A stretch of DNA of 64,000 nucleotides, taken from assembly GCA_016192145.1 (NCBI GenBank), contig JACPUT010000011.1, forward strand, positions 124,001-188,000, written 5' to 3'. The translations under genes and the position numbers were made by a program. Shown here one piece after another: positions 1 to 64,000 of the stretch. Under the pieces are notes generated by a model. The model made no database searches. It was given only the letters and a program-made list of their open reading frames with translations, and was not told the DNA's origin. Source of the stretch: Acidobacteriota bacterium. Lineage in GTDB: Bacteria > Acidobacteriota > Holophagae > Holophagales > Holophagaceae. The stretch's first letter is position 1. Each line of letters starts with the position of its first letter.

Positions 1-130
1 ACGGCCGGGCTCGAACCGCGCGTGGCTGGCCGCGGGGTCTGATCCAACCACTCGGTCCACTGGACCAAGAGATTGGGGCCCACCATTCGCCAGGATCGGC
101 GAAGGAGACCGGCGGCGCAGCCGACGGCCC

Positions 131-165
131 GCAGGGCGAGGGCCCAGGAAGGGCCCTCGCCCTGC
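131..165. terminator. Perfect 15-bp GC-rich hairpin
   Basis: The arms at 131-145 and 151-165 are exact reverse complements around a 5-nt loop. There is no clear T-tract on either side. It may be a transcript-ending or RNA-stabilising hairpin for a gene lying outside the window or for the tRNA-Thr transcript. I see no gene in 1-232. Confidence 0.5.
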
Positions 166-210
166 CGCCCCTGCTTCTCGCGGGTCCGAGTCCGGGTTGA
201 CCACGGAAAT

Positions 211-228
211 GGCCCCCTTTCGGGGGCC
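211..228 (-). terminator. Hairpin just downstream of tRNA-Thr
   Basis: A 7-bp stem (GGCCCCC/GGGGGCC) with a 4-nt loop lies directly after the encoded CCA end of the minus-strand tRNA. It is followed on that strand by ATTT. Position and shape fit a weak intrinsic terminator for the tRNA transcript. Confidence 0.5.
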
Positions 229-232
229 TCTT

Positions 233-308
233 TGGAGCCAACTACAGGATTCGAACCTGCGACCTGCTGATTACGAATCAGCTGCTCTACCAGCTGAGCT
301 AAGTTGGC
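233..308 (-). tRNA. tRNA-Thr (anticodon CGU)
   Basis: Read on the minus strand, the sequence folds as a full cloverleaf. The acceptor is GCCAACT/AGTTGGC, the D arm GCTC...GAGC, and the anticodon stem GCTGA/TCAGC carries the loop TTCGTAA, giving anticodon CGU. The T arm is GCAGG-TTCGAAT-CCTGT. The discriminator is U and the CCA end is encoded (233-235). CGU reads the ACG threonine codon. The hairpin at 211-228 follows it. Confidence 0.96.
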
Positions 309-372
309 GCTGGATTCACCAGTGTGCCTGGGCCAGGGCTGGATTTCAAGGATCCGTCCTCGAGCCCAGGGG

Positions 373-2460
373 TCACTTGGCGAATTCGGCCGGTACCTTC
401 ACACCGAGGTTCCTGACCAGGAAGGCCAGGACGTCGGCCCGTTCCTCGATGACCTTGGCGGTGGGCTTGCCGGCGCCGTGGCCGCCGCTCACTTCGATCC
501 GGGTGAGCACGGGGGCTGGGCCTCCCTGCATGGCCTGGAGGGTGGCGGTGAATTTGTGGCTATGGGCGGGCACCACCCGATCATCGTGATCCCCCGTGGT
601 GACAAGGGTCGGCGGGTAGTGGCCACCTGCCTTGAGGGTGTGGATCGGGGAATATTTCAAGAGAACCTCGAAGCCCTCCTTGGTTTCGCTACTCCCGTAA
701 TCACTCTTCCAGCCCCAGCCCAGGGTGAACTTGTGGAAGCGGAGCATGTCCAGGACGCCCACCTCCGGCACGGCAGCCCCGAAGAGATCGGGGCGCTGGG
801 TCATGCAGGCGCCCACCAGCAGGCCGCCGTTGCTTCCCCCGTTGATGGCCAGCTTCGGGGTGCTGGTGACTTTCTGATCGATGAGCCACTGGGCCGCCGC
901 GATGAAATCGTCAAAGACGTTCTGCTTCTTCTCCTTGCGCCCGCCCTCGTACCACGCCAGCCCGTACTCGCCCCCACCTCGCAGGTTGGGCATGGCGATG
1001 ACCCCTCCCAACTCCATCCAAACCAACCGGGAAACCGAGAAAGCCGGTGTCAGGGAGATGTTGAAACCCCCATACCCATAGAGCAACGTGGGATTCTGGC
1101 CGTCCCGCACCAGCCCCTTGCGGTGGACGAGGAACATGGGCACGCGGGTGCCATCCTTGCTGTCGTAGAAGACCTGTTCCACCTCGAAATCGGCGGGGTT
1201 GAAATCCACCTTCGGCTCGCGGAAGGCCTCGCTCCGGCCCGCCTTGAGATCCAGCCGGAATAGGGTTCCTGGATAAGCGAAGCTGCCGAAGGTGTAGAAG
1301 GTCTCGAAGTCATCCCTTCGGCCAGCGAAGCCAGTGACGGTGCCCAGCGCCGGCAAGTCCAACTCCCCCAGAACCTGCCCCGTCAAATCATGGAAGGTCA
1401 CCACGGAATGGGCATCTCGCATCCAGGTGGCCACGAAGCGCTCGCCCACCAGGGAAACGCTCTCCAGCACATCCCTTCCCTTCCCCTCGGGAATGAGTTC
1501 CTGCCACTGCGAGGGCTCCAGCTGCCCCTTGCGGATGGCCACGAGCCGGTTTCGCGGGGCGCCCTGGTTGGTGAGGACGAAGAAGAGATCCCCTTCGCAA
1601 TCCACCACCGTGTAGGCGGCATCCATCCGGTCGAGGAAGGGTTCCACCGGGGCATCCGGTATGGAGAGGTCCTGAAGGAACAGGCTGGATTCCGGGTTGG
1701 TGCCTTGGCTCCCGGTGATGACCAGCCAGCGCCCATCGTCGGTGACGCTGCCGCCCAGGTACCACTCGGGCTGGTCCGGGCGGTGATACACGAGCAGGTC
1801 CTCGGATTGGGGCGTACCGAGCTTGTGGAAGCACAGCTGATGGTCGTTGTTCACGCCTTTGAGGGCGTCGCCCTCGATGGGGGCCTCATAGCGGCTGTAG
1901 TAAAAGCCGCTGCCATCCTTGCGCCAGGAGGCGCCGCTGGCCTTGGACCACTGGATTTCATCCGTGAGATCCAGCCCCGTCTCCACGTCCTTCACGTGCC
2001 AGGTGAGCCAATCGGATCCGGCGACGGAGAGGGCGTAGGCCATGAATCGTCCATCCTCGGTCATGGCCATGCCGTTCAAGGCGATGGTTCCGTCCCCGCT
2101 CAGCGCATTGGGGTCCAACAATACCCTCCCCGGGGCCCTGGGATCCTCCGTGACCATCAGGACGAACTGGTTCTGGAGGCCCGTGTTGTGGGAGTAGAAA
2201 TAGCGCTTCCCCCGGCGGAAGGGGGCGCTGAATTTTTCGAAATCGAACAAGGTAGTGATCCGCCCGCGGATGGCCTGGCGCTCGGGGATTCCCTCCAGGT
2301 AGCCGAAGGTCACCTTGTTCTGGGCCTCCACCCAGGCCTGGGTTTCCGGGCTGTTGTCATCCTCCAGCCATCGGTAGGGATCGGGAATCCGCATCCCGAA
2401 GTAATCATCCACCACGTCGGAAACGCGGGTCGTCGGGTAGGTGAGGGGCATCTGGCTCAT
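373..2460 (-). CDS. Prolyl oligopeptidase (S9A), cytoplasmic
   Basis: This 695-residue serine peptidase cleaves short peptides after proline. The N-terminal part is a beta-propeller that gates the active site and the C-terminal third is an alpha/beta hydrolase. The nucleophile motif GGSNGG is near residue 543, the acid lies in GDHDDRVVP near 626, and the catalytic His is in SGGHG near 661. No signal peptide is visible, so it should act in the cytoplasm. I chose the ATG at 2460 because the family sequence (TRVSDVVDDYFG, then DPYRWLEDD) begins there; the 52 codons upstream in the open frame are low-complexity and not family-like. It is divergent from the phoH-like gene. A second S9A member, probably secreted, lies at 35155-37317. 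Confidence 0.93.
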   Translation of the reverse strand: MSQMPLTYPTTRVSDVVDDYFGMRIPDPYRWLEDDNSPETQAWVEAQNKVTFGYLEGIPERQAIRGRITTLFDFEKFSAPFRRGKRYFYSHNTGLQNQFVLMVTEDPRAPGRVLLDPNALSGDGTIALNGMAMTEDGRFMAYALSVAGSDWLTWHVKDVETGLDLTDEIQWSKASGASWRKDGSGFYYSRYEAPIEGDALKGVNNDHQLCFHKLGTPQSEDLLVYHRPDQPEWYLGGSVTDDGRWLVITGSQGTNPESSLFLQDLSIPDAPVEPFLDRMDAAYTVVDCEGDLFFVLTNQGAPRNRLVAIRKGQLEPSQWQELIPEGKGRDVLESVSLVGERFVATWMRDAHSVVTFHDLTGQVLGELDLPALGTVTGFAGRRDDFETFYTFGSFAYPGTLFRLDLKAGRSEAFREPKVDFNPADFEVEQVFYDSKDGTRVPMFLVHRKGLVRDGQNPTLLYGYGGFNISLTPAFSVSRLVWMELGGVIAMPNLRGGGEYGLAWYEGGRKEKKQNVFDDFIAAAQWLIDQKVTSTPKLAINGGSNGGLLVGACMTQRPDLFGAAVPEVGVLDMLRFHKFTLGWGWKSDYGSSETKEGFEVLLKYSPIHTLKAGGHYPPTLVTTGDHDDRVVPAHSHKFTATLQAMQGGPAPVLTRIEVSGGHGAGKPTAKVIEERADVLAFLVRNLGVKVPAEFAK

Positions 2461-2606
2461 GGGTGTTCCAGGTGGGGGAAATGGAAATGGCACGGAATTC
2501 CTGGGATTTCCCCTGATTGGATTCTGCCAGCCGAAATCAGGAAGCACCAAGGCGTGACAGGTCTCCCCGCTGGAGGTAGGCTTCCCCCAATCCCGGAGAG
2601 CCCCAC

Positions 2607-3935
2607 TTGTCAGCATCCAGCAAAAAAGTCTTCGTCCTGGACACCAACGTCCTCCTCCACGACCCCAAGGCCATCTTTCACTTCCAGGAACACGACGTCG
2701 TACTCCCGATCGTGGTCATCGAAGAGATCGATCACTTCAAGAAGGACCAGACGGAGATCGGCCGGAACGCCCGCAACGTTTCCCGGCAGCTGGATCGCCT
2801 CCGGGCCAAGGGCAGCCTGAGCCTGGGCGTCACCCTGGAAGGCGGCGGCAGCCTGCGGGTGGACGTGGACAACCACCCCCTGGACATCGGCATCCTCCGC
2901 GAAGACAAGCACAAGGCCGACAATCAGATCCTCGCCTGCGCCAAGCAGCTGCTCACGGCCCGCAAGGAGAAGGTGGTCCTCGTCACCAAGGACACCAACC
3001 TCCGCATCAAGGCCGACGCCATCGGGCTCCTGGCCGAGGACTACACCACGGATCGGGTGGAGATGGAGGAGCTCTACACGGGCCACCGCACCTGGGACGT
3101 GGATGGGGATCAGGTGGACATGCTCTTCGACGGGGGCCTCCAACCCTCCGCCGACATGGAGCTGAGCCCCAACCAGTTCGTGACCCTGGTGGACCGGGCG
3201 AACCCCAGCCACACGGCCCTTGGAAGGTACTTCGCCAGCGACGGCCTGCTCCACCCGCTGAAGAAGATCGAGCAGCACCCCTGGGGCATCAAAGCCCGCA
3301 ACCGGGAACAGCAGTGCGCCCTGGAGCTGCTACTGGACGACACCATCGAGGTGGTCACCCTCGTGGGCAAGGCCGGTACCGGCAAGACCCTGCTCGCCAT
3401 CGCCGCGGGCCTACAGCAGGTGGTGGATGAGGAGCGGTACCACAAACTGCTCGTGAGCCGCCCCGTGATGCCCATGGGGCGCGACCTGGGCTACCTCCCC
3501 GGCGACATCGACGAGAAGCTGCGCCCTTACATGCAGCCCATTTACGACAACCTGGATTTCATCGTCGCCGCCAACACCGAGGCCCGGCGCCGCTCCTCCA
3601 TGACCGTGGGCCAGCTGGAGGAGGCCGGCTACATCAGCGTGGAGCCCCTCACCTACATCCGCGGCCGGAGCATCCCCAACCAGCTCCTCATCGTGGACGA
3701 GGCCCAGAACCTCACCCCCCACGAAGTGAAGACCATCCTCACCCGCGCCGGCGACGGCACGAAGGTCATCTTCACGGGGGACCCCTACCAGATCGACAAC
3801 CCCTACGTAGACGCAAGCTCCAATGGTCTCAGCTTTTTGGCTGAGAACTTCAAGAACCAGGCCCTGAGCGGCCACATCACCCTCGTCAAGGGTGAGCGCT
3901 CCAAGCTGGCCGAGCTGGCCAGCAACCTCCTCTAG
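2607..3935 (+). CDS. PIN domain-PhoH family ATPase/ribonuclease
   Basis: The 442-residue protein has an N-terminal PIN nuclease domain (about 1-135; acidic residues in VLDTNVLLHD, VIEEID and VTKDTN). A C-terminal PhoH ATPase domain (about 220-442) has Walker A GKAGTGKT at 254-261 and Walker B LLIVDEAQN. Family knowledge: PIN-PhoH (PhoH2/YlaK type) proteins couple ATP-driven RNA unwinding to RNase activity. Here this is inferred from domains only. The start is TTG at 2607, supported by GGAG at 2595-2598 and by the PIN domain beginning directly after it. I see no antitoxin gene beside it, unlike mycobacterial PhoH2 modules. A small membrane protein follows 8 nt downstream, likely in the same transcript. 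Confidence 0.9.
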   Translation: MSASSKKVFVLDTNVLLHDPKAIFHFQEHDVVLPIVVIEEIDHFKKDQTEIGRNARNVSRQLDRLRAKGSLSLGVTLEGGGSLRVDVDNHPLDIGILREDKHKADNQILACAKQLLTARKEKVVLVTKDTNLRIKADAIGLLAEDYTTDRVEMEELYTGHRTWDVDGDQVDMLFDGGLQPSADMELSPNQFVTLVDRANPSHTALGRYFASDGLLHPLKKIEQHPWGIKARNREQQCALELLLDDTIEVVTLVGKAGTGKTLLAIAAGLQQVVDEERYHKLLVSRPVMPMGRDLGYLPGDIDEKLRPYMQPIYDNLDFIVAANTEARRRSSMTVGQLEEAGYISVEPLTYIRGRSIPNQLLIVDEAQNLTPHEVKTILTRAGDGTKVIFTGDPYQIDNPYVDASSNGLSFLAENFKNQALSGHITLVKGERSKLAELASNLL

Positions 3936-3943
3936 GAACCGCC

Positions 3944-4495
3944 ATGGCAGACTCCAACTGGGATAGCCCCTCCTCCCCCTCTCCCAAGACCGGCATGCCC
4001 CTCTGGGGGAAGATCCTGATCGGCTGCGGCGTCGCGGTGCTTCTCGCGCTCGGCTCGTGCGTGGCTGGCGTGGCCTACCTCAGCCACAAGGCCAAGCAGG
4101 ATCCCGAAGGGGTGAAGCGGTGGGCCATGGGCTTCGCCATGGATTTCATCCGGCCCGAGTGGGACGAATTCCGCGGCACGATCGAGCAGCTCCGCACGGA
4201 GGAAGGCTGCAAGGCTCTCTACTCGGCGCAGCCAGCCCTCGCCAAGCAGTGGAGCACCCTCGATGAGTTCCTCAAAGAGGCCGCTGAATGGCGGGACCAG
4301 CTTCCGGAGTTGCCGGCCGAGCCCCCCGCCGACCTCCTGGAGAAGAATGAGCTGAGTCTCAACAACCAATTCGGAGGGGAAACGCGGATCGTCTTCCATA
4401 AGAAGGGGGGCGTGCGCGTGGAACTGGTCTGGGATCGGGCCCGAAAGAAGGGCGATTCGAAGCCCCGCCGCCTCCTCCATCTAGAGGTGAGCTGA
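3944..4495 (+). CDS. Hypothetical single-pass membrane protein
   Basis: This 183-residue protein is not recognised. Residues 1-20 are Ser/Pro-rich. A transmembrane segment follows at about 22-46 ([22 protein letters not shown]). The remaining 135 residues are soluble with a mixed charged helix pattern ([31 protein letters not shown]). The ATG at 3944 follows the phoH-like stop by 8 nt with AGGA at the stop codon, so it is probably cotranscribed with phoH and tyrS. The topology could equally be an uncleaved signal anchor. There are no catalytic motifs. Confidence 0.75.
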
Positions 4496-4527
4496 CAGAA
4501 GGGGCGTGTTTCCGCCATGATTCAGTC

Positions 4528-5727
4528 ATGACGCCTGCTGCTTCCACGGATCAGGCCCTTGAGCTCCTGCTCAAAGGCACGATCACCTGCCACTCCGCCG
4601 ACCAACTCAAAGCCAAACTCGCCGAGGGCCGACCTCTGCGAATCAAGGCGGGCTTTGATCCCACGGCGCCCGACCTCCACCTGGGCCACGGCGTGCTCAT
4701 CCGAAAAATGGCCCAGTTCCAGAAGCTGGGCCACGAAGTCACCTTCCTCATCGGCGACTTCACGGGCCTCATCGGCGATCCCACCGGCAAGAAGGCCACC
4801 CGCCCTCCCCTCACCCGGGACGAGGTGCTGGCCAACGCGGAGACCTACAAGCACCAGGTCTTCAAGCTCCTGGATCCCGCCAAAACCAAGATCCGCTTCA
4901 ACAGCGAGTGGTTCGGCGATCTCAAGGGCGAGCAGTGGATCCGCCTGGCCTCCCGCTTCACCGTGGCCCAGATGCTGGAGCGCAATGATTTTCAAAAGCG
5001 CCTGGGCGCCAACGAGCCCATCGCCCTCCACGAACTGCTCTACCCCATCGTGCAGGCCTACGATTCCGTGGCCCTCCAGGCCGACGTGGAACTGGGCGGC
5101 AATGACCAGCTCTTCAACCTCATGCAGGGCCGCATCCTACAGGAGGCCTCGGGCCAGAAACCCCAGGTGGTGCTCACCGTGCCCCTGCTCGTGGGCCTGG
5201 ACGGCACCGAGAAGATGTCCAAGTCCCTGGGCAACTACATCGGTTTCCTGGAGGAGCCGGATGCCCAGTTCGGCAAAGCCATGAGCATCAGCGACGCCCT
5301 CATGTGGGATTGGTACCTCCTGCTCACGGACATGCTCCCCGCCGAGATCGCCGCCCTCAAGCAGGGCCACCCCATGGACGCCAAGAAGGGCCTGGCCAAG
5401 CGCATCGTGGCCGACTTCCATGGTCAGGAAGCCGCCGACCGGGCCCTGGAGGCCTGGATCCGCCGCTTCTCCGAACGGAAGACCGACGACGCTCCTGAGG
5501 TGGAGGTGACCGCCACGGAGGGGGAGGTCCCCTTGACCCGGCTCCTGACCGATCGCGGCCTCGCCCCGTCCAGAAAGGAAGCCGAACGACTCATCAGCCA
5601 GGGCGCCGTGAGCCTGGACGGGGAGAAGATCTCCGACCCTTCCTTCCGCCTCGCCCTCAAGGCCTCCATGGAACTGCTGGTGAAGGTGGGCAAGCTGAAG
5701 CTGGAGCGGTGGAAGGTGAAACCATGA
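4528..5727 (+). CDS. tyrS: Tyrosyl-tRNA synthetase
   Basis: The enzyme charges tRNA-Tyr with tyrosine in the cytoplasm. The 399-residue class I synthetase has the HIGH-type motif HLGHG at 51-55 and KMSKS at 229-233. A C-terminal S4 RNA-binding domain (about 335-399, [21 protein letters not shown]) completes the family layout. The sequence [17 protein letters not shown] and the 399-residue length fit the TyrZ-type branch of bacterial TyrRS rather than the short E. coli-type spacing. The ATG at 4528 is 32 nt after the previous gene. The stop overlaps the next start as ATGA, implying translational coupling to the DUF4388-SPOR gene. Confidence 0.96.
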
Positions 5728-7373
5728 GCCTGCTGGCCCTACAGGACATCTTCCTACGGCATAGGGAGCGAAGGTCGGGCATCTGGAAGGTCGGAGACGA
5801 CCCCAGCCGCACCCTCTTCATGGATTCCGGCGATATCGTCTTCGCCCAGAGCACGGCCCCGGAGGACCGCCTCACGGCGATCCTGGTGGAGAAGGGCAAG
5901 CTCACCCAGGCCCAGCTGGACTACGCCATGGCCAACCTCAAGCCCGGCCTCTCCATCGGCAAGAACCTCATCGAGATGGGCTTCATCACCCAGCGGGACC
6001 TCCTGGATACCGCGCGATCCCAGGTGGAGCGCATCGCCTGGGGAGCCATGGCCACGTTGGAGGCCACCCCCACCTTTGAAGCCAAGGAGTTGGAGCCCAC
6101 CGTAGTGCGGCTCCCTTTGGACACTCCCGCCATGCTGCTGGCCGGTCTGCTGAACCTCCGCAGCCGGGAAGCGGTGCTGGACCTGCTGGGGCCCCTCAAC
6201 CAGGTCGTGGTCCTGGAAGGCCATCGATTTCATGAACTTCAGCTTCCTCAGGATTTAAGCAAGATCATTCCAATGCTTGATGGAAGTCGCACCCTGCTCG
6301 AACTGAGCCGCGAAGGTGGGGTGGAACCCTTCCGCCTAGGGGCCTTCAGCCTTTACCTGAGGTTGATGGGCTGGGCCCGCCTCCATGAGCTCCCCCCCTT
6401 GGATCGAGGCGCCTTGGATCGGGCTCTCACGCCGGAGCCCGCGCTCCTCAGCGAGAGCCTGCCCCCTGCAGCCCCGTCCCCCGCCCCCTCCCTCATCGCC
6501 GCCATCGAGGCAAGCCAACTCCCCACCACGAATCTGGACCACCTGGCCCACGCTTTGGACGAATTACCGTCCATCCCGGAGTTCCTCCCAACCCCCTCCA
6601 TGCCTCTGGAGCCGTTGCCGGAGGAGCTGGAGGAGCCCCACCTCCAGATCCACGAGGGGAGCACCACGCCCGTGGAGCCGCCTCCCTCCCTGCTCTCGCC
6701 GACCGAGAGCGGCTCCTCCGGGAACCTCAAATGGATGCTCGGGGGCGTCCTTCTCCTGTTGATGGGGTTTGTGATCTGGCGGTGGAAAGCCGCGCCGAAG
6801 CCGCTCACACGGGCCCAAGCGCCCTCCCCAACCCAAGCCAAGGTGCCGGAACCCGAGCCCACGCCTGCCCCTATCTCGGAGGAACCGCCGGAACACGCGG
6901 TGATCAAGGTCCCCGAGATCGTCGAGCCGGAGCCAAATACGCCGCCTCGCCAAGATCAACAAAACAAGAATGAAAACAAGGATTTACACAAAAATACTCA
7001 ACTCCCAAAAATCGAATCATTCGCTTTGAAGGATCGCTTGATCAGCCTTCGGGCCGGCAACATGGATCAGGCCGCCCACCAAGGCGCCTTGTATCTGAAA
7101 TCCCTCAAGCCGGGCACCTGGACCCTTCGGTTGGAGGTGGCCTGCCTCCCGGCCACCGTCCAACATGCTGCGGAAATGCTCGGAGGCTCACCTGACCTCT
7201 GGATCCTCCCCATGCACATGCGAAATGGAAAGCGCTGCTATCAGGTGATGCTTGGCTATTTCCATTCCGAGGCCGCAGCCGAAAAGGCGGCTAAGAAGCT
7301 ACCCGCCGCTTTCCATGCCCCCGGAAACAGGCCCCGACCCTTTCGCCTTGACCAGATCCCGGATAAGCAATAA
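5724..7373 (+). CDS. DUF4388-like domain, membrane segment and SPOR-like domain protein
   Basis: This 549-residue protein has an unusual composite layout. Residues 1-110 ([15 protein letters not shown], then [14 protein letters not shown]) resemble the DUF4388/PATAN domains found in delta-proteobacterial and acidobacterial signalling proteins. A Pro/Glu-rich linker follows, then one transmembrane helix at about 335-354 ([15 protein letters not shown]). A second Pro-rich linker leads to a C-terminal domain of about 85 residues ([14 protein letters not shown] to the end, including [22 protein letters not shown]) with the SPOR peptidoglycan-binding pattern. The start is ATG 5724, overlapping the tyrS stop (ATGA) with AAGGTGA before it. 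The linker at 6955-7020 is locally AT-rich. The likely topology is a cytoplasmic sensor joined to a periplasmic septal-wall binder, which is inference. It sits before rlpA, another SPOR protein. Confidence 0.72.
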
Positions 7374-7463
7374 TCGCAAACACGCAATAAACATACAATC
7401 GGATAATCCTATAAACGCTCGGACTATAGGACTTGTCGTATTTTTAGTAGACAACCTTAAAAT
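7374..7463. other. AT-rich intergenic island
   Basis: These 90 nt are markedly AT-rich against the GC-rich surroundings. They include an inverted pair CCTATA/TATAGG separated by 11 nt and a TATTTTTAG run. This is plausibly the promoter region of rlpA. No defined -35/-10 pair is convincing. Confidence 0.45.
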
Positions 7464-7523
7464 TTGCGATATGCTTGGGACCAAGGATGCGAGGCATGGG
7501 TGCGCATCCCTTCTTGGAGCCCC

Positions 7524-8372
7524 ATGATTTCTTTGTCTACCCCTACGAACTGGAGCAGGACCTGCGCGGTCTGGATCGAGGAGATCCGGGTTGCCTTCGA
7601 GGTTCCCGCTCCGGTCCCAGTTGGTACCGGCGGCTTCCTCCGGTCCATCCGGAAGGTGACCGCCTTGCTGGCCGTTGGGGTATCACTGAGTTTCACCCTT
7701 CACTGCACCCGGCCACCGGTGCTGTCGGGTGGTTCTAAGTCCTCCACCGGCAAATCCTCCGGTTCTCGGAACAGCGGTCTCGTGTTTGAGGAAGAGGGCC
7801 TTGCGAGCTGGTATGGCGGGAATGGGGATGGCTTCGAAGGCAAGCCCACCGCCAATGGGGAGACTTTCGATCCGGAAGCCCTGACCGCCGCCCACAAGAC
7901 CCTGCCCCTGGGGACCATCCTGGAAGTCGAGAACCTCGACAATGGCAAGAAGGTGCTCGTTCGGGTGAATGACCGGGGTCCCTTCGTGAAGGGCAGGATC
8001 CTGGATCTCTCCCGCCGCGGCGCCAAACAACTCGGATTCCTCGGGCAGGGAACGACGCAGATCCGCATCCGGACGGTGGATGGCCTGGGAAATCCCGCGC
8101 CCCTCGATGAAGCCCTGGAGAAGGGGAACCCCTATGTCATCCAGGTAGCCGCCCTTTCGGATCCCAAAAACATCGAGGCCCTTCGTCGTGAGCTGGAGCC
8201 CGCCTTCACGCCGGTCACCCTCCAGGATGCATTCCTGAAGAATGGCCGGGAGATCAAGCGCGTCAGGGTCGGGTCCTACACCTCCCGTGCGGATGCCGAA
8301 AAGGCCGCCAACGATTTGGCCCGTCGGTTGAAGGACCGGGGCGTCGAGCCCTTCGTTACCCGGAAGCGCTAA
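7524..8372 (+). CDS. rlpA: RlpA-like septal-ring lipoprotein with SPOR domain
   Basis: RlpA proteins bind denuded septal peptidoglycan, and some are lytic transglycosylases. The double-psi beta-barrel (about 90-185 from this start) carries GLASWYGGNGDGFEGKPTA, FDPEALTAAHKTLPLGT and VRVNDRGPFVKGRILDLS. The C-terminal SPOR domain (NPYVIQVAALSD to FVTRKR) is complete. A hydrophobic stretch followed by Cys (codon 7704-7706, LSFTLHC) looks like a lipoprotein signal, though His before the Cys is atypical. The start is uncertain. ATG 7524 has GGAG at 7516-7519 but gives a long N-terminal region; an ATG at 7464 and a GTG at 7656 are alternatives. ispD follows 10 nt downstream. Confidence 0.85.
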   Translation: MISLSTPTNWSRTCAVWIEEIRVAFEVPAPVPVGTGGFLRSIRKVTALLAVGVSLSFTLHCTRPPVLSGGSKSSTGKSSGSRNSGLVFEEEGLASWYGGNGDGFEGKPTANGETFDPEALTAAHKTLPLGTILEVENLDNGKKVLVRVNDRGPFVKGRILDLSRRGAKQLGFLGQGTTQIRIRTVDGLGNPAPLDEALEKGNPYVIQVAALSDPKNIEALRRELEPAFTPVTLQDAFLKNGREIKRVRVGSYTSRADAEKAANDLARRLKDRGVEPFVTRKR

Positions 8373-8382
8373 GCTGGGTCCC

Positions 8383-9093
8383 ATGCCTGAGCGATTGACG
8401 TACCTGGTGATTCCGGCCGGTGGTCGGGGGCTTCGCATGGGGGGTGGCATCCCGAAGCAGTTCCGGGAGTGGCATGGCCGCCCCCTTTTGTTAGCCACGA
8501 TCGAGGCTTTCTTCCAGCCCGGGATGCCCCGATTGGCGGGCGTGGCGTTGGCCGTTCCGCCCGACCGGGTGGAGGAAGCCATGTCCTGGTTCCTCCCCTG
8601 CCCCCTCCATGTCGTATGCGGAGGCGATTCCCGCCAGGAGAGTGTGGCTGCGGCCCTGGCCGCTCTCCCCTCCCAACCTGAAGCGGTGGTGCTCATCCAC
8701 GACGGGGTGCGCCCCTTTCCCCCACCGGCCCCCATCCGGATCGCCATGGACGCCCTCGAGAATTGGGATGGCGCCCTCCTCGGAGAATCCTCCACTGACA
8801 CCTTGAAACGCGTCAGCCCCGAAGGCCAAGTCCTAGGGACCGAACCCCGGGAGACCCTCTACCGGGCCCAGACGCCCCAGGTGGCTCTCCTGGGGACGTG
8901 GCGGAAAGCCTTCCAGGCAGCCCAGGATTCCGGATTCCAAGCTACCGATGATGTTGCTCTCCTGGAGCGGCTGGGCCTCAGGGTCCTCATGGTTGAGAGC
9001 CCTGCCAGCAACCTCAAGGTCACCACCCCCGAGGATTGGGCCCGGCTCACACCACAGGGTGTGGTGAGCCGACCCACGATCTCGGAGCTCTAA
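8383..9093 (+). CDS. ispD: 2-C-methyl-D-erythritol 4-phosphate cytidylyltransferase
   Basis: IspD transfers CMP from CTP to methylerythritol phosphate, the third step of the non-mevalonate isoprenoid pathway. The 236-residue protein has the nucleotide-binding signature PAGGRGLRMGGGIPKQF at about 11-27, VLIHDGVRPF near 104, and the ATDDVALLERLG segment near 185. Length and motifs match the family. No ispF follows; an AT-rich gap precedes lpxC. IspD feeds the prenyl groups needed for menaquinone, whose head group is made by the futalosine route (mqnE at 59509). Confidence 0.94.
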   Translation: MPERLTYLVIPAGGRGLRMGGGIPKQFREWHGRPLLLATIEAFFQPGMPRLAGVALAVPPDRVEEAMSWFLPCPLHVVCGGDSRQESVAAALAALPSQPEAVVLIHDGVRPFPPPAPIRIAMDALENWDGALLGESSTDTLKRVSPEGQVLGTEPRETLYRAQTPQVALLGTWRKAFQAAQDSGFQATDDVALLERLGLRVLMVESPASNLKVTTPEDWARLTPQGVVSRPTISEL

Positions 9094-9168
9094 ATCGAAA
9101 GTAACAAATTTAAAATCAACTATTTCAATATTGGCACGAAACGAGCTTAACCTCTCCCAGAGGTAGCT

Positions 9169-10092
9169 GTGTCCCGTTCCCGTGTACCCCAGACCCTGAG
9201 CCGAGAGATGGTGATCTCTGGCCGCGGTCTGCACGGCAACCAACCCTGTGAAGTCCGCCTGGTCCCCGTGGATCGCCCCATGGGCCTCACTTTCGTCCAC
9301 ATGACGAGCGGCGTCGAAATCCCCGTGCGGGCCTCCTACGTTGGTGATATCCAGCTGGCCACCACCCTGGTGAAGGATGGCGTCCGGCTCCAGACCATCG
9401 AGCACCTCCTCTCCGCCCTCATGGGCCTGGAAGTGGAGCACCTCCGCATCGAAGTCCGCGGCGAGGGCCTGGATACCGAACTCCCCATCCTCGATGGCAG
9501 CGCCGCCCCCTGGGTGGAAGCCATCCTCCGCGCCGGCGTGCAGGGCCTCGATGGCACCCGCCGTTTCATCAAGGTCACCAAGCCCGTGGAAGTGCGCCAG
9601 GGCGAGAAGTGGATCCGCGTATCCCCCTTCGACGGCTTCCGCATCCGCTACACCATCGACTTCCCCATCCCCGCCCTGGGCCGCCAGAGCCGCGAGCTGA
9701 GCCTCACCCCCGAGAAGTACCGTCGGGAGGTTGGCCAGGCCCGCACCTTCTGCCTGGAGCAAGAGATCGACTACATGCGCTCCAAGGGCCTCGCCCTCGG
9801 TGGCAGCCTCGACAACGCCGTGGTCTACGGCGCCAATGGCCCCCTGAACGATGGCCTGCGCTACGAAGACGAGGCCGTACGCCATAAGATGCTCGACCTG
9901 GTGGGCGACTTGGCCCTTCTGGGTGCCCCCCTCATGGGCCTCGTGGAAGTCCACGCCGGCGGCCATGCCCTGCACGTCGCCCTCTGCCAGGCCCTGCTCG
10001 CCGACGTCCGCGCCTGGGCCTGGGTGGAAGCCGAGGAAGTGGCGCCCCGCGCCAAGGCCTTCTTCCAGCCCCTGCAGCCCGCCTACGCCTGA
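9169..10092 (+). CDS. lpxC: UDP-3-O-acyl-N-acetylglucosamine deacetylase
   Basis: LpxC is the zinc deacetylase that commits UDP-GlcNAc to lipid A synthesis, so the organism is a lipopolysaccharide-bearing diderm. The 307-residue protein has the metal-ligand motif TIEHLLSAL, the LDGSAAPW segment, the DLVGDLALLG region and the C-terminal HAGGHALH catalytic His. The GTG start at 9169 has an AGAGGT ribosome site and the family N-terminus (QTLSREMVISGRGLHG) follows directly. The 75-nt upstream gap is AT-rich and is the probable promoter. The gene is isolated from other lpx genes here. The his operon starts 65 nt downstream. Confidence 0.96.
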   Translation: MSRSRVPQTLSREMVISGRGLHGNQPCEVRLVPVDRPMGLTFVHMTSGVEIPVRASYVGDIQLATTLVKDGVRLQTIEHLLSALMGLEVEHLRIEVRGEGLDTELPILDGSAAPWVEAILRAGVQGLDGTRRFIKVTKPVEVRQGEKWIRVSPFDGFRIRYTIDFPIPALGRQSRELSLTPEKYRREVGQARTFCLEQEIDYMRSKGLALGGSLDNAVVYGANGPLNDGLRYEDEAVRHKMLDLVGDLALLGAPLMGLVEVHAGGHALHVALCQALLADVRAWAWVEAEEVAPRAKAFFQPLQPAYA

Positions 10093-10157
10093 GAATTTAC
10101 AGGTCGGTGGCGGTGCCTACCATCGGTCTGCCAATCTCCTGAGTTCACGCCCCCGAG

Positions 10158-11486
10158 GTGTTCCGGTGTTCCTTCATCTCCCCCAGCCCCCTAGATAACG
10201 ACGCCCAACGATCGGCGCTGTTGACCGGGCTTTCCAGGGATCCGGACGTGGAGGTGAACACCCAGCGGGTGGTCGCCGACGTGCTGGCGAATGTGCGGGC
10301 CCACGGCCTCGAAGCGGTGTTGGAAGCGACCCGTCGCTATGACGGCCTCTCCCTGGATGCGAACGCCCTGCGGGTACCGACTCAGGCCATGGCCGAAGCC
10401 CTCGCCCGAATGGAATCCGAGCGCCCGGCCCTGGTACCCGCGCTGAAGAACCTCATTGCCGGAGTGCGCCGCTTCGCCAGGGCCCAGCGCCAGAGCCTGC
10501 AAGACCTCACCCTGCCGCTCACCCACGGCGGCACCGTGGGCGAACGGTGGGTGCCCCTCCGGTCCATGGGGGTCTACGTCCCCGGAGGCCGGGCCTTTTA
10601 CCCCTCCACCTTCGCCATGACGGTGATCCCCGCCCAGGAAGCGGGGGTGCGCCGCATCGTCGCCCTGACACCGCCCCGGCCCGAGGGCGTGGATCCCCTG
10701 GTCCTCGCCACGGCGGCATTGCTGGGAGTCGACGAACTGCTCACCCTGGGGGGAGCCCAAGCCGTGGCCTGGATGGCCTTTGGCGAAGGGGTCGACCTCA
10801 TCGCGGGCCCCGGCAACCGCTTCGTGGCCGAAGCCAAGCGCCAGCTGGTGGGCACCGTGGGCATCGATAGCGTGGCGGGCCCCACGGAGCTGCTCATCCT
10901 CGCCGACGCCAGCGCCGATCCAGCCTGGCTCGCGGAGGATCTGCTCGCTCAAGCCGAGCACGATCCCGACGCCGCCGCCGTGTTGGTGAGCGCCGACGCG
11001 AATCTCCTCCAGGCCGTGGCCTTCGAACTGCGGATGCGCGCCGAGGCCTCCCCACGCCGGGCCATCCTTGAGCAAAGCCTTTCCCGTTTCGGTCGCCTCG
11101 TGCAGGCGGACCGCGCCCAGGCCACCGCCTTTGCCCAGGCCTGGGCGCCCGAGCACCTCCAGCTCTGCGTGGCGGATCCCGAGGCCTGGCTGCCGGAACT
11201 GACCACCGCCGCGGCCGTGTTCCTGGGTTCCGCCAGCGCGGAAGCCTTCGGCGACTACGGCCTCGGCCCCAATCACGTGTTGCCCACCCTCCGCAGCGCG
11301 CGGTTTGCCTCGCCCCTGGGCGTGGCCACCTGCATGAAGCGCCAGAGCGTGCTCCGCCTCTCCGCCGTCGATGCCGCCGCCGCCGCCCCCTGGGTCGCCG
11401 AGCTGGCCACCGCCGAAGGTCTGCATCACCATGGCGCGAGCGCCCAGCTCCGCGCCCATGCCCATTCCCCCGCCGCCGGCGCCTGA
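10158..11486 (+). CDS. hisD: Histidinol dehydrogenase
   Basis: HisD performs the last two oxidations, histidinol to histidine, using NAD+ and zinc. The 442-residue length is normal. Zinc and active-site segments are present: GVYVPGGRAFYPST, GGAQAVAW, AGPGNRFVAEAKRQL, AQAEHDPDA, AWAPEHLQL and GDYGLGPNHVLPT. The GTG at 10158 lacks a good ribosome site. It gives the usual distance of about 33 residues to the conserved TQRVVADVLANVRAHG helix, so I keep it. It is first in the his operon, and the hisC-HAD gene follows 72 nt later. Confidence 0.95.
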   Translation: MFRCSFISPSPLDNDAQRSALLTGLSRDPDVEVNTQRVVADVLANVRAHGLEAVLEATRRYDGLSLDANALRVPTQAMAEALARMESERPALVPALKNLIAGVRRFARAQRQSLQDLTLPLTHGGTVGERWVPLRSMGVYVPGGRAFYPSTFAMTVIPAQEAGVRRIVALTPPRPEGVDPLVLATAALLGVDELLTLGGAQAVAWMAFGEGVDLIAGPGNRFVAEAKRQLVGTVGIDSVAGPTELLILADASADPAWLAEDLLAQAEHDPDAAAVLVSADANLLQAVAFELRMRAEASPRRAILEQSLSRFGRLVQADRAQATAFAQAWAPEHLQLCVADPEAWLPELTTAAAVFLGSASAEAFGDYGLGPNHVLPTLRSARFASPLGVATCMKRQSVLRLSAVDAAAAAPWVAELATAEGLHHHGASAQLRAHAHSPAAGA

Positions 11487-11558
11487 CCCCACCCACCCCC
11501 CGGCGGACCCGCTTCTTGGACTTCCCAAGGAGCCGCCGATCCATTGTTCTGGATACCC

Positions 11559-13310
11559 ATGAGCTTCCTTCGCCCCGACCTCGCCAGCCTGCCCCCCTAC
11601 ACCCGGCCTCCCGAAGCCGAGGGCGGCGTTCGCCTGCACCTCAACGAGGCACCCGAGGATTGGCCCGCCGACGCCAAAGCCGCCCTCCTGGCGCGCCTCG
11701 CGGACCTGCCTTTCAACCAGTACCCCGAGCGGCAGGCCGAGCTCTCCGATCGCCTGGCCCGCCGCCTGGGTGCGCCCGAGGGCTCCGTGCTCCTCGGCCC
11801 AAGCAGCGGCAGCCTTCTGGATCTCATCGCCCTGGCGAGCCTCCGAGCCGGGGATGCCGTCGCCATTCCCGATCCCGGCTTCAGCCTCTACCCCATCCTC
11901 ATCAAGCGGCACCAGGGCCGCGTCCACCGCGTGCCCGTGGGCACCGGCTTTCCCATGGCGCCCTGGTTCGACACCCTCCACTGCCGCCAGATCTGGCTCA
12001 CGCTGCCCAACAATCCCACCGGCGCCTGGCTACCGCCGGAAGACCTCCTGCCTTTCATGGACGCCTCTGCTGCCCAAACGGAGCCACCCCTCGTGGTGCT
12101 GGATGAGGCCTATGCTGAGTTCGCGCCGCGCACCCACCGCCTGCTGGTGGACCGCTATCCCAACCTGCTCCTGCTGCGCACCTGCTCCAAGGCCCTCGCC
12201 AGCGCCGCCTGGCGCCTGGGCTACCTGCTCGGGGATCCCGCGCTGGTGGCCCGCCTCGCCACCCTGCAGCTGCCCTACAGCGTGCCCGCCCCCAGCCTCG
12301 AAGCCCTCGACGTGGCGCTGGACTTCGCCCCGGCCTTCGACCGCCGCATCCGCGACCTTTCCGATCGCCGGGATCGCCTCGCCGCCCAACTCCCCGGCCG
12401 GAACGTCGCGCCCAGCCAAGCCAACTTCCTCCACATCTCACCGAATCCCAGCGCGGCCCTCGCCGCCGCGGAGCTGAAGGTGCGCCAGCTCCCGGGCACG
12501 GGCGCCGCCCGGGTGGGTGTGGGCACCGAGCCCGCGGCGCAAGCCGTGGCCCAGGTCTTGGGGGGCGCACTGCCCCTCCCGACACCCAGAGCCCCGCGCC
12601 GCCTCCTCGTCCTCGACATCGATGGCGTGATGATTGACGCGGACCGCAGCTTTGCCGAAGCCGTGGCCCGGTCCCTCGCCAAGCTGCGCCCGGCCCTGCC
12701 CTGGTCCGATGAGACCTTCCGCGCCTTCAAGCGCGTGGGCGGATTCAACAACGACTTCCGCCTAACCGCCGGAGCCCTAGCCCTGTGTGAAGTCCATGGC
12801 GACCGCGATCTGTTGCCCCTTCTCATCTCCGCCGAAGGCCGGGGCTTCCCGGAACTGGAACCGCGCATGGCGGCCCTGGAGCCCGAAGCCCAGCGCGCGG
12901 TGCAGGCGGAGTACGTCGACACGGTGAAACTCGAACGCCCCCTCATCTCCCTCCCGGAGTTGGAAGCCACGGGCCGCGACCTCGCCATCCTCACGGGCCG
13001 CCCGCCGGAGGAGCTGGATCTCGCCTGGCAAGTGCTCGGCTTCCGCCTCACCGCCGTCTGCGACTCCGCCCCCCACCTCCGCAAGCCCGAGCCCGCCGGC
13101 TTGCTGCAGTTGGCCGAGGCCTTCCGGGCCGAGGAGGTGCTCTTCGTGGGGGACACCCGCGACGATGCCAAGGCCCTCAGCGCCGCCCGGGAGATCCGCC
13201 CGGACCTCCGCTGGTCCTTCGCCGCCCTGGGCCCCGACCGCGAGCGCTTCGCGGAGCCCGGCGACCTCGTGTTCTCCACCCTGCGAGACCTGTTGAAGGA
13301 ACTCCCATGA
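11559..13310 (+). CDS. hisC: Histidinol-phosphate aminotransferase fused to a HAD-family phosphatase
   Basis: This is a 583-residue two-domain protein. Residues 1-340 are a fold-type I PLP aminotransferase of the HisC kind: LHLNEAPEDWP substrate loop, LTLPNNPTG, LDEAYAEF and the PLP lysine in RTCSKALASAAWRLGY near residue 211. Residues 345-583 are a complete HAD hydrolase: motif I LVLDIDGVMID near 351, motif II ILTGRP near 478, motif III Lys in LRKPEP and motif IV VGDTRDDAKAL near 531. HisC makes histidinol phosphate. A phosphatase must remove the phosphate before HisD, and none of the known forms (HisB-N, HisJ or HisN type) is present here, so the fused HAD domain is the natural candidate (inference). 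The ATG at 11559 has GGA 5 nt upstream. The stop overlaps hisB (ATGA). Confidence 0.9.
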   Translation: MSFLRPDLASLPPYTRPPEAEGGVRLHLNEAPEDWPADAKAALLARLADLPFNQYPERQAELSDRLARRLGAPEGSVLLGPSSGSLLDLIALASLRAGDAVAIPDPGFSLYPILIKRHQGRVHRVPVGTGFPMAPWFDTLHCRQIWLTLPNNPTGAWLPPEDLLPFMDASAAQTEPPLVVLDEAYAEFAPRTHRLLVDRYPNLLLLRTCSKALASAAWRLGYLLGDPALVARLATLQLPYSVPAPSLEALDVALDFAPAFDRRIRDLSDRRDRLAAQLPGRNVAPSQANFLHISPNPSAALAAAELKVRQLPGTGAARVGVGTEPAAQAVAQVLGGALPLPTPRAPRRLLVLDIDGVMIDADRSFAEAVARSLAKLRPALPWSDETFRAFKRVGGFNNDFRLTAGALALCEVHGDRDLLPLLISAEGRGFPELEPRMAALEPEAQRAVQAEYVDTVKLERPLISLPELEATGRDLAILTGRPPEELDLAWQVLGFRLTAVCDSAPHLRKPEPAGLLQLAEAFRAEEVLFVGDTRDDAKALSAAREIRPDLRWSFAALGPDRERFAEPGDLVFSTLRDLLKELP

Positions 13311-13891
13311 GAACGGCCACCCTGCACCGCGCCACCGCCGAGACCGACATCCGCCTGAGCCTCAGTTTGGAGGGCGGCGACAGCTCCATCCGCACGGGCC
13401 TCGCCTTCTTCGACCACATGCTGCACCAGCTGACCAAACACGGCGGCTTCGGCCTCCAGGTTGAAGCCAGAGGCGATCTCCCCGTGGACAGCCACCACCT
13501 CATCGAGGACGTGGGCCTCACCCTCGGCGACGCCCTGCGCGAGGCCCTGGGCGATCGCCGCGGCATCGCCCGCTGGGGCGAGGCCCATGTGCCCATGGAC
13601 GAAACCCTGGCCCGCGTCGTGGTGGACCTCTCCGGCCGCCCCTACACCGTCTTCCAGGCCAAGCTCCCCAGCCTCGTCCTCGGCGATGGTTTCCAGACCG
13701 AGATGGTGCGCGAATTCTTCATCGCCCTCGCCACCCGAGCCCAGATGAACCTCCATGCCTCCATCCTCTACGGCGAGAACACCCACCACCAGATCGAAGC
13801 CCTCTTCAAAGGCCTCGCCCGCGCCCTCCAGGCCGCCGTACGCCTGGAAGGCGACGCCCTCCCGAGCACCAAGGGCACGCTTACCAACTGA
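13307..13891 (+). CDS. hisB: Imidazoleglycerol-phosphate dehydratase
   Basis: HisB converts imidazoleglycerol phosphate to imidazoleacetol phosphate. The 194-residue protein is the dehydratase alone, without the N-terminal phosphatase of the enterobacterial bifunctional HisB. The manganese-binding motifs FFDHMLHQL, DSHHLIED and YGENTHHQIEALFK are intact. The start ATG overlaps the preceding stop by 4 nt, so translation is coupled to hisC-HAD. A 167-nt gap holding a large inverted repeat separates it from hisH, the only sizeable break between hisC and hisG. Confidence 0.96.
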   Translation: MRTATLHRATAETDIRLSLSLEGGDSSIRTGLAFFDHMLHQLTKHGGFGLQVEARGDLPVDSHHLIEDVGLTLGDALREALGDRRGIARWGEAHVPMDETLARVVVDLSGRPYTVFQAKLPSLVLGDGFQTEMVREFFIALATRAQMNLHASILYGENTHHQIEALFKGLARALQAAVRLEGDALPSTKGTLTN

Positions 13892-13913
13892 TAGCCCGAC
13901 CCACCCCCACCTG

Positions 13914-14030
13914 GGATCGCGAATGACGCGAATGGGGCGAATAGGCGCGAATGGAAAGCCCATCAGCCCACCCACCATCCCTGATTGTTTTTATTCGCGT
14001 CATTCGCTCAATTCGCGCAATTCGCGATCC
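13914..14030. repeat. Periodic-arm inverted repeat (9-nt units), copy in his operon
   Basis: The left arm 13914-13952 consists of four CGCGAAT-type units spaced by 2-3 nt. The right arm 13993-14030 is its near reverse complement, with four ATTCGCG-type units. The spacer is about 40 nt. The unit period is 9. It lies between hisB and hisH on the sense side of the operon and shares its unit sequence with the copy at 51877-51946. The rest of the 13892-14058 gap has no gene. Confidence 0.9.
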
Positions 14031-14058
14031 TCCTTTCCTCCCACCCGGACCCCACCTC

Positions 14059-14688
14059 ATGATCACGATCCTCGACTACGGCGCCGGCAACCTCGCTTCC
14101 CTGGAAGGCGCCCTCGACCGCCTGGGATTCCAGCACCAGCGGGCGGAGCGACCCGATGAGATCGCAGACAAGGGCGCGCTCATCCTGCCCGGCGTGGGCC
14201 ACTTCGAAGCGGCCCAGAAGGCCCTGAGGGCCCGGGGCTGGTGGTCCACCCTGCCCCACTTCGTGGCGGAGGGGCGGCCCTTGTTGGGCATCTGCCTGGG
14301 CTTGCAGCTGCTCGCCGAAGGGAGCGAGGAAGCGCCCCGCGCCAGCGGGCTCGGCCTGCTGCCCGGTCTGGTGCGCCGCCTCGGACCGGGCGTGAAGGTT
14401 CCGCACATGGGCTGGAGCCAGGTGCGGTCCACCTATGCCCACGCCGGCGTGCCGGACCTCAAGGATCCCTGGCTCTACTTCGTCCACAGCTACGCGCTGG
14501 ACGTGGGCCCCGAGACCCTGGGCATCGCCGCCCATGGCCGCCCCTTCACCGCCATCACGGCCCGGGGCCGCGTCCTCGGTTTCCAGCCCCATCCGGAGAA
14601 GAGCGGCCCCGCAGGCCTTCGGCTCCTGAGATCCGCCCTCGCCTGGATGGGCGAGACCACCCCGAACGACCTCGGAACGATCCAATGA
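14059..14688 (+). CDS. hisH: Imidazole glycerol phosphate synthase, glutaminase subunit
   Basis: HisH hydrolyses glutamine and channels ammonia to HisF. The 209-residue class I amidotransferase starts MITILDYGAGNLASL. It has the nucleophile Cys in LLGICLGLQLLAEGSEE and the catalytic His and Glu in FQPHPEKSG. The start at 14059 is chosen because the family begins here; 36 upstream codons of the open frame cover the inverted repeat. The stop overlaps hisA as ATGA. Partner hisF is two genes downstream. Confidence 0.96.
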   Translation: MITILDYGAGNLASLEGALDRLGFQHQRAERPDEIADKGALILPGVGHFEAAQKALRARGWWSTLPHFVAEGRPLLGICLGLQLLAEGSEEAPRASGLGLLPGLVRRLGPGVKVPHMGWSQVRSTYAHAGVPDLKDPWLYFVHSYALDVGPETLGIAAHGRPFTAITARGRVLGFQPHPEKSGPAGLRLLRSALAWMGETTPNDLGTIQ

Positions 14689-15401
14689 TCCAGCTCATCC
14701 CCTCCATGGACCTGCTCGGCGGCCGCATCGTGCGCCTGCGGCACGGGAACCGGAACCAAGTGACCTTCTACGACCTCGAGCCCGCGGCCTGGGTGGAGCG
14801 GCTCGTGGAGGCCGGAGCCACCCGCATCCACCTCGTGGATCTGGATGGGGCCTTCGGCGAATCCCGCCAAGCCCAAGCCTTTGCTTCCTTTCCTCAACGA
14901 TTCCCCACCGTGCGCTTCCAGCTGGGCGGTGGCCTGCGCAGTCGGGCCCTCATCCAGGAAGTGCTGGGCCTCGGCTTCGACGCGGTGGTGGGCACCCTCG
15001 CCGCCGAGCGCCCCAAGGAGCTGGTGGGCCTGGATCCCGCGCGGGTCGTCGCCGCCCTGGATCTCAAGGGCCGGCAGGTGGTCACCCGGGGCTGGACCGC
15101 CGAGAGCGAATGCGAATCCACGGATGTCTTCGAATCCCTGCTCACCTTCGGCTTCATACGCGCCCTCGTCACGGACGTCCAGCGCGACGGCACGATGGAG
15201 GGCCCCGGCCTCGAAGCCTTGGCCTTCGTGGCCCGCGAAGGATTCCAGGTGCAGGCCAGCGGTGGCTTCCGGGATCTGTCCGACCTGCCCGGCCTCGCGG
15301 CGATCCCCAACGTGGTGGGCGCCATCAGCGGCAAGGCTCTGCTCGACGGCCGAATGGAATTGGATGACCCGGCCGTGCGCACCGCCTTGGGAGGTGCCTG
15401 A
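14685..15401 (+). CDS. hisA: ProFAR isomerase (HisA)
   Basis: HisA is a TIM-barrel Amadori isomerase that opens the ribose of ProFAR to give PRFAR. The 238-residue protein has the N-terminal catalytic Asp in IPSMDLLGGRIVRL and the second in LVTDVQRDGTMEGP. The phosphate-binding loops QLGGGLRS and QASGGFRDLSD are also visible. MIQLIPSMD begins at ATG 14685, overlapping the hisH stop. The end overlaps hisF as TGATG. A PriA-type dual HisA/TrpF is possible in principle but nothing supports it. Confidence 0.94.
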   Translation: MIQLIPSMDLLGGRIVRLRHGNRNQVTFYDLEPAAWVERLVEAGATRIHLVDLDGAFGESRQAQAFASFPQRFPTVRFQLGGGLRSRALIQEVLGLGFDAVVGTLAAERPKELVGLDPARVVAALDLKGRQVVTRGWTAESECESTDVFESLLTFGFIRALVTDVQRDGTMEGPGLEALAFVAREGFQVQASGGFRDLSDLPGLAAIPNVVGAISGKALLDGRMELDDPAVRTALGGA

Positions 15402-16159
15402 TGCCCGCCAAGCGCGTGATCCCCTGCCTGGATGTGAAGGATGGCCGCGTGGTGAAGGGCGTCCAGTTCAAGGAGCTGCGCGACCTCGGCAGCCCCGTGG
15501 AGCTGGCCGCCCGCTACGACGAGGCCGGCGCCGATGAGCTCGTGTTTCTGGATATCGCCGCCACCCAGGAATACCGGGGCACCCAGGAAGCCTGGGTGCG
15601 GGAGGTGGCCCGCACCCTCTCCATCCCCTTCACCGTGGGCGGGGGCGTGCGATCGGTAGAGGATGTGCGGCGGTTGCTCCGAGCCGGTGCTGACAAGGTG
15701 GCCATCAACAGCGCGGCCCTGGAACGCCCCGAGCTGATCTGGGAGGCCGCCGAGATCTTCGGCCGTCAGTGTGTGGTGCTGGCCGTGGACGTGGCCCGGG
15801 ATCCCGACCTTGGCTGGCGCGTGTTCAGCCATGGCGGCAAGCGGCCCACCAACCGTTCCGCCGCCGAGTGGCTCACCTGCGCCGCCACGGAGCTGGGGGC
15901 CGGAGAGATCCTCCTCACCTCCATCGACCGCGATGGCACCTTGGCGGGGTTCGATCTGGAGCTGCTGGATCAGATGGCCAGCCTGCCCGTGCCCGTCATC
16001 GCCAGCGGCGGCGCCGGCTCCCTCCAGCACTTCGCCGACGCCCTCACCCACGGCGCCGATGCCGTGCTCGCCGCCACGCTCTTCCACGAAGGCACCATCC
16101 TCATCCCCGACCTCAAGACCTTCCTCGCCGAATCCGGCTTTGAGGTGCGCCCATGCTGA
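15401..16159 (+). CDS. hisF: Imidazole glycerol phosphate synthase, cyclase subunit
   Basis: HisF is the TIM-barrel half of IGP synthase. It uses ammonia from HisH to form IGP and AICAR. The 252-residue protein has catalytic Asp residues in RVIPCLDVKDGRVVKGVQF and LTSIDRDGTLAGFDLELL. Its phosphate sites are FTVGGGVRSVEDVRRLL and IASGGAG. The length is typical. It overlaps hisA by 1 nt and hisIE by 7 nt. Confidence 0.96.
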   Translation: MPAKRVIPCLDVKDGRVVKGVQFKELRDLGSPVELAARYDEAGADELVFLDIAATQEYRGTQEAWVREVARTLSIPFTVGGGVRSVEDVRRLLRAGADKVAINSAALERPELIWEAAEIFGRQCVVLAVDVARDPDLGWRVFSHGGKRPTNRSAAEWLTCAATELGAGEILLTSIDRDGTLAGFDLELLDQMASLPVPVIASGGAGSLQHFADALTHGADAVLAATLFHEGTILIPDLKTFLAESGFEVRPC

Positions 16160-16797
16160 ACCCCGACGAACTCCTCTTCGATGCCCAGGGCCTCATCCCC
16201 GGCATCGTACAGGCGCCCTCCGGCGAGGTGCGCATGCTGGGCTGGCTCAACCGTGAATCGCTGCAACTCACGACCCGATCGGGCTACGTCACCTTCTGGA
16301 GCCGGTCCCGGCAATCGCTGTGGATCAAGGGTGAAACCAGTGGCAATCGCCTGAAGGTGGTGTCCATCGAAGCCGACTGCGATGGCGACACGCTGCTCAT
16401 CACCGCGGAGCCCGAAGGCCCCACCTGCCACCGCGGCACCGCCACCTGCTTCGGAGAGGGCCGCAGCGAAGGGATCCCCTTCCTGGGGGAGCTGGAGCGC
16501 ATCCTCCACGCTCGCCGCACGGAGGCGAAGCTGGACGGCAGCTACACCCAGAAGCTCTTCGCCCAGGGCCTCGACCGCATCGCCAAGAAGGTGGTGGAAG
16601 AGGCGGGTGAGGTGGTGCTCGCCGCCAAGAACTGCACGCCTGAACATGCGGCGGCTCGTGAGGAGTTCCTGGGAGAAGCCGCCGACCTGCTCTTCCACCT
16701 GCAGATGCTCCTGCTGGATCGTGGCTGCACCCTCGCCGACGTGACCGCCGTATTGGCCCGCCGCCACTCGGAACGCACCTCCACGCCCTCCGCCTGA
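16153..16797 (+). CDS. hisI: Bifunctional PR-AMP cyclohydrolase/PR-ATP pyrophosphatase
   Basis: This is a HisIE fusion for steps two and three of histidine synthesis. Residues 1-110 are the HisI cyclohydrolase with the zinc and magnesium motifs SRQSLWIKGETSGN, EADCDGDTLL and GPTCHRGTATCF. Residues 115-205 are the HisE pyrophosphohydrolase, a MazG-like helical domain with KKVVEEAGEVVLAA and EAADLLFHLQMLL. The 214-residue length fits HisIE. The start lies inside the hisF end. Confidence 0.96.
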   Translation: MLNPDELLFDAQGLIPGIVQAPSGEVRMLGWLNRESLQLTTRSGYVTFWSRSRQSLWIKGETSGNRLKVVSIEADCDGDTLLITAEPEGPTCHRGTATCFGEGRSEGIPFLGELERILHARRTEAKLDGSYTQKLFAQGLDRIAKKVVEEAGEVVLAAKNCTPEHAAAREEFLGEAADLLFHLQMLLLDRGCTLADVTAVLARRHSERTSTPSA

Positions 16798-16804
16798 GCC
16801 CGCC

Positions 16805-17782
16805 ATGCCCACCCACACGCCCCACTTCCCCGATCTCCTCTTCACGCCCGCCACGCGCCTCCGCGCCTGGGAGACGGCCCTCATGGACCTGCTCCGGGCC
16901 GAGGGCTATCGGGAGCTGCACCCCTCCCTCATCCTCCGGGAGCCGTTGGAGGACGGCAGCGTCGCCACGCCCTACGTGCAGTTCTTCGATGGGCCCGAGC
17001 GGGTGGCCCTGCGCAGCGACTTCACCCTGAGCCTCGCGCGGCTGCTCGCCTCCCGCTTCACGGAGCCGCCTCCGCGCATCTGCTACGCCGGGGCCGTGTT
17101 CCGCCGCCCGACCCAGCCCTGGGAGGCAGTGGAGCGCTTCGAAGTGGGGTGCGAACGCCTGCACCTGGACCGCGCGGACGATGCCGACCTCGAACTGGCG
17201 CGCCTCCTCATGGCGGTGCCGGGTGTCCTCGGCTTGAAGGGCGGCCTCCTGCAGCTGGGTCACGCGGCGCTGCTGCGCAAGCCCCTGGAAGCCGAAGGTG
17301 TCTCGCCCGCCCTCAAGGCGGCGGTGGTCTCCGCCATGAGCCGCCGCGCGCCGCACCGATTGAAGGAGGCCCTCAAGGGCCACCGGGCCGAAGCCGCCTT
17401 GAGCTTGCACGCCGAGCTGCTGTTGGCGGACCTGGATGGCGCCGCCAGTCTGGCCCCCCTCACCCGCAGTCCCTATGCGGGCCTGCTGGAGGAGGAATTG
17501 GCGGAACTCCACCGCGCCGCCAAGGCCCTCACGCCCCTGCTGCCGGAGGGCCTCACCCTGCGCATCGATCCGGCGGATGTGGAAGGTCTCGACTTCTACA
17601 CGGGCCCCACCCTGCGCCTCTGGACCGAAGGCGCCCAAGCGGAACTGGCCAGTGGCGGCCGCTACGACCGCCTCTACCCCGACCTGGGCCGCCCCTGGCG
17701 CGCCGCCGGATTCTGCGTGCGCCTCTCGCGGCTGCTGGACCTCGCCGACACGCGCCCCGACCTCTTCACGGAGCTACCATGA
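16805..17782 (+). CDS. hisZ: ATP phosphoribosyltransferase regulatory subunit
   Basis: HisZ is a catalytically dead histidyl-tRNA synthetase paralogue that pairs with short HisG and gives it histidine feedback control. The 325-residue protein keeps the class II synthetase core (YVQFFDGPERVALRSDFTLSLARL and GLDFYTGPTLRLW). It lacks the full tRNA-binding C-terminal domain of HisS. The ATG at 16805 is 7 nt after hisIE. Its stop overlaps the start of hisG (ATGA), fitting stoichiometric synthesis of the HisZ-HisG complex. Confidence 0.92.
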   Translation: MPTHTPHFPDLLFTPATRLRAWETALMDLLRAEGYRELHPSLILREPLEDGSVATPYVQFFDGPERVALRSDFTLSLARLLASRFTEPPPRICYAGAVFRRPTQPWEAVERFEVGCERLHLDRADDADLELARLLMAVPGVLGLKGGLLQLGHAALLRKPLEAEGVSPALKAAVVSAMSRRAPHRLKEALKGHRAEAALSLHAELLLADLDGAASLAPLTRSPYAGLLEEELAELHRAAKALTPLLPEGLTLRIDPADVEGLDFYTGPTLRLWTEGAQAELASGGRYDRLYPDLGRPWRAAGFCVRLSRLLDLADTRPDLFTELP

Positions 17783-18423
17783 GCCCCTTGCTGATCGCCC
17801 TGCCCAAGGGCCGCATCGGGGACGAGTTGGTCCCGCGCCTGCGGGGCACCGCCCTGGCCCTGGATGAAGCCGCCCTCAAATCCCGCATCCTGCACATCCC
17901 CACGGCCACGCCCGGCGTGGAGGCGCTGCTCCTCAAGGGCGCCGACCTGCCCCGCTACGTGGCCGCCGGCGTGGCGGCTCTGGGGGTGGTGGGTTCCGAC
18001 ACCCTCGACGAGCTGGACGTGGACCTGCTGGAGCTGGCAGACCTGGCCTTCGGTGCCTGCCGCCTCGCGCTCTGCGCGCCCCGGGGCACCACGCTGGAAG
18101 CCCTCACTTCGAAGACCCATCTGCGCCTCGCCACCAAGTACACCCGCGCCACGGAAGCCTGGCTTCAGCGCGAAGGGTTCGTGGCGGAGCTCGTTCCCCT
18201 CCAAAGCAGCGTGGAGCTGGCCCCCCTGTTGGGCCTGGCGGATGCCATCGTGGACCTCGTGCAGACGGGCTCCACCCTCCAAGCCCACGATCTGGTGGAG
18301 GTGGCCACCCTGGGTCACGCCTCCGCCCGCCTCGTCGCCTCCCGAGCGGCCTTCCTTGCGGACCCTGCCCGTGTGCGGCCCCTGGCCCGCGTGCTGGAGG
18401 AAGCCCTGGGCGAACAGGCATAG
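17779..18423 (+). CDS. hisG: ATP phosphoribosyltransferase, short form
   Basis: HisG joins ATP and PRPP in the first committed step of the pathway. The 214-residue length is the short form without the C-terminal regulatory domain, consistent with the adjacent hisZ. Family segments are visible: LLIALPKGRIGDEL, AGVAALGVVGSDTLDEL, LRLATKYTRATEAWL and the PRPP loop DAIVDLVQTGSTLQAHDL. It is last in the operon. Its stop codon lies inside the left arm of the heptad inverted repeat. Confidence 0.95.
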   Translation: MSPLLIALPKGRIGDELVPRLRGTALALDEAALKSRILHIPTATPGVEALLLKGADLPRYVAAGVAALGVVGSDTLDELDVDLLELADLAFGACRLALCAPRGTTLEALTSKTHLRLATKYTRATEAWLQREGFVAELVPLQSSVELAPLLGLADAIVDLVQTGSTLQAHDLVEVATLGHASARLVASRAAFLADPARVRPLARVLEEALGEQA

Positions 18424-18518
18424 GCTCTCGGCTCTGGGCTTTAGCCGGTTGCGACCCATCCATGGCGTTCGCTTGGGTCGGCGCCAGCAATAGCCCAAAG
18501 CCCAGGGCCAAAAGCCTA
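18421..18518. repeat. Periodic-arm inverted repeat (7-nt units) after hisG
   Basis: The left arm 18421-18446 reads as heptads GGCTCTC-GGCTCTG-GGCTTTA-GCC. The right arm 18491-18518 reads GCCCAAA-GCCCAGG-GCCAAAA-GCC. The arms pair with a few mismatches. The 44-nt spacer contains a further perfect CGACCCA/TGGGTCG stem. It starts on the hisG stop codon and is the likely end structure of the his transcript. Confidence 0.85.
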
Positions 18519-18528
18519 CAATGGAGGT

Positions 18529-19032
18529 ATGCGCGACGCCTTCCTCCCCCTGCCTGATGAAAGCCGTCTCTGGGTACGAGCCCTGGATCGGGCCTTAGAT
18601 GCCGAAGGCCGCCAGCGGCTGGAGGCGGGGCTCACGGAGGTACTCGGCAACTGGCGCCACAAGGGCCACGTTTACGAGGGCGCCTGGGAGATCTTCGAGG
18701 ATCGCCTGCTCGTGGTGGTGGAACCGAACATGGCCACCAACCCCAGCGGCTGCGCCATCGACGGCATGCTGCGCAAGGTGGACCGCCTCACGCAGGAAGC
18801 GGGCGCCGCGCTCATGGACGAAGATCAAGTGATCTTCCGCGTGGGCGGCCAGCTGCGCTCCATGCCCAAGGCCGAGGTGGGCGAACGCCTAGCGGACGGC
18901 ACCTTGGGCCCCGATACGCCCGTGCTGGACCTCGCCCTCTTCAACCTGGGCCAGCTGCGCCAGGGCCAGCTCGAGAAGGCCCTCGCCCGCACCTGGATCG
19001 GCCGCAAGTACAAGATCGCCGTCGGCGCCTGA
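18529..19032 (+). CDS. Conserved-looking hypothetical protein
   Basis: This 167-residue cytoplasmic protein is not firmly recognised. It has an alpha/beta pattern with a glycine- and tryptophan-rich middle (NWRHKGHVYEGAWEIFEDRLLVV). It resembles short proteins sometimes labelled ABC transporter ATPase in Bacteroidota, although it has no Walker motifs. The GGAGG ribosome site at 18523-18527 is only 1 nt from the ATG, which is unusually close; no better in-frame start is visible. A perfect 15-bp palindrome ends the gene. Confidence 0.7.
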   Translation: MRDAFLPLPDESRLWVRALDRALDAEGRQRLEAGLTEVLGNWRHKGHVYEGAWEIFEDRLLVVVEPNMATNPSGCAIDGMLRKVDRLTQEAGAALMDEDQVIFRVGGQLRSMPKAEVGERLADGTLGPDTPVLDLALFNLGQLRQGQLEKALARTWIGRKYKIAVGA

Positions 19033-19045
19033 GCTTCATTGCTGA

Positions 19046-19079
19046 AACGAAGAGGGCCGCGATCGCGGCCCTCTTCGTT
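19046..19079. terminator. Bidirectional terminator-like palindrome
   Basis: A perfect 15-bp stem (arms 19046-19060 and 19065-19079) encloses GATC between two convergent genes. The T-tract is short on both sides. Its position suggests a shared transcription end. Confidence 0.7.
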
Positions 19080-19093
19080 CGGATCAAACCCGC

Positions 19094-19498
19094 TTAGAAG
19101 ACGGGATCGCCGGGCTTGCGCTTCCAGGCCTCCTGGCGCTTGTTCTGGGAGTCAGGCTTCGCGATGCCGGGCTTGGCGGCTGCGAGGGCGCTGATGAGGC
19201 TGCCGGAGAGACCGGCGGCCACGGCCTTGGCGGCCTTGGGATCCGCGGTGGGCACGGCGGGCGTCGAGGGCTTGGCGGAGTCCGAAGCCTGCGAGGGAGC
19301 CTTCTTGTTCAGCTCCTTCAAGCGGCGCTCATGCCAGGCCTTGCGCTTGGGGTCCACGGCCTTCTTCGCGCTCACGCGCTTGCCATGGAGAACCTTCTTG
19401 GGCTTCTGACGGTCTTCCCGGAGATCAGACTCAGGGTTGGACGCTGCTTCGAGGATCTTCGCCAGGTTCGCCAGGCTTCCCAGACCGCGCATGCTCAT
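19094..19498 (-). CDS. Hypothetical Lys/Ala-rich small protein
   Basis: A 134-residue protein, unrecognised and highly basic and low-complexity. It begins MSMRGLGSLANLAKIL, followed by a charged stretch (KKVLHGKRVSAKKAVDPKRK) and an Ala/Pro-rich segment. The open frame continues 65 codons upstream over the promoter region of the divergent gene. I favour ATG 19498 because the composition changes there and GGAG lies about 11 nt upstream. There is no signal peptide or membrane helix. It could bind nucleic acid by charge, but that is a guess. Confidence 0.55.
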   Translation of the reverse strand: MSMRGLGSLANLAKILEAASNPESDLREDRQKPKKVLHGKRVSAKKAVDPKRKAWHERRLKELNKKAPSQASDSAKPSTPAVPTADPKAAKAVAAGLSGSLISALAAAKPGIAKPDSQNKRQEAWKRKPGDPVF

Positions 19499-19661
19499 GC
19501 TGATGGTTGCTCCAATGGGCGACGCGCCCAACTCCAGAGCGTAGCGCAAGAATGCTAGATATCCCAAGGAGATTTGCGAAAGTGCCCCCCGGAATTCCAC
19601 CCGCCTCCATCCCCGGGCCCATTCCCGGGTTGAATGGAGGGATGCACCGGCTCCCCCCTCC

Positions 19662-20489
19662 ATGAAGCTCCGAAGCCACCTCGAGGCCCTCAAGGCCCGC
19701 TACGACCGGCCCGAGGCTTTGGCCCTGGATCCCCTGGCCATTCCCCTCCGCTTCGAGGATGGCGCCGACCGGGAGTTGGCCGCCTGGGTGGCCGCGACCC
19801 TCGCCTACGGAAAGGTGGCGCCGATGCTAAGGGCCATCGACGCGGCGCTCCTGCCCCTGGGACCTGCCCCAGCCCGATGGCTGCGGGAGCGCAGCGCCTC
19901 CCAGGCCGCCCGGGAGCTGCGGAAGGCCCTGGGAACGTGGGTCTGGCGCTTCCACACGGCCGAGGATCTAGTCCATTGGCTGCTGGCCTGGAAGCGGGTG
20001 GACGCCTCCGGAGGGCTGGAAGCCGCCTTCACGCCGGGGCCCGGAGAGTCGCCCGATGAGGCCCTTTCCCGCCTGGTGCAACGCCTCCGCCGGGAAGGGC
20101 CCGACACCTACGGATTCCGGTTCTCCCTGCCCGACCCCGCCGAAGGCGGCGCCTGCAAGCGCTGGCGCATGTTCCTGCGGTGGATGGTGCGGCCGGGGTG
20201 GCCGGACTTGGGCGTCTGGAAGGGGCTGGAACCCGCGGCCCTGCTCATTCCGCTGGATACGCACGTGGCGCGGACGGCGCGGTTCATCGGCCTCAGCAAT
20301 CGCACCACCCCCGATGGGCGCATGGCCCGGGAAGTCACGGAGGGGCTGCGGAAGGCGTGCCCCGAGGACCCGCTGACGTTTGATTTCGCCATCAGCCATT
20401 TAGGAATTTTGGGGGATTGCCCAGCGCTGAGGCAGAAACCCCACTGCCTGCCGTGCCCGCTCTATGCGGTATGCAGGGCAGGGAAATGA
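19662..20489 (+). CDS. TIGR02757/DUF2400 family protein
   Basis: The 275-residue protein matches the TIGR02757 pattern: an N-terminal LDPLAIPLRF segment, ELAAWVAATLAYGKVAPMLRAI, and the central LLIPLDTHVARTARFIGL. The last 25 residues hold four cysteines spaced C-X8-C-X2-C-X5-C. This resembles the iron-sulfur loop of endonuclease III-type HhH-GPD glycosylases. The family function is not established; a DNA-repair or DNA-binding role is inference from the fold and the Cys loop. It is divergent from the basic small protein, with GC hairpins downstream. Confidence 0.82.
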   Translation: MKLRSHLEALKARYDRPEALALDPLAIPLRFEDGADRELAAWVAATLAYGKVAPMLRAIDAALLPLGPAPARWLRERSASQAARELRKALGTWVWRFHTAEDLVHWLLAWKRVDASGGLEAAFTPGPGESPDEALSRLVQRLRREGPDTYGFRFSLPDPAEGGACKRWRMFLRWMVRPGWPDLGVWKGLEPAALLIPLDTHVARTARFIGLSNRTTPDGRMAREVTEGLRKACPEDPLTFDFAISHLGILGDCPALRQKPHCLPCPLYAVCRAGK

Positions 20490-20502
20490 AGGGTTCCCAA
20501 GC

Positions 20503-20541
20503 GCCCGGCCCTTTTGCGCCGCAGGCGCAAAAGGGCCGGGC
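20503..20541 (+). terminator. Perfect 18-bp hairpin after TIGR02757 gene
   Basis: The arms at 20503-20520 and 20524-20541 are exact complements with a 3-nt loop. The internal AAAAGG/CCTTTT steps are followed by TTG rather than a T-tract. It could be a rho-independent-like or RNA-protecting structure. Confidence 0.55.
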
Positions 20542-20740
20542 TTGCCACGGCACTCGGGGACTCGACTTAGGGCTGCTTCTTCCGACCTGACCCGGTTCGT
20601 CGCGACCCGATGCATGGGGCCCGGCTTCCCATCAGAATACGGTTTACCTGACAAAAAGCCAAGCCAAAACCCCTGCGAAATCTGCATCTGCAGCGTTTTC
20701 TGGATTTGTTAAGAATTGCGAAGATGGCAGGGGTTGCCCC

Positions 20741-20769
20741 TTGACACCCCTACATCTTGGGGTGATTCT
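20741..20769 (+). promoter_or_regulatory. Candidate nrdJ promoter
   Basis: TTGACA at 20741-20746 and GATTCT at 20764-20769 are 17 bp apart. The -35 is consensus and the -10 weak. NrdR-like box 1 overlaps the -35 and spacer, so repression by occlusion would be natural. Confidence 0.45.
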
Positions 20770-20824
20770 TTTCATCCGACACAATCCCTAGAGGTCCGGC
20801 CCTGACACCCCCAAGCTCTTGGGG
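20745..20824 (+). promoter_or_regulatory. Three phased NrdR-like boxes
   Basis: Box 1 (20745-20764) is CACCCC-TACATCTT-GGGGTG. Box 3 (20809-20824) is CCCCAAG-CT-CTTGGGG. A degenerate box 2 (about 20779-20795, GACACAATCCCTAGAGG) sits midway, so centres are about 31 bp apart. NrdR operators are normally paired palindromes about three helical turns apart upstream of ribonucleotide reductase genes. The assignment is inferred from symmetry, spacing and gene context. Confidence 0.55.
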
Positions 20825-20913
20825 CGTCGTCTTGCCGACCCTGCTAGGGGCTGTGGCGCCCGCCTGCCCGTTTTCACCCCGCCACCCCTCTTCTCTCCCC
20901 CGAGGCGCCCGCC

Positions 20914-23900
20914 ATGAAGATCGCCCGTCACTTCACCCAGGCCGGACAAGATCCCCTGAAGGGGATCACCTTCGTTCCCCGCACCAGCCGCATCACCAAG
21001 CTGGACGGGAAGGTGGTCTTCGAGGCCAAGGACGTGATGGTGCCGGATTCCTGGTCCCAGGTGGCGGTCGACATCCTGGCCCAGAAGTACTTCCGTCGGA
21101 AGGGCATCGACGCCCAGAACGGCGGTGAGACCGACTCCCGCCAGGTCTTCCACCGCCTCGCCGGCTGCTGGCGCCACTGGGGTGAGACCAACGGCTACTT
21201 CGATTCCGCGGAAGATGCCCAGGCCTTCTACGACGAGCTCACCTACATGCTCGCGAAGCAGATGTGCGCCCCCAACAGCCCGCAGTGGTTCAACACGGGC
21301 CTGCACTACGCCTACGGAATCTCCGGCCCCGCCCAGGGCCACTCCTACGTGGACCACCGCACCGGCGAGCTGGCCAAGTCCACCTCGGCCTATGAGCGGC
21401 CCCAGCCCCACGCCTGCTTCATCCAGAGCGTGGCCGACGACCTCGTGAACGAGGGCGGCATCATGGACCTGTGGACCCGCGAGGCCCGCATCTTCAAGTA
21501 CGGCTCCGGCACCGGCTCAAACTTCTCCAAGATCCGCGGCTCCGAGGAGCCCCTCTCCGGCGGCGGCAAGAGCTCCGGCCTCATGTCCTTCCTGGCCGTG
21601 GGCGACAAGGCCGCCGGCGCCATCAAGTCGGGCGGCACCACCCGCCGCGCCGCCAAGATGGTCACCCTGGATCTGGACCACCCCGACATCGAGACCTTCG
21701 TGGATTGGAAGGTCCTCGAGGAGCGCAAAGTGGCCATGCTGGCCGCGGGCAGCCTGATCATCAAGAAGCACTGGGATGAGCTCTGCAAGGCGGTGGAAGG
21801 CTCCACTTCCAAGGATGCGAACCCCAAGACCAACGAGGCCCTGAAGAAGGCCCTGGCCAAGGCCAAGCGCGAGGGCGTTCCCAGCGCCTTCCTCGCCCAG
21901 TGCATGGGCCGCCTCGCCGAGGGCGACTTCGCCCGCGACCTCGCCGGTTACGACACCAGCTGGGACGGCGAAGGCTACATGACCGTCGGCGGCATGAACT
22001 CCAACAACTCCGTGCGCGTGCCCGACGCCTTCATGCGCGCCCTGGAGAAGGATGGCGACTGGGAGCTGATCCGTCGCGTGGATGGCAAGGCCTGCAAGAA
22101 GCTCCGCGCCCGGGATCTCTGGCACAAGGTGAACTACGCCGCCTGGGCCTGCGCCGACCCCGGCCTCCAGTTCGACACCACCATCAACGATTGGCACACC
22201 TGCCCCGCCGATGGCCGCATCAACGCGAGCAACCCCTGCTCCGAATACATGTTCCTGGATGACACCGCCTGCAACCTGGCGTCCCTGAACCTGTGCACCT
22301 TCCTCACCGCCGATGGCGGCTTCGATCTCGAGGGCTACCGGCACGGCATCCGCCTCTGGACCATCGTCCTCGAGATCAGCGTGCTCATGGCCCAGTTCCC
22401 CAGCGAGTCCATCGCCAAGCTGAGCTACGAGTTCCGCACCCTGGGCCTCGGCTACGCCAACCTGGGCGCCATGCTCATGCGAATGGGCATCCCCTACGAC
22501 AGCCTCGAGGGCACCCAGTGGTGCGCCACCCTCACGGCCATCCTCACGGGCGACGCCTACGCCGCCTCGGCCGAGATGGCCCGCGAGCAGGGCCCCTTCC
22601 CCGGCTACAAGAAGAACGCGGACAGCATGCTCCGCGTGATCCGCAACCACCGCCGCGCCGCCTACAACGCGCCGGCCGCCGAGTACGAGCAGCTCTCCGT
22701 GGTGCCCCAGGGCCTCACCGGCGTGGGCGTGCCCAAGCGCATCGTCGAGGCCGCCCGCGAGAGCTGGGATACGGCCCTCACCTACGGCGAGGCCTGGGGC
22801 TATCGCAACGCCCAGACCACCGTCCTCGCCCCCACGGGCACCATCGGCCTGCTGATGGATTGCGACACCACCGGCGTCGAGCCCGACTTCGCCCTCGTGA
22901 AGTTCAAGAAGCTCGCCGGCGGCGGCTACTTCAAGCTCGTGAACTCCGCCATCCCCGAGGCCCTGATGCGGCAGGGCTACACGCCCACCCAGATCAAGGA
23001 CATCGAGCGCCATGTGGTGGGTTGGCTCGAGATCACCGACGAGACCCCCGGCATCTCCCGCGCCATGCTGCTGGAGAACGGCTGGACGGCCGAGGAGATC
23101 GCCTCCATCAACGCCCAGCTCCCCACGGCCTTCGACCCCTCCTTCGTGGTGGATCAGGAGCGCCTGAAGAAGCACTTCGTGCAGGACCGCATCGACACCT
23201 TCATGGCCGCCCTCACGGGCACCATGACCGTGGAAGGCGCCCCCCACCTCCGCGAGGAGCACCTGGCCATCTTCGACTGCGCCAACAAGTGCGGCCGCAC
23301 GGGCCAGCGCTTCATCGCCGCCATGGGCCACCTGCGCATGATGGGCGCCGCCCAGCCCTTCCTCTCCGGCGCCATCTCCAAGACCATCAACCTCCCCGTG
23401 GAGAGCACGGTCGAGGACATCGCGAAGATCTACGAGACCTCCTGGCAGCTGATGCTCAAGGCCGTGGCCCTCTACCGCGACGGTTCCAAGATGAGCCAGG
23501 CCATGGCCACCAACCTGGACCTCCTGGAGGGCATCGACACCCTCACGGATGAAGCCGCCACCCACGCCGAGAAGACCCCCGTCGTGGCCCAGGCCATGGC
23601 TCAGCAGTTGGTGCGCACCTACCGCCGTCGCCTGCCCAACCGCCGCGGTGGCTACACGCAAAGCGCCACCATCGGAGGCACCAAGCTCTACCTCCGCACC
23701 GGCGAGTACGAGGATGGGGCCCTCGGAGAAATCTTCATCGACATCCACAAGGAGGGCGCCGCCTTCCGCAGCCTCCTCAACTGCTTCGCCATCGCGGTGA
23801 GCATGGGCCTCCAGCACGGCGTGCCCCTCGAGGAATACTGCGAGGCCTTCCTCTTCACCCGCTTCGAGCCCAACGGCATGGTCATGGGCAGCGACACCAT

Positions 23901-24306
23901 CAAGCTGTCCACCTCCATCATCGACTTCATCTTCCGCGAGCTGTCCATCAGCTATCTGGGCCGCTACGACCTGGCCCACGTGGATGCCGAGCAGCTGATG
24001 CAGAACCAGCAGACCAAGCCCCAGAGCGCCGTGGCGAGCTTCGCTCCCACGGCCGGCACCCAGCCCCTGCCCTTCCCCACCATGGGCGATGATGCGAGCG
24101 CCTCCACCCCTTCCACGCCCGCTCCCGCGATGGCCATGGCCGCCGTCGGCGCTCCCGCCGGTGCCACCAAGTACGCCGCCGCCCAATCCGCCCGCGAGAA
24201 GGGCTACACCGGGGATCCCTGCCCCGAGTGCGGCCACCTCACCCTCGTGCGCAACGGCGCCTGCATGAAGTGCCAGACCTGCGGCGCGACGACGGGATGC
24301 AGTTAG
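20914..24306 (+). CDS. nrdJ: Adenosylcobalamin-dependent ribonucleotide reductase (class II)
   Basis: NrdJ reduces ribonucleotides to deoxyribonucleotides with a B12-generated thiyl radical and needs no oxygen. The 1130-residue protein has [13 protein letters not shown] and the [15 protein letters not shown] region with the radical-redox Cys. [22 protein letters not shown], the [25 protein letters not shown] loop and the [20 protein letters not shown] motif follow. The C-terminus is a long Ala/Pro-rich tether ending in [21 protein letters not shown], a zinc-ribbon-like redox tail that also holds the terminal Cys residues. ATG 20914 follows GAGG. Control by NrdR is suggested by the upstream boxes. 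Confidence 0.95.
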
Positions 24307-24367
24307 GAGCAAGGATGCCTTTGATTCACCCCAGTAACACCTCCCGCAAAAGTGCGGGTTGAAGCGG

Positions 24368-24398
24368 GAGAGCGGAGGGAAGCCTCCGCTCTCTTTTT
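24368..24398 (+). terminator. nrdJ intrinsic terminator
   Basis: An 11-bp stem (24368-24378 with 24383-24393) and 4-nt loop is followed by TTTTT at 24394-24398. This is a textbook rho-independent terminator 60 nt after the nrdJ stop. Confidence 0.88.
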
Positions 24399-24587
24399 CG
24401 GTTCATCGCGGATTTCCGGGGATCCGGTCCCGCTGGAACGAGAAGGGAACGGTTGGGCCACGACGGATCGCTTCGCGTTTCGAATCGAAAAGCTGGAGCC
24501 TCCTGCGTGGTCGCGCAGCGACCCTCTGCGAAGGCCCGAAGGGCCCTCTGCGTTCCTGCTATTCCCCGGAAATGTGCGAAGAACCAA
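24398..24587. mobile_element. MITE-like 190-bp element with 27-bp imperfect terminal inverted repeats
   Basis: The segments 24398-24424 and 24561-24587 are reverse complements at about 22 of 27 positions, including a 12-nt run around TTTCCGGGGA. The interior contains smaller stems (GGTCGC/GCGACC and a GGCCC/GGGCC pair near 24535) and no ORF of note. This could be a non-autonomous mobile element or a structured RNA gene. No clear target-site duplication was found. Confidence 0.45.
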
Positions 24588-24624
24588 TATTTGGCCCTCG
24601 CCGATTGGGTTTGGCCATCATCCC

Positions 24625-25287
24625 CTAGGCCAACGCATCAAACAGCGCCCCGCCCCCTGGGTGCCTCAGCTCGTAGGCCAGGGCCTCCGCCGGCGTGACG
24701 AAGCCATCCAAATTGGCATCCTGGGGGACGAATTGCGGGTGGCTGAGGGCATAGAACAGGGTTTCGGCCGGCGTGACGATGCCATCCTCATTCGCATCCT
24801 TGGGGTCGAGGGTGGCTTGGCGGAGGGCTTCCGAAGCGGGCCCCGGCTCGAGGAGGTCATTGGGGGTTCCCAGAAGGGCGTCGAGGGCCGAGTTCAGGGC
24901 GTATTGGGTGAAAGCGCCGGTTTGTCCCGTGCGCTGGGCCTCGGCGTAGAGGTAGCCCGCGAAGGCCGTCGCGGCCTCAAGGCTGAGGAAGCCTTGGGTG
25001 CTGAGCAGGGGGTTGGCGAAACCCAAGGGCGGATTGAGGAGGTCTTGGAGGGCCTGGGCTCCCAGCCCCGCCCCGACCTGCAGTCCGAAGGCACCCACTT
25101 CCAGGCCTGAATCCTGGCTGGCCTGCAAGGCGGGCTCCACGCCCGTACCGGGGCCCGCGCTTTGAATCAGGCCCGCCACATCGCTTCCCGCCGTCTTCAA
25201 GGCCGCCAAAGCCGCAAGCACCCCTTGGCTACCGCCTCCGGCCAGTTGGTAGGCATAGGACGCGAGCGTGGGGGCTCCGACGTTCAT
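24625..25287 (-). CDS. EF-hand-like calcium-binding hypothetical protein
   Basis: This 220-residue protein is mostly Ala/Gly/Leu-rich helix. Near the C-terminus are two EF-hand/dockerin-type calcium loops, DANEDGIVTPAE and DANLDGFVTPAE, about 25 residues apart. The start ATG 25287 has GGAGG 5 nt upstream; 16 more codons upstream lack a ribosome site. I see no classical signal peptide (MNVGAPTLASYAYQLAGGG). The calcium loops are seen directly; a structural or sensor role is inference. It is probably monocistronic and convergent with nrdJ. Confidence 0.75.
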   Translation of the reverse strand: MNVGAPTLASYAYQLAGGGSQGVLAALAALKTAGSDVAGLIQSAGPGTGVEPALQASQDSGLEVGAFGLQVGAGLGAQALQDLLNPPLGFANPLLSTQGFLSLEAATAFAGYLYAEAQRTGQTGAFTQYALNSALDALLGTPNDLLEPGPASEALRQATLDPKDANEDGIVTPAETLFYALSHPQFVPQDANLDGFVTPAEALAYELRHPGGGALFDALA

Positions 25288-25475
25288 AAGCCCTCCAAAC
25301 CCAATATCCGCTCCAAACGGGACCCTCGCCCGCATTTCCGGCCCTTGCCTCCGAGCGGAGGAAAGCTCGGTCCGCTATTTATTCAGCCGGATGTCCCCTG
25401 AACGCCGCCTCCCCATCGAAGCCTCCGGAAAGGCCGCAATGGGGAGTCAGGACCGAGGTGGGATCGGCGACTGGT

Positions 25476-25715
25476 TTATTTGCCGTGGCCCTTGTGTTTG
25501 CCGTGGCCGCGGTGGTGCTTGGACTTCTTCTCCTTGTGGGAACGCTCCCCTTCCGAGCGCCGGGGGGCGCGGCGGGCCTCCCGGGGGGCCGGGGCCGCCG
25601 AGGGCTTCTTGGAGAGGCCCAGGGGGTCGGGCAGGTTCAGGGGGTTGGGGATCTGGGCCGTGAGGGCCGCGCCTCCCAGGAGGAGGGCCAAAGCCAAGCG
25701 GTCGAAACGCATCAT
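25476..25715 (-). CDS. Small exported His/Lys-rich basic protein
   Basis: This 79-residue protein begins with a clear signal peptide (MMRFDRLALALLLGGAALTAQ). The mature region is proline-rich, then strongly basic, ending in a run of KHHRGHGKHKGHGK-type residues. GGAG lies 5 nt before the first ATG. The His/Lys tail could bind metal or polyanions such as LPS or nucleic acid, but no family is recognised. It is isolated from its neighbours. Confidence 0.7.
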   Translation of the reverse strand: MMRFDRLALALLLGGAALTAQIPNPLNLPDPLGLSKKPSAAPAPREARRAPRRSEGERSHKEKKSKHHRGHGKHKGHGK

Positions 25716-25841
25716 GGGGACTCCGGGTGGTGGCCGGCTGGGGCCGGACCTCCCAGTGTAGAGTCCCCGAAAGGCGAGTCCCGGGCTCGCGGCCCACCCT
25801 GGCCGAACGGTCGCATGCCCTTTCCAAACGGAAAGGGCCCC

Positions 25842-26954
25842 TCAGGGAACGAAGGTCACCGCATAGATCGGCGGCAGATGCCCCGCCACCGCGTGCCAGC
25901 GATCCCCTCCATCCTCCGTCACCCAAAGGTTGCCCGTGGTGCTGCCGAAGGCCAGGCGATCACCGGAGCCATCGATGGCCAGGGCATGGCGGTACACCAG
26001 GTCGTAGGCGTGGACCTGCGGAAGGCCCTCCCTCAGCGTGTCGAAGGTGCGACCCCCATCCCGGGTGCGGGTGACGGCCACGGAACCGCCCACGGGGATG
26101 CGCCGCTCATCCTTGATGGCGGGCACGAACCAGGCCGTGGCGGGCTCCTTGGGATGGGTCACCACCGGGAAGCCGAAGATGGACGGCCCTGCTTCCTTGA
26201 GCTCCTCCCAGTGCCGAGCCTCGTCGCGGGTGACGAAGATGCCGTTGTGGTGCTGGATCCAAAAGGTGGTCGGTTCCACCTGGCTCTGCGCGAGGCGGTG
26301 CACGTCCTGCAGCACCGGGTCTTGGGCCTGTCCCGGGGGCACGTAATCCGCCCGCAGGCCCTCGCCCCGGCATTCCCAGGTGGCACCGGCATCCCGGGTG
26401 AACCACACCCCCCCCGTGGAGACGCCCACCGCCATCCAATCCGGATTTCTGGGATCGATGCAGATGGAATGGAGCCCCGCATAGTCCGCCCCGCCCCCGC
26501 TCCACCGGATCCGATCGGGATGATCCCAGAGCCCGCGCAGGAGTTCCCAGGTGGCGCCCCGATCCTTCGAGCGGAAGAGCCCCCCGGGCAGGGTGCCCGC
26601 CCAGAGTTCCCCGGGCCGGGAGGCGGGCCCGGCCTCCAGGGCCCAGATCCGGATGAGCTTCCAGGGGACTTCCCGGCCCATCCAATCCTTCTCCACGTGC
26701 CCCTCAGGCGCCTCGGGGTAGGTGGGCACGGCGATCTCCGTCCAGGTGGCGCCCTGATCCTCGGATCGGTGCAGCTTCACGCCGAAATGCCCGTGGTCCA
26801 GGGCCGCGTACCAGGCGCCATCCCGGGGATCCGCCAGGGCCAGGCTGACGTTGTCCCCCAGGAAGGAGGTCCGGGCGATCTCCCACTGATCCAGTTTCCG
26901 CCGATCCACGGTGAAGAGTCCCTTGCGGGTGGATACCAGCACACGATCCGACAT
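25842..26954 (-). CDS. BNR/sialidase-like beta-propeller protein
   Basis: The 370-residue cytoplasmic protein is built from BNR/Asp-box repeats, the S-x-D-x-G-x-T-W turns of propeller blades. Examples are SEDQGATWTE, SKDRGATWEL, TRDAGATWEC, TRDGGRTFDT and TEDGGDRWHA. It starts MSDRVLVSTRKGLF with GGGAGG upstream. No signal peptide is present, so a secreted sialidase role is unlikely. Only 1 nt separates it from the stop of the upstream MoaD-like gene, so the pair is translationally coupled. A partnership is suggested by position only; the function is not known to me. Confidence 0.82.
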   Translation of the reverse strand: MSDRVLVSTRKGLFTVDRRKLDQWEIARTSFLGDNVSLALADPRDGAWYAALDHGHFGVKLHRSEDQGATWTEIAVPTYPEAPEGHVEKDWMGREVPWKLIRIWALEAGPASRPGELWAGTLPGGLFRSKDRGATWELLRGLWDHPDRIRWSGGGADYAGLHSICIDPRNPDWMAVGVSTGGVWFTRDAGATWECRGEGLRADYVPPGQAQDPVLQDVHRLAQSQVEPTTFWIQHHNGIFVTRDEARHWEELKEAGPSIFGFPVVTHPKEPATAWFVPAIKDERRIPVGGSVAVTRTRDGGRTFDTLREGLPQVHAYDLVYRHALAIDGSGDRLAFGSTTGNLWVTEDGGDRWHAVAGHLPPIYAVTFVP

Positions 26955-26955
26955 T

Positions 26956-27225
26956 TCAACCTCCCGAAAGGGCCTGCATGACGTACACCTCGGCTCCGGG
27001 ACCCACCGGATCACCGAGCCGCTTCCGATCCGATACCGCCGTGCCATCCACGAACACCACCATGTGATGGCGCAGGGCGCCGTGCTCATCCAAGACGTAC
27101 CCGCGGGCCATCGGCCGTTCCCTGAAGGCCGCCTCCAGCACCTCGGCCACGCAGGTGCCCGGGTACTCCCCGGGCGGACAGGGCACATGGCGCTGCAAAT
27201 TGCCGGTAAAGACGAGGTGGGCCAT
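26956..27225 (-). CDS. MoaD/ThiS-like ubiquitin-fold protein
   Basis: This 89-residue protein has the beta-grasp pattern and ends in Ser-Gly-Gly. The C-terminal Gly-Gly is the feature activated by adenylation in MoaD and ThiS sulfur carriers. Segments LVFTGNLQRHVPCPPGEYPGTCVAEVLE and HHMVVFVDGTAVSD fit the fold. No moaE, moeB, thiF or thiG lies nearby. Instead it is coupled to the BNR propeller gene. It may be a sulfur carrier or protein modifier; the partner enzyme is not in the window. Confidence 0.8.
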   Translation of the reverse strand: MAHLVFTGNLQRHVPCPPGEYPGTCVAEVLEAAFRERPMARGYVLDEHGALRHHMVVFVDGTAVSDRKRLGDPVGPGAEVYVMQALSGG

Positions 27226-27313
27226 GGGGTTCCGAGGAAACGTCCCTCACCATCCCTCCGGGCAGACCCGCCGTCAACCGGATTGGCCCATCCTTGGGGC
27301 AGGAGGATCGGGC

Positions 27314-27646
27314 ATGGCCGCCAAGCGACAAGCGTTCCGGAAGTTGGTGGACGAGGCCTTGGAAAGCCTGCCGACCGAATTCCGGCCCTACTTGGACAAC
27401 GTGGTCATTCAAATTGAGGAAGGAGAGGGCGATCTGTACGGCCTCTACTTGGGGACGCCCCTACCTGAACGGGGCCATGACCCAAGCCCCTATCCAGATC
27501 GGATTCTGCTGTACCGCCGGGCCCTTGAGCAGGATTTCCCCGACCCGGAGGAACTTCGCCGTGAGGTGATCACCACGGTGCTCCATGAGTTGGCCCACCA
27601 TTTCGGGCTCGGCGAGGACCGTCTGGAAGACCTCGGATGGGGCTGA
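27314..27646 (+). CDS. Minimal zinc metallopeptidase (DUF1025/MMP20-like)
   Basis: The 110-residue zincin-like protein has the motif HELAHHFGLGEDRL with His91, Glu92 and His95 as zinc ligands and base. The N-terminal half (FRKLVDEALESLPTEFRPYLDNVVIQIEE) matches the PF06262-type family, typically about 110-130 residues. AGGAGG at 27301-27306 marks the start. The substrate is unknown in the family. It is divergent from the MoaD-BNR pair. Confidence 0.88.
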   Translation: MAAKRQAFRKLVDEALESLPTEFRPYLDNVVIQIEEGEGDLYGLYLGTPLPERGHDPSPYPDRILLYRRALEQDFPDPEELRREVITTVLHELAHHFGLGEDRLEDLGWG

Positions 27647-27827
27647 AACTCGCCCCTGGATTCAGGAATCCGCCCCAGAAACCGATGAAACCGACCTTCG
27701 CCTCGTAATATTAGGCGAGTGTTCGAACCTCCTCCCCGCGCTCGGCCCATGGCCGCCCCATCGACGGATCGATCCCATTCGCCTCCCCGTTCCCGGCATC
27801 GAACATCCCAGGGCCTTCCCACTCGCG

Positions 27828-29507
27828 ATGGGGTTGGCCCTTGCCGGAGCCCTTGGAACCTCGGCCCTCTCCTCCATGCTGGCCGGGAGCGTGGGAGGGC
27901 ATGCCTTTGATTTGGGAGTTCCCTGCCTTCTTTTTTTGGCCGCCATTCGAATCTACCTTCGGCGGGCAACCCTAGAGCCCAGCGAGGCCCGGGGATGGAG
28001 GATCCTTGCCGTTTCATTGGCGCTCATCACCCTGGGTGGCCTGATCCGCCTTGCCGTGGTCCTCGGCCTGCAGCCCAAGGAATTCCTGGTGAACGCGGCC
28101 CTGCTGCTCCAGCTGGCGGGTGGGTTACTCCAGGGGTGGGGATTGCTGACGTGGCCGCTGGCACCCAGGGGGTCGCGGGAGCGATGGCGGAAGGCTCTGG
28201 ATGCCCTCGTCTTCGCCCTCGCCCTGTTCTTCATCCTTTGGATCCTGGGGTGGGGCGGGATTTTTTCCGTCTCCACGGAACCCTTGACCCAGAAACTATT
28301 TACCCTGGCCTTTCCCCTCTCCTCCATCCTCGTCCTCGGCATCGCGATCTACCTGGGCGCCAGCCAGCCCACCCGGGCCTTCAAGGGGCCCCTGGGGTGG
28401 ATCGCCCTTGGGTTGCTGATGAACTTCCTGGGCAACCTGGGATGGGCCGTCCTTACCTTAAAAGGCAATTACGGTCGGGAAAATGCGATGTTCGACTTCC
28501 TGTCCTTTTGCATTCCCATGGCCCGGCTCCTGGCACCGCTCTCCCCCGAGCCCGTGGGCCACTGCCCGGAACGGGCGGAGGCTCAAGATTTCAGCTGGTT
28601 CGCCACCACCCTCCCCTACCTCCCGGTGCTCCCTGCTCTTGCCTTGGGGATTGCCTATCTGATGCGGGGCGCCCATGGCTGGGACCCCGTCCTGCCCTGG
28701 GTGGGGGTCGCCATCGTCTTGATCCTCCTGGTGCGTCAGTTCCTCGCGATCCGGGATCTGCGCGTCTTCACCTCCACCCTGGAGCAGCGGGTGCAGGATC
28801 GGACCGAGGCGTTGGAGCAGAGCCAAAGCCTCATGATCCGCACCCAGCGCATGAACGCCTTGGCCAGCCTGGGGGCGGGCCTCGCCCACGATCTCAATAA
28901 CCTCCTCTGCGCCTCCGGGAACTACCTCAACCTCATGGAGGCGGACATGGAGGATGGGCAGCCACCCCAGGCCAAGGACCTCACCCGCGCCAAGCAAGCC
29001 ATGGATCGCGCCGCGGAACTCACCCATCAGCTGCTGGCCTTCGGGCGGGAGGGAGGTCCTGCCAGCTCCTTCGACTTGGGCGCCCGGGCCCGGGAATCGG
29101 AACCCCTGCTCAAGGTGCTCCTACCCCGGAACATCCTCCTCCAATTCGAAATCCAGGATGAACCCCTTCCCCTGGTGGGCCACCCCGCCCAGGTGGATCA
29201 GATCCTCGTGAACCTCGTGGCCAACGCCCGGGACGCCATGCCCGAGGGTGGGCGGATCACCATCCGAGCCCGCCGCTCCGAGGTGGGGATGGCCCTCCTC
29301 GAAGTGGAGGACACCGGCCAAGGCATGAGCCCAGAGGTGAAGGCCAAGGTCTTCGAGGCCTTCTTCACCACCAAGGCCCCGGGCAAGGGCACGGGCCTGG
29401 GCCTCGCCTCGGTGCGCGCCCTCGTGGCCAAAGCCGGCGGACAGATCCACCTCTGGAGCGTCCTCGGCCAGGGCACCCGGTTCACCCTGGAACTGCCCCT
29501 CACCTGA
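27828..29507 (+). CDS. Membrane histidine kinase
   Basis: This 559-residue sensor kinase has a hydrophobic N-terminal region with about seven transmembrane helices. A coiled coil (TSTLEQRVQDRTEALEQSQ) and an H-box GLAHDLNNLL follow, with His near 354. The ATP-binding domain has N-box NLVANARDAMPEGG, G1 DTGQGM, F-box FEAFFTTK and G2 GKGTGLGLASV. The AHDLNN signature is typical of NtrB-like kinases. No response regulator is adjacent, so it is an orphan here. The start is uncertain: the frame is open from 27585, overlapping the peptidase gene. I favour ATG 27828, where the hydrophobic region begins. Confidence 0.85.
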   Translation: MGLALAGALGTSALSSMLAGSVGGHAFDLGVPCLLFLAAIRIYLRRATLEPSEARGWRILAVSLALITLGGLIRLAVVLGLQPKEFLVNAALLLQLAGGLLQGWGLLTWPLAPRGSRERWRKALDALVFALALFFILWILGWGGIFSVSTEPLTQKLFTLAFPLSSILVLGIAIYLGASQPTRAFKGPLGWIALGLLMNFLGNLGWAVLTLKGNYGRENAMFDFLSFCIPMARLLAPLSPEPVGHCPERAEAQDFSWFATTLPYLPVLPALALGIAYLMRGAHGWDPVLPWVGVAIVLILLVRQFLAIRDLRVFTSTLEQRVQDRTEALEQSQSLMIRTQRMNALASLGAGLAHDLNNLLCASGNYLNLMEADMEDGQPPQAKDLTRAKQAMDRAAELTHQLLAFGREGGPASSFDLGARARESEPLLKVLLPRNILLQFEIQDEPLPLVGHPAQVDQILVNLVANARDAMPEGGRITIRARRSEVGMALLEVEDTGQGMSPEVKAKVFEAFFTTKAPGKGTGLGLASVRALVAKAGGQIHLWSVLGQGTRFTLELPLT

Positions 29508-29618
29508 CGAGGCGATCGCCCGGCCCCCCACGCTCCGACGGGATCTTCCGGATCCCCCCTTCCCCGAAGGTCCTGATCTGGCATCTTAGTCCTCGCTGAT
29601 CCTCCACCTCGAGGCCGC

Positions 29619-30308
29619 ATGAGCTACATCGTCCACGTCATCAGGCTGGTCATCGCAAATCCCGTCCGCGGATTCTGGACGACCCTGAGGTTCTTCTCCG
29701 AATTCGCCATGGATCGCCGAATCGGCGTTTCCACCCTGAGGCGGGAATTCCGGGCCCATCCCTCGATGACGGGCGACAGCCATCCCTGCCAACCGGTGCC
29801 CTACGTCGTGCTGGAAGGGCTTCACCGATTCATCTTGGAGAATCGCCTTCCCCTCACGACCTTCCTGGATATCGGTTGCGGCGTGGGGCGGCCCCTCGCC
29901 TACCTATCCAAGCTCCCCTTCGAGCGCATGACCGGAGTTGAAATCAACCCGGATGTGGCCGCCCTCGCCCGACGCAACGCGACCCGCATCCACACCGCTT
30001 GGCGAAAGGCCCGCGCCATCCAGGTGTTGACGGGAGACGCGCTCACGTTGCCCCTCGAATTCACGGGGGGGATCGTCTACCTCGCCAATCCGTTCGGCCC
30101 CGAGACCATGCGGGCCCTCGCCGCACAGATCCGCCTCCAACTCCTGGCCCATCCCGGATTGGAAGCGCACCTCATCTACGCCCATCCCCATTTCACGGAT
30201 GTCCTGGAAGCGGCCTTCCCAAGGGCCGCCAAGCAGGTGATTGAAGGCCTCCAGGCGTGCCATTACTTCAGGCTCAGCGCGGCCTCCCTGGAGGAACGCA
30301 GCGCCTAG
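29619..30308 (+). CDS. Class I SAM-dependent methyltransferase
   Basis: The 229-residue protein has SAM-binding motif I FLDIGCGVGRPLAYL near residue 87, the acidic motif II in MTGVEINPD, and motif IV-like GIVYLANPFGP. The substrate is not evident. The N-terminal hydrophobic stretch IVHVIRLVIANPVRGF could touch the membrane. ATG 29619 begins the family-like sequence. It is convergent with mdh across a bidirectional terminator. Confidence 0.85.
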   Translation: MSYIVHVIRLVIANPVRGFWTTLRFFSEFAMDRRIGVSTLRREFRAHPSMTGDSHPCQPVPYVVLEGLHRFILENRLPLTTFLDIGCGVGRPLAYLSKLPFERMTGVEINPDVAALARRNATRIHTAWRKARAIQVLTGDALTLPLEFTGGIVYLANPFGPETMRALAAQIRLQLLAHPGLEAHLIYAHPHFTDVLEAAFPRAAKQVIEGLQACHYFRLSAASLEERSA

Positions 30309-30323
30309 ACGCCCGCCCCAATC

Positions 30324-30349
30324 AAAACGCCGGGTTTCCCCGGCGTTTT
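30324..30349. terminator. Bidirectional intrinsic terminator
   Basis: AAAACGCCGGG and CCCGGCGTTTT form an 11-bp stem around a 4-nt loop, with T-runs on both strands. It sits between the convergent methyltransferase and mdh genes. Confidence 0.85.
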
Positions 30350-30369
30350 GGATCGCAAGTCTCCGAGGG

Positions 30370-31359
<990 letters not shown>

Positions 31360-31505
31360 GAATGGCCTCCAAGGAACCCTCCATCGTAGCGATGAAGCAG
31401 CCGCCCACAAAGGATCGAGGGCACAAGACTCCCCCGAAGCCTTGGCCCGGGGCCGGATTCTTAGTTTTTTCCAAGATCCGCCGATGTCCTCCCTGGGAGC
31501 CGCCC

Positions 31506-32258
31506 TTGCCCGACGCCCTGGATCCGAGTCGCTTGCCCACCGACGCCCTGCCGGAGGTGGGCCAGCTTCTGGCGCGGTGCCCCGAAATCGATTTCCTGCG
31601 CTACCTGGATGGCGAACCCCTCATCCACGAGGGAGAAGAGGATCGGTGCCTCTTCCTCGTCCTCTCCGGCAGCCTCGTGATCACCCGGGGTGGAGAGCAG
31701 TTGGCCACCCTGGAATGCACCCCCCATGCCCCCGGAATCGTCGGTGAGATGGCCTACTTCGGGGCCCGGATGCGCACGGCCACGGTCACCACCGTGGGTG
31801 CCAGCCAGGCGCTGCGTCTGCAGCCCGAGCATCTCGATCTCATCATGGCCGACCTGCCCGACCTCACGCGACTCCTCTGCAAGCAGTTCACCTGGCGGCT
31901 GCAGGAGAGCAATGACGCCCTGCAGGCCCTCCAGAAACGCTTCGATCTGTCCCCGCAGCGCCACATGGCCAACGAGGGGGAAGTGCTCTTCCGGACCGGG
32001 GAGCTGCCCAGCGGCCTCATCCAGGTGCTCATGGGCAGCATCCTGCTTGAACAGGATGGAATCAGCCGCATCGTCCAACCCCAGGACCTGCAGGATGGAT
32101 TCCTGGAGCCCGAAGCCTACCTCCGGAACCGGCCGCATCGCTTCACCGCCACCGTGGCGGGCTCCGCCTTCCTGCTCGTGGTGGCCCTTGAACGGAAGGA
32201 ATCCCTGATCCGGGGCTTCCCGGGGATGGTGGTCAAGCTCCTGGAGGGGCGGGTCTAA
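31506..32258 (+). CDS. Cyclic nucleotide-binding domain protein
   Basis: The 250-residue protein has a CRP-type cNMP-binding beta-roll (about 20-135): [23 protein letters not shown] and [22 protein letters not shown] second, degenerate half follows ([23 protein letters not shown]). No helix-turn-helix domain is visible, so it is not a standard CRP/FNR regulator. I place the start at TTG 31506 with GGGAG 6 nt upstream; the frame is open back to 31362. A class III cyclase is encoded 2 kb downstream, so a cAMP link is conceivable. Confidence 0.75.
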
Positions 32259-32362
32259 GGGCCCATCCAGATCACACCCCTGGGGTCACCCGTGTGACCT
32301 CGTTCCTTGATCCTCCCGCTCCGCCGTGGGAATCTGGCTTGTTTCACTCCTGGAGGAATCCC

Positions 32363-33607
32363 ATGGCCGAAGTCAAGATGACGCCCCCCGCCGACGGCGC
32401 CAAGATCCGCATCGAGAATGGGAAGCTGGTCGTCCCCGACCATCCGATCGTGCCCTTCATCGAAGGCGATGGCACCGGCCCCGACATCTGGAAGTCCTCC
32501 GTGCGCGTGCTCGACGCGGCCGTGGCCAAGGCCTACGGCGGTAAGAAGCAGATCAAGTGGATGGAAGTCTACGCGGGCGAGAAGGCCTACAACCTATTCG
32601 GCACTTGGCTCCCCGATGAAACGGTCGAAGCCTGCCGCGAGTACCTCGTCTCCATCAAGGGCCCCCTCACCACCCCCATCGGCGGCGGCATCCGCAGCCT
32701 GAACGTGGCCCTCCGCCAGATGCTGGACCTCTACACCTGCCTGCGCCCCGTGCGCTGGTTCAAGGGGGTGCCCTCCCCCGTGAAGCACCCCGAGAAGGTG
32801 GACATGACCATCTTCCGTGAGAACTGCGAAGACATCTACGCCGGCATCGAATTCGAGATGGGAAGCGAGGCCAACCTGAAGCTCCAGGCCTTCCTCAAGG
32901 AAAACTTCCCCAAGGAATTCGCCAAGATCCGCTTCCCCCAGACGAGCGGCCTCGGCATCAAGGCCGTGTCCCAGGAAGGCACCGAGCGCCTCGTGCGCGC
33001 GGCCATCCAGTTCGCCATCGACACCAAGCAGAAGTCCGTCACCCTCGTGCACAAGGGCAACATCATGAAGTACACCGAAGGTGGCTTCATGCGCTGGGGC
33101 TACGACCTGGCCAAGAAGGAATTCGGCGCCGTGGAGATCGACGGCGGCCCCTGGTGCAAGCTGCCCAACGGCATCGTGATCAAGGACGCCATCGCCGACA
33201 TCACCCTCCAGCAGGTCCTCACCCGCCCCGAGGAGTTCGACGTCATCGCCACCCTGAACCTCAACGGTGACTACCTCTCCGACGCCCTCGCGGCCCAGGT
33301 GGGCGGCATCGGCATCGCCCCCGGCGGCAACGTGAACTACGTGACCGGCCACGCCGTCTTCGAAGCCACCCACGGCACCGCCCCCAAGTACGCCAACCTC
33401 GACAAGGTGAACCCCGGCTCCGTCGTCCTCAGCGGCGAGATGCTCCTCCGCCACCTGGGCTGGACGGAAGCCGCCGACCTCATCATCAAGGGCATGGATG
33501 GCGCCATCGCGAGCAAGCGAGTCACGTATGACTTCGCCCGCCAGATGGAAGGCGCCACCGAAATCAAGTGCAGCGAGTTCGGCGACAACATCATCGCCCA
33601 CATGTAA
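32363..33607 (+). CDS. icd: Isocitrate dehydrogenase (NADP+)
   Basis: The enzyme converts isocitrate to 2-oxoglutarate and CO2. The 414-residue protein has [15 protein letters not shown], the active-site serine loop [13 protein letters not shown] (the AceK-type phosphorylation site in E. coli), [14 protein letters not shown], and the [18 protein letters not shown] cofactor region. TGGAGGA precedes ATG 32363. It is monocistronic, with a strong terminator following. Confidence 0.96.
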
Positions 33608-33623
33608 TGACGTCCTGAACGAG

Positions 33624-33656
33624 GCCAGGGCCCGCATTCGCGGGCCCTGGCTTTTT
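33624..33656 (+). terminator. icd intrinsic terminator
   Basis: A 12-bp GC-rich stem (33624-33635 with 33640-33651), 4-nt loop ATTC and TTTTT at 33652-33656 lie 17 nt after the icd stop. Confidence 0.92.
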
Positions 33657-33682
33657 CCGGGGTCGGAGGATTGCCCCTTCGG

Positions 33683-34207
33683 TCAGCGGAGGACCTCGTA
33701 CTCGGTCTGCACGAGGCCGCTCGGGAAGGTCCGCGTGGCAACGTGGTGCAGGCGGATGTCGTGGGAAAGCCTGCCGAACAGCGGAATCCCGGAGCCGATG
33801 AGGACGGGGACGCGCGTGATGATCAGGCGCTGGATCAGCCCCGCATCCAGGAATCCCTGGATCGTGATGCCGCCATCGACGTAGATGTTGCGGGCGCCGC
33901 TCAAGGAGAGCTGGTGGAGGATCTCCGCAGGGGATCCAGACATCTGTTCGAGGACACCCCCCTTCACTCCTGAGAAGTCCAAGGAAGATCGGCTCAGGAC
34001 CACGACCCGCTTCGAGCCATAGGGCCAGGGATCGAAGGTCAGCACCTTTTCAAAGGTCTTGCGGCCGATCACCAGAGCATCGATGGTCGCCATGAATTCC
34101 TCGTACCCATGGGGCTCTCCCCCACCTTCGGGCAGCCAGTCCAGGTCGTGGTTCGTGCGGGCCATGAAGCCATCCACGCTCACACCCACGAAGACGGAGA
34201 CAGTCAT
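33683..34207 (-). CDS. RibD-C/dihydrofolate reductase-like protein
   Basis: The 174-residue protein belongs to the RibD C-terminal/DHFR-like fold. It has VSVFVGVSVDGFMARTNHDLDWL, ALVIGRKTFEKVL, RVVVLSRSS and the NADPH-site NIYVDGGITIQGFLDAGLI. Such stand-alone proteins (YyaP/YwjB type) are putative reductases of unknown substrate; it is not the essential folA by sequence pattern. AAGGTGG precedes ATG 34207. It lies 29 nt downstream of the cyclase gene, probably in the same transcript. Confidence 0.85.
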   Translation of the reverse strand: MTVSVFVGVSVDGFMARTNHDLDWLPEGGGEPHGYEEFMATIDALVIGRKTFEKVLTFDPWPYGSKRVVVLSRSSLDFSGVKGGVLEQMSGSPAEILHQLSLSGARNIYVDGGITIQGFLDAGLIQRLIITRVPVLIGSGIPLFGRLSHDIRLHHVATRTFPSGLVQTEYEVLR

Positions 34208-34236
34208 GGTGCCACCTTTCTCGAGCGTCCCCAGGG

Positions 34237-34854
34237 TCAACAGGTGAGGTAGTCCACCCGCCAGTTCACGTTGGACCCGGTGACGGACCCGATGGGGACG
34301 AAGGTCCAGTTCCCCTCTCCTTCCACGGCCCGTTTGAACGCATCGGTCACGAGGATCTCCCGCGACTTGGCCGTGTCCTCGCCCAGCTTGGAGGCCGCAT
34401 TGACTTCCTGGCCCCAGACATCGGTGACCCCGATCTGGAGAATTCGGCCCCAGCCGAGGCCGACGCAGAGCAGCACCTGGTCTTCGGGCGCCCGGCCGAC
34501 GTTGAGCGAATCGCAGGCGGCCTGCATGGCGATGGCACAGGTCAGGGCATCGGCGGGTCGATGGAACCGGAGGAGGAAGCTGTCGGCTTCGGTCTTGAGG
34601 TGGACCCCGCCATGGGCGGCCACGATGGGCAGGAGCAGGGCCTGCTGCTCGTAGATCACCTGGAGGAAGTGCAGGATGCCGAACTCCGCCACCCGCCGGC
34701 TGAACCCCGAGAGGTCCGTGAACATCACCGCTGTTTCGGTGCCGAAGGTGGCCCAGATCTCCGCGTCGATCGCGGCCTGATCGGCCCCGGGTGCGGCCCG
34801 GCGGGCGATCAGGTCCCAGAGCAGGGCGTCGGGTTCATTGACATGGGGAGTCAT
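34237..34854 (-). CDS. Class III adenylate/guanylate cyclase domain protein
   Basis: The 205-residue protein is almost entirely a class III nucleotidyl cyclase catalytic domain. The first metal Asp is in AVMFTDLSGFSRRV. A second acidic site lies in HGGVHLKTEADSFLLRF, where the usual GD is replaced by EAD. The segment VGLGWGRILQIGVTDVWGQEVNAASKLGE follows the canonical V-G-x-G-x-x-x-N-x-A-S order. There is no membrane or sensory domain. The altered metal site leaves cyclase activity open. The start ATG 34854 has AGGA upstream. Confidence 0.8.
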   Translation of the reverse strand: MTPHVNEPDALLWDLIARRAAPGADQAAIDAEIWATFGTETAVMFTDLSGFSRRVAEFGILHFLQVIYEQQALLLPIVAAHGGVHLKTEADSFLLRFHRPADALTCAIAMQAACDSLNVGRAPEDQVLLCVGLGWGRILQIGVTDVWGQEVNAASKLGEDTAKSREILVTDAFKRAVEGEGNWTFVPIGSVTGSNVNWRVDYLTC

Positions 34855-34982
34855 CTTGTCCTGGTCGAGTTGTTCTCGGGACCAGCATACGCACATCCCA
34901 AGAAGCCTGCTTGCCTTGGAATCTCATGCGGAATGAATTGGATGATCGCTTGTCCGAGGCGATGGCAGAGCGCTAAAGGATT

Positions 34983-35077
34983 AACGCAGAGGCCCGGAGA
35001 CGCAGAGGCGCAGAGAAAAGCTGGGGTAGTCCCATTTCCTTTACCTCTGCGCCTCTGGGCCTCCGCGCCTCTGCGTT
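34983..35077. repeat. Periodic-arm inverted repeat (8-nt units)
   Basis: The left arm 34983-35015 reads CGCAGAGG-CCCGGAGA-CGCAGAGG-CGCAGAG. The right arm 35045-35077 is its reverse complement with about four mismatches in 33. The spacer is 29 nt. The unit period is 8 within the copy. Confidence 0.9.
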
Positions 35078-35102
35078 GAGCTTTTCCTGCCAACGTACTT
35101 CC

Positions 35103-35132
35103 AAAACACGCCGGCCCCAATCGAGGCCGGCG
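35103..35132 (-). terminator. Terminator of the oligopeptidase B gene
   Basis: On the minus strand an 8-bp stem CGCCGGCC/GGCCGGCG with an 8-nt loop is followed by GTGTTTTGG. It lies about 25 nt after the stop codon. Confidence 0.65.
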
Positions 35133-35154
35133 GCACGATCCCAAGGGTCAAAAT

Positions 35155-37317
35155 TTACTTAGTGATGCCCACCTGCCCCATGAGCCAGGCGTATTCGAAG
35201 GCCACTTCCTTGAAGCGGTCGTAGCGGCCGGAGGCGCCGCCATGGCCCGCGCCCATGTTGCACTTGAGTAGCAGGGGATGGGAGTCGGTCTTGAGGTGCC
35301 GCAATTTGGCCACGTACTTGGCGGGTTCCCAGTACATGACCTGGCTATCGTTCAGGCTGGTGGTGACGAGCATGGCCGGGTAGGCCTTCTTCTCCAGGTT
35401 GTCGTAGGGGCTGTAGGACTTCATGTAGGTGTAAAAGGCCTTCTCGTTGGGGTTTCCCCATTCCAGGTATTCACCCACGGTGAGGGGGAGCTTGTCGTCG
35501 AACATGGTGTTCATCACATCCACGAAGGGCACGGCCGCGTGCACGGCCTTGAAGAGGTCGGGGCGGTAGTTCGTGACGGCGCCCATGAGCAGGCCACCGG
35601 CGCTGCCACCCTCGATGACGATCTTCCCTTTGGCCACGAGCTTCTGGTTCACCAGCCACTCGGCGCTATCGATGAAATCGAAGAAGGTGTTCTTCTTCTT
35701 CAGCAGCATGCCGTCATCGTGCCAGCCCTCACCCAGTTCGTTGCCGCCGCGGATGTGGGCCAAGGCGAAGACCATGCCCCGGTCCGCCAGGCTGAGCCTG
35801 GGGATGGAGAAGCTGGCCGGCATGCCGATCCCATAGGAGCCGTAGGCGTAGAGGAAGCAGGGGGCGCTGCCATCGAGCTTCGTCCCCTTTTTGTAGAGGA
35901 GGGAGATGGGGACCTTCACGCCGTCCCGGGCCACCGCCCAGCGGCGCTCGGTGACGTATTGGGCGGGGTCGTAGCCGCCCAGCACCTCCGTGCGCTTGAG
36001 CAGGTCGAGCTTGCCCCCAGCGAGGTCACAGTCGTAGACGCTGGAAGGAGTGACCATGGACTGGTAGTTGAGCCTGAAGGCCGGGGCCGTCCACTCGGGA
36101 GTTCCCATCATGCCGGCGGCGTAGACCTTTTCGGGGAAGCTGACATCCTTCCAGGCCTTCGCCTTGAAATCGTGGATGCGGAAACGGACAAGGGCCTCGC
36201 GCCGCTCTTGGAGGACCAGGTGACCCTGGAAGAGATCGAAGCCCTCCAGCAGGGTATCCACGCGGTGGGGTACCAGCTCGGTCCACTTGGCGGGCTCGGA
36301 GAGGGGGGCCGTCATGAGCTTGAAGTTTTTGGCTCCCTTGTTGGTGCGGAAGTAGAGGAGGCCCTCCCGATGGTCCACCGTGTATTTGTGCCCCTTTTCC
36401 CGGGGGAGGACGACCTTGAAGGTGCCGTTCACATCGGCGCTGGGAAGCATGCGGGCCTCCCAGGTGTCCGTGCTATAGCTCTGACAGAAGAGGTAGGCCT
36501 TGTCCTTGGTGCGCCCCACGCCGATGCGGAAGAGCTCATCCTTCTCCTCGAAGAGCAACTCCGGCTTCCCGCCCTCCAAGTTCATGCGCCAGAGCTGGTC
36601 GCTGCGCTTGGAGGTGGCGTCCTCCGTGGTATAGACCACGTGGCTGTCGTCCGCCATCCATTGCGCGCTGGTGACCCGCTCGGCCAAGGCGGCGCTGGTG
36701 GCACCCGTGGCGAGGTCCTTGCGGAAAAGGGTGTACTGCCTGAAGCCGGTGACATCCGTGCTGTAGAGGAGCTGCCGGCCATCGTCACTCACCTCGAAGG
36801 AGCCCAGGCCCAGGTAGGAGTGCCCCTTCGCCAGCTCATTGAGGTCCAGCAGGACCTGCTCGGGGGCCTTCGCATCGTAGCTGCCATCGGCCTTGGCGGC
36901 CCGGCGGCACTGGATGGGGTATTGCCGCCCCTCTTCCGTGCGGGAGTAGTAGTGGAAGGCGCCCCGCCGGACGGGGACGCTGAGATCCGTCTGCTTGATG
37001 CGGCCGAGGATCTCCTTGTACAGGGACTCGGCGAAGGGCTTGAGGCCCGCGGTCTGGGCCTCGGTGTAGGCGTTCTCGGCTTCCAGGTGCTTGATCACTT
37101 CGGGATCGCCCTTCTCCCGCAGCCAGAAGAAGGGATCGTTGACCTGCTCCCCATGCCAGGTGGAGAGGTGGTCCTTCATGGGTGCCATGGGGGGATGGGT
37201 CACGCCGGCGGGAGCGGACTCGGGGGCGGGTGCTTTCTGGGCCATGAGGCCATTGAAGGATGCAGCGAGGGGAAACACCAGCATCAAGCCACGACGGCTG
37301 AGGGAACGCACGGACAT
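35155..37317 (-). CDS. ptrB: Exported oligopeptidase B-like S9A peptidase
   Basis: The 720-residue S9A peptidase has an N-terminal propeller (about 60-430) and an alpha/beta hydrolase domain. The nucleophile is in EGGSAGGLLMG, the acid in TSLNDSQVMYWEPAKY and the catalytic His in MGAGHGGASGRYD. YGSYGIG and HIRGGNELGEGWH are oligopeptidase B signatures, so cleavage after basic residues is expected. The N-terminus MSVRSLSRRGLMLVFPLAAS looks like an export signal with a twin-arginine-type SRRGLML, suggesting folded export by Tat (inference). GGAGG precedes ATG 37317. Its cytoplasmic relative is at 373-2460. Confidence 0.9.
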   Translation of the reverse strand: MSVRSLSRRGLMLVFPLAASFNGLMAQKAPAPESAPAGVTHPPMAPMKDHLSTWHGEQVNDPFFWLREKGDPEVIKHLEAENAYTEAQTAGLKPFAESLYKEILGRIKQTDLSVPVRRGAFHYYSRTEEGRQYPIQCRRAAKADGSYDAKAPEQVLLDLNELAKGHSYLGLGSFEVSDDGRQLLYSTDVTGFRQYTLFRKDLATGATSAALAERVTSAQWMADDSHVVYTTEDATSKRSDQLWRMNLEGGKPELLFEEKDELFRIGVGRTKDKAYLFCQSYSTDTWEARMLPSADVNGTFKVVLPREKGHKYTVDHREGLLYFRTNKGAKNFKLMTAPLSEPAKWTELVPHRVDTLLEGFDLFQGHLVLQERREALVRFRIHDFKAKAWKDVSFPEKVYAAGMMGTPEWTAPAFRLNYQSMVTPSSVYDCDLAGGKLDLLKRTEVLGGYDPAQYVTERRWAVARDGVKVPISLLYKKGTKLDGSAPCFLYAYGSYGIGMPASFSIPRLSLADRGMVFALAHIRGGNELGEGWHDDGMLLKKKNTFFDFIDSAEWLVNQKLVAKGKIVIEGGSAGGLLMGAVTNYRPDLFKAVHAAVPFVDVMNTMFDDKLPLTVGEYLEWGNPNEKAFYTYMKSYSPYDNLEKKAYPAMLVTTSLNDSQVMYWEPAKYVAKLRHLKTDSHPLLLKCNMGAGHGGASGRYDRFKEVAFEYAWLMGQVGITK

Positions 37318-37458
37318 GGAGCCTCCAGGAGGGGATCTCAATCTACTACGGGTGGCCGGAGCCGGGGTTGAGGCCGGGGCCAGCCGATCGGAACTCCAGG
37401 GTGAGCCGGAGGGAAATCAGAACTGAAGCGAAGCCGGGAATTTTAAAAGCAAAAGCAA

Positions 37459-37532
37459 CCGGTGATGAACAGTGATGAACAGTGATAAAAGCAATGCACT
37501 CCTCATCACTGTTCATCACTGTTCATCACCGG
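37459..37532. repeat. Periodic-arm inverted repeat (10-nt units), perfect arms
   Basis: The left arm 37459-37486 holds the GTGATGAACA unit twice plus a partial third. The right arm 37505-37532 is an exact 28-nt reverse complement. The spacer is 18 nt. T-rich tracts flank the hairpin on both strands, so it could terminate transcription in either direction. Its unit is shared with the copies at 61241 and 62756. Confidence 0.92.
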
Positions 37533-37572
37533 CTTCTTTTTTGGCCTCGCTTGCGGCTCCGGCCCGACGCCA

Positions 37573-37598
37573 AGAGAGGCCCCGAAGGGCCCCTCTCT
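37573..37598 (-). terminator. Hairpin downstream of hppA
   Basis: AGAGAGG/CCTCTCT arms enclose a CCC/GGG inner stem with a GAA turn. A second CCCGCC/GGCGGG hairpin lies between it and the hppA stop. Together they probably end the pyrophosphatase transcript. Confidence 0.55.
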
Positions 37599-37628
37599 GG
37601 CTCAAGCGCCCGCCCGAAGGCGGGGCAA

Positions 37629-40112
<2,484 letters not shown>

Positions 40113-40674
40113 GGGTTTCCTCCAATTGGGATTCGTGTGGAAGTGAAAGCGGGGTTCGGGTGGAAGCGGGATGGTGGAGCTGATTGCAATGCTGCCTGGA
40201 TCGGGAAATGACCGGGCTCACGAGCAACCGGCCCGGGGTGGCCCGACGGGAGCCGGTGGACGATCCCCTCGCGGGGGAGGTTCCAAGTCGGGTGTGGGGC
40301 TCCTTGCGGAGAGGGTTCGGGCCCAGGGCCGAGGGGCCGAGGTGATCGACGAGGCGTGTAAAAGATGGTTTGCCAGAACTCTACCGGGGGACCCGAAGGG
40401 CGGCAACAAAAGGTAATGAGTCCTGGACATTCCCTTGGCTTCCAAGTGATTTCCGCGAGGGGGGCGGAGTGGCCGGGCTGGAATCCACATCACCATTCCC
40501 GACTGGTTCCAGCTTTTGCGCTTGGGACTCGGGCCTCCAACGGGGATACTGATGGATGTTTGGGCCGAGGCCGGTCTTCACCCGGAGCCCTTCTTCGTCC
40601 CGTCCAGAATTTCGACCTGGGATGTCCGATGACCGGACGCCCATCCAACCAACCCCGTTTTTTACGGAGGCGCG
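40113..40674. other. Divergent hppA-sdhC intergenic region
   Basis: The 562 nt are the longest gene-free stretch. They must contain both promoters. One candidate sdh promoter is listed separately. I find no RNA gene, repeat copy or credible small ORF; short frames present lack ribosome sites. Confidence 0.5.
40522..40550 (+). promoter_or_regulatory. Candidate sdhCAB promoter
   Basis: TTGGGA (40522-40527) and GATACT (40545-40550) are 17 bp apart, each matching 4 of 6 sigma70 consensus positions. They lie about 125 nt before sdhC. Confidence 0.3.
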
Positions 40675-41352
40675 ATGAAGAGGGAAGCGAGTTTCCTCAA
40701 TTCCTCCATCGGCATGAAAGTCATCATGGCCATCACCGGCATCATGCTGGTGGGCTTCGTGGTGGGTCACATGGCCGGCAACCTGCAGATCTACCTGCCT
40801 GCCCACGATGGCGTGCGACCGCTGGATGACTACGCCGTCTTCCTGCGCACCATGCTGCATGGCGGCGGCATCTGGATCGCCCGCGGAGGTCTGATCGTCG
40901 CGACCGCCCTCCATGTCTGGGCCGCCGTGCGCCTCACCAAGATGAACCGGGATGCCCGGCCCGTGGCCTACCACGCCCCCGTCTACAAGGCTTCCACCCT
41001 GGCCTCCCGCACCATGCGGGTGAGTGGCGCCATCCTAGCCATCTTCGTCGTCTTCCACATCCTCCACTTCACCGTGGGCAAATTCACGCCCTTCGAGGAA
41101 GGAAAGGTCTACCAGAACGTGGTGACCGGCTTCCAAGTGCCTTGGGTGAGCGGGTTCTACATTCTCGCCATGCTCTGCCTGGCCTCCCACCTCCGCCACG
41201 GAATCTGGAGCCTCATGCAGACGCTGGGGTTCAATCATCCCCGCTATAACGACCTGCGCCTGAAGCTCGCCACCGCCATCACCGCCCTGGTGGTGCTCGT
41301 CAACATCTCCTTCCCGCTGGCCGTGCTCTTCGGCTACGTGAAGCTGTCCTGA
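40675..41352 (+). CDS. sdhC: Succinate dehydrogenase cytochrome b subunit
   Basis: The 225-residue membrane anchor is of the b558 type with five hydrophobic helices. Conserved His residues for two hemes lie in [33 protein letters not shown] and [11 protein letters not shown]. This single-subunit diheme type serves menaquinone, matching the futalosine pathway gene mqnE in this window. It heads the operon sdhC-sdhA-sdhB with 11-nt and 9-nt gaps. ACGGAGG precedes ATG 40675. Confidence 0.93.
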
Positions 41353-41363
41353 GGGAGACGATC

Positions 41364-43277
<1,914 letters not shown>

Positions 43278-43286
43278 GAGCGGACA

Positions 43287-44069
43287 ATGGAAAAGCACCT
43301 GAACCTCACGCTCCAGGTATGGCGCCAGAAGAACGCCCAGGATCCCGGCGGCTTCAAGAACTACGAAGCCAAAGGCATCAGCACCGAGATGTCCTTCCTC
43401 GAAATGCTCGACGTCGTGAACGAGGGCATCATCAAGAAGGGCGAGGCCCCCATCACCTTCGACCACGACTGCCGCGAGGGCATCTGTGGCGCCTGCGGCA
43501 TGGTGATCAACGGTCGCCCCCACGGCCTCCGCGAGCGCACCACCGCCTGCCAGTTGCACATGCGCAGCTTCAATGACGGCGACGTCATCACCCTCGAGCC
43601 CTGGCGCGCCTCGGCGTTCCCCGTGCTCCGGGACCTGCTGGTGGATCGCAGCTCCTTCGACCGCATCATCGCCGCCGGCGGGTTCATCTCCGCCCCCACG
43701 GGCTCCGCGCAGGACGCCAACTGTCTGCCGATCCCCAAGGACAACGCCGACCGCGCCATGGATGCCGCCGCCTGCATCGGCTGCGGCGCCTGCGTGGCCG
43801 CCTGCCCCAACGCCAGCGCCATGCTGTTCGTGGGCGCCAAGGTGAGCCACCTGGGCCTCCTGCCCCAGGGCCAGCCCGAGCGCACCTCCCGCGCCCTGGA
43901 CATGGTCGCCCAGATGGACGCCGAGGGCTTCGGCACCTGCACCAACCACGGCGAGTGCGAGGCCTCCTGCCCCAAGGGCATCAGCCTCGACAACATCGCC
44001 ATGCTGAACCGCGACTATCTGAAGGCCAGCCTCACCTACCGGCCTGAGGTGGAGTCCGGCGGGTTCTAG
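43287..44069 (+). CDS. sdhB: Succinate dehydrogenase iron-sulfur subunit
   Basis: The 260-residue subunit relays electrons from SdhA to the quinone through three clusters. The [2Fe-2S] ligands are in [15 protein letters not shown] plus the Cys after ERTTA. The [4Fe-4S] and [3Fe-4S] ligands are in [14 protein letters not shown] and [15 protein letters not shown]. It lies 9 nt after sdhA with TAGGAG upstream. A periodic inverted repeat follows the operon. Confidence 0.96.
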
Positions 44070-44152
44070 GATCCACAGAAGCGATCAGCTGACGGGGCTC
44101 GGGAGACCGGGCCCCTTCTCATTTCGACCCGCGGTTGAAATCAAAAGGGTCA

Positions 44153-44214
44153 TTCGCAGATGGCGCAGATTAAAGAGAATCGCATTTCCATCTGCGTCAT
44201 CTGCGAAATCTGCG
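44153..44214. repeat. Periodic-arm inverted repeat (9-nt units) after sdhB
   Basis: The left arm 44153-44170 has two CGCAGAT units; the right arm 44190-44214 has three ATCTGCG units, all at 9-nt spacing. Pairing covers about 19 nt. The spacer is about 20 nt. It lies between the sdh operon and carbonic anhydrase. Confidence 0.85.
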
Positions 44215-44265
44215 GACAACCACTTTTTCAACGCGAGTTCCGCCCTACCCGGAGACAATGGAGCC

Positions 44266-44886
44266 ATGCCCATTCAGCGCCTGGTGGACGGCATCCACCA
44301 ATTCCAAACCGAAGTCTTCCGCCCCGCCTCCGAGTTCTTCGGCTCCCTGGCCCATGGCCAGCGGCCCGAGGTGCTCTTCTTCACCTGCGCCGATTCCCGC
44401 ATCAACCCCAATCTGGTGACCCAGACGAATCCGGGCGAGCTCTTCCTCGTCCGCAACGTGGGCAACATCGTGCCCCGCTACGCGGCCGGTTCCTCCGAGG
44501 CCGCCGCCATCGAGTTCGCCGTCACCCAGCTGCCCATCCACGACATCATCGTCTGCGGCCATTCCCACTGCGGCGCCATGAAGGCCCTGCTGGAGCCCGC
44601 CGAGGGGCTGCCCGCCCTGGAGGCCTGGCTGGCCCACGCCGAGCCCACCCGCAAGCTCATCGACGCCAACTACGGCCACCTCCACGACATGGAACGCCAC
44701 ATGGCCACGGTGAAGGAGAACGTGCTCGTGCAGCTGGAAAACCTGCGCACCCATCCCGCCGTGCAGGAGCGCCTCGCCAACGGCACGCTGCATCTCCACG
44801 CCTGGGTCTATCACATCGAAGATGGCCTCGTGGCCGCCTACGATCCCGCCTCAGGGCAGTTCAAGCCCGTGGGCGATCGATCCTGA
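44266..44886 (+). CDS. Beta-class carbonic anhydrase
   Basis: The enzyme interconverts CO2 and bicarbonate. The 206-residue protein has zinc ligands Cys41 (TCADSR), His99 and Cys102 (CGHSHCGAM), with the catalytic Asp43-Arg45 dyad. NVGNIVPRYAAGSSEAAAIEFAV is typical of the clade. The ATG at 44266 starts MPIQRLVDGIHQFQ, which matches the usual N-terminal helix. It is convergent with coaBC over a 19-nt gap. Confidence 0.95.
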   Translation: MPIQRLVDGIHQFQTEVFRPASEFFGSLAHGQRPEVLFFTCADSRINPNLVTQTNPGELFLVRNVGNIVPRYAAGSSEAAAIEFAVTQLPIHDIIVCGHSHCGAMKALLEPAEGLPALEAWLAHAEPTRKLIDANYGHLHDMERHMATVKENVLVQLENLRTHPAVQERLANGTLHLHAWVYHIEDGLVAAYDPASGQFKPVGDRS

Positions 44887-44905
44887 AATCGATTTCAGGA
44901 TCGGA

Positions 44906-46093
44906 CTAGAGCCGCCCCGCCCACCAGGCCACCACGGCCCTGGCCAGATCATCCTTGGGAAGGGGTCCCAGCTCCGGCTGCGCACCTTCCGCGACGACGG
45001 GAACCAGGGTGTTGGGCCTGAATCCGAAGCCCTTGCCGCCCGTGATGTCATTCACGAGCACGGCATCAAGCCCCTTCCGCTCCAGCTTGACCATGGCGTG
45101 TTCCGTGTGGCGCTCGCTCTCCGCCGCGAACCCCACGAGCCACTGGCCGGGCTTTTTCTCCTTGGAGAGCGTAGCGAGGATGTCGGGGGTACGAACGAGG
45201 AGGAGGGACTCCGCCCCTTCCTGCTTCTTCACCTTCTGCTCGGCCCGGTGCTCCGGGCGCTGGTCCGCCACGGCGGCGGCGGCGAAACAGCCCGCCATGC
45301 GGGGCCAGAGTTCCCGGCAGGCGGTGAGCATGTGCTCCGCGCTGTGAACGCGAATCGTGGGCACGCCCCACGGCGCCGCCAGATCGCCCCCCAGCACGAG
45401 GTGGGGATGGGCGCCCGCGTCCCGCAGGGCCCGGGCCAGGTGCACGCCCATGCTTCCGGTGCTGCGGTTCGTGAGGGTGCGGACGGGATCCAGATCCTCT
45501 CGCGTCGGGCCGCCCGTCACGAGCACCTGCCTTCCCACCAGGGTGGGCAACTTGGGATTTCCCAGGGCGCGAATGGCCTCCGCGATGTCCTCGATCTCCG
45601 CAAGCTTCCCCTGCCCAGATTCGCCGCAGGCCAGCAGGCCTTCATCGGGCTCCACGAAGCGGTGGCCCCTCTCCCGCAGGCAGGCGACGTTGGCCTGCAC
45701 CGCCGCGTTGTCCCACATGCCCGTGTTCATGGCCGGGGCCCAGAGAATCGTGGCGCGGGTGGCCAGCAGCACGGTGCTGAGCAGATCATCCGCGAGCCCG
45801 TGGGCCGTCTTCCCCATGATGTCGGCGGTGGCAGGAACTACGGCCACGAGGTCCGCCCAGCGGGCGAGGTCGATGTGCTCCACCACGGGCGAAGGCCGCC
45901 ACTCGTTCAGCTCGGGATTGGCGCCGTGCACGGTCTGGCCCGTGAGGCTGGCCAGCGTCAGCGCGGGAATGAATCGCCCGCCCGCCTCCGTCAGGATGCA
46001 ACGCACCTCGTGCCCTTCGCGGGTGAGAAGGCGCGCCAGATCCGCGGATTTGTAGGCGGCGATGGAACCGGTGATGCCGAGCAGGAGCTTCAT
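44906..46093 (-). CDS. coaBC: Bifunctional phosphopantothenoylcysteine decarboxylase/synthase
   Basis: CoaBC adds cysteine to phosphopantothenate (CoaB) and decarboxylates the product (CoaC) in coenzyme A synthesis. The CoaC half (1-180) has GITGSIAAYKSADL, the catalytic His in VVEHIDLARWAD, PAMNTGMW and the Cys in LLACGESGQGKLAE. The CoaB half has GGPTREDLDPVR, FAAAAVADQRP and VNDITGGKGFG. The 395-residue length is typical. rpoZ, a frequent coaBC neighbour, lies nearby but on the other strand with a DinB gene between. Confidence 0.95.
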   Translation of the reverse strand: MKLLLGITGSIAAYKSADLARLLTREGHEVRCILTEAGGRFIPALTLASLTGQTVHGANPELNEWRPSPVVEHIDLARWADLVAVVPATADIMGKTAHGLADDLLSTVLLATRATILWAPAMNTGMWDNAAVQANVACLRERGHRFVEPDEGLLACGESGQGKLAEIEDIAEAIRALGNPKLPTLVGRQVLVTGGPTREDLDPVRTLTNRSTGSMGVHLARALRDAGAHPHLVLGGDLAAPWGVPTIRVHSAEHMLTACRELWPRMAGCFAAAAVADQRPEHRAEQKVKKQEGAESLLLVRTPDILATLSKEKKPGQWLVGFAAESERHTEHAMVKLERKGLDAVLVNDITGGKGFGFRPNTLVPVVAEGAQPELGPLPKDDLARAVVAWWAGRL

Positions 46094-46200
46094 GCTCCAA
46101 CTATCGCATCCTGCCCCGCAGGATGCTCCCCTTCACTGCGCTCTGGGAGTTGGAGCCTCCAGGGATTCACAGTCGGGCCTCAGGATCCATGCGCGAGGTC

Positions 46201-46668
46201 TCAGATGGCGCCCTGAAGCCCCATGAGCTTCCGCGCGGTGCCGAGCTGCCCCAGGTGATAGGACTCGTGCATGAAGAGGAAGGCGACCACCTGCTCCAGG
46301 GCCTGCTCCTGCTGCAGGGCCGGATTCATCACGGGGCGATCCCAATCCGCCACCGCCAGGAAGGCCACCTTGAGGTCGTCGGAAGTGCCCTTGAGGCGCG
46401 CCACGAGGTCTCCCAGTTCGTGGGCGCATTCCCCACCAGTGCTGCCCCGGCCGTAACAAGCCAGGCTGTCATCCTCGGGCCGGGGTTGGCCCAGCAGCTT
46501 GAATACGAGGTTCCGGGAGCGCACCAAGTGCCCCAGGACCCATCCGGGACAGGCCACATCAGCGGCGGGCCGCTGGCGGATCAAGTCATCCGTGAGCCCA
46601 GGCAGGTTCCGGTCCAGCATGCCCAGGTTGGTCTTGAAAGCCGAATGCCAGAGATGGCTGCGTTCCAT
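46201..46668 (-). CDS. DinB-like four-helix protein
   Basis: The 155-residue protein fits the DinB/YfiT-like metal-binding four-helix fold. Probable metal His residues are in GWVLGHLVRSRN and HESYHLGQLG, the latter being the family C-terminal motif. Members are often thiol transferases or hydrolases of unknown substrate. GGAGG precedes ATG 46668, where the family sequence begins; 33 further open codons upstream are not family-like. It is divergent from rpoZ. Confidence 0.82.
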   Translation of the reverse strand: MERSHLWHSAFKTNLGMLDRNLPGLTDDLIRQRPAADVACPGWVLGHLVRSRNLVFKLLGQPRPEDDSLACYGRGSTGGECAHELGDLVARLKGTSDDLKVAFLAVADWDRPVMNPALQQEQALEQVVAFLFMHESYHLGQLGTARKLMGLQGAI

Positions 46669-46781
46669 GCGATCCTCCAGAGGGGTCAGGCTATCCTGAA
46701 TCACGACAAGCCTTGACCCGTCAAGGAATCCCCTTACGTTTTCGCAAGATTTGCGGTATTCTTCCAAGTTCCGGAGGTCCC

Positions 46782-47069
46782 ATGAGCCAGGCCCGTACCA
46801 TCGTTCGCGTCCCTGATGAGATCGGGAACAAGTACCGCTTCGCCGTCATTTCCGGCAAGCGTTGCGAGCAGCTTCAGCGCGGCGCCTTCCCCAAGGTCGA
46901 GGTCGTGGTGCCCGTGAACCGCCAGGGTCAGGCCCAGGATGCTCCCAAACTCGCCTCCTTCTGGGCCCAGGTCGGCATCCAGGAAGTGGAAGAGAACCGC
47001 ATCGGCTGGGAAGAGGGCGAGGTCCTGAACCTCGATTACACCACCGAGACCCCCATTTCCGTGGAGTAG
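46782..47069 (+). CDS. rpoZ: RNA polymerase omega subunit
   Basis: The 95-residue protein has the omega signature NKYRFAVISGKRCEQLQRGAFPKVE, equivalent to the SRF-x-AKRARQ helix that clamps the beta-prime C-terminus. The rest is divergent. CCGGAGG precedes ATG 46782. A strong terminator follows, so it is monocistronic. Confidence 0.8.
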   Translation: MSQARTIVRVPDEIGNKYRFAVISGKRCEQLQRGAFPKVEVVVPVNRQGQAQDAPKLASFWAQVGIQEVEENRIGWEEGEVLNLDYTTETPISVE

Positions 47070-47085
47070 TTCCACTTAAATCCTG

Positions 47086-47112
47086 AAAAGCCCCCATTCC
47101 GGGGGCTTTTTT
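47086..47112 (+). terminator. rpoZ intrinsic terminator
   Basis: AAAAGCCCCC and GGGGGCTTTT pair over 10 bp around ATTCC, followed by a T-run reaching 47112. It is usable in both directions. Confidence 0.93.
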
Positions 47113-47126
47113 CATGGCGCGGGATA

Positions 47127-47198
47127 TTTCATCATGCGTTGAATTTCTGAGTTGCCCCGGAGGCCGTTCCGGCCGAGAATTTCAACTGGTGTTGAAAT
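47127..47198 (+). promoter_or_regulatory. Two TetR-type operators upstream of tetR
   Basis: Operator 1 (47179-47198) is a perfect palindrome, ATTTCAAC and GTTGAAAT around TGGT, ending 1 nt before the tetR ATG. Operator 2 (47127-47144, TTTCATCATGCGTTGAAT) matches it at 13 of 18 positions. Centres are 53 bp apart, about five helical turns. Autoregulation of the efflux operon by its own TetR is the likely reading. Confidence 0.72.
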
Positions 47199-47199
47199 C

Positions 47200-47883
47200 A
47201 TGATCTCCCCCAAATCCCCTTCCCGAACCCGGGGCCCCAAGGCCCATCGCGTGGAGCCCGACCAGATCCTGGATGCCGCCGAACGGGTGTTCGCCGCCCG
47301 GGGCCTACAGGCCGCCAGCGTGCGGGCCATCGCAGCCGAAGCGGCCTGCGACGCCTCCCTGATTTACTACCACTTCGATTCCAAAGAGACGCTGTTCCTC
47401 GCCCTCCTGGATCGCCTCCTCCCAGCCCTCCACCAGGAACTGGCGCGCCTCTCGGCGGAGGTGGAACGCCCGGTCGTGGAACGACTCTGGGAAACCCTGC
47501 GCCTCTACCACCGGCACATGGGCCACCGCGCGGGGCTGCGCGCCATCATCAAGGGCGAGCTGGTGCGGGGGGCCGAGGGCCTGCAGCGGGAGATTGGCGG
47601 CCGCCTGGTGCGGAACGCCGAGCAAGTCGCGAACATCCTCCGGCAGGGCATTGAAGAAGGGGCGATCCGGCCGGAACTGGAGCCCCGCCTTGGGGCCTTC
47701 TTCCTGTTGAAGACCTTCATCGAAACCCTCGATCTGGTACCCCGGCTCGGAGTCTTCCTCAACGAACCCGTCAAACCCGACATCCCGAAGGCCATCCAAA
47801 GCTGGTTCCAACTCTATTGGCGCGGTGTCGCCACGGATCCCCTGACTCCCCTCCCCGCCCTTCCCCCCCTCTCGGAGTTCTGA
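47200..47883 (+). CDS. TetR family transcriptional regulator
   Basis: The 227-residue repressor has an N-terminal helix-turn-helix (DQILDAAERVFAARGLQAASVRAIAAEA then SLIYYHFDSKETLF, about 20-66) and a C-terminal ligand domain with LKTFIETLDLVPRLGVF. A disordered basic tail precedes the HTH. It overlaps the HlyD gene by 1 nt (TGATG), so it is first gene of the efflux operon. A palindromic operator directly abuts its start codon, supporting autorepression. The inducer is unknown. Confidence 0.92.
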   Translation: MISPKSPSRTRGPKAHRVEPDQILDAAERVFAARGLQAASVRAIAAEAACDASLIYYHFDSKETLFLALLDRLLPALHQELARLSAEVERPVVERLWETLRLYHRHMGHRAGLRAIIKGELVRGAEGLQREIGGRLVRNAEQVANILRQGIEEGAIRPELEPRLGAFFLLKTFIETLDLVPRLGVFLNEPVKPDIPKAIQSWFQLYWRGVATDPLTPLPALPPLSEF

Positions 47884-48845
47884 TGCGCGCCCTCCATTCC
47901 GCCCTGCCCGCCCTGCTGCTCCTCACCGCCTGCCACCGGGATGGCCGTCCCTCCCTCAATGGCCGCGTGGAAGCCTATCTCAGCGACCTCGGCCCCCGCG
48001 TGGGTGGTCGCCTCGTGGAATTGAGGGTGGTCGAAGGCCAGCGCGTGAAGGCGGGGGACCTCCTGGCTCGCGTCAGCGCCGAGGAACTTGATGCTGCCCT
48101 GCTGCGGGACATGGCCGGCGTGGATTCCGCCGAGGCCAAGCGCCTGGAGCTTGCCCATGGCAGCCGCGAGGAGGACATCGCCATGGGGGAGGCCCGCGTG
48201 AAGGATGCGCGGGCCTCCCTGAAGCTATCCCAGGACACCCTGGCCCGCGCCAAGCGGCTCAACGCCGACAAGGTGCTCTCCCAGGCCGACCTCGATCGGG
48301 CCCAGGCGGATCGGGATCGCTCCGAAGCCAACCTCCACCTCCAAGAGAAGGCCCTGGCCGAATTGAGGGCCGGCGCGCGCAAGGAGCAGCGCATGGGCGT
48401 CAACGCGGAATCCCAGCGGGCCAGGGCCACGTTGCAGGCCACGAGGGCCACGGTCTCCTTCCTGGAAGTGCGTGCCCCCTTCGATGGCGTGGTGGTGCAT
48501 CGCCTCCGGGAGCTGGGCGCCGTGGTCGCCCCCGGCCAAGCCGTGGTGACTCTCGCCCGCCAGGATCGCCTTTGGGTGCGCGTGTACCTGCCCCAGACCC
48601 TCCAGGCCCAGGCCCGGGTGGGCATGCCCGTGTCCATCGAATTCTCCGACAAGCGTCCCGCAGTCCAGGCCACGCTGGACGAAGTCAGCTCCGATCCCGA
48701 GTACACCCCCAAGATGGTGGAGACCCGGGAGGAGCGCGTGAACCTCGTCTATCCCGCCCGCGTGAACATCGCCCAGGGCTGGGATAAGGGCCTGCTGCCC
48801 GGGGTCTCCGTCGACGTGCGCCTCGGTTCGGTTCCCAAGCCATGA
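47883..48845 (+). CDS. HlyD-family periplasmic adaptor lipoprotein
   Basis: The 320-residue membrane fusion protein has a lipoprotein signal (ALPALLLLTAC, lipid Cys near 17). A biotinyl-lipoyl half (GPRVGGRLVELRVVEGQRVKAGDLLARV) is followed by a long coiled-coil hairpin (about 75-185) and the second half FLEVRAPFDGVVVHRLRELGAVVAPGQAV. It links an inner-membrane ABC exporter to an outer-membrane channel. No TolC gene is in this operon, so a channel encoded elsewhere (possibly the one at 56769) would be needed. The layout resembles YbhG-YbhFSR. Confidence 0.9.
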   Translation: MRALHSALPALLLLTACHRDGRPSLNGRVEAYLSDLGPRVGGRLVELRVVEGQRVKAGDLLARVSAEELDAALLRDMAGVDSAEAKRLELAHGSREEDIAMGEARVKDARASLKLSQDTLARAKRLNADKVLSQADLDRAQADRDRSEANLHLQEKALAELRAGARKEQRMGVNAESQRARATLQATRATVSFLEVRAPFDGVVVHRLRELGAVVAPGQAVVTLARQDRLWVRVYLPQTLQAQARVGMPVSIEFSDKRPAVQATLDEVSSDPEYTPKMVETREERVNLVYPARVNIAQGWDKGLLPGVSVDVRLGSVPKP

Positions 48846-49816
48846 GCGCGCCCCTCCTCGAAGCCCGCGGCCTCGTGTGCCGATTCGGCCCCAAGGAGGC
48901 CGTGAAGGGCCTGGATCTCACCCTGAACGCGGGGGACCTCGTGGGCCTCATCGGCCCCGATGGCGCCGGCAAGAGCACCACCTTCCGCATGCTCGTGGGA
49001 CTGCAGCGGCCCACGTCGGGCACGATCGTACGCACCCTGCCCGATGAGCAGGTGGCCTACGTGCCCCAGGTCTTCGCCCTGGCACCCGACCTCACGGTGA
49101 TGGAGAACATGAAGCTCCAGGCGGGCCTCTACGGCATGAAGGGCGCTGAAGCCCGCATCCACGAGCTGCTGTCCCGGGTGGATCTGGATCGTTTCAAGGA
49201 CCGCATGAGCGGAGCCCTCTCCGGCGGCATGAAGCAGAAGCTCGCCCTCTGCGTGGCCCTGCTGCCCAGCCCTCGTCTCCTCCTCCTGGACGAACCCACC
49301 ACTGGCGTGGACCCCGTGAGCCGCCGGGAGTTCTGGGCCCTGCTCCACCAGATCCACGACGACGGTGTGGCCATCCTCTTCAGCAGCCCCTACATGGACG
49401 AGGCGGAGTACGCCTTCCGGATCCTCTTCATGTACGACGGCCACCTCCTCGCCACCGGCACGCCCGAATCCTTCCGGGAAGCGATGCCTGGCGTGGTGCT
49501 GCGCGTGCTCACCCGGAAACGGCGGAAGGTGATGGCCAACATCGAAGCCCTGAACCCCCTCGACCTCTTCGGCGAGGGCGAGCAGATCCGAGCCCGTTTC
49601 ACCCCCCAGGATCCAGCTCCCCTGCTGGATCGCATCCGCGCCCTCGAAGGCGTGGAGCACGTGGAACTCAGCGAGGCCACCCTGGAGGACACCTTCCTCC
49701 ACGCCCTCAAGGAACAGGACCACGCGACGGAGGCCACCTCCCAGATCTCAGGCGACGTTAAGTCGCCTGCTCCTGCGCCTCCTTCGGACTCGCATGGGGG
49801 GCCCCGTCATGGCTGA
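48842..49816 (+). CDS. ABC transporter ATPase, first
   Basis: The 324-residue nucleotide-binding protein has Walker A GPDGAGKST, a Q-loop in VAYVPQVFAL, the signature LSGGMKQKLAL, Walker B LLLLDEPTTGVDP and a switch region without the usual His (LFSSPYMDEAE). The missing H-loop His suggests this subunit is the degenerate partner of an asymmetric pair. The last 25 or so residues (SGDVKSPAPAPPSDSHGG) are low-complexity and read through a small hairpin at 49749-49769, as if a stop had been lost. It overlaps both neighbours. Confidence 0.9.
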   Translation: MSAPLLEARGLVCRFGPKEAVKGLDLTLNAGDLVGLIGPDGAGKSTTFRMLVGLQRPTSGTIVRTLPDEQVAYVPQVFALAPDLTVMENMKLQAGLYGMKGAEARIHELLSRVDLDRFKDRMSGALSGGMKQKLALCVALLPSPRLLLLDEPTTGVDPVSRREFWALLHQIHDDGVAILFSSPYMDEAEYAFRILFMYDGHLLATGTPESFREAMPGVVLRVLTRKRRKVMANIEALNPLDLFGEGEQIRARFTPQDPAPLLDRIRALEGVEHVELSEATLEDTFLHALKEQDHATEATSQISGDVKSPAPAPPSDSHGGPRHG

Positions 49817-50741
49817 GTCCATCCTGGAAGTGGAAAACCTCACCAAGCGTTTCGGCGATTTCACCGCCGTGAAGGACCTCAGCTTCGAGGTGCGACCCGA
49901 GGAAATCTTCGGGTTCCTGGGCCCCAACGGCGCCGGCAAGAGCACCACCATCAAGATGCTGTGCGGCGTGCTCATGCCCACCTCCGGCAAGGCCCAGGCC
50001 CTGGGCCACGACCTGTTCACGGACGCGGAAAAGGTGCGCCAGCGGATCGGCTACATGAGCCAGAAGTTCAGCCTCCTGGACGATCTCACCGTGGGCGAGA
50101 ACCTCGCCTACTTCGGGCAGCTCTACGGATTGGAAGGCGAAAAGCTGAAGGATGCCATCGCCCAGCGCGAGCGGGAGCTGCAGATCAAGCCGCTGGAGCA
50201 GCTCCTCGTCGCCAAGCTCAGCACGGGCGAGAAACAGCGGGTGTCACTGGCCGCCTCCACCATGCACCGCCCCCGCATGCTCTTCCTGGATGAGCCCACC
50301 AGCGGCGTGGACCCCTTGCGCCGGCGCCTCTTCTGGGAAGCCATGGATGATCTGGTCCTGGATGGCATGAGCATCCTCGTCACCACCCACAACCTGGGGG
50401 AGGCGGATCAGTGTGATCGCCTGGCCTTCATCATGGCGGGCCAGCTCATGGCTTACGGGCGTCCCCGTGCCCTCAAGGAGGACATGGGCCGCCGCGTGGT
50501 GGAAGTGCGCAGCGAGCGGTTCCGTGAGCTCCAGCGGGAAGCCGCGCTTCATCCCGACGTGATCTCCGCGGAACTCATGGGCCGGGGCGTGCGCCTCAGC
50601 CTCCCCGCCCAGGCCAACCCCGAAGCGGTGCTGGCCCACCTCCGTGGCCAGGGCCTCGCCTTCGAACCCAAATCCCCCGAGCTGCCCAGCCTGGAGGACC
50701 TCTTCATCAAGCTCGTCCAAGACTCCCGAAAGGAGGCCTGA
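49809..50741 (+). CDS. ABC transporter ATPase, second
   Basis: The 310-residue ATPase is complete: Walker A GPNGAGKST, Q-loop in IGYMSQKFSLLDDL, signature LSTGEKQRVSL (Thr-Gly instead of Gly-Gly), Walker B MLFLDEPTSGVDP and the switch His in VTTHNLGEADQ. With the first ATPase it would form a heterodimer on a YbhF-like exporter. The start at ATG 49809 overlaps the previous stop; an in-frame ATG at 49794 is possible. Confidence 0.92.
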   Translation: MAESILEVENLTKRFGDFTAVKDLSFEVRPEEIFGFLGPNGAGKSTTIKMLCGVLMPTSGKAQALGHDLFTDAEKVRQRIGYMSQKFSLLDDLTVGENLAYFGQLYGLEGEKLKDAIAQRERELQIKPLEQLLVAKLSTGEKQRVSLAASTMHRPRMLFLDEPTSGVDPLRRRLFWEAMDDLVLDGMSILVTTHNLGEADQCDRLAFIMAGQLMAYGRPRALKEDMGRRVVEVRSERFRELQREAALHPDVISAELMGRGVRLSLPAQANPEAVLAHLRGQGLAFEPKSPELPSLEDLFIKLVQDSRKEA

Positions 50742-50742
50742 G

Positions 50743-51867
50743 ATGTGGAATCGCATCCGAGCCCTCGTCTGGAAGGAATTCCTCCAGCTCCGCCGCGACA
50801 AGCTGACCCTGGTGATGATCCTCTTCATCCCGCTCTTCCAGATCACCATCTACGGCTTCCTCAACAACGACGTGAAGCACCTCCACACCATCGTCCTCGA
50901 TGAGAGCCGGAGCCAGGAAAGCCGCGACTTCGTCCAGGCCATGAGCGCCACCCAATACTTCGATGTGCAGGGCGAAGTCTCCAGCGAAGCCCAGATCCGC
51001 GACCTCATCGACAAGGGCAAGGCGGAGGTGGCCATCTGGTTCCCCCCGGACTACGCGCGCGAACTCCGTGGCGGCGGCACCGCCCAGGCCCTGGTGATCG
51101 TGGACGCCAGCAACGCCACCGTGGCGGGCACGGCCATGTCCGTGGCCTTCGGCGTGGGCCAGACGCGCAGCACCCAGATCATGTTCGACCGCATGGGCTA
51201 TGGCCAGGCCACCAAGCCCAAGACCCCCATCGATCTGCGCATCCGCCCCTGGTACAACCCCAACCTCCGAACCCCCAACTTCATCATCCCCGGCCTCGTG
51301 GCGATCATCGTCTCCATGACCTGCGTGATGTTCGCGGCCGCCAGCATCGTGAAGGAGAAGGAGCGTGGCACCCTAGATCAGGTGATGGTGACCCCGGTGC
51401 GCCCCTTGGAGCTCTTCCTGGGCAAGGTCATCCCCATCATCGGCATGGCCTACGCCCAGATGACCGTGCTGCTCGTGCTCGCCCGGGTGGCCTTCAACGT
51501 GCCCATCGCCGGCAGCATCCTCCTGCTCTACGCCTCGGCCTTCCTCTTCATCGTGGCCATGCTCGGCGTGGGCGTGCGCATCAGCACCGTGGCCCAGAGC
51601 CAGGCTCAGGCCAGCCAGATGAGCTTCATGATGTTCCTGCCGATGGTCTTCCTCTCGGATTACATCTTCCCCATCCACGGCATGCCGTGGCCCTTCCAAG
51701 TCATCAGCGAGCTCATCCCCGTCACCCACTTCATCCGCATCATGCGCGCGATCGTCATGCGCGGCGTCGGCCTCGAGGTCATCTGGATCCACGCCGCGAA
51801 GCTGCTGCTCTTCATCGCCTTCATCTGGACCATCGCCGTGAAGGGCATGAAGCGGGCGGCAGCCTAA
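50743..51867 (+). CDS. ABC-2 type permease
   Basis: The 374-residue permease has an N-terminal helix (LTLVMILFIPLFQITIYGFL), a large periplasmic loop of about 150 residues, and five C-terminal helices with the KEKERGTLDQVMVTPVRPLE elbow characteristic of ABC-2 permeases (YhhJ/YbhS/YbhR type). AAGGAGG precedes ATG 50743. Only one permease gene is present, so it should act as a homodimer, unlike the ybhS-ybhR pair. It is last gene of the tetR operon. Confidence 0.92.
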   Translation: MWNRIRALVWKEFLQLRRDKLTLVMILFIPLFQITIYGFLNNDVKHLHTIVLDESRSQESRDFVQAMSATQYFDVQGEVSSEAQIRDLIDKGKAEVAIWFPPDYARELRGGGTAQALVIVDASNATVAGTAMSVAFGVGQTRSTQIMFDRMGYGQATKPKTPIDLRIRPWYNPNLRTPNFIIPGLVAIIVSMTCVMFAAASIVKEKERGTLDQVMVTPVRPLELFLGKVIPIIGMAYAQMTVLLVLARVAFNVPIAGSILLLYASAFLFIVAMLGVGVRISTVAQSQAQASQMSFMMFLPMVFLSDYIFPIHGMPWPFQVISELIPVTHFIRIMRAIVMRGVGLEVIWIHAAKLLLFIAFIWTIAVKGMKRAAA

Positions 51868-51876
51868 AAGCCCATG

Positions 51877-51946
51877 AACCGCGAATGACGCGAATGGGCG
51901 CGAATGAAAAGCATCCCATTCGCGTCCATTCGCGTCATTCGCGGTT
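51877..51946. repeat. Periodic-arm inverted repeat (9-nt units) between convergent operons
   Basis: The left arm 51877-51906 has three CGCGAAT units. The right arm 51917-51946 is its reverse complement with 1 mismatch in 30. The spacer is 10 nt. The unit is the same as in the his-operon copy at 13914. It separates the ABC exporter from the metal efflux operon. Confidence 0.92.
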
Positions 51947-51956
51947 AAAGGCTCTA

Positions 51957-52178
51957 TTACTTCTTCGCCTTCAACGACCCATCCTTGTTCAGGTAGGTAT
52001 CCGGGCTGGCCTTGAGCTTGGCGTCGCAGCCATTGCAACAGAGCAGGTAGCTGCGGCCCCGGACGACGACGCTGGGGCTCTTGCCGGGGGTGACCTTGCC
52101 GCCCATGACGGGGCAGACGGTGTTGGTGGCCGGCGCGGGGTTCGCGCCGAGGAGGGCGGTGAGGAGGAGGGGGAACAT
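51957..52178 (-). CDS. Small exported Cys-rich metal-binding-like protein
   Basis: This 73-residue protein has a short signal peptide (MFPLLLTALLGANPAPA). The mature part resembles a YHS/TRASH metal-binding domain: VCPVMGGKV, then YLLCCNGCDAKLKASPDTYL, with four Cys. Such modules bind copper or zinc. It directly follows the CusA-like gene. AAAGGA precedes ATG 52178; an ATG at 52193 overlapping the cusA stop is the alternative. A periplasmic metal chaperone role for the efflux system is inference. Confidence 0.8.
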   Translation of the reverse strand: MFPLLLTALLGANPAPATNTVCPVMGGKVTPGKSPSVVVRGRSYLLCCNGCDAKLKASPDTYLNKDGSLKAKK

Positions 52179-52192
52179 GGCGTTTCCTTTCA

Positions 52193-55100
52193 TCAGGCCG
52201 GGAGGGTTCCGGCAGGGGTGGCATCGTCGGTCACTTCATGGCGCTTCCAGAGGAAGTACACGGCCGGATAGACGAGGAGTTCGAGCACGAAGCTGGTCAG
52301 CAGACCGCCCACCATGGGCGCGGCGATGCGCTTCATGAGGTCGGCGCCGGTGCCCGTGGCCCAGAGGATGGGCAGCAGGCCCATGAAGGCGGCAAGCACG
52401 GTCATGGCCTTGGGGCGCACGCGCTTCACCGCGCCATGGATGAGGGCTTCCACGAGGTCGGAGCGCGTGTTCAGCTTGCCGGCCTTGCGGGCCTCCTCCA
52501 GGGAGAGATCCAGGAAGAGGATCATGAACACGCCGGTTTCGGCATCCAGGCCCAGGAGGGCGATGAGGCCCACCCACACGCCGACGCTGAGGTTGTAGCC
52601 CAGGAACCAGAGGAGCCAGAAGGCGCCGATGGCGCTGAAGGGCACGGCCAGCATCACCAGGCTCGCCTTGGCGGCGGACTTGGTATTGGCGTAGAGCAGG
52701 CCGAAGATCAGCAGCAGGGTGAACGGCACGATCACGGCCATGCGATCCCGCACGCGGATCATGTTTTCATACTGGCCGCTCCAGGTGAGCGTGTAGCCCT
52801 CGGGGCGCTTGAGATCCTTCACGGCGGCCTTGGCCTTGGCCACGAAGGCGCCGATATCCACCTTGGTGGCGTCGAAATCCAGCAGCACGTAGCCGTTGAG
52901 CTGGCCGTTCTCGTTGCGGATCATGGCGGGGCCCGTGGTGAGCTTGAGTTCCGCCACCTCGCCCAGGGCCACGAAACCGCCGCCGGGGAGCGCCAGGGGC
53001 ACCCGGGCCAGGGAGCCCAGATCCTCGCGGTAGTCGCGTTGCAGCCGCACATTGATGGGAATGCGCGCACGGCCCTCGAGCACCATGCCCTGGTTATCCC
53101 CTCCGATGGAGGTCATCACGGCCATGGAGGCCATTTCCACGCTGAGGCCATACCGGGCGAGGCGATCCCGCTTGAGCTCGAAGTCCAGGAAGTAGCCCTC
53201 CGCGGTGCGTTCCGCGAAAGCGCTTCGGACGCCGGGCACGTGCTGGAGCATACCTTCCGCTTCGACCGCCAACCGTTGGATCACGGCCAGATCGGGGCCG
53301 TTGACCTTGAGCCCCACGGGAGTGCGGATGCCCGTGCTCAGCATGTCGATGCGGGCCTTGATGGGGTAGGTCCAGGCGTTGGGGAAGGCGGGCAGGCGCA
53401 CCGCCTGGTCCAGATCGCGGATCACGTCCTGGGTGCCGATGCGATCCGGCCAGAACGGCCGCAGGGGCGCCTTCAGCCAATTCGGGGCCCAGCCGCTGTA
53501 CCAGCGATCCCGCTCCCGCCATTGATCCCGTGGCTTGAGTTCGATGACCGTCTCCATCATGGAGAAGGGCGCGGGGTCCGTGGCCGTCTCGGCCCGCCCC
53601 GCCTTGCCGAAGACCCGGGATACCTCGGGCACGGTGCGGATGAGGCGGTCCTGCACTTGGAGCAGGCGCGCCGCTTCGGTCTGGCTCAGCCCCGGCAACG
53701 TCGAAGGCATGTAGAGGAGGGTGCCTTCATCCAGGGGCGGCATGAATTCGCTGCCCAGGGACATGTAGACGGGAATGGTCCCGGCCACCAGCAGGAGCGC
53801 CGTCACGACGGTCGCCTTGGCGTGGCGGATCACGAAACGGCACGGCCCCTCGTAGAGCCGGTGCAGGAGGGCGCTGACGGGGTGCTTCTCCTCCGGGTGG
53901 TAGGTGCCCACCAGGGCCGAGGTGGCCATCTTCGCCAGGAACCGGGGGTGGAAGTGGAAGGGGTCCATGCGCGCGAAGAGCATGCGCAGGGCCGGATCCA
54001 GCGTGAGGGCCAGCAGGGCGGCGATGGCCATGGCGAAGGTCTTGGAGTAGGCGAGGGGTCGGAAGAGGCGCCCCTCCTGATCCACCAGGGCGAATACGGG
54101 GATGAAGGCCACCGCCACCACGAGCAGGCTGAAGAAGACGGAGGGACCCACCTCCATCAAGGCGCCGAGTCGAACTTGGTGGAAGTCGCCCGGCCGGCCG
54201 GAAGCGTCCCACTCCTGGATGCGCTTGTAGGCGTTCTCCACCTCCACGATGGCGCCATCCACCAGCACGCCGATGCTGATGGCGATGCCCGCCAGGCTCA
54301 TGAGGTTGGTGGTCTGCCCCGTCCAGGCCATGGGAAGGAAGGCCAGGGCCACGGAGATGGGGATGGTGAGGATGGGCACCATCGCCGAAGGCGCATGCCA
54401 GAGGAAGAGCAGGATCACCAGGGAGACGATGATCATCTCCTCGATGAGCTTGTGGGTGACCGTCTTCACGGAATTCTGGATGAGGGTGCTGCGGTCATAG
54501 ACCTCGATCACCTCCGTGCCCTCCGGCAGGCCCGCCTTCAGCTCCGCCAGCTTCTCCTTCACGGAGTTGATGACGTTGAGGGCGTTCTCCCCCTGCCTCA
54601 TGACCACGATGCCGCTCACGGCATCGCCCTGCCCATCCAGATCCGTGACCCCGCGCCGGATCTCCGGGCCATAGGAGACGTTGGCGACTTCGGAAAGACG
54701 GACGGGGGTCCCATTGGCGGCTTTCAACACCGCCTGCTCCAGATCGGCGGGGGTGCGGACGTAGCCCCGGCCCCGGACCATGTATTCACGTCCCGCCTGT
54801 TCCAGCAGGCGACCGCCCGCTTCGACATTGGCGCCCTTCACGGCGGCCACCACGGCCTCCATGGAGATGCCGTAGGAGGCGAGGCGGTTGGGGTTCACCT
54901 CCACCTGGAACTGCCGGGCCTGCCCACCGACGGTGGCCACTTCGGCCACGCCGGGGAGGCTCTGCAGCGCGTAGCGCAGGAACCAGTCCTGATGGTGGCG
55001 CAGGGCTTCGGTGGGGGTTTTCCCGCTGCGGTCGACCAGGGCGTACTGATAGACCCACCCCACGGACGTGGCGTCGGGTCCCAGCTCCGTCTTCGCTCCG

Positions 55101-55501
55101 GCGGGCAGGTTCGCTTGGATCTTGGAGAGGTATTCCAGCACCCGGCTGCGGGCCCAGTAGAGATCGGTGCCATCTTCGAAGATGACGTAGACATAGCTGG
55201 CCCCGAAATCGGAGAGGCCGCGCACGGCCTTCACCTTGGGCGCCCCCAGCAGGCTCGTGACGATGGGGGTGGTGACCTGGTCCTCCACCAGATCAGGACT
55301 CCGATCCCATTTGGAGAAGACGATGACCTGGGTATCGCTGAGATCCGGCAGGGCATCCAGCGGCATGCGCCGCATGGTCCAGGCGGAGAAGGCCAGCAGG
55401 ATGATCGTGCAGGCCAGCACCAGCCAGCGCCGCTCGGCGCTGAAGCGGATGATCTTCTGGAGGAAGGTCGGGTTTTCAGGGTCGTAGACGGATTGATGCA
55501 T
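52193..55501 (-). CDS. cusA: CusA/CzcA-type heavy-metal RND transporter
   Basis: The 1102-residue inner-membrane pump exports metal ions using the proton gradient. Twelve hydrophobic helices surround two large periplasmic loops. The HME-RND proton-relay motif in TM4 is GVLVDGAIVEVEN. TM1 is followed by RRMPLDALPDLSDTQVIV, typical of the monovalent-metal (Cu/Ag) clade. Met residues in FSMMETVIELKPRDQWRE fit the CusA methionine pathway. It has 9-nt spacing from the adaptor gene. Copper/silver rather than zinc/cobalt is the better guess. Confidence 0.93.
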   Translation of the reverse strand: MHQSVYDPENPTFLQKIIRFSAERRWLVLACTIILLAFSAWTMRRMPLDALPDLSDTQVIVFSKWDRSPDLVEDQVTTPIVTSLLGAPKVKAVRGLSDFGASYVYVIFEDGTDLYWARSRVLEYLSKIQANLPAGAKTELGPDATSVGWVYQYALVDRSGKTPTEALRHHQDWFLRYALQSLPGVAEVATVGGQARQFQVEVNPNRLASYGISMEAVVAAVKGANVEAGGRLLEQAGREYMVRGRGYVRTPADLEQAVLKAANGTPVRLSEVANVSYGPEIRRGVTDLDGQGDAVSGIVVMRQGENALNVINSVKEKLAELKAGLPEGTEVIEVYDRSTLIQNSVKTVTHKLIEEMIIVSLVILLFLWHAPSAMVPILTIPISVALAFLPMAWTGQTTNLMSLAGIAISIGVLVDGAIVEVENAYKRIQEWDASGRPGDFHQVRLGALMEVGPSVFFSLLVVAVAFIPVFALVDQEGRLFRPLAYSKTFAMAIAALLALTLDPALRMLFARMDPFHFHPRFLAKMATSALVGTYHPEEKHPVSALLHRLYEGPCRFVIRHAKATVVTALLLVAGTIPVYMSLGSEFMPPLDEGTLLYMPSTLPGLSQTEAARLLQVQDRLIRTVPEVSRVFGKAGRAETATDPAPFSMMETVIELKPRDQWRERDRWYSGWAPNWLKAPLRPFWPDRIGTQDVIRDLDQAVRLPAFPNAWTYPIKARIDMLSTGIRTPVGLKVNGPDLAVIQRLAVEAEGMLQHVPGVRSAFAERTAEGYFLDFELKRDRLARYGLSVEMASMAVMTSIGGDNQGMVLEGRARIPINVRLQRDYREDLGSLARVPLALPGGGFVALGEVAELKLTTGPAMIRNENGQLNGYVLLDFDATKVDIGAFVAKAKAAVKDLKRPEGYTLTWSGQYENMIRVRDRMAVIVPFTLLLIFGLLYANTKSAAKASLVMLAVPFSAIGAFWLLWFLGYNLSVGVWVGLIALLGLDAETGVFMILFLDLSLEEARKAGKLNTRSDLVEALIHGAVKRVRPKAMTVLAAFMGLLPILWATGTGADLMKRIAAPMVGGLLTSFVLELLVYPAVYFLWKRHEVTDDATPAGTLPA

Positions 55502-55510
55502 CGGAGTCTC

Positions 55511-56761
55511 CTAGTGACCCGCGTGACCGGGATCGGTCATCCGCTGCAGCACGGCCTTCAGCCGCGATTCCGAGTCCACGAGGAACGTCGCCCCGCGCAC
55601 CACGCGCTCGCCGGCCATGAGGCCGGATCTCACTTCCACCGATTCGCTCCCACGCTCGCCCAACTCCACCACCTTGGGCATCAGGCGGCCCTGGCCGAGA
55701 TCCACGAAGACGAGCCTGCGCTTGCCGCTGTCCAACACCGCATCCACGGGCACCGTGAGCGCCTTGCGGGCCGGGGCCTCGAAGCTGACCTCGCCGAGCA
55801 TCTCCGGCTTCAGGGCCATCCCCGGGTTGGCCAGGGTGATGCGGGCGCGCAGGGTCCGCGTCTGCGCGTTGAGACCTGCGTCGAGGAAGGCCACCTGCCC
55901 GCGGAAGCTCCGCCCGAGGGCGGGCACGTTGAAGGAGGCACCCTGCCCCACCTTCACCCGGGGCGCATCCGCCTCGAAGAGGTCCACGGCCACCCACACC
56001 ACGCCGAGATCCGTCACTTCCATGGCGGTCTCACCGGCCGGAAGGCGCTGGCCCTCCACCACGGATTTGGCGGTGACGATGCCCGTGACGGGGCTGAGGT
56101 AGGTCTGGGTTCGTTGGGGCGCGCCCCCCGCTTCCAGGGCCGCGATCGCCGCTTCAGGCACATCCAGCACCCGCAAGCGCTGGCGGGAGGCCTCCACCAT
56201 GCCTTCGCCCAGGGCCGCCCGGTTGCGCAGGGCCAGGGCGAACTCCTTCTGGGCCGCCAGCAGATCGTGGCTGAAGTACTCGAAGAGCGGTTCGCCCGCC
56301 CGCACGGGCTTGCCCACGAAGTCGGCGCGGAGGCGTTCGAGGTAGCCCTCCACCTTGAGCGCGACTTTCCTCACGCGCGTTTCGTCGGCGGTCACCCGCC
56401 CCGGGGCGCGCCACCCGCCCCCCATGGGCCCTTCGGCCACCTCGGCGAAGCGCAGGCCCATGAGTTGCTGGCGCTCGGGGCTGAGCGTCACGGTGGCCTG
56501 CCCCTCCACCTCGGAGCTGCCGCCTTCGCCTTCCATGAGCACCAAGTCCATGCCGCAGATGGGGCAGCTGCCCGGGTGATCCTGGAGGATCTGCGGGTGC
56601 ATGGGGCACTGGTACATCTTCTTGGTTGGGGCGGGAGCTGCCGCCGTGGGAGCGACCGTGGGCTTCCGCAGCAGCGCCCAGGCCACTCCACCGCCGGCCA
56701 CCAGCCCGGCCACGAGCCCCATGGCGAGACCCTTCATCGTCGAATTCGCAGGCGTCTTCAT
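55511..56761 (-). CDS. cusB: CusB-type RND adaptor with heavy-metal-binding domain
   Basis: The 416-residue membrane fusion protein has an N-terminal membrane anchor (GLAMGLVAGLVAGGGVAWALL). A heavy-metal-binding domain follows (YQCPMHPQIL and SCPICGMDLVLMEG, Cys pairs near 52 and 66). Then come the lipoyl/barrel domains typical of CusB (KVEGYLERLRADFVGKPV, TYLSPVTGIVTAK and LWVAVDLFEAD-like VWVAVDLFEAD). The CPMHP module can hand metal to the pump. It sits between the channel and the pump genes, in the order C-B-A. Confidence 0.93.
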   Translation of the reverse strand: MKTPANSTMKGLAMGLVAGLVAGGGVAWALLRKPTVAPTAAAPAPTKKMYQCPMHPQILQDHPGSCPICGMDLVLMEGEGGSSEVEGQATVTLSPERQQLMGLRFAEVAEGPMGGGWRAPGRVTADETRVRKVALKVEGYLERLRADFVGKPVRAGEPLFEYFSHDLLAAQKEFALALRNRAALGEGMVEASRQRLRVLDVPEAAIAALEAGGAPQRTQTYLSPVTGIVTAKSVVEGQRLPAGETAMEVTDLGVVWVAVDLFEADAPRVKVGQGASFNVPALGRSFRGQVAFLDAGLNAQTRTLRARITLANPGMALKPEMLGEVSFEAPARKALTVPVDAVLDSGKRRLVFVDLGQGRLMPKVVELGERGSESVEVRSGLMAGERVVRGATFLVDSESRLKAVLQRMTDPGHAGH

Positions 56762-56768
56762 GGGTACC

Positions 56769-58181
56769 TCACATCTTCATGGGTTGGGCCGCGGCGGGAC
56801 TCGCCGCCGCGGGGGATGTTCGGGTGGGGGTGGAGCTGGGGGCGGAGGTCGAGGCTCCCAAAGCCGTCATGGAAGCAGCCCCGGTGCCCAGGGAAGCCGA
56901 CGGCGCGAGGCTCAGGGCCTCCTGGGCCAGGGACAGTTGATGGGCCTGCACCCGAAGGTCGAGGGCTTCACCGCGATCCCGCAGGCGTCCCCGGATGGCA
57001 TCCAGCAGGGGCCCCAGGGCGCCCCGCCCCGATTCCACCTGGGCCTGGGCCGTTTCCACGAGCGCATCGTCCTGGGGCAGCACGCGCTGCTCCAGGAGAT
57101 CGAGGGAGTTCCGCACCGCTTCCAGGCGCGCGGCGCGCTCCCGGGTGCGCAGGGCCAGCAGGCTCTGAACGCTCCGGGCCTCGGCCTCCGCGCCCTGCCC
57201 TTCGGCATTCCGCTGGACGCTCATGGCCGAGGATCGGCGGCCGAAGGGCAGCGTGAAGCCAACTTCCGCCTTCCAGCCCGAATCGCCCATGGGGCCGCGC
57301 ATGTAGCCCGCACCCACCCGGACATCAGGCCGCCGGTCCAGCCGCGCCAGCTCCATCCCCGCCTTCGCGGCGGATCGGCGGGCGCGCGCCGCCTGCAGCT
57401 CCGGGCTGCGGGCTTCGGCGATGCTCAAGGTCTCGCTCACGGAGATGCGCTCCGGTACGGGGCTGTCGGCCAGGCTGGGAAGGGCTGGAAGGGCCACCTC
57501 GGGCTCCCGCCCTGCCAGGCGGTTCAGGTTCCAACGCACGGCTTCCAGTTCGGCCTCCAAGGCCACCTTGCGCTGGGCCAGGCGGCTACGCTCCAGGGCG
57601 GCCTGCAGCACCTCGGCCTGGCTGCCCTGCCCATGGGCATAGTGGCTCTGCGCCAGGGCCTCGGCTTCACCGATCACCTGGGTTTCCCGGCTCAGCAGGT
57701 CCACTCGGGCCTGCAGGGCCTGGGCCTCCAGCCAGGTGCCTTTAACTTGTTGGATCAGATCCATCCGCACGCGTTCCAAGTCGGCCTCGGCCGCCGTGGC
57801 GAGCGCCCGGGCCTCCTGCCCTCGCGCCGCCCGCTTGCCGGGCCAGGGCAGGCCTTGGCTGACCATCAGGGAAGTCTGCGTCATGGGTTCCAGGCGGGCC
57901 ATGATGGGCATCCCGCCCATGGCATCGGGCACCGTGACCTCGCCGGCCATGGTGCGCTCCACGCCGAGGCTCACCTCGGGATCGGGCAGCGCGCGGGCCT
58001 GGTCTTCCAAAGCACTGGCCATGCGGGCCTGGGCCCGGCTCCGGGCGAGATCCGGATGCCGGTCCAGAGCCTCCTGAATCAGGCGGTCCAGTTCAGGGGA
58101 TTGGACGGGATGGGGGGACGGGGACGGGGTCTGAGCCAGGGCCACCAGCCCGGACGCAGCCCACCACAGGGGCAGACGCAT
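56769..58181 (-). CDS. cusC: CusC/TolC-like outer-membrane efflux protein
   Basis: The 470-residue outer-membrane factor has a signal peptide (MRLPLWWAASGLVALAQ). Two structural repeats follow, with long helices and PDPEVSLGVER and PDVRVGAGYMRG strands typical of OEP repeats. An Ala/Ser/Pro-rich tail of about 50 residues ends the protein and is unusual for the family. ATG 58181 has CGGAG 7 nt upstream. It is first of the channel-adaptor-pump operon. Confidence 0.9.
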   Translation of the reverse strand: MRLPLWWAASGLVALAQTPSPSPHPVQSPELDRLIQEALDRHPDLARSRAQARMASALEDQARALPDPEVSLGVERTMAGEVTVPDAMGGMPIMARLEPMTQTSLMVSQGLPWPGKRAARGQEARALATAAEADLERVRMDLIQQVKGTWLEAQALQARVDLLSRETQVIGEAEALAQSHYAHGQGSQAEVLQAALERSRLAQRKVALEAELEAVRWNLNRLAGREPEVALPALPSLADSPVPERISVSETLSIAEARSPELQAARARRSAAKAGMELARLDRRPDVRVGAGYMRGPMGDSGWKAEVGFTLPFGRRSSAMSVQRNAEGQGAEAEARSVQSLLALRTRERAARLEAVRNSLDLLEQRVLPQDDALVETAQAQVESGRGALGPLLDAIRGRLRDRGEALDLRVQAHQLSLAQEALSLAPSASLGTGAASMTALGASTSAPSSTPTRTSPAAASPAAAQPMKM

Positions 58182-58227
58182 ATGCACACTCCGAAAGAGG
58201 AAGACGGACCCGGATCGGGGGTCTTAC

Positions 58228-58590
58228 TCAGATTCGAAGGGTGGAAATCCTGGAGAGCCATTGACGCCCACCCGGAGGATCGGCCTCGGGACGCACGGCG
58301 GCGGTGGGGACGACTTCAGAGCTTGTGACATCCAGGCTAAGTCCAGACCAGGCCCGGGGCTCGATCCGGGGAGCCCGGGCGGGCGCGGCCTGCTCAGGGG
58401 CCTGGGTCACGGGAGTCTGCGAGGCCGAAGGCGCTTCGGGAGCCCTGGGGGCGCTGGGCGGGGGCATCGGGCAGGGGCACCGATCCTCGCAACAGCAGCC
58501 GGCAGGCTCCTGGAACGGTTCCATCGCCACGGCCCCGCTTCCCTGCAGGAGCAGGGCCATGGCGAGGAAGATGAACCGAAGGGCCTTCAC
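58228..58590 (-). CDS. Small exported Cys-rich protein of the metal efflux locus
   Basis: A 120-residue protein with signal peptide (ALRFIFLAMALLLQGSGAVA) starting from GTG 58590 (GGA about 6 nt upstream). Just after the signal comes a dense CCCEDRCPCP cluster, then Pro/Ala-rich low-complexity sequence. No family is recognised. The six-residue cysteine cluster and the position 47 nt before cusC suggest periplasmic binding of the exported metal; this is inference. Confidence 0.65.
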   Translation of the reverse strand: MKALRFIFLAMALLLQGSGAVAMEPFQEPAGCCCEDRCPCPMPPPSAPRAPEAPSASQTPVTQAPEQAAPARAPRIEPRAWSGLSLDVTSSEVVPTAAVRPEADPPGGRQWLSRISTLRI

Positions 58591-58747
58591 GGGTTCCAGA
58601 GTATGCCGAGGCACCGGATGGGCCAAGGCTCCATTAGAGTAGATGTGACATGCTCCCCTCTGTTCCCGTTCCCCCCACCTGGGTCCCTTGGCCTTCACAG
58701 GACCTGCCACTCATGGGCGAAGCCCTGGAAACAGGAACTTTGCAGCC

Positions 58748-59488
58748 ATGAAGGGAGCCACGATCCGGTTGGTCTGGCGCTGGCACCTCTGGATGGGGGT
58801 GGCCCTGCTCCTCCCCCTCCTCTGGTGGACGGGCACGGCCCTGATCTTCTCCCTCTGGCCCATCGAGGCCGTTCGCGGCAACACGCTGGCCAAGCACTCG
58901 AAGCCCCAGGAAGTGCGCCTCAGGGCCGACCACCAGCCCCCCGCCCATCTGCTACCGGGAGCCCGCAGTTTGCGGGTCGTTCCGCTGATGGGACGGGCCC
59001 TCGCCTTGGTGGACCGGGGCGCCGAAACCGAGGTTTGGGATATTGAAGCGAACCGGACCCTCGGCCCCGTGATCCCCCTGACCTGGGCCCTGGAGATCGC
59101 CGCCCGGGACGTGGCGGTAGCCGCTGAGCCCTGCGCGATCTACCTGGTGCCGCGGGCCGGGAATGCCATTCGGGTAGCCGGTGAGGGCCCTGATCAGCTG
59201 GAACCCCCGGCCGAATACGCCGGGCCTCGGCCGGCCTACGCCCTCCACTATCCGGGCAGGGCCGGCGTGCACCTCTATGTGGACGCGCTGGATGGCCAGG
59301 TCCGGGCCCGCCGGCGGGCCATCTGGCGGTTCTACGATCTGGCCTTCCGGCTCCACAGCTTCGAGTTCACCGGCGATGGCCTGAAACGCGGCGTCCTGCT
59401 CGCCGTGTGCGCCCTCTGGCTGGCCCTGGGCGTGACGGGCGCCATCATGGCCTGGCGCAGGCTTCGGCCTTCCCGCTCCCAACGTTAG
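58748..59488 (+). CDS. PepSY-like membrane protein
   Basis: The 246-residue protein has an N-terminal helix (LVWRWHLWMGVALLLPLLWWTGTALIF) and a C-terminal helix (GVLLAVCALWLALGVTGAIMAW). The roughly 170-residue periplasmic region between has a PepSY-like strand-helix segment (YPGRAGVHLYVDALDGQVRARRRAIWRFYDLAFRLH). The R-x-W-R-x-H-x-W-x-G start is typical of PepSY-associated membrane proteins linked to metal or siderophore reduction. It is divergent from the metal efflux locus and 20 nt before mqnE. Confidence 0.78.
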   Translation: MKGATIRLVWRWHLWMGVALLLPLLWWTGTALIFSLWPIEAVRGNTLAKHSKPQEVRLRADHQPPAHLLPGARSLRVVPLMGRALALVDRGAETEVWDIEANRTLGPVIPLTWALEIAARDVAVAAEPCAIYLVPRAGNAIRVAGEGPDQLEPPAEYAGPRPAYALHYPGRAGVHLYVDALDGQVRARRRAIWRFYDLAFRLHSFEFTGDGLKRGVLLAVCALWLALGVTGAIMAWRRLRPSRSQR

Positions 59489-59508
59489 ACTGGAAGGTCG
59501 GAGTATCC

Positions 59509-60666
59509 ATGACCGCGCCTTCCCGTCCCCTTGACCAGTACGTTCGCGACCTCGCCCTGAAGCCCATCGCGGCCAAGGTGCAGGCGGGCGAACGACTGAC
59601 CTTCGAGGATGGCCTCGCACTCTACGCGACGAAGGACCTCACGGGCCTGGGCGCCCTGGCGAACCACGTTCGCCTGCAGAAGCACGGCCTGAAGACCTAC
59701 TTCGTGCAGAACCGCCGCCTCTCCTACACGAACATCTGCTACACCCACTGCCAGTTCTGCGCCTTCCAGGCCAAGCCCGGCGATCCCCGGGCCTACGTGC
59801 TGAGCGCCGAGGACATCGTGAAGGAGCTCTCCAAGCCCGAGAACGCCGGCGTGAAGGAGCTGCACATGGTGGCGGGCCACTACCCGAAATTGAAGATCGA
59901 CTACTTCGAAAACCTCTTCCGCTCCATCAAGGCCGCCTTCCCGCAGCTGCACCTGAAGGTCTTCACCATGGTGGAGATGGACTACTACGCCAAAGTCTCG
60001 GGACTCACGACCTCCGAGTTCATCGACCGCTGCGTGGCCGCGGGCCTGGAGAGCTGCCCCGGCGGCGGCGCCGAGATCTTCGACGCGGGCATCCGCGAGG
60101 AAATCTGCGTGGGGAAGAAGGACGCCAACGTATGGCTCCGCAACGCCGAGCTCTGCCACGAGAAGGGCATCCCCACCAACTGCACCATGCTTTACGGCCA
60201 CATTGAGAAGCCCGAGCACAAGGTGGACCACCTGCTCCGTCTGCGGGACCTCCAGGACCGCAGCCAGGCCAAGGGGCTCACGGGCTTCCTCGCCTACATC
60301 CCCCTGGCCTACCAGAACGAGAACAATGAGCTGAGCCGCAAGCACGTGATCCACGAGACCACGGGCGTGCAGGATCTCCGCGAGATCGCCGTGGCCCGCC
60401 TCATGCTCGACAACATCCCGCACGTGAAGGCCTACTGGGTGATGATCGGCGCCGGGCTGGCGCAGGTGGGCCTGCACTACGGCGCCAACGACCTCGACGG
60501 CACCATCATCGAAGAGGAAATCGCCCACGACGCCGGCGCCACGAGCCCCCAGGCCCTCTCCAAGGCCGAGCTGGTGCGCCTCATCCAGGAGGCCGGCTTC
60601 GAGGCCCTGGAGCGCGACAACCTCTACCAGACCTACGACCTGGAAACCGGCGCCGCCCTGAGCTGA
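59509..60666 (+). CDS. mqnE: Aminodeoxyfutalosine synthase (radical SAM)
   Basis: MqnE joins the enolpyruvyl product of chorismate to SAM to make aminofutalosine, the entry to the futalosine menaquinone pathway. The 385-residue radical SAM protein has the cluster motif CYTHCQFC (Cys77, 81, 84) and family segments ELHMVAGHYPKLKIDYFENL, ESCPGGGAEIF, GIPTNCTMLYGHIEKPEHKVDHL and IPLAYQNENNEL. GGAG precedes ATG 59509. The start of the next gene overlaps its stop by 1 nt. No other mqn genes are in the window. Confidence 0.94.
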   Translation: MTAPSRPLDQYVRDLALKPIAAKVQAGERLTFEDGLALYATKDLTGLGALANHVRLQKHGLKTYFVQNRRLSYTNICYTHCQFCAFQAKPGDPRAYVLSAEDIVKELSKPENAGVKELHMVAGHYPKLKIDYFENLFRSIKAAFPQLHLKVFTMVEMDYYAKVSGLTTSEFIDRCVAAGLESCPGGGAEIFDAGIREEICVGKKDANVWLRNAELCHEKGIPTNCTMLYGHIEKPEHKVDHLLRLRDLQDRSQAKGLTGFLAYIPLAYQNENNELSRKHVIHETTGVQDLREIAVARLMLDNIPHVKAYWVMIGAGLAQVGLHYGANDLDGTIIEEEIAHDAGATSPQALSKAELVRLIQEAGFEALERDNLYQTYDLETGAALS

Positions 60667-61226
60667 TGGAACCCTTCGAGTCCAAGGCCGAACTCCGCAT
60701 CCGCTACGGCGCGCTGCGGGACGGCCTGGGGGCGGAAGCCCGCGCCGAGGCCTCCCGCCGGATCTGCCAGCACCTTGGGAAGCTCTTCAAGGAGCGCCAC
60801 ATCCGCAGCGCCGCGGTGTTCTGGCCCATCCGCAGCGAGGTGGACCTGCGCCCCCTTATCGACGCGCATCCCGACCTCACCTTCCTATTCCCGCGCCTCG
60901 CCAGCACGAAACCCCCGCGCCTCATCTGGGGCCCCGAGCCGCTGGAAAAGGGGATCTTCGGCTTGATGGAGCCCGCCTTCGCCCAGCACCTCACCCCGCC
61001 CGTGCAGGTGGTGCTGGTGCCGGGCCTCGCCTTCGACGCCAGCGGATATCGCCTGGGCTACGGCGGTGGCTACTACGACGCGCTGCTCGGGCACCTGAAC
61101 GAGGATGTGCTCGCCGTGGCCGTGGGCTTCGAGGCCCAACGCACGGCGGCCGTGCCGGTGGAGCCGCTGGACATGCCGGTGGATGGGCTGGTCACCGAGG
61201 CCGGGGTGAAGTGGTTTGATCGGTAG
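60666..61226 (+). CDS. 5-formyltetrahydrofolate cyclo-ligase
   Basis: The enzyme converts 5-formyl-THF to methenyl-THF with ATP. The 186-residue protein has the N-terminal KAELRIRYGALRD basic helix and the FWPIRSEVDLRPLI segment. The hallmark VPGLAFDASGYRLGYGGGYYDALL is present. TGATG overlap with mqnE implies cotranslation. A periodic inverted repeat follows. Confidence 0.93.
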   Translation: MEPFESKAELRIRYGALRDGLGAEARAEASRRICQHLGKLFKERHIRSAAVFWPIRSEVDLRPLIDAHPDLTFLFPRLASTKPPRLIWGPEPLEKGIFGLMEPAFAQHLTPPVQVVLVPGLAFDASGYRLGYGGGYYDALLGHLNEDVLAVAVGFEAQRTAAVPVEPLDMPVDGLVTEAGVKWFDR

Positions 61227-61240
61227 AAAAATCAAAGAAA

Positions 61241-61314
61241 GCCAGTGATGAACAGTGATGAACGGTGATGGATCTGCGGTCAGTTATCACCGTTCATCAC
61301 TGTTCATCACCGGC
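61241..61314. repeat. Periodic-arm inverted repeat (10-nt units) between convergent genes
   Basis: The left arm 61241-61269 and the right arm 61286-61314 pair at 28 of 29 positions. Each arm has three GTGATGAAC-type units at 10-nt spacing. The spacer is 16 nt. T-rich tracts follow on both strands, so it may serve both convergent genes as terminator. Confidence 0.92.
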
Positions 61315-61334
61315 CTGTCTTTCTTTTCTCCCGG

Positions 61335-62567
61335 CTACCCGAGCTCACCGGCCACGTAGCCCGTGCTGAACGCCGCCTGCAGGTTGTAGCCGCCCACCGG
61401 CCCATCGAGATCCAGCACCTCCCCGCAGGCCCAGAGGTTGTCGAACCCCTTCACGCGCATGGTCTGCGGATCCACCCCTTCCAGCTTCAACCCTCCGGCG
61501 GCGACTTCCCCTCGGGCCAGATTCACGGAACCGGGCTCTCCCAGCGGCAGCTCCGTCACGGCAGCCACCATCGCCCGGCGACCCGCCTTCGGGAGATCCT
61601 TCAGCCGCTGCTCCGCGGGCATGCCGCTTCCGACCACCAGGGGCTCGCAAAGGCGCTCCGGCAGGACCCGCTTCAGCCAGGTGACGGCCTTGAGTTGGGG
61701 GTTGTCCTTCATCTCGAATTGAAGGGCGAGGTCCACCGCTTCGGGCGTGCCGGGCACGGAGGCATATCCCAGCCAAGCCGCGCCGGATCGGCGGGCCGTT
61801 TCCGCGGCTTGGCTCAACTCCAGGGCGGCAGGGCCACTGATGCCTTCCCGGGTGAAGACGAGATCTCCGGCGAAATCCGCCAGGCGCTTGCCCCCGGCCC
61901 CGGCGCGCAACCAGAGGCGGCCTTCGCGCAAGGCCACGCCTTCCCACTCGGGGCGGGGACGCTTGAGGGGGATGGGCGCCAGGGCCGGGAACCAGGGCCG
62001 AACCGCGACCCCCAGGCCCTTCAGCCAACCCAGGGCCTCGCCCCGGGTGCCCGTTTCGGGATAGCTGGCACCCCCACAAGCGAGGATCACGGCATCGCCC
62101 TCAAGGCGGCCGCCATCCTCCAGGTGTACACCCCTGAGGGTGGGGGCCCGGCCCTCCACCTCGATCACGCGCGCCCTGAACCGCACATCCACGCCGGCGC
62201 GCTCGACAAGGGACTGGAAGGCCGCCACCACTGCGGCGGCGCTGCCGGGACGATCCGCCGGGAACACGCGGCCGTTGTCCCGCGTATAGGTCTCCACGCC
62301 TTCGCGGCGCAGGAGGGCGATGACGTCCGCATTGGTGAAACGATGCACCGAGGGACGGAGGAAGCGGGCCTGATCCTTAGTGAAGGCGCCGAGGACCTCC
62401 TTCACCGGGCCATCGTGGGTGATGTTGCACTTGCCCCCGCCACTGATGCGGAGCTTCACACCCAGCTTGCCGTTGGCCTCCAACAGGATCACGCGGTGAC
62501 CGGCTGACGCCGCCCGCCAAGCCGCCACCATGCCCGCCGCGCCACCGCCGATGATGAGCACCCTCAT
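61335..62567 (-). CDS. BaiN/HI0933-like NAD(P)/FAD flavoprotein
   Basis: The 410-residue flavoprotein has FAD motif VLIIGGGAAGMVAAWRAA and the family signature LRISGGGKCNITH. ACGGASYPETGTRGEALGW and the C-terminal ACGEVLDLDGPVGGYNLQAAFSTGY are also typical. Members are oxidoreductases of uncertain substrate. ATG 62567 has GGAGG 6 nt upstream and overlaps the stop of a 25-codon leader ORF (ATGA). Confidence 0.92.
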   Translation of the reverse strand: MRVLIIGGGAAGMVAAWRAASAGHRVILLEANGKLGVKLRISGGGKCNITHDGPVKEVLGAFTKDQARFLRPSVHRFTNADVIALLRREGVETYTRDNGRVFPADRPGSAAAVVAAFQSLVERAGVDVRFRARVIEVEGRAPTLRGVHLEDGGRLEGDAVILACGGASYPETGTRGEALGWLKGLGVAVRPWFPALAPIPLKRPRPEWEGVALREGRLWLRAGAGGKRLADFAGDLVFTREGISGPAALELSQAAETARRSGAAWLGYASVPGTPEAVDLALQFEMKDNPQLKAVTWLKRVLPERLCEPLVVGSGMPAEQRLKDLPKAGRRAMVAAVTELPLGEPGSVNLARGEVAAGGLKLEGVDPQTMRVKGFDNLWACGEVLDLDGPVGGYNLQAAFSTGYVAGELG

Positions 62568-62641
62568 GCCGCACCTCCTGTGCGGCACCCCTTCGGGGCC
62601 ACGCGATGCGTGGTGGCCCTGCGCTCCTGCTTCGGCCTCAT
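62564..62641 (-). CDS. Putative 25-residue leader peptide, copy 1
   Basis: This short ORF starts at ATG 62641 with its own GGAGGTGCGGC ribosome site and ends in TGA overlapping the flavoprotein ATG. The peptide is Arg/Thr-rich (RRATTHRVAPKGCRTGGAA at the end). It belongs to a 74-bp tandem duplication. Translation is unproven; the frame may be a by-product of the repeated start region. Confidence 0.4.
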   Translation of the reverse strand: MRPKQERRATTHRVAPKGCRTGGAA

Positions 62642-62712
62642 GCCGCACCTCCTGTGCGGCACCCCTTCGGGGCCACGCGATGCGTGGTGGCCCTGCGCCC
62701 CTGCGTCGGTCT
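62565..62712. repeat. Tandem duplication of a 74-bp start region
   Basis: The units 62565-62638 and 62639-62712 are nearly identical, differing at about four positions. Each contains CAT (an ATG on the minus strand), a GGAGG ribosome site and two internal palindromes (CACGCGATGCGTG and CCCCTTCGGGG). Confidence 0.92.
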
Positions 62713-62715
62713 CAT
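62638..62715 (-). CDS. Putative 25-residue leader peptide, copy 2
   Basis: The second copy starts at ATG 62715 (GGA 5 nt upstream) and ends in TGA overlapping the start of copy 1. It differs from copy 1 at two residues (Lys/Thr and Glu/Gly). The two copies and the flavoprotein start form a chain of three ATGA couplings. Confidence 0.4.
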   Translation of the reverse strand: MRPTQGRRATTHRVAPKGCRTGGAA

Positions 62716-62755
62716 GGTTCCATCATGGGCCAGAGGTTGAATGGCGAAAAGAAAA

Positions 62756-62818
62756 CCGGAGATGAACAGAGATGAACGGAGATGGGATCCGCCTGCATCC
62801 ATCTCCGTTCATCTCCGG
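62756..62818. repeat. Periodic-arm inverted repeat (10-nt units) after the SOD gene
   Basis: The left arm 62756-62785 has three GAGATGAAC-type units; the right arm 62799-62818 has two. On the minus strand the hairpin is followed by TTTTCTTTT, and on the plus strand by GGTTTTTG. It is placed to terminate the minus-strand superoxide dismutase transcript. Confidence 0.88.
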
Positions 62819-62839
62819 CGGTTTTTGTTTGCTCTGACC

Positions 62840-63424
62840 TCACCGGCCGTAAGCCGCTTCCACGAACCTCCAGTCGATCAACGGCCTCACCGCCTCCACG
62901 TACTTGCCCCGACCCGTGGGCCGGAAATCCGTGGCGTAGGCGTGCTCCCAGACATCCAGGGCCAGCACCACCTCCATGCCCACGGGTACGCCGTTCTGAT
63001 GGTCCTCCAGGAAGGCGTGGGCCAGTTCGCCGTTGGTGGGGTCCTTGAGTAGGGTGCCCCAGCCGATGCCCGGCATGGTGCAGGTGTCCGCGAAGGCCTT
63101 CCACCAAGCCTCGAAGCTGCCCCACTGGGTCGCGATGCGCTTCTGCAGCGGATGGGTGGGATCCGGGGCGCCAGGGGTGGCGGAGAGCATGCGGAAATAG
63201 GATTCGTGCAATCGCATGCCGCTGAACTCGAAGCCCAGCCGACGCCGGTATTCCTTGAGCTCCAAGCTGAAGCGTCCTTCGGTTTCCGCGGCGCGCACCA
63301 CCTCCAGCAATTTGTTGGTGCGATCCACATAGCCTCGGTGCAAGGCGAGATGGTCGGCCAGCAATTCCTTGGAAAGGCCGGGCAGGCCCTCGGGGAAGGT
63401 GAGATCCAGGTAGGTGTAGGCCAT
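62840..63424 (-). CDS. Fe/Mn superoxide dismutase
   Basis: The 194-residue enzyme converts superoxide to hydrogen peroxide and oxygen. Metal ligands are His29 (LALHRGYVDRTNKLL), His73 (MRLHESYF), Asp157 and His161 (LALDVWEHAYATDF). The length and the WEHAY motif match the family, although the N-terminal sequence is divergent. GGAG precedes ATG 63424; the frame is open further upstream but not family-like. No signal peptide, so it is cytoplasmic. Confidence 0.92.
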   Translation of the reverse strand: MAYTYLDLTFPEGLPGLSKELLADHLALHRGYVDRTNKLLEVVRAAETEGRFSLELKEYRRRLGFEFSGMRLHESYFRMLSATPGAPDPTHPLQKRIATQWGSFEAWWKAFADTCTMPGIGWGTLLKDPTNGELAHAFLEDHQNGVPVGMEVVLALDVWEHAYATDFRPTGRGKYVEAVRPLIDWRFVEAAYGR

Positions 63425-63713
63425 GGGGGCTCCGGGAAGGTTGCCCATTCTGCGCTCCTCCGGGGGGCCTGTCCAAGCCATGTGCCGGCCGGGCGACTGA
63501 GTCGGGGAACCCCCAGATCCGGCGCATGTGACCGCCAACATTTCTTCCCGCCCCTGAGAATCGCTCCTTGCCGGAGGGGCTCTGGAGATTAGGTTGGGAT
63601 CGAGTCCGTCGCGAGGAAGCTGATCGGCGTCCGACGGCTGGGAAGTGGGTTCTTTGCGCTGCGGGAATCGTGCGGCGGAAGGCCCATGGCCCTGAATCCG
63701 GAGCGGAGTCCCC

Positions 63714-64000
63714 ATGAATGGATCGATCATCCTCGGCGCCATCGCACTGGTTCTCTTCGCGGCCTTTGGAACGGTCTTCCTGCTGGAATTGCGGCGATGT
63801 TCCAAGGCCATGATCCAGTGGCTCAACAGTACGGAGCAGCACTTGGGCACCATGGCCGAAGAGGCCCGGGAGGCCCGCTGCACCTGGGATCACCTGGCCA
63901 CCCGGATGGAGGCCAGCTGCGAGCCACTCATTCAGATGGGTGCGACCACCCGCACCCTTACCAACGAAGTCCAGCTCCTCCGGGATCGCTACCAGGAGGG
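63714..64000 (+). CDS. Membrane-anchored hypothetical protein, partial
   Basis: Only the first 95 codons are in the window. They show an N-terminal transmembrane helix (IILGAIALVLFAAFGTVFLL) followed by a helical, probably coiled-coil region (RCSKAMIQWLNSTEQHLGTMAEEAREAR). This resembles DUF948-type anchored proteins or RmuC-like N-termini, but neither can be confirmed. CGGAG precedes ATG 63714. The gene runs off the end. Confidence 0.65.
   Translation, partial: MNGSIILGAIALVLFAAFGTVFLLELRRCSKAMIQWLNSTEQHLGTMAEEAREARCTWDHLATRMEASCEPLIQMGATTRTLTNEVQLLRDRYQE

Follow-up and report, generated by a model that had tools for sequence, protein, structure and literature searches.

Of all the steps in GapMind's survey of amino-acid biosynthesis, the one most often predicted with low confidence was histidinol-phosphate phosphatase, in 42 of 148 organisms; for Synechococcus elongatus it is listed among the novel gaps (PMC7311316). 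Among proteins of the HAD type, this activity is known for HisB-N and for an enzyme from Thermococcus (PMC5516325), and PA0335 of Pseudomonas was reported to have it in work cited by PMC11535334. In Haloferax volcanii an insertion in HVO_0431, which encodes a HAD protein, led to histidine auxotrophy (PMC4300041), and the protein was proposed as the missing histidinol-phosphatase (PMC8305020). For HisB-N, the Thermococcus enzyme and, as far as the citing source goes, PA0335, a fusion to HisC was described nowhere in the literature found, and the papers on histidine gene fusions that were examined make no mention of a HisC-HAD fusion.

In the present study such a fusion was analyzed in an Acidobacteriota bacterium of the Holophagaceae. 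The window, by which we mean the whole analyzed stretch of 64,000 nucleotides (contig JACPUT010000011.1, positions 124,001 to 188,000), contains a HAD domain which, like E. coli HisB-N with its histidinol-phosphate phosphatase activity, probably belongs to a bifunctional his protein (PMC5516325, PMC1963479). However, HisB-N is a DDDD phosphatase of subfamily HAD-IIIA fused to imidazoleglycerol-phosphate (IGP) dehydratase (HisB, step 6), whereas the HAD half of the window belongs to another subfamily and is joined to HisC (step 7). The first-pass annotation had already set this fusion apart from the enterobacterial one, and the distinction holds for subfamily and partner as well as for the hisB gene of the window, which lacks the N-terminal domain; models of HisB-N (TIGR01261, TIGR01656) gave no match to the HAD half at E<=0.001. 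The best solved structure by sequence and fold was the Tt82 phosphatase of Thermococcus thioreducens (PDB 6IAH), the cap motif of which (GSFGDDF) resembles that of the window, although Tt82 is a stand-alone archaeal protein with 24% identity and a TM-score of 0.64.

The fused gene and its place in the histidine operon

The fused gene (11559-13310, + strand) is an uninterrupted reading frame of 583 codons, running from an ATG at 11559 to a TGA ending at 13310 with no internal stop; a TTG 15 bases upstream of the ATG is an alternative start, with which the protein would comprise 588 amino acids. An assembly or frameshift artefact was ruled out by the identical fused architecture in 22 further genomes of the same family. 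The HisC half (residues 1-337, 11559..12569, +) was matched over residues ~1-338 by TIGR01141 (E 6.8e-53) and PF00155, and TIGR01141 was its best model by a wide margin, but at 179.8 bits the curated cut-off of 276.55 was not reached, so that a diverged HisC may be assumed. Membership in HisC is indicated by the PLP lysine K211 (12189-12191, +), which is invariant in an alignment of 27 fused homologues, by D182, Y185, R219, N289 and R318, which are invariant or nearly so in the 27 proteins, and by the position in a his operon.

The HAD half (residues 346-583, 12594..13307, +) was matched over residues ~348-543 by PF00702 and TIGR01548 (E 3.2e-15) and is assigned to subfamily IA of the HAD superfamily, the one with a C1 cap. 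All its catalytic residues are invariant in the 27 fused homologues, namely D353 and D355 of motif I (D353-x-D355, 12615..12623), T479 of motif II (TGRP, 12993..12995), K509 of motif III (RKPEP, 13083..13085), and D532 and D536 of motif IV (GDTRDD, 13149..13166), all on the + strand. In the AlphaFold2 model of this domain alone (pLDDT 92.7), motifs I and II are separated by a helical cap, and the matching PDB entries are HAD-IA phosphatases. A cap signature, GGFNNDF (residues 394-400, 12738..12758, +), is characteristic of the HAD group of the window and reads GGxN[N/D]DW in relatives (alignments A1 and A3). The full-length model comprises two confident domains, and residues 338-345 (12570..12593, +), its sole segment with pLDDT < 50, are regarded as the interdomain linker. 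The reading frame, the profile matches and the motif residues bear out the earlier description of a 583-residue gene joining HisC to a HAD domain with four catalytic motifs.

The operon runs head to tail on the + strand from 10158 to 18423 in the order hisD-[hisC-HAD]-hisB-H-A-F-IE-Z-G, with several overlaps of starts and stops, among them that of the stop of the fused gene with the start of hisB (ATGA). It opens with hisD (10158..11486; TIGR00069, E 5e-122), encoding histidinol dehydrogenase, which acts in the step after the phosphatase. The fused gene is followed by hisB (13307..13891), assigned by profile search to imidazoleglycerol-phosphate dehydratase only, without a HisB-N domain, then by hisH (14059..14688; TIGR01855), hisA (14685..15401; TIGR00007, E 4.5e-47, under the model cut-off), hisF (15401..16159; TIGR00735), hisIE (16153..16797; NF002747), hisZ for the regulatory subunit of ATP phosphoribosyltransferase (16805..17782; TIGR00443, E 1e-41, under the cut-off) and a short form of hisG (17779..18423; TIGR00070). 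With hisD through hisG adjacent, the claim that the operon holds every other histidine step and no HisB-N, HisJ or HisN was confirmed: histidinol-phosphate phosphatase is the only pathway step without a gene in the operon, with the HAD half as the one domain left over. Elsewhere in the window, a frame of 1130 amino acids (20914-24306) reads as an adenosylcobalamin-dependent ribonucleotide reductase, as recognized from its sequence only.

With its two domains, the fused protein would catalyze two successive reactions of histidine synthesis. Its HisC half is predicted to convert imidazole-acetol phosphate to L-histidinol phosphate by transamination, and the C1-capped HAD half would then hydrolyze this product to L-histidinol, the substrate of HisD, presumably via an aspartyl-phosphate intermediate on D353 with D355 as general acid/base and Mg2+ held with the participation of D532 and D536. 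The substrate range of a HAD enzyme is not readable from its sequence; the substrate and the direction of flow we infer, and any advantage of the fusion, such as a fixed ratio of the two activities or a local hand-over, likewise.

Relatives of the HAD half within and beyond the phylum

TIGR01548 (HAD-SF-IA-hyp1, a hypothetical equivalog) is the top NCBIfam match of the window HAD and was matched over its full length, as in the members of alignment A3 (35/35). Both share an S-[FY] after motif I, the N-N-D-[WF] cap signature and the HAD motifs. The window HAD, at 56-60 bits, falls far short of the cut-off of TIGR01548 (140.2 bits), which weighs against the phosphatase assignment; relatives with the same place in the operon score up to 129 bits, and a tree of HAD domains placed it in a common clade with TIGR01548 proteins over the cut-off, apart from PGP-like HADs. 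Judged by its sequence, it is related to TIGR01548 but diverged. In the cyanobacterial phylum to which G298 belongs, 59 genomes were sampled and 19 encode proteins over the cut-off (L141-L159). They have about 260-300 residues and the signature WNNDW, and, unlike the window HAD, they stand alone, his genes being absent within ~1.5 kb of them. HVO_0431, which may be a member of TIGR01548, is stand-alone and archaeal, unlike the fusion of the window. In plasmid records no HisC-HAD fusion reached 80% coverage of the query, and haloarchaeal plasmid matches were weak HADs only.

When 84,980 species genomes were scanned with an alignment of three sequences as query, 80 loci were obtained, 43 of which (L055-L097) are clear relatives of the window HAD; most of the genomes are MAGs. 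The HAD gene adjoins his genes in 39 of the 43 and is fused to hisC in 37, a share that is biased upward, since one of the two search patterns ([PM][KDQ]ALLFD-like) sits at the fusion junction and favours fused members. The pairing of HisC and HAD occurs in at least ten phyla of bacteria and archaea. Fused groups include KSB1, Melainabacteria, Woesearchaeota, Acidobacteriota and Elusimicrobiota as well as Gemmatimonadota, Planctomycetota, Actinomycetota, Myxococcota and one MAG titled Rhodobacterales. The commonest operon form is hisG-[hisC-HAD]-hisB-hisH-hisF-hisA/IE-hisD with no other phosphatase gene, and the hisB genes seen beside the surveyed fusions are of the short, monofunctional kind. 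PGP-like HADs without the signature, found in the same scan, are almost never next to his genes. At one contig end (L097 1944-3489), hisG is directly followed by a HAD of the window type with no hisC between them. In two Planctomycetota loci (L113, L123) HisC is fused to a HAD with weak similarity to the window group (31-39 bits), possibly another fusion lineage.

Within the phylum 297 genomes were surveyed. In the family of the window (f1) the HAD half was present in 25 of 26 other sampled genomes, the exception being a genome of 1.2 Mb without hisD. A second family, f5, has adjoining but unfused genes for HisC, the HAD and HisB, in the order hisD-hisC-HAD-hisB-hisH-hisA; inside the his operons of two further genomes hisC and HAD are unfused neighbours (G264) or fused (G190). 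The HAD tree split the window group from the PGP-like outgroup (support 100), joined the family of the window to the unfused f5 genes (99) and nested the cyanobacterial proteins over the TIGR01548 cut-off among his-linked HADs, although its internal order is weakly supported, and it is, like the HisC tree, a quick tree with long branches. The HisC tree placed the window's family with the likewise unfused f5 (87) and G264 (96), apart from most other fused HisCs. As both trees group the family of the window with unfused relatives, apart from most other fusions, they suggest more than one event of fusion, or of splitting.

Candidates for the phosphatase step

Because the same pairing with HisC recurs in his clusters of at least ten phyla, the HAD is probably the phosphatase so often missing. 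This recurrence in otherwise complete his operons supports, and goes well beyond, the argument of the first-pass annotation, which had regarded the HAD half as the best candidate for the missing step. Most likely, with a probability of about 0.77, the HAD half dephosphorylates the histidinol phosphate made by the HisC half. The annotation had also proposed a search of the genome for other histidinol-phosphate phosphatases. This search yielded no HisJ: among PHP proteins, represented by a frame of 1248 amino acids taken as DnaE and a nucleoside-bisphosphatase-like protein, the best score on the HisJ model was 19 bits against a cut-off of 90. No HisN over the cut-off of TIGR02067 (275.15 bits) was found either, the two IMPase-like proteins scoring 170 and 145 bits; one is closest to inositol monophosphatase and the other (L004) closest to HisN. 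The sole protein of the HisB-N family is GmhB-like (L135, C10:41655-42209), its zinc-loop cysteines presumably replaced (SPHHEKGQGHYAVADHADRKP; L135 1384-2019, G000:C10), and similar proteins occur in his-less relatives. These two IMPase-like proteins and the GmhB-like protein could moonlight; the distribution of orthologues among relatives indicates that L004 and L135 do not track the his pathway.

HisN enzymes of the IMPase type are established, for instance in Corynebacterium (PMC5516325), and TIGR02067 is the best NCBIfam model of the IMPase-like L004 (gene on contig C18; 144.7 bits, E 3e-42), which might therefore be the histidinol-phosphate phosphatase, with the HAD half doing something else. 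This is unlikely, as the score lies far under the HisN cut-off, which no IMPase in 56 comparison genomes passed, and as the other tested relatives with the fusion and the his pathway yielded no close orthologue; each has one IMPase, ~39% identical and also present in genomes without hisD and hisB. A further survey covered 36 genomes, 35 with fused HisC-HAD and a Chloroflexi genome (L101) with the genes side by side, and in none of the 36 was a HisJ over its cut-off or an IMPase over the HisN cut-off detected. Five fusion-bearing genomes (G298, G299, G301, G304, G310) had no match to the IMPase family at all.

The HAD half could instead be a housekeeping or damage-control phosphatase for another substrate, or a broad range of substrates, rather than a histidine enzyme. 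All members of the group also resemble phosphoglycolate phosphatases, and the HAD is kept in relatives without hisD and hisB: two members of the same family, G284 and G292, have an intact stand-alone HAD (L036 3464-4195; L037 7499-8359), which in G284 comes after and overlaps a folE-like gene, and G006 has a HisC-HAD fusion (L042 5381-7096). The neighbours of the latter, read from the sequence, look like acetolactate synthase, dihydroxy-acid dehydratase and an isopropylmalate/citramalate-synthase-like protein. This retention counts against an exclusive histidine role. Four f5 genomes (G002, G018, G032, G058), in addition to the HAD gene between hisC and hisB, encode a PHP protein of the HisJ family (96-102 bits against 90.2). 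Together these cases would allow for a second substrate, or for a role that has changed in certain lineages. As an account of the whole group, however, a housekeeping role is improbable, for it leaves unexplained the recurrent fusion to HisC and the operon linkage in at least ten phyla, and his genes are hardly ever neighbours of the PGP-like HADs from the genome scan.

A relative of the same family, G097, bears on the two halves separately (L053 1258-7476; L035 6987-8285). Its his operon is of another type, encoding a long HisG, a separate HisC, HisB, HisF, HisA-IE and HisD but no phosphatase, while the old HisC-HAD fusion survives next to lpxC. The HisC half of this fusion has decayed, with none of the 12 key residues kept and 21% identity to the window HisC, whereas the HAD half has kept 10 of 10 and is 63% identical; in an ordinary relative (G150), identity to the window is 65% for the HisC half and 60% for the HAD half. 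On the simplest reading, the new operon supplied a HisC but no phosphatase.

That the GmhB-like HAD-IIIA phosphatase L135 is bifunctional and carries out the histidinol-phosphate step is improbable: although it scores over the cut-off of TIGR01656 (140.6 vs 84) and a GmhB hypothesis has been discussed for some bacteria (PMC8305728), its best NCBIfam match is heptose-bisphosphate phosphatase, and its conservation in G174 and G292, two genomes of the family devoid of hisD and hisB, with only a weak match in G284 (E 7e-4), fits a job outside histidine synthesis.

Significance for histidine biosynthesis

The activity itself is known already. Here it would belong to a subgroup of HADs for which the literature found holds no experimental tie to histidinol-phosphate phosphatase, and to a fusion with HisC that is not described there. 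We consider it slightly better than an even chance that the HADs of an extended TIGR01548 are a further, widespread family of histidinol-phosphate phosphatases, joined to HisC time and again in bacteria and archaea but encoded by separate genes in cyanobacteria, perhaps also in haloarchaea, which would fill much of the commonest predicted gap in amino-acid biosynthesis. The stand-alone cyanobacterial proteins are candidates for the HisN gap of that phylum, and the HAD group repeatedly fused to HisC provides one sequence-defined candidate for many of the phosphatase gaps in GapMind. If this holds true, many supposed histidine auxotrophs would become prototrophs, and TIGR01548, so far a 'hypothetical' family, would gain a function.
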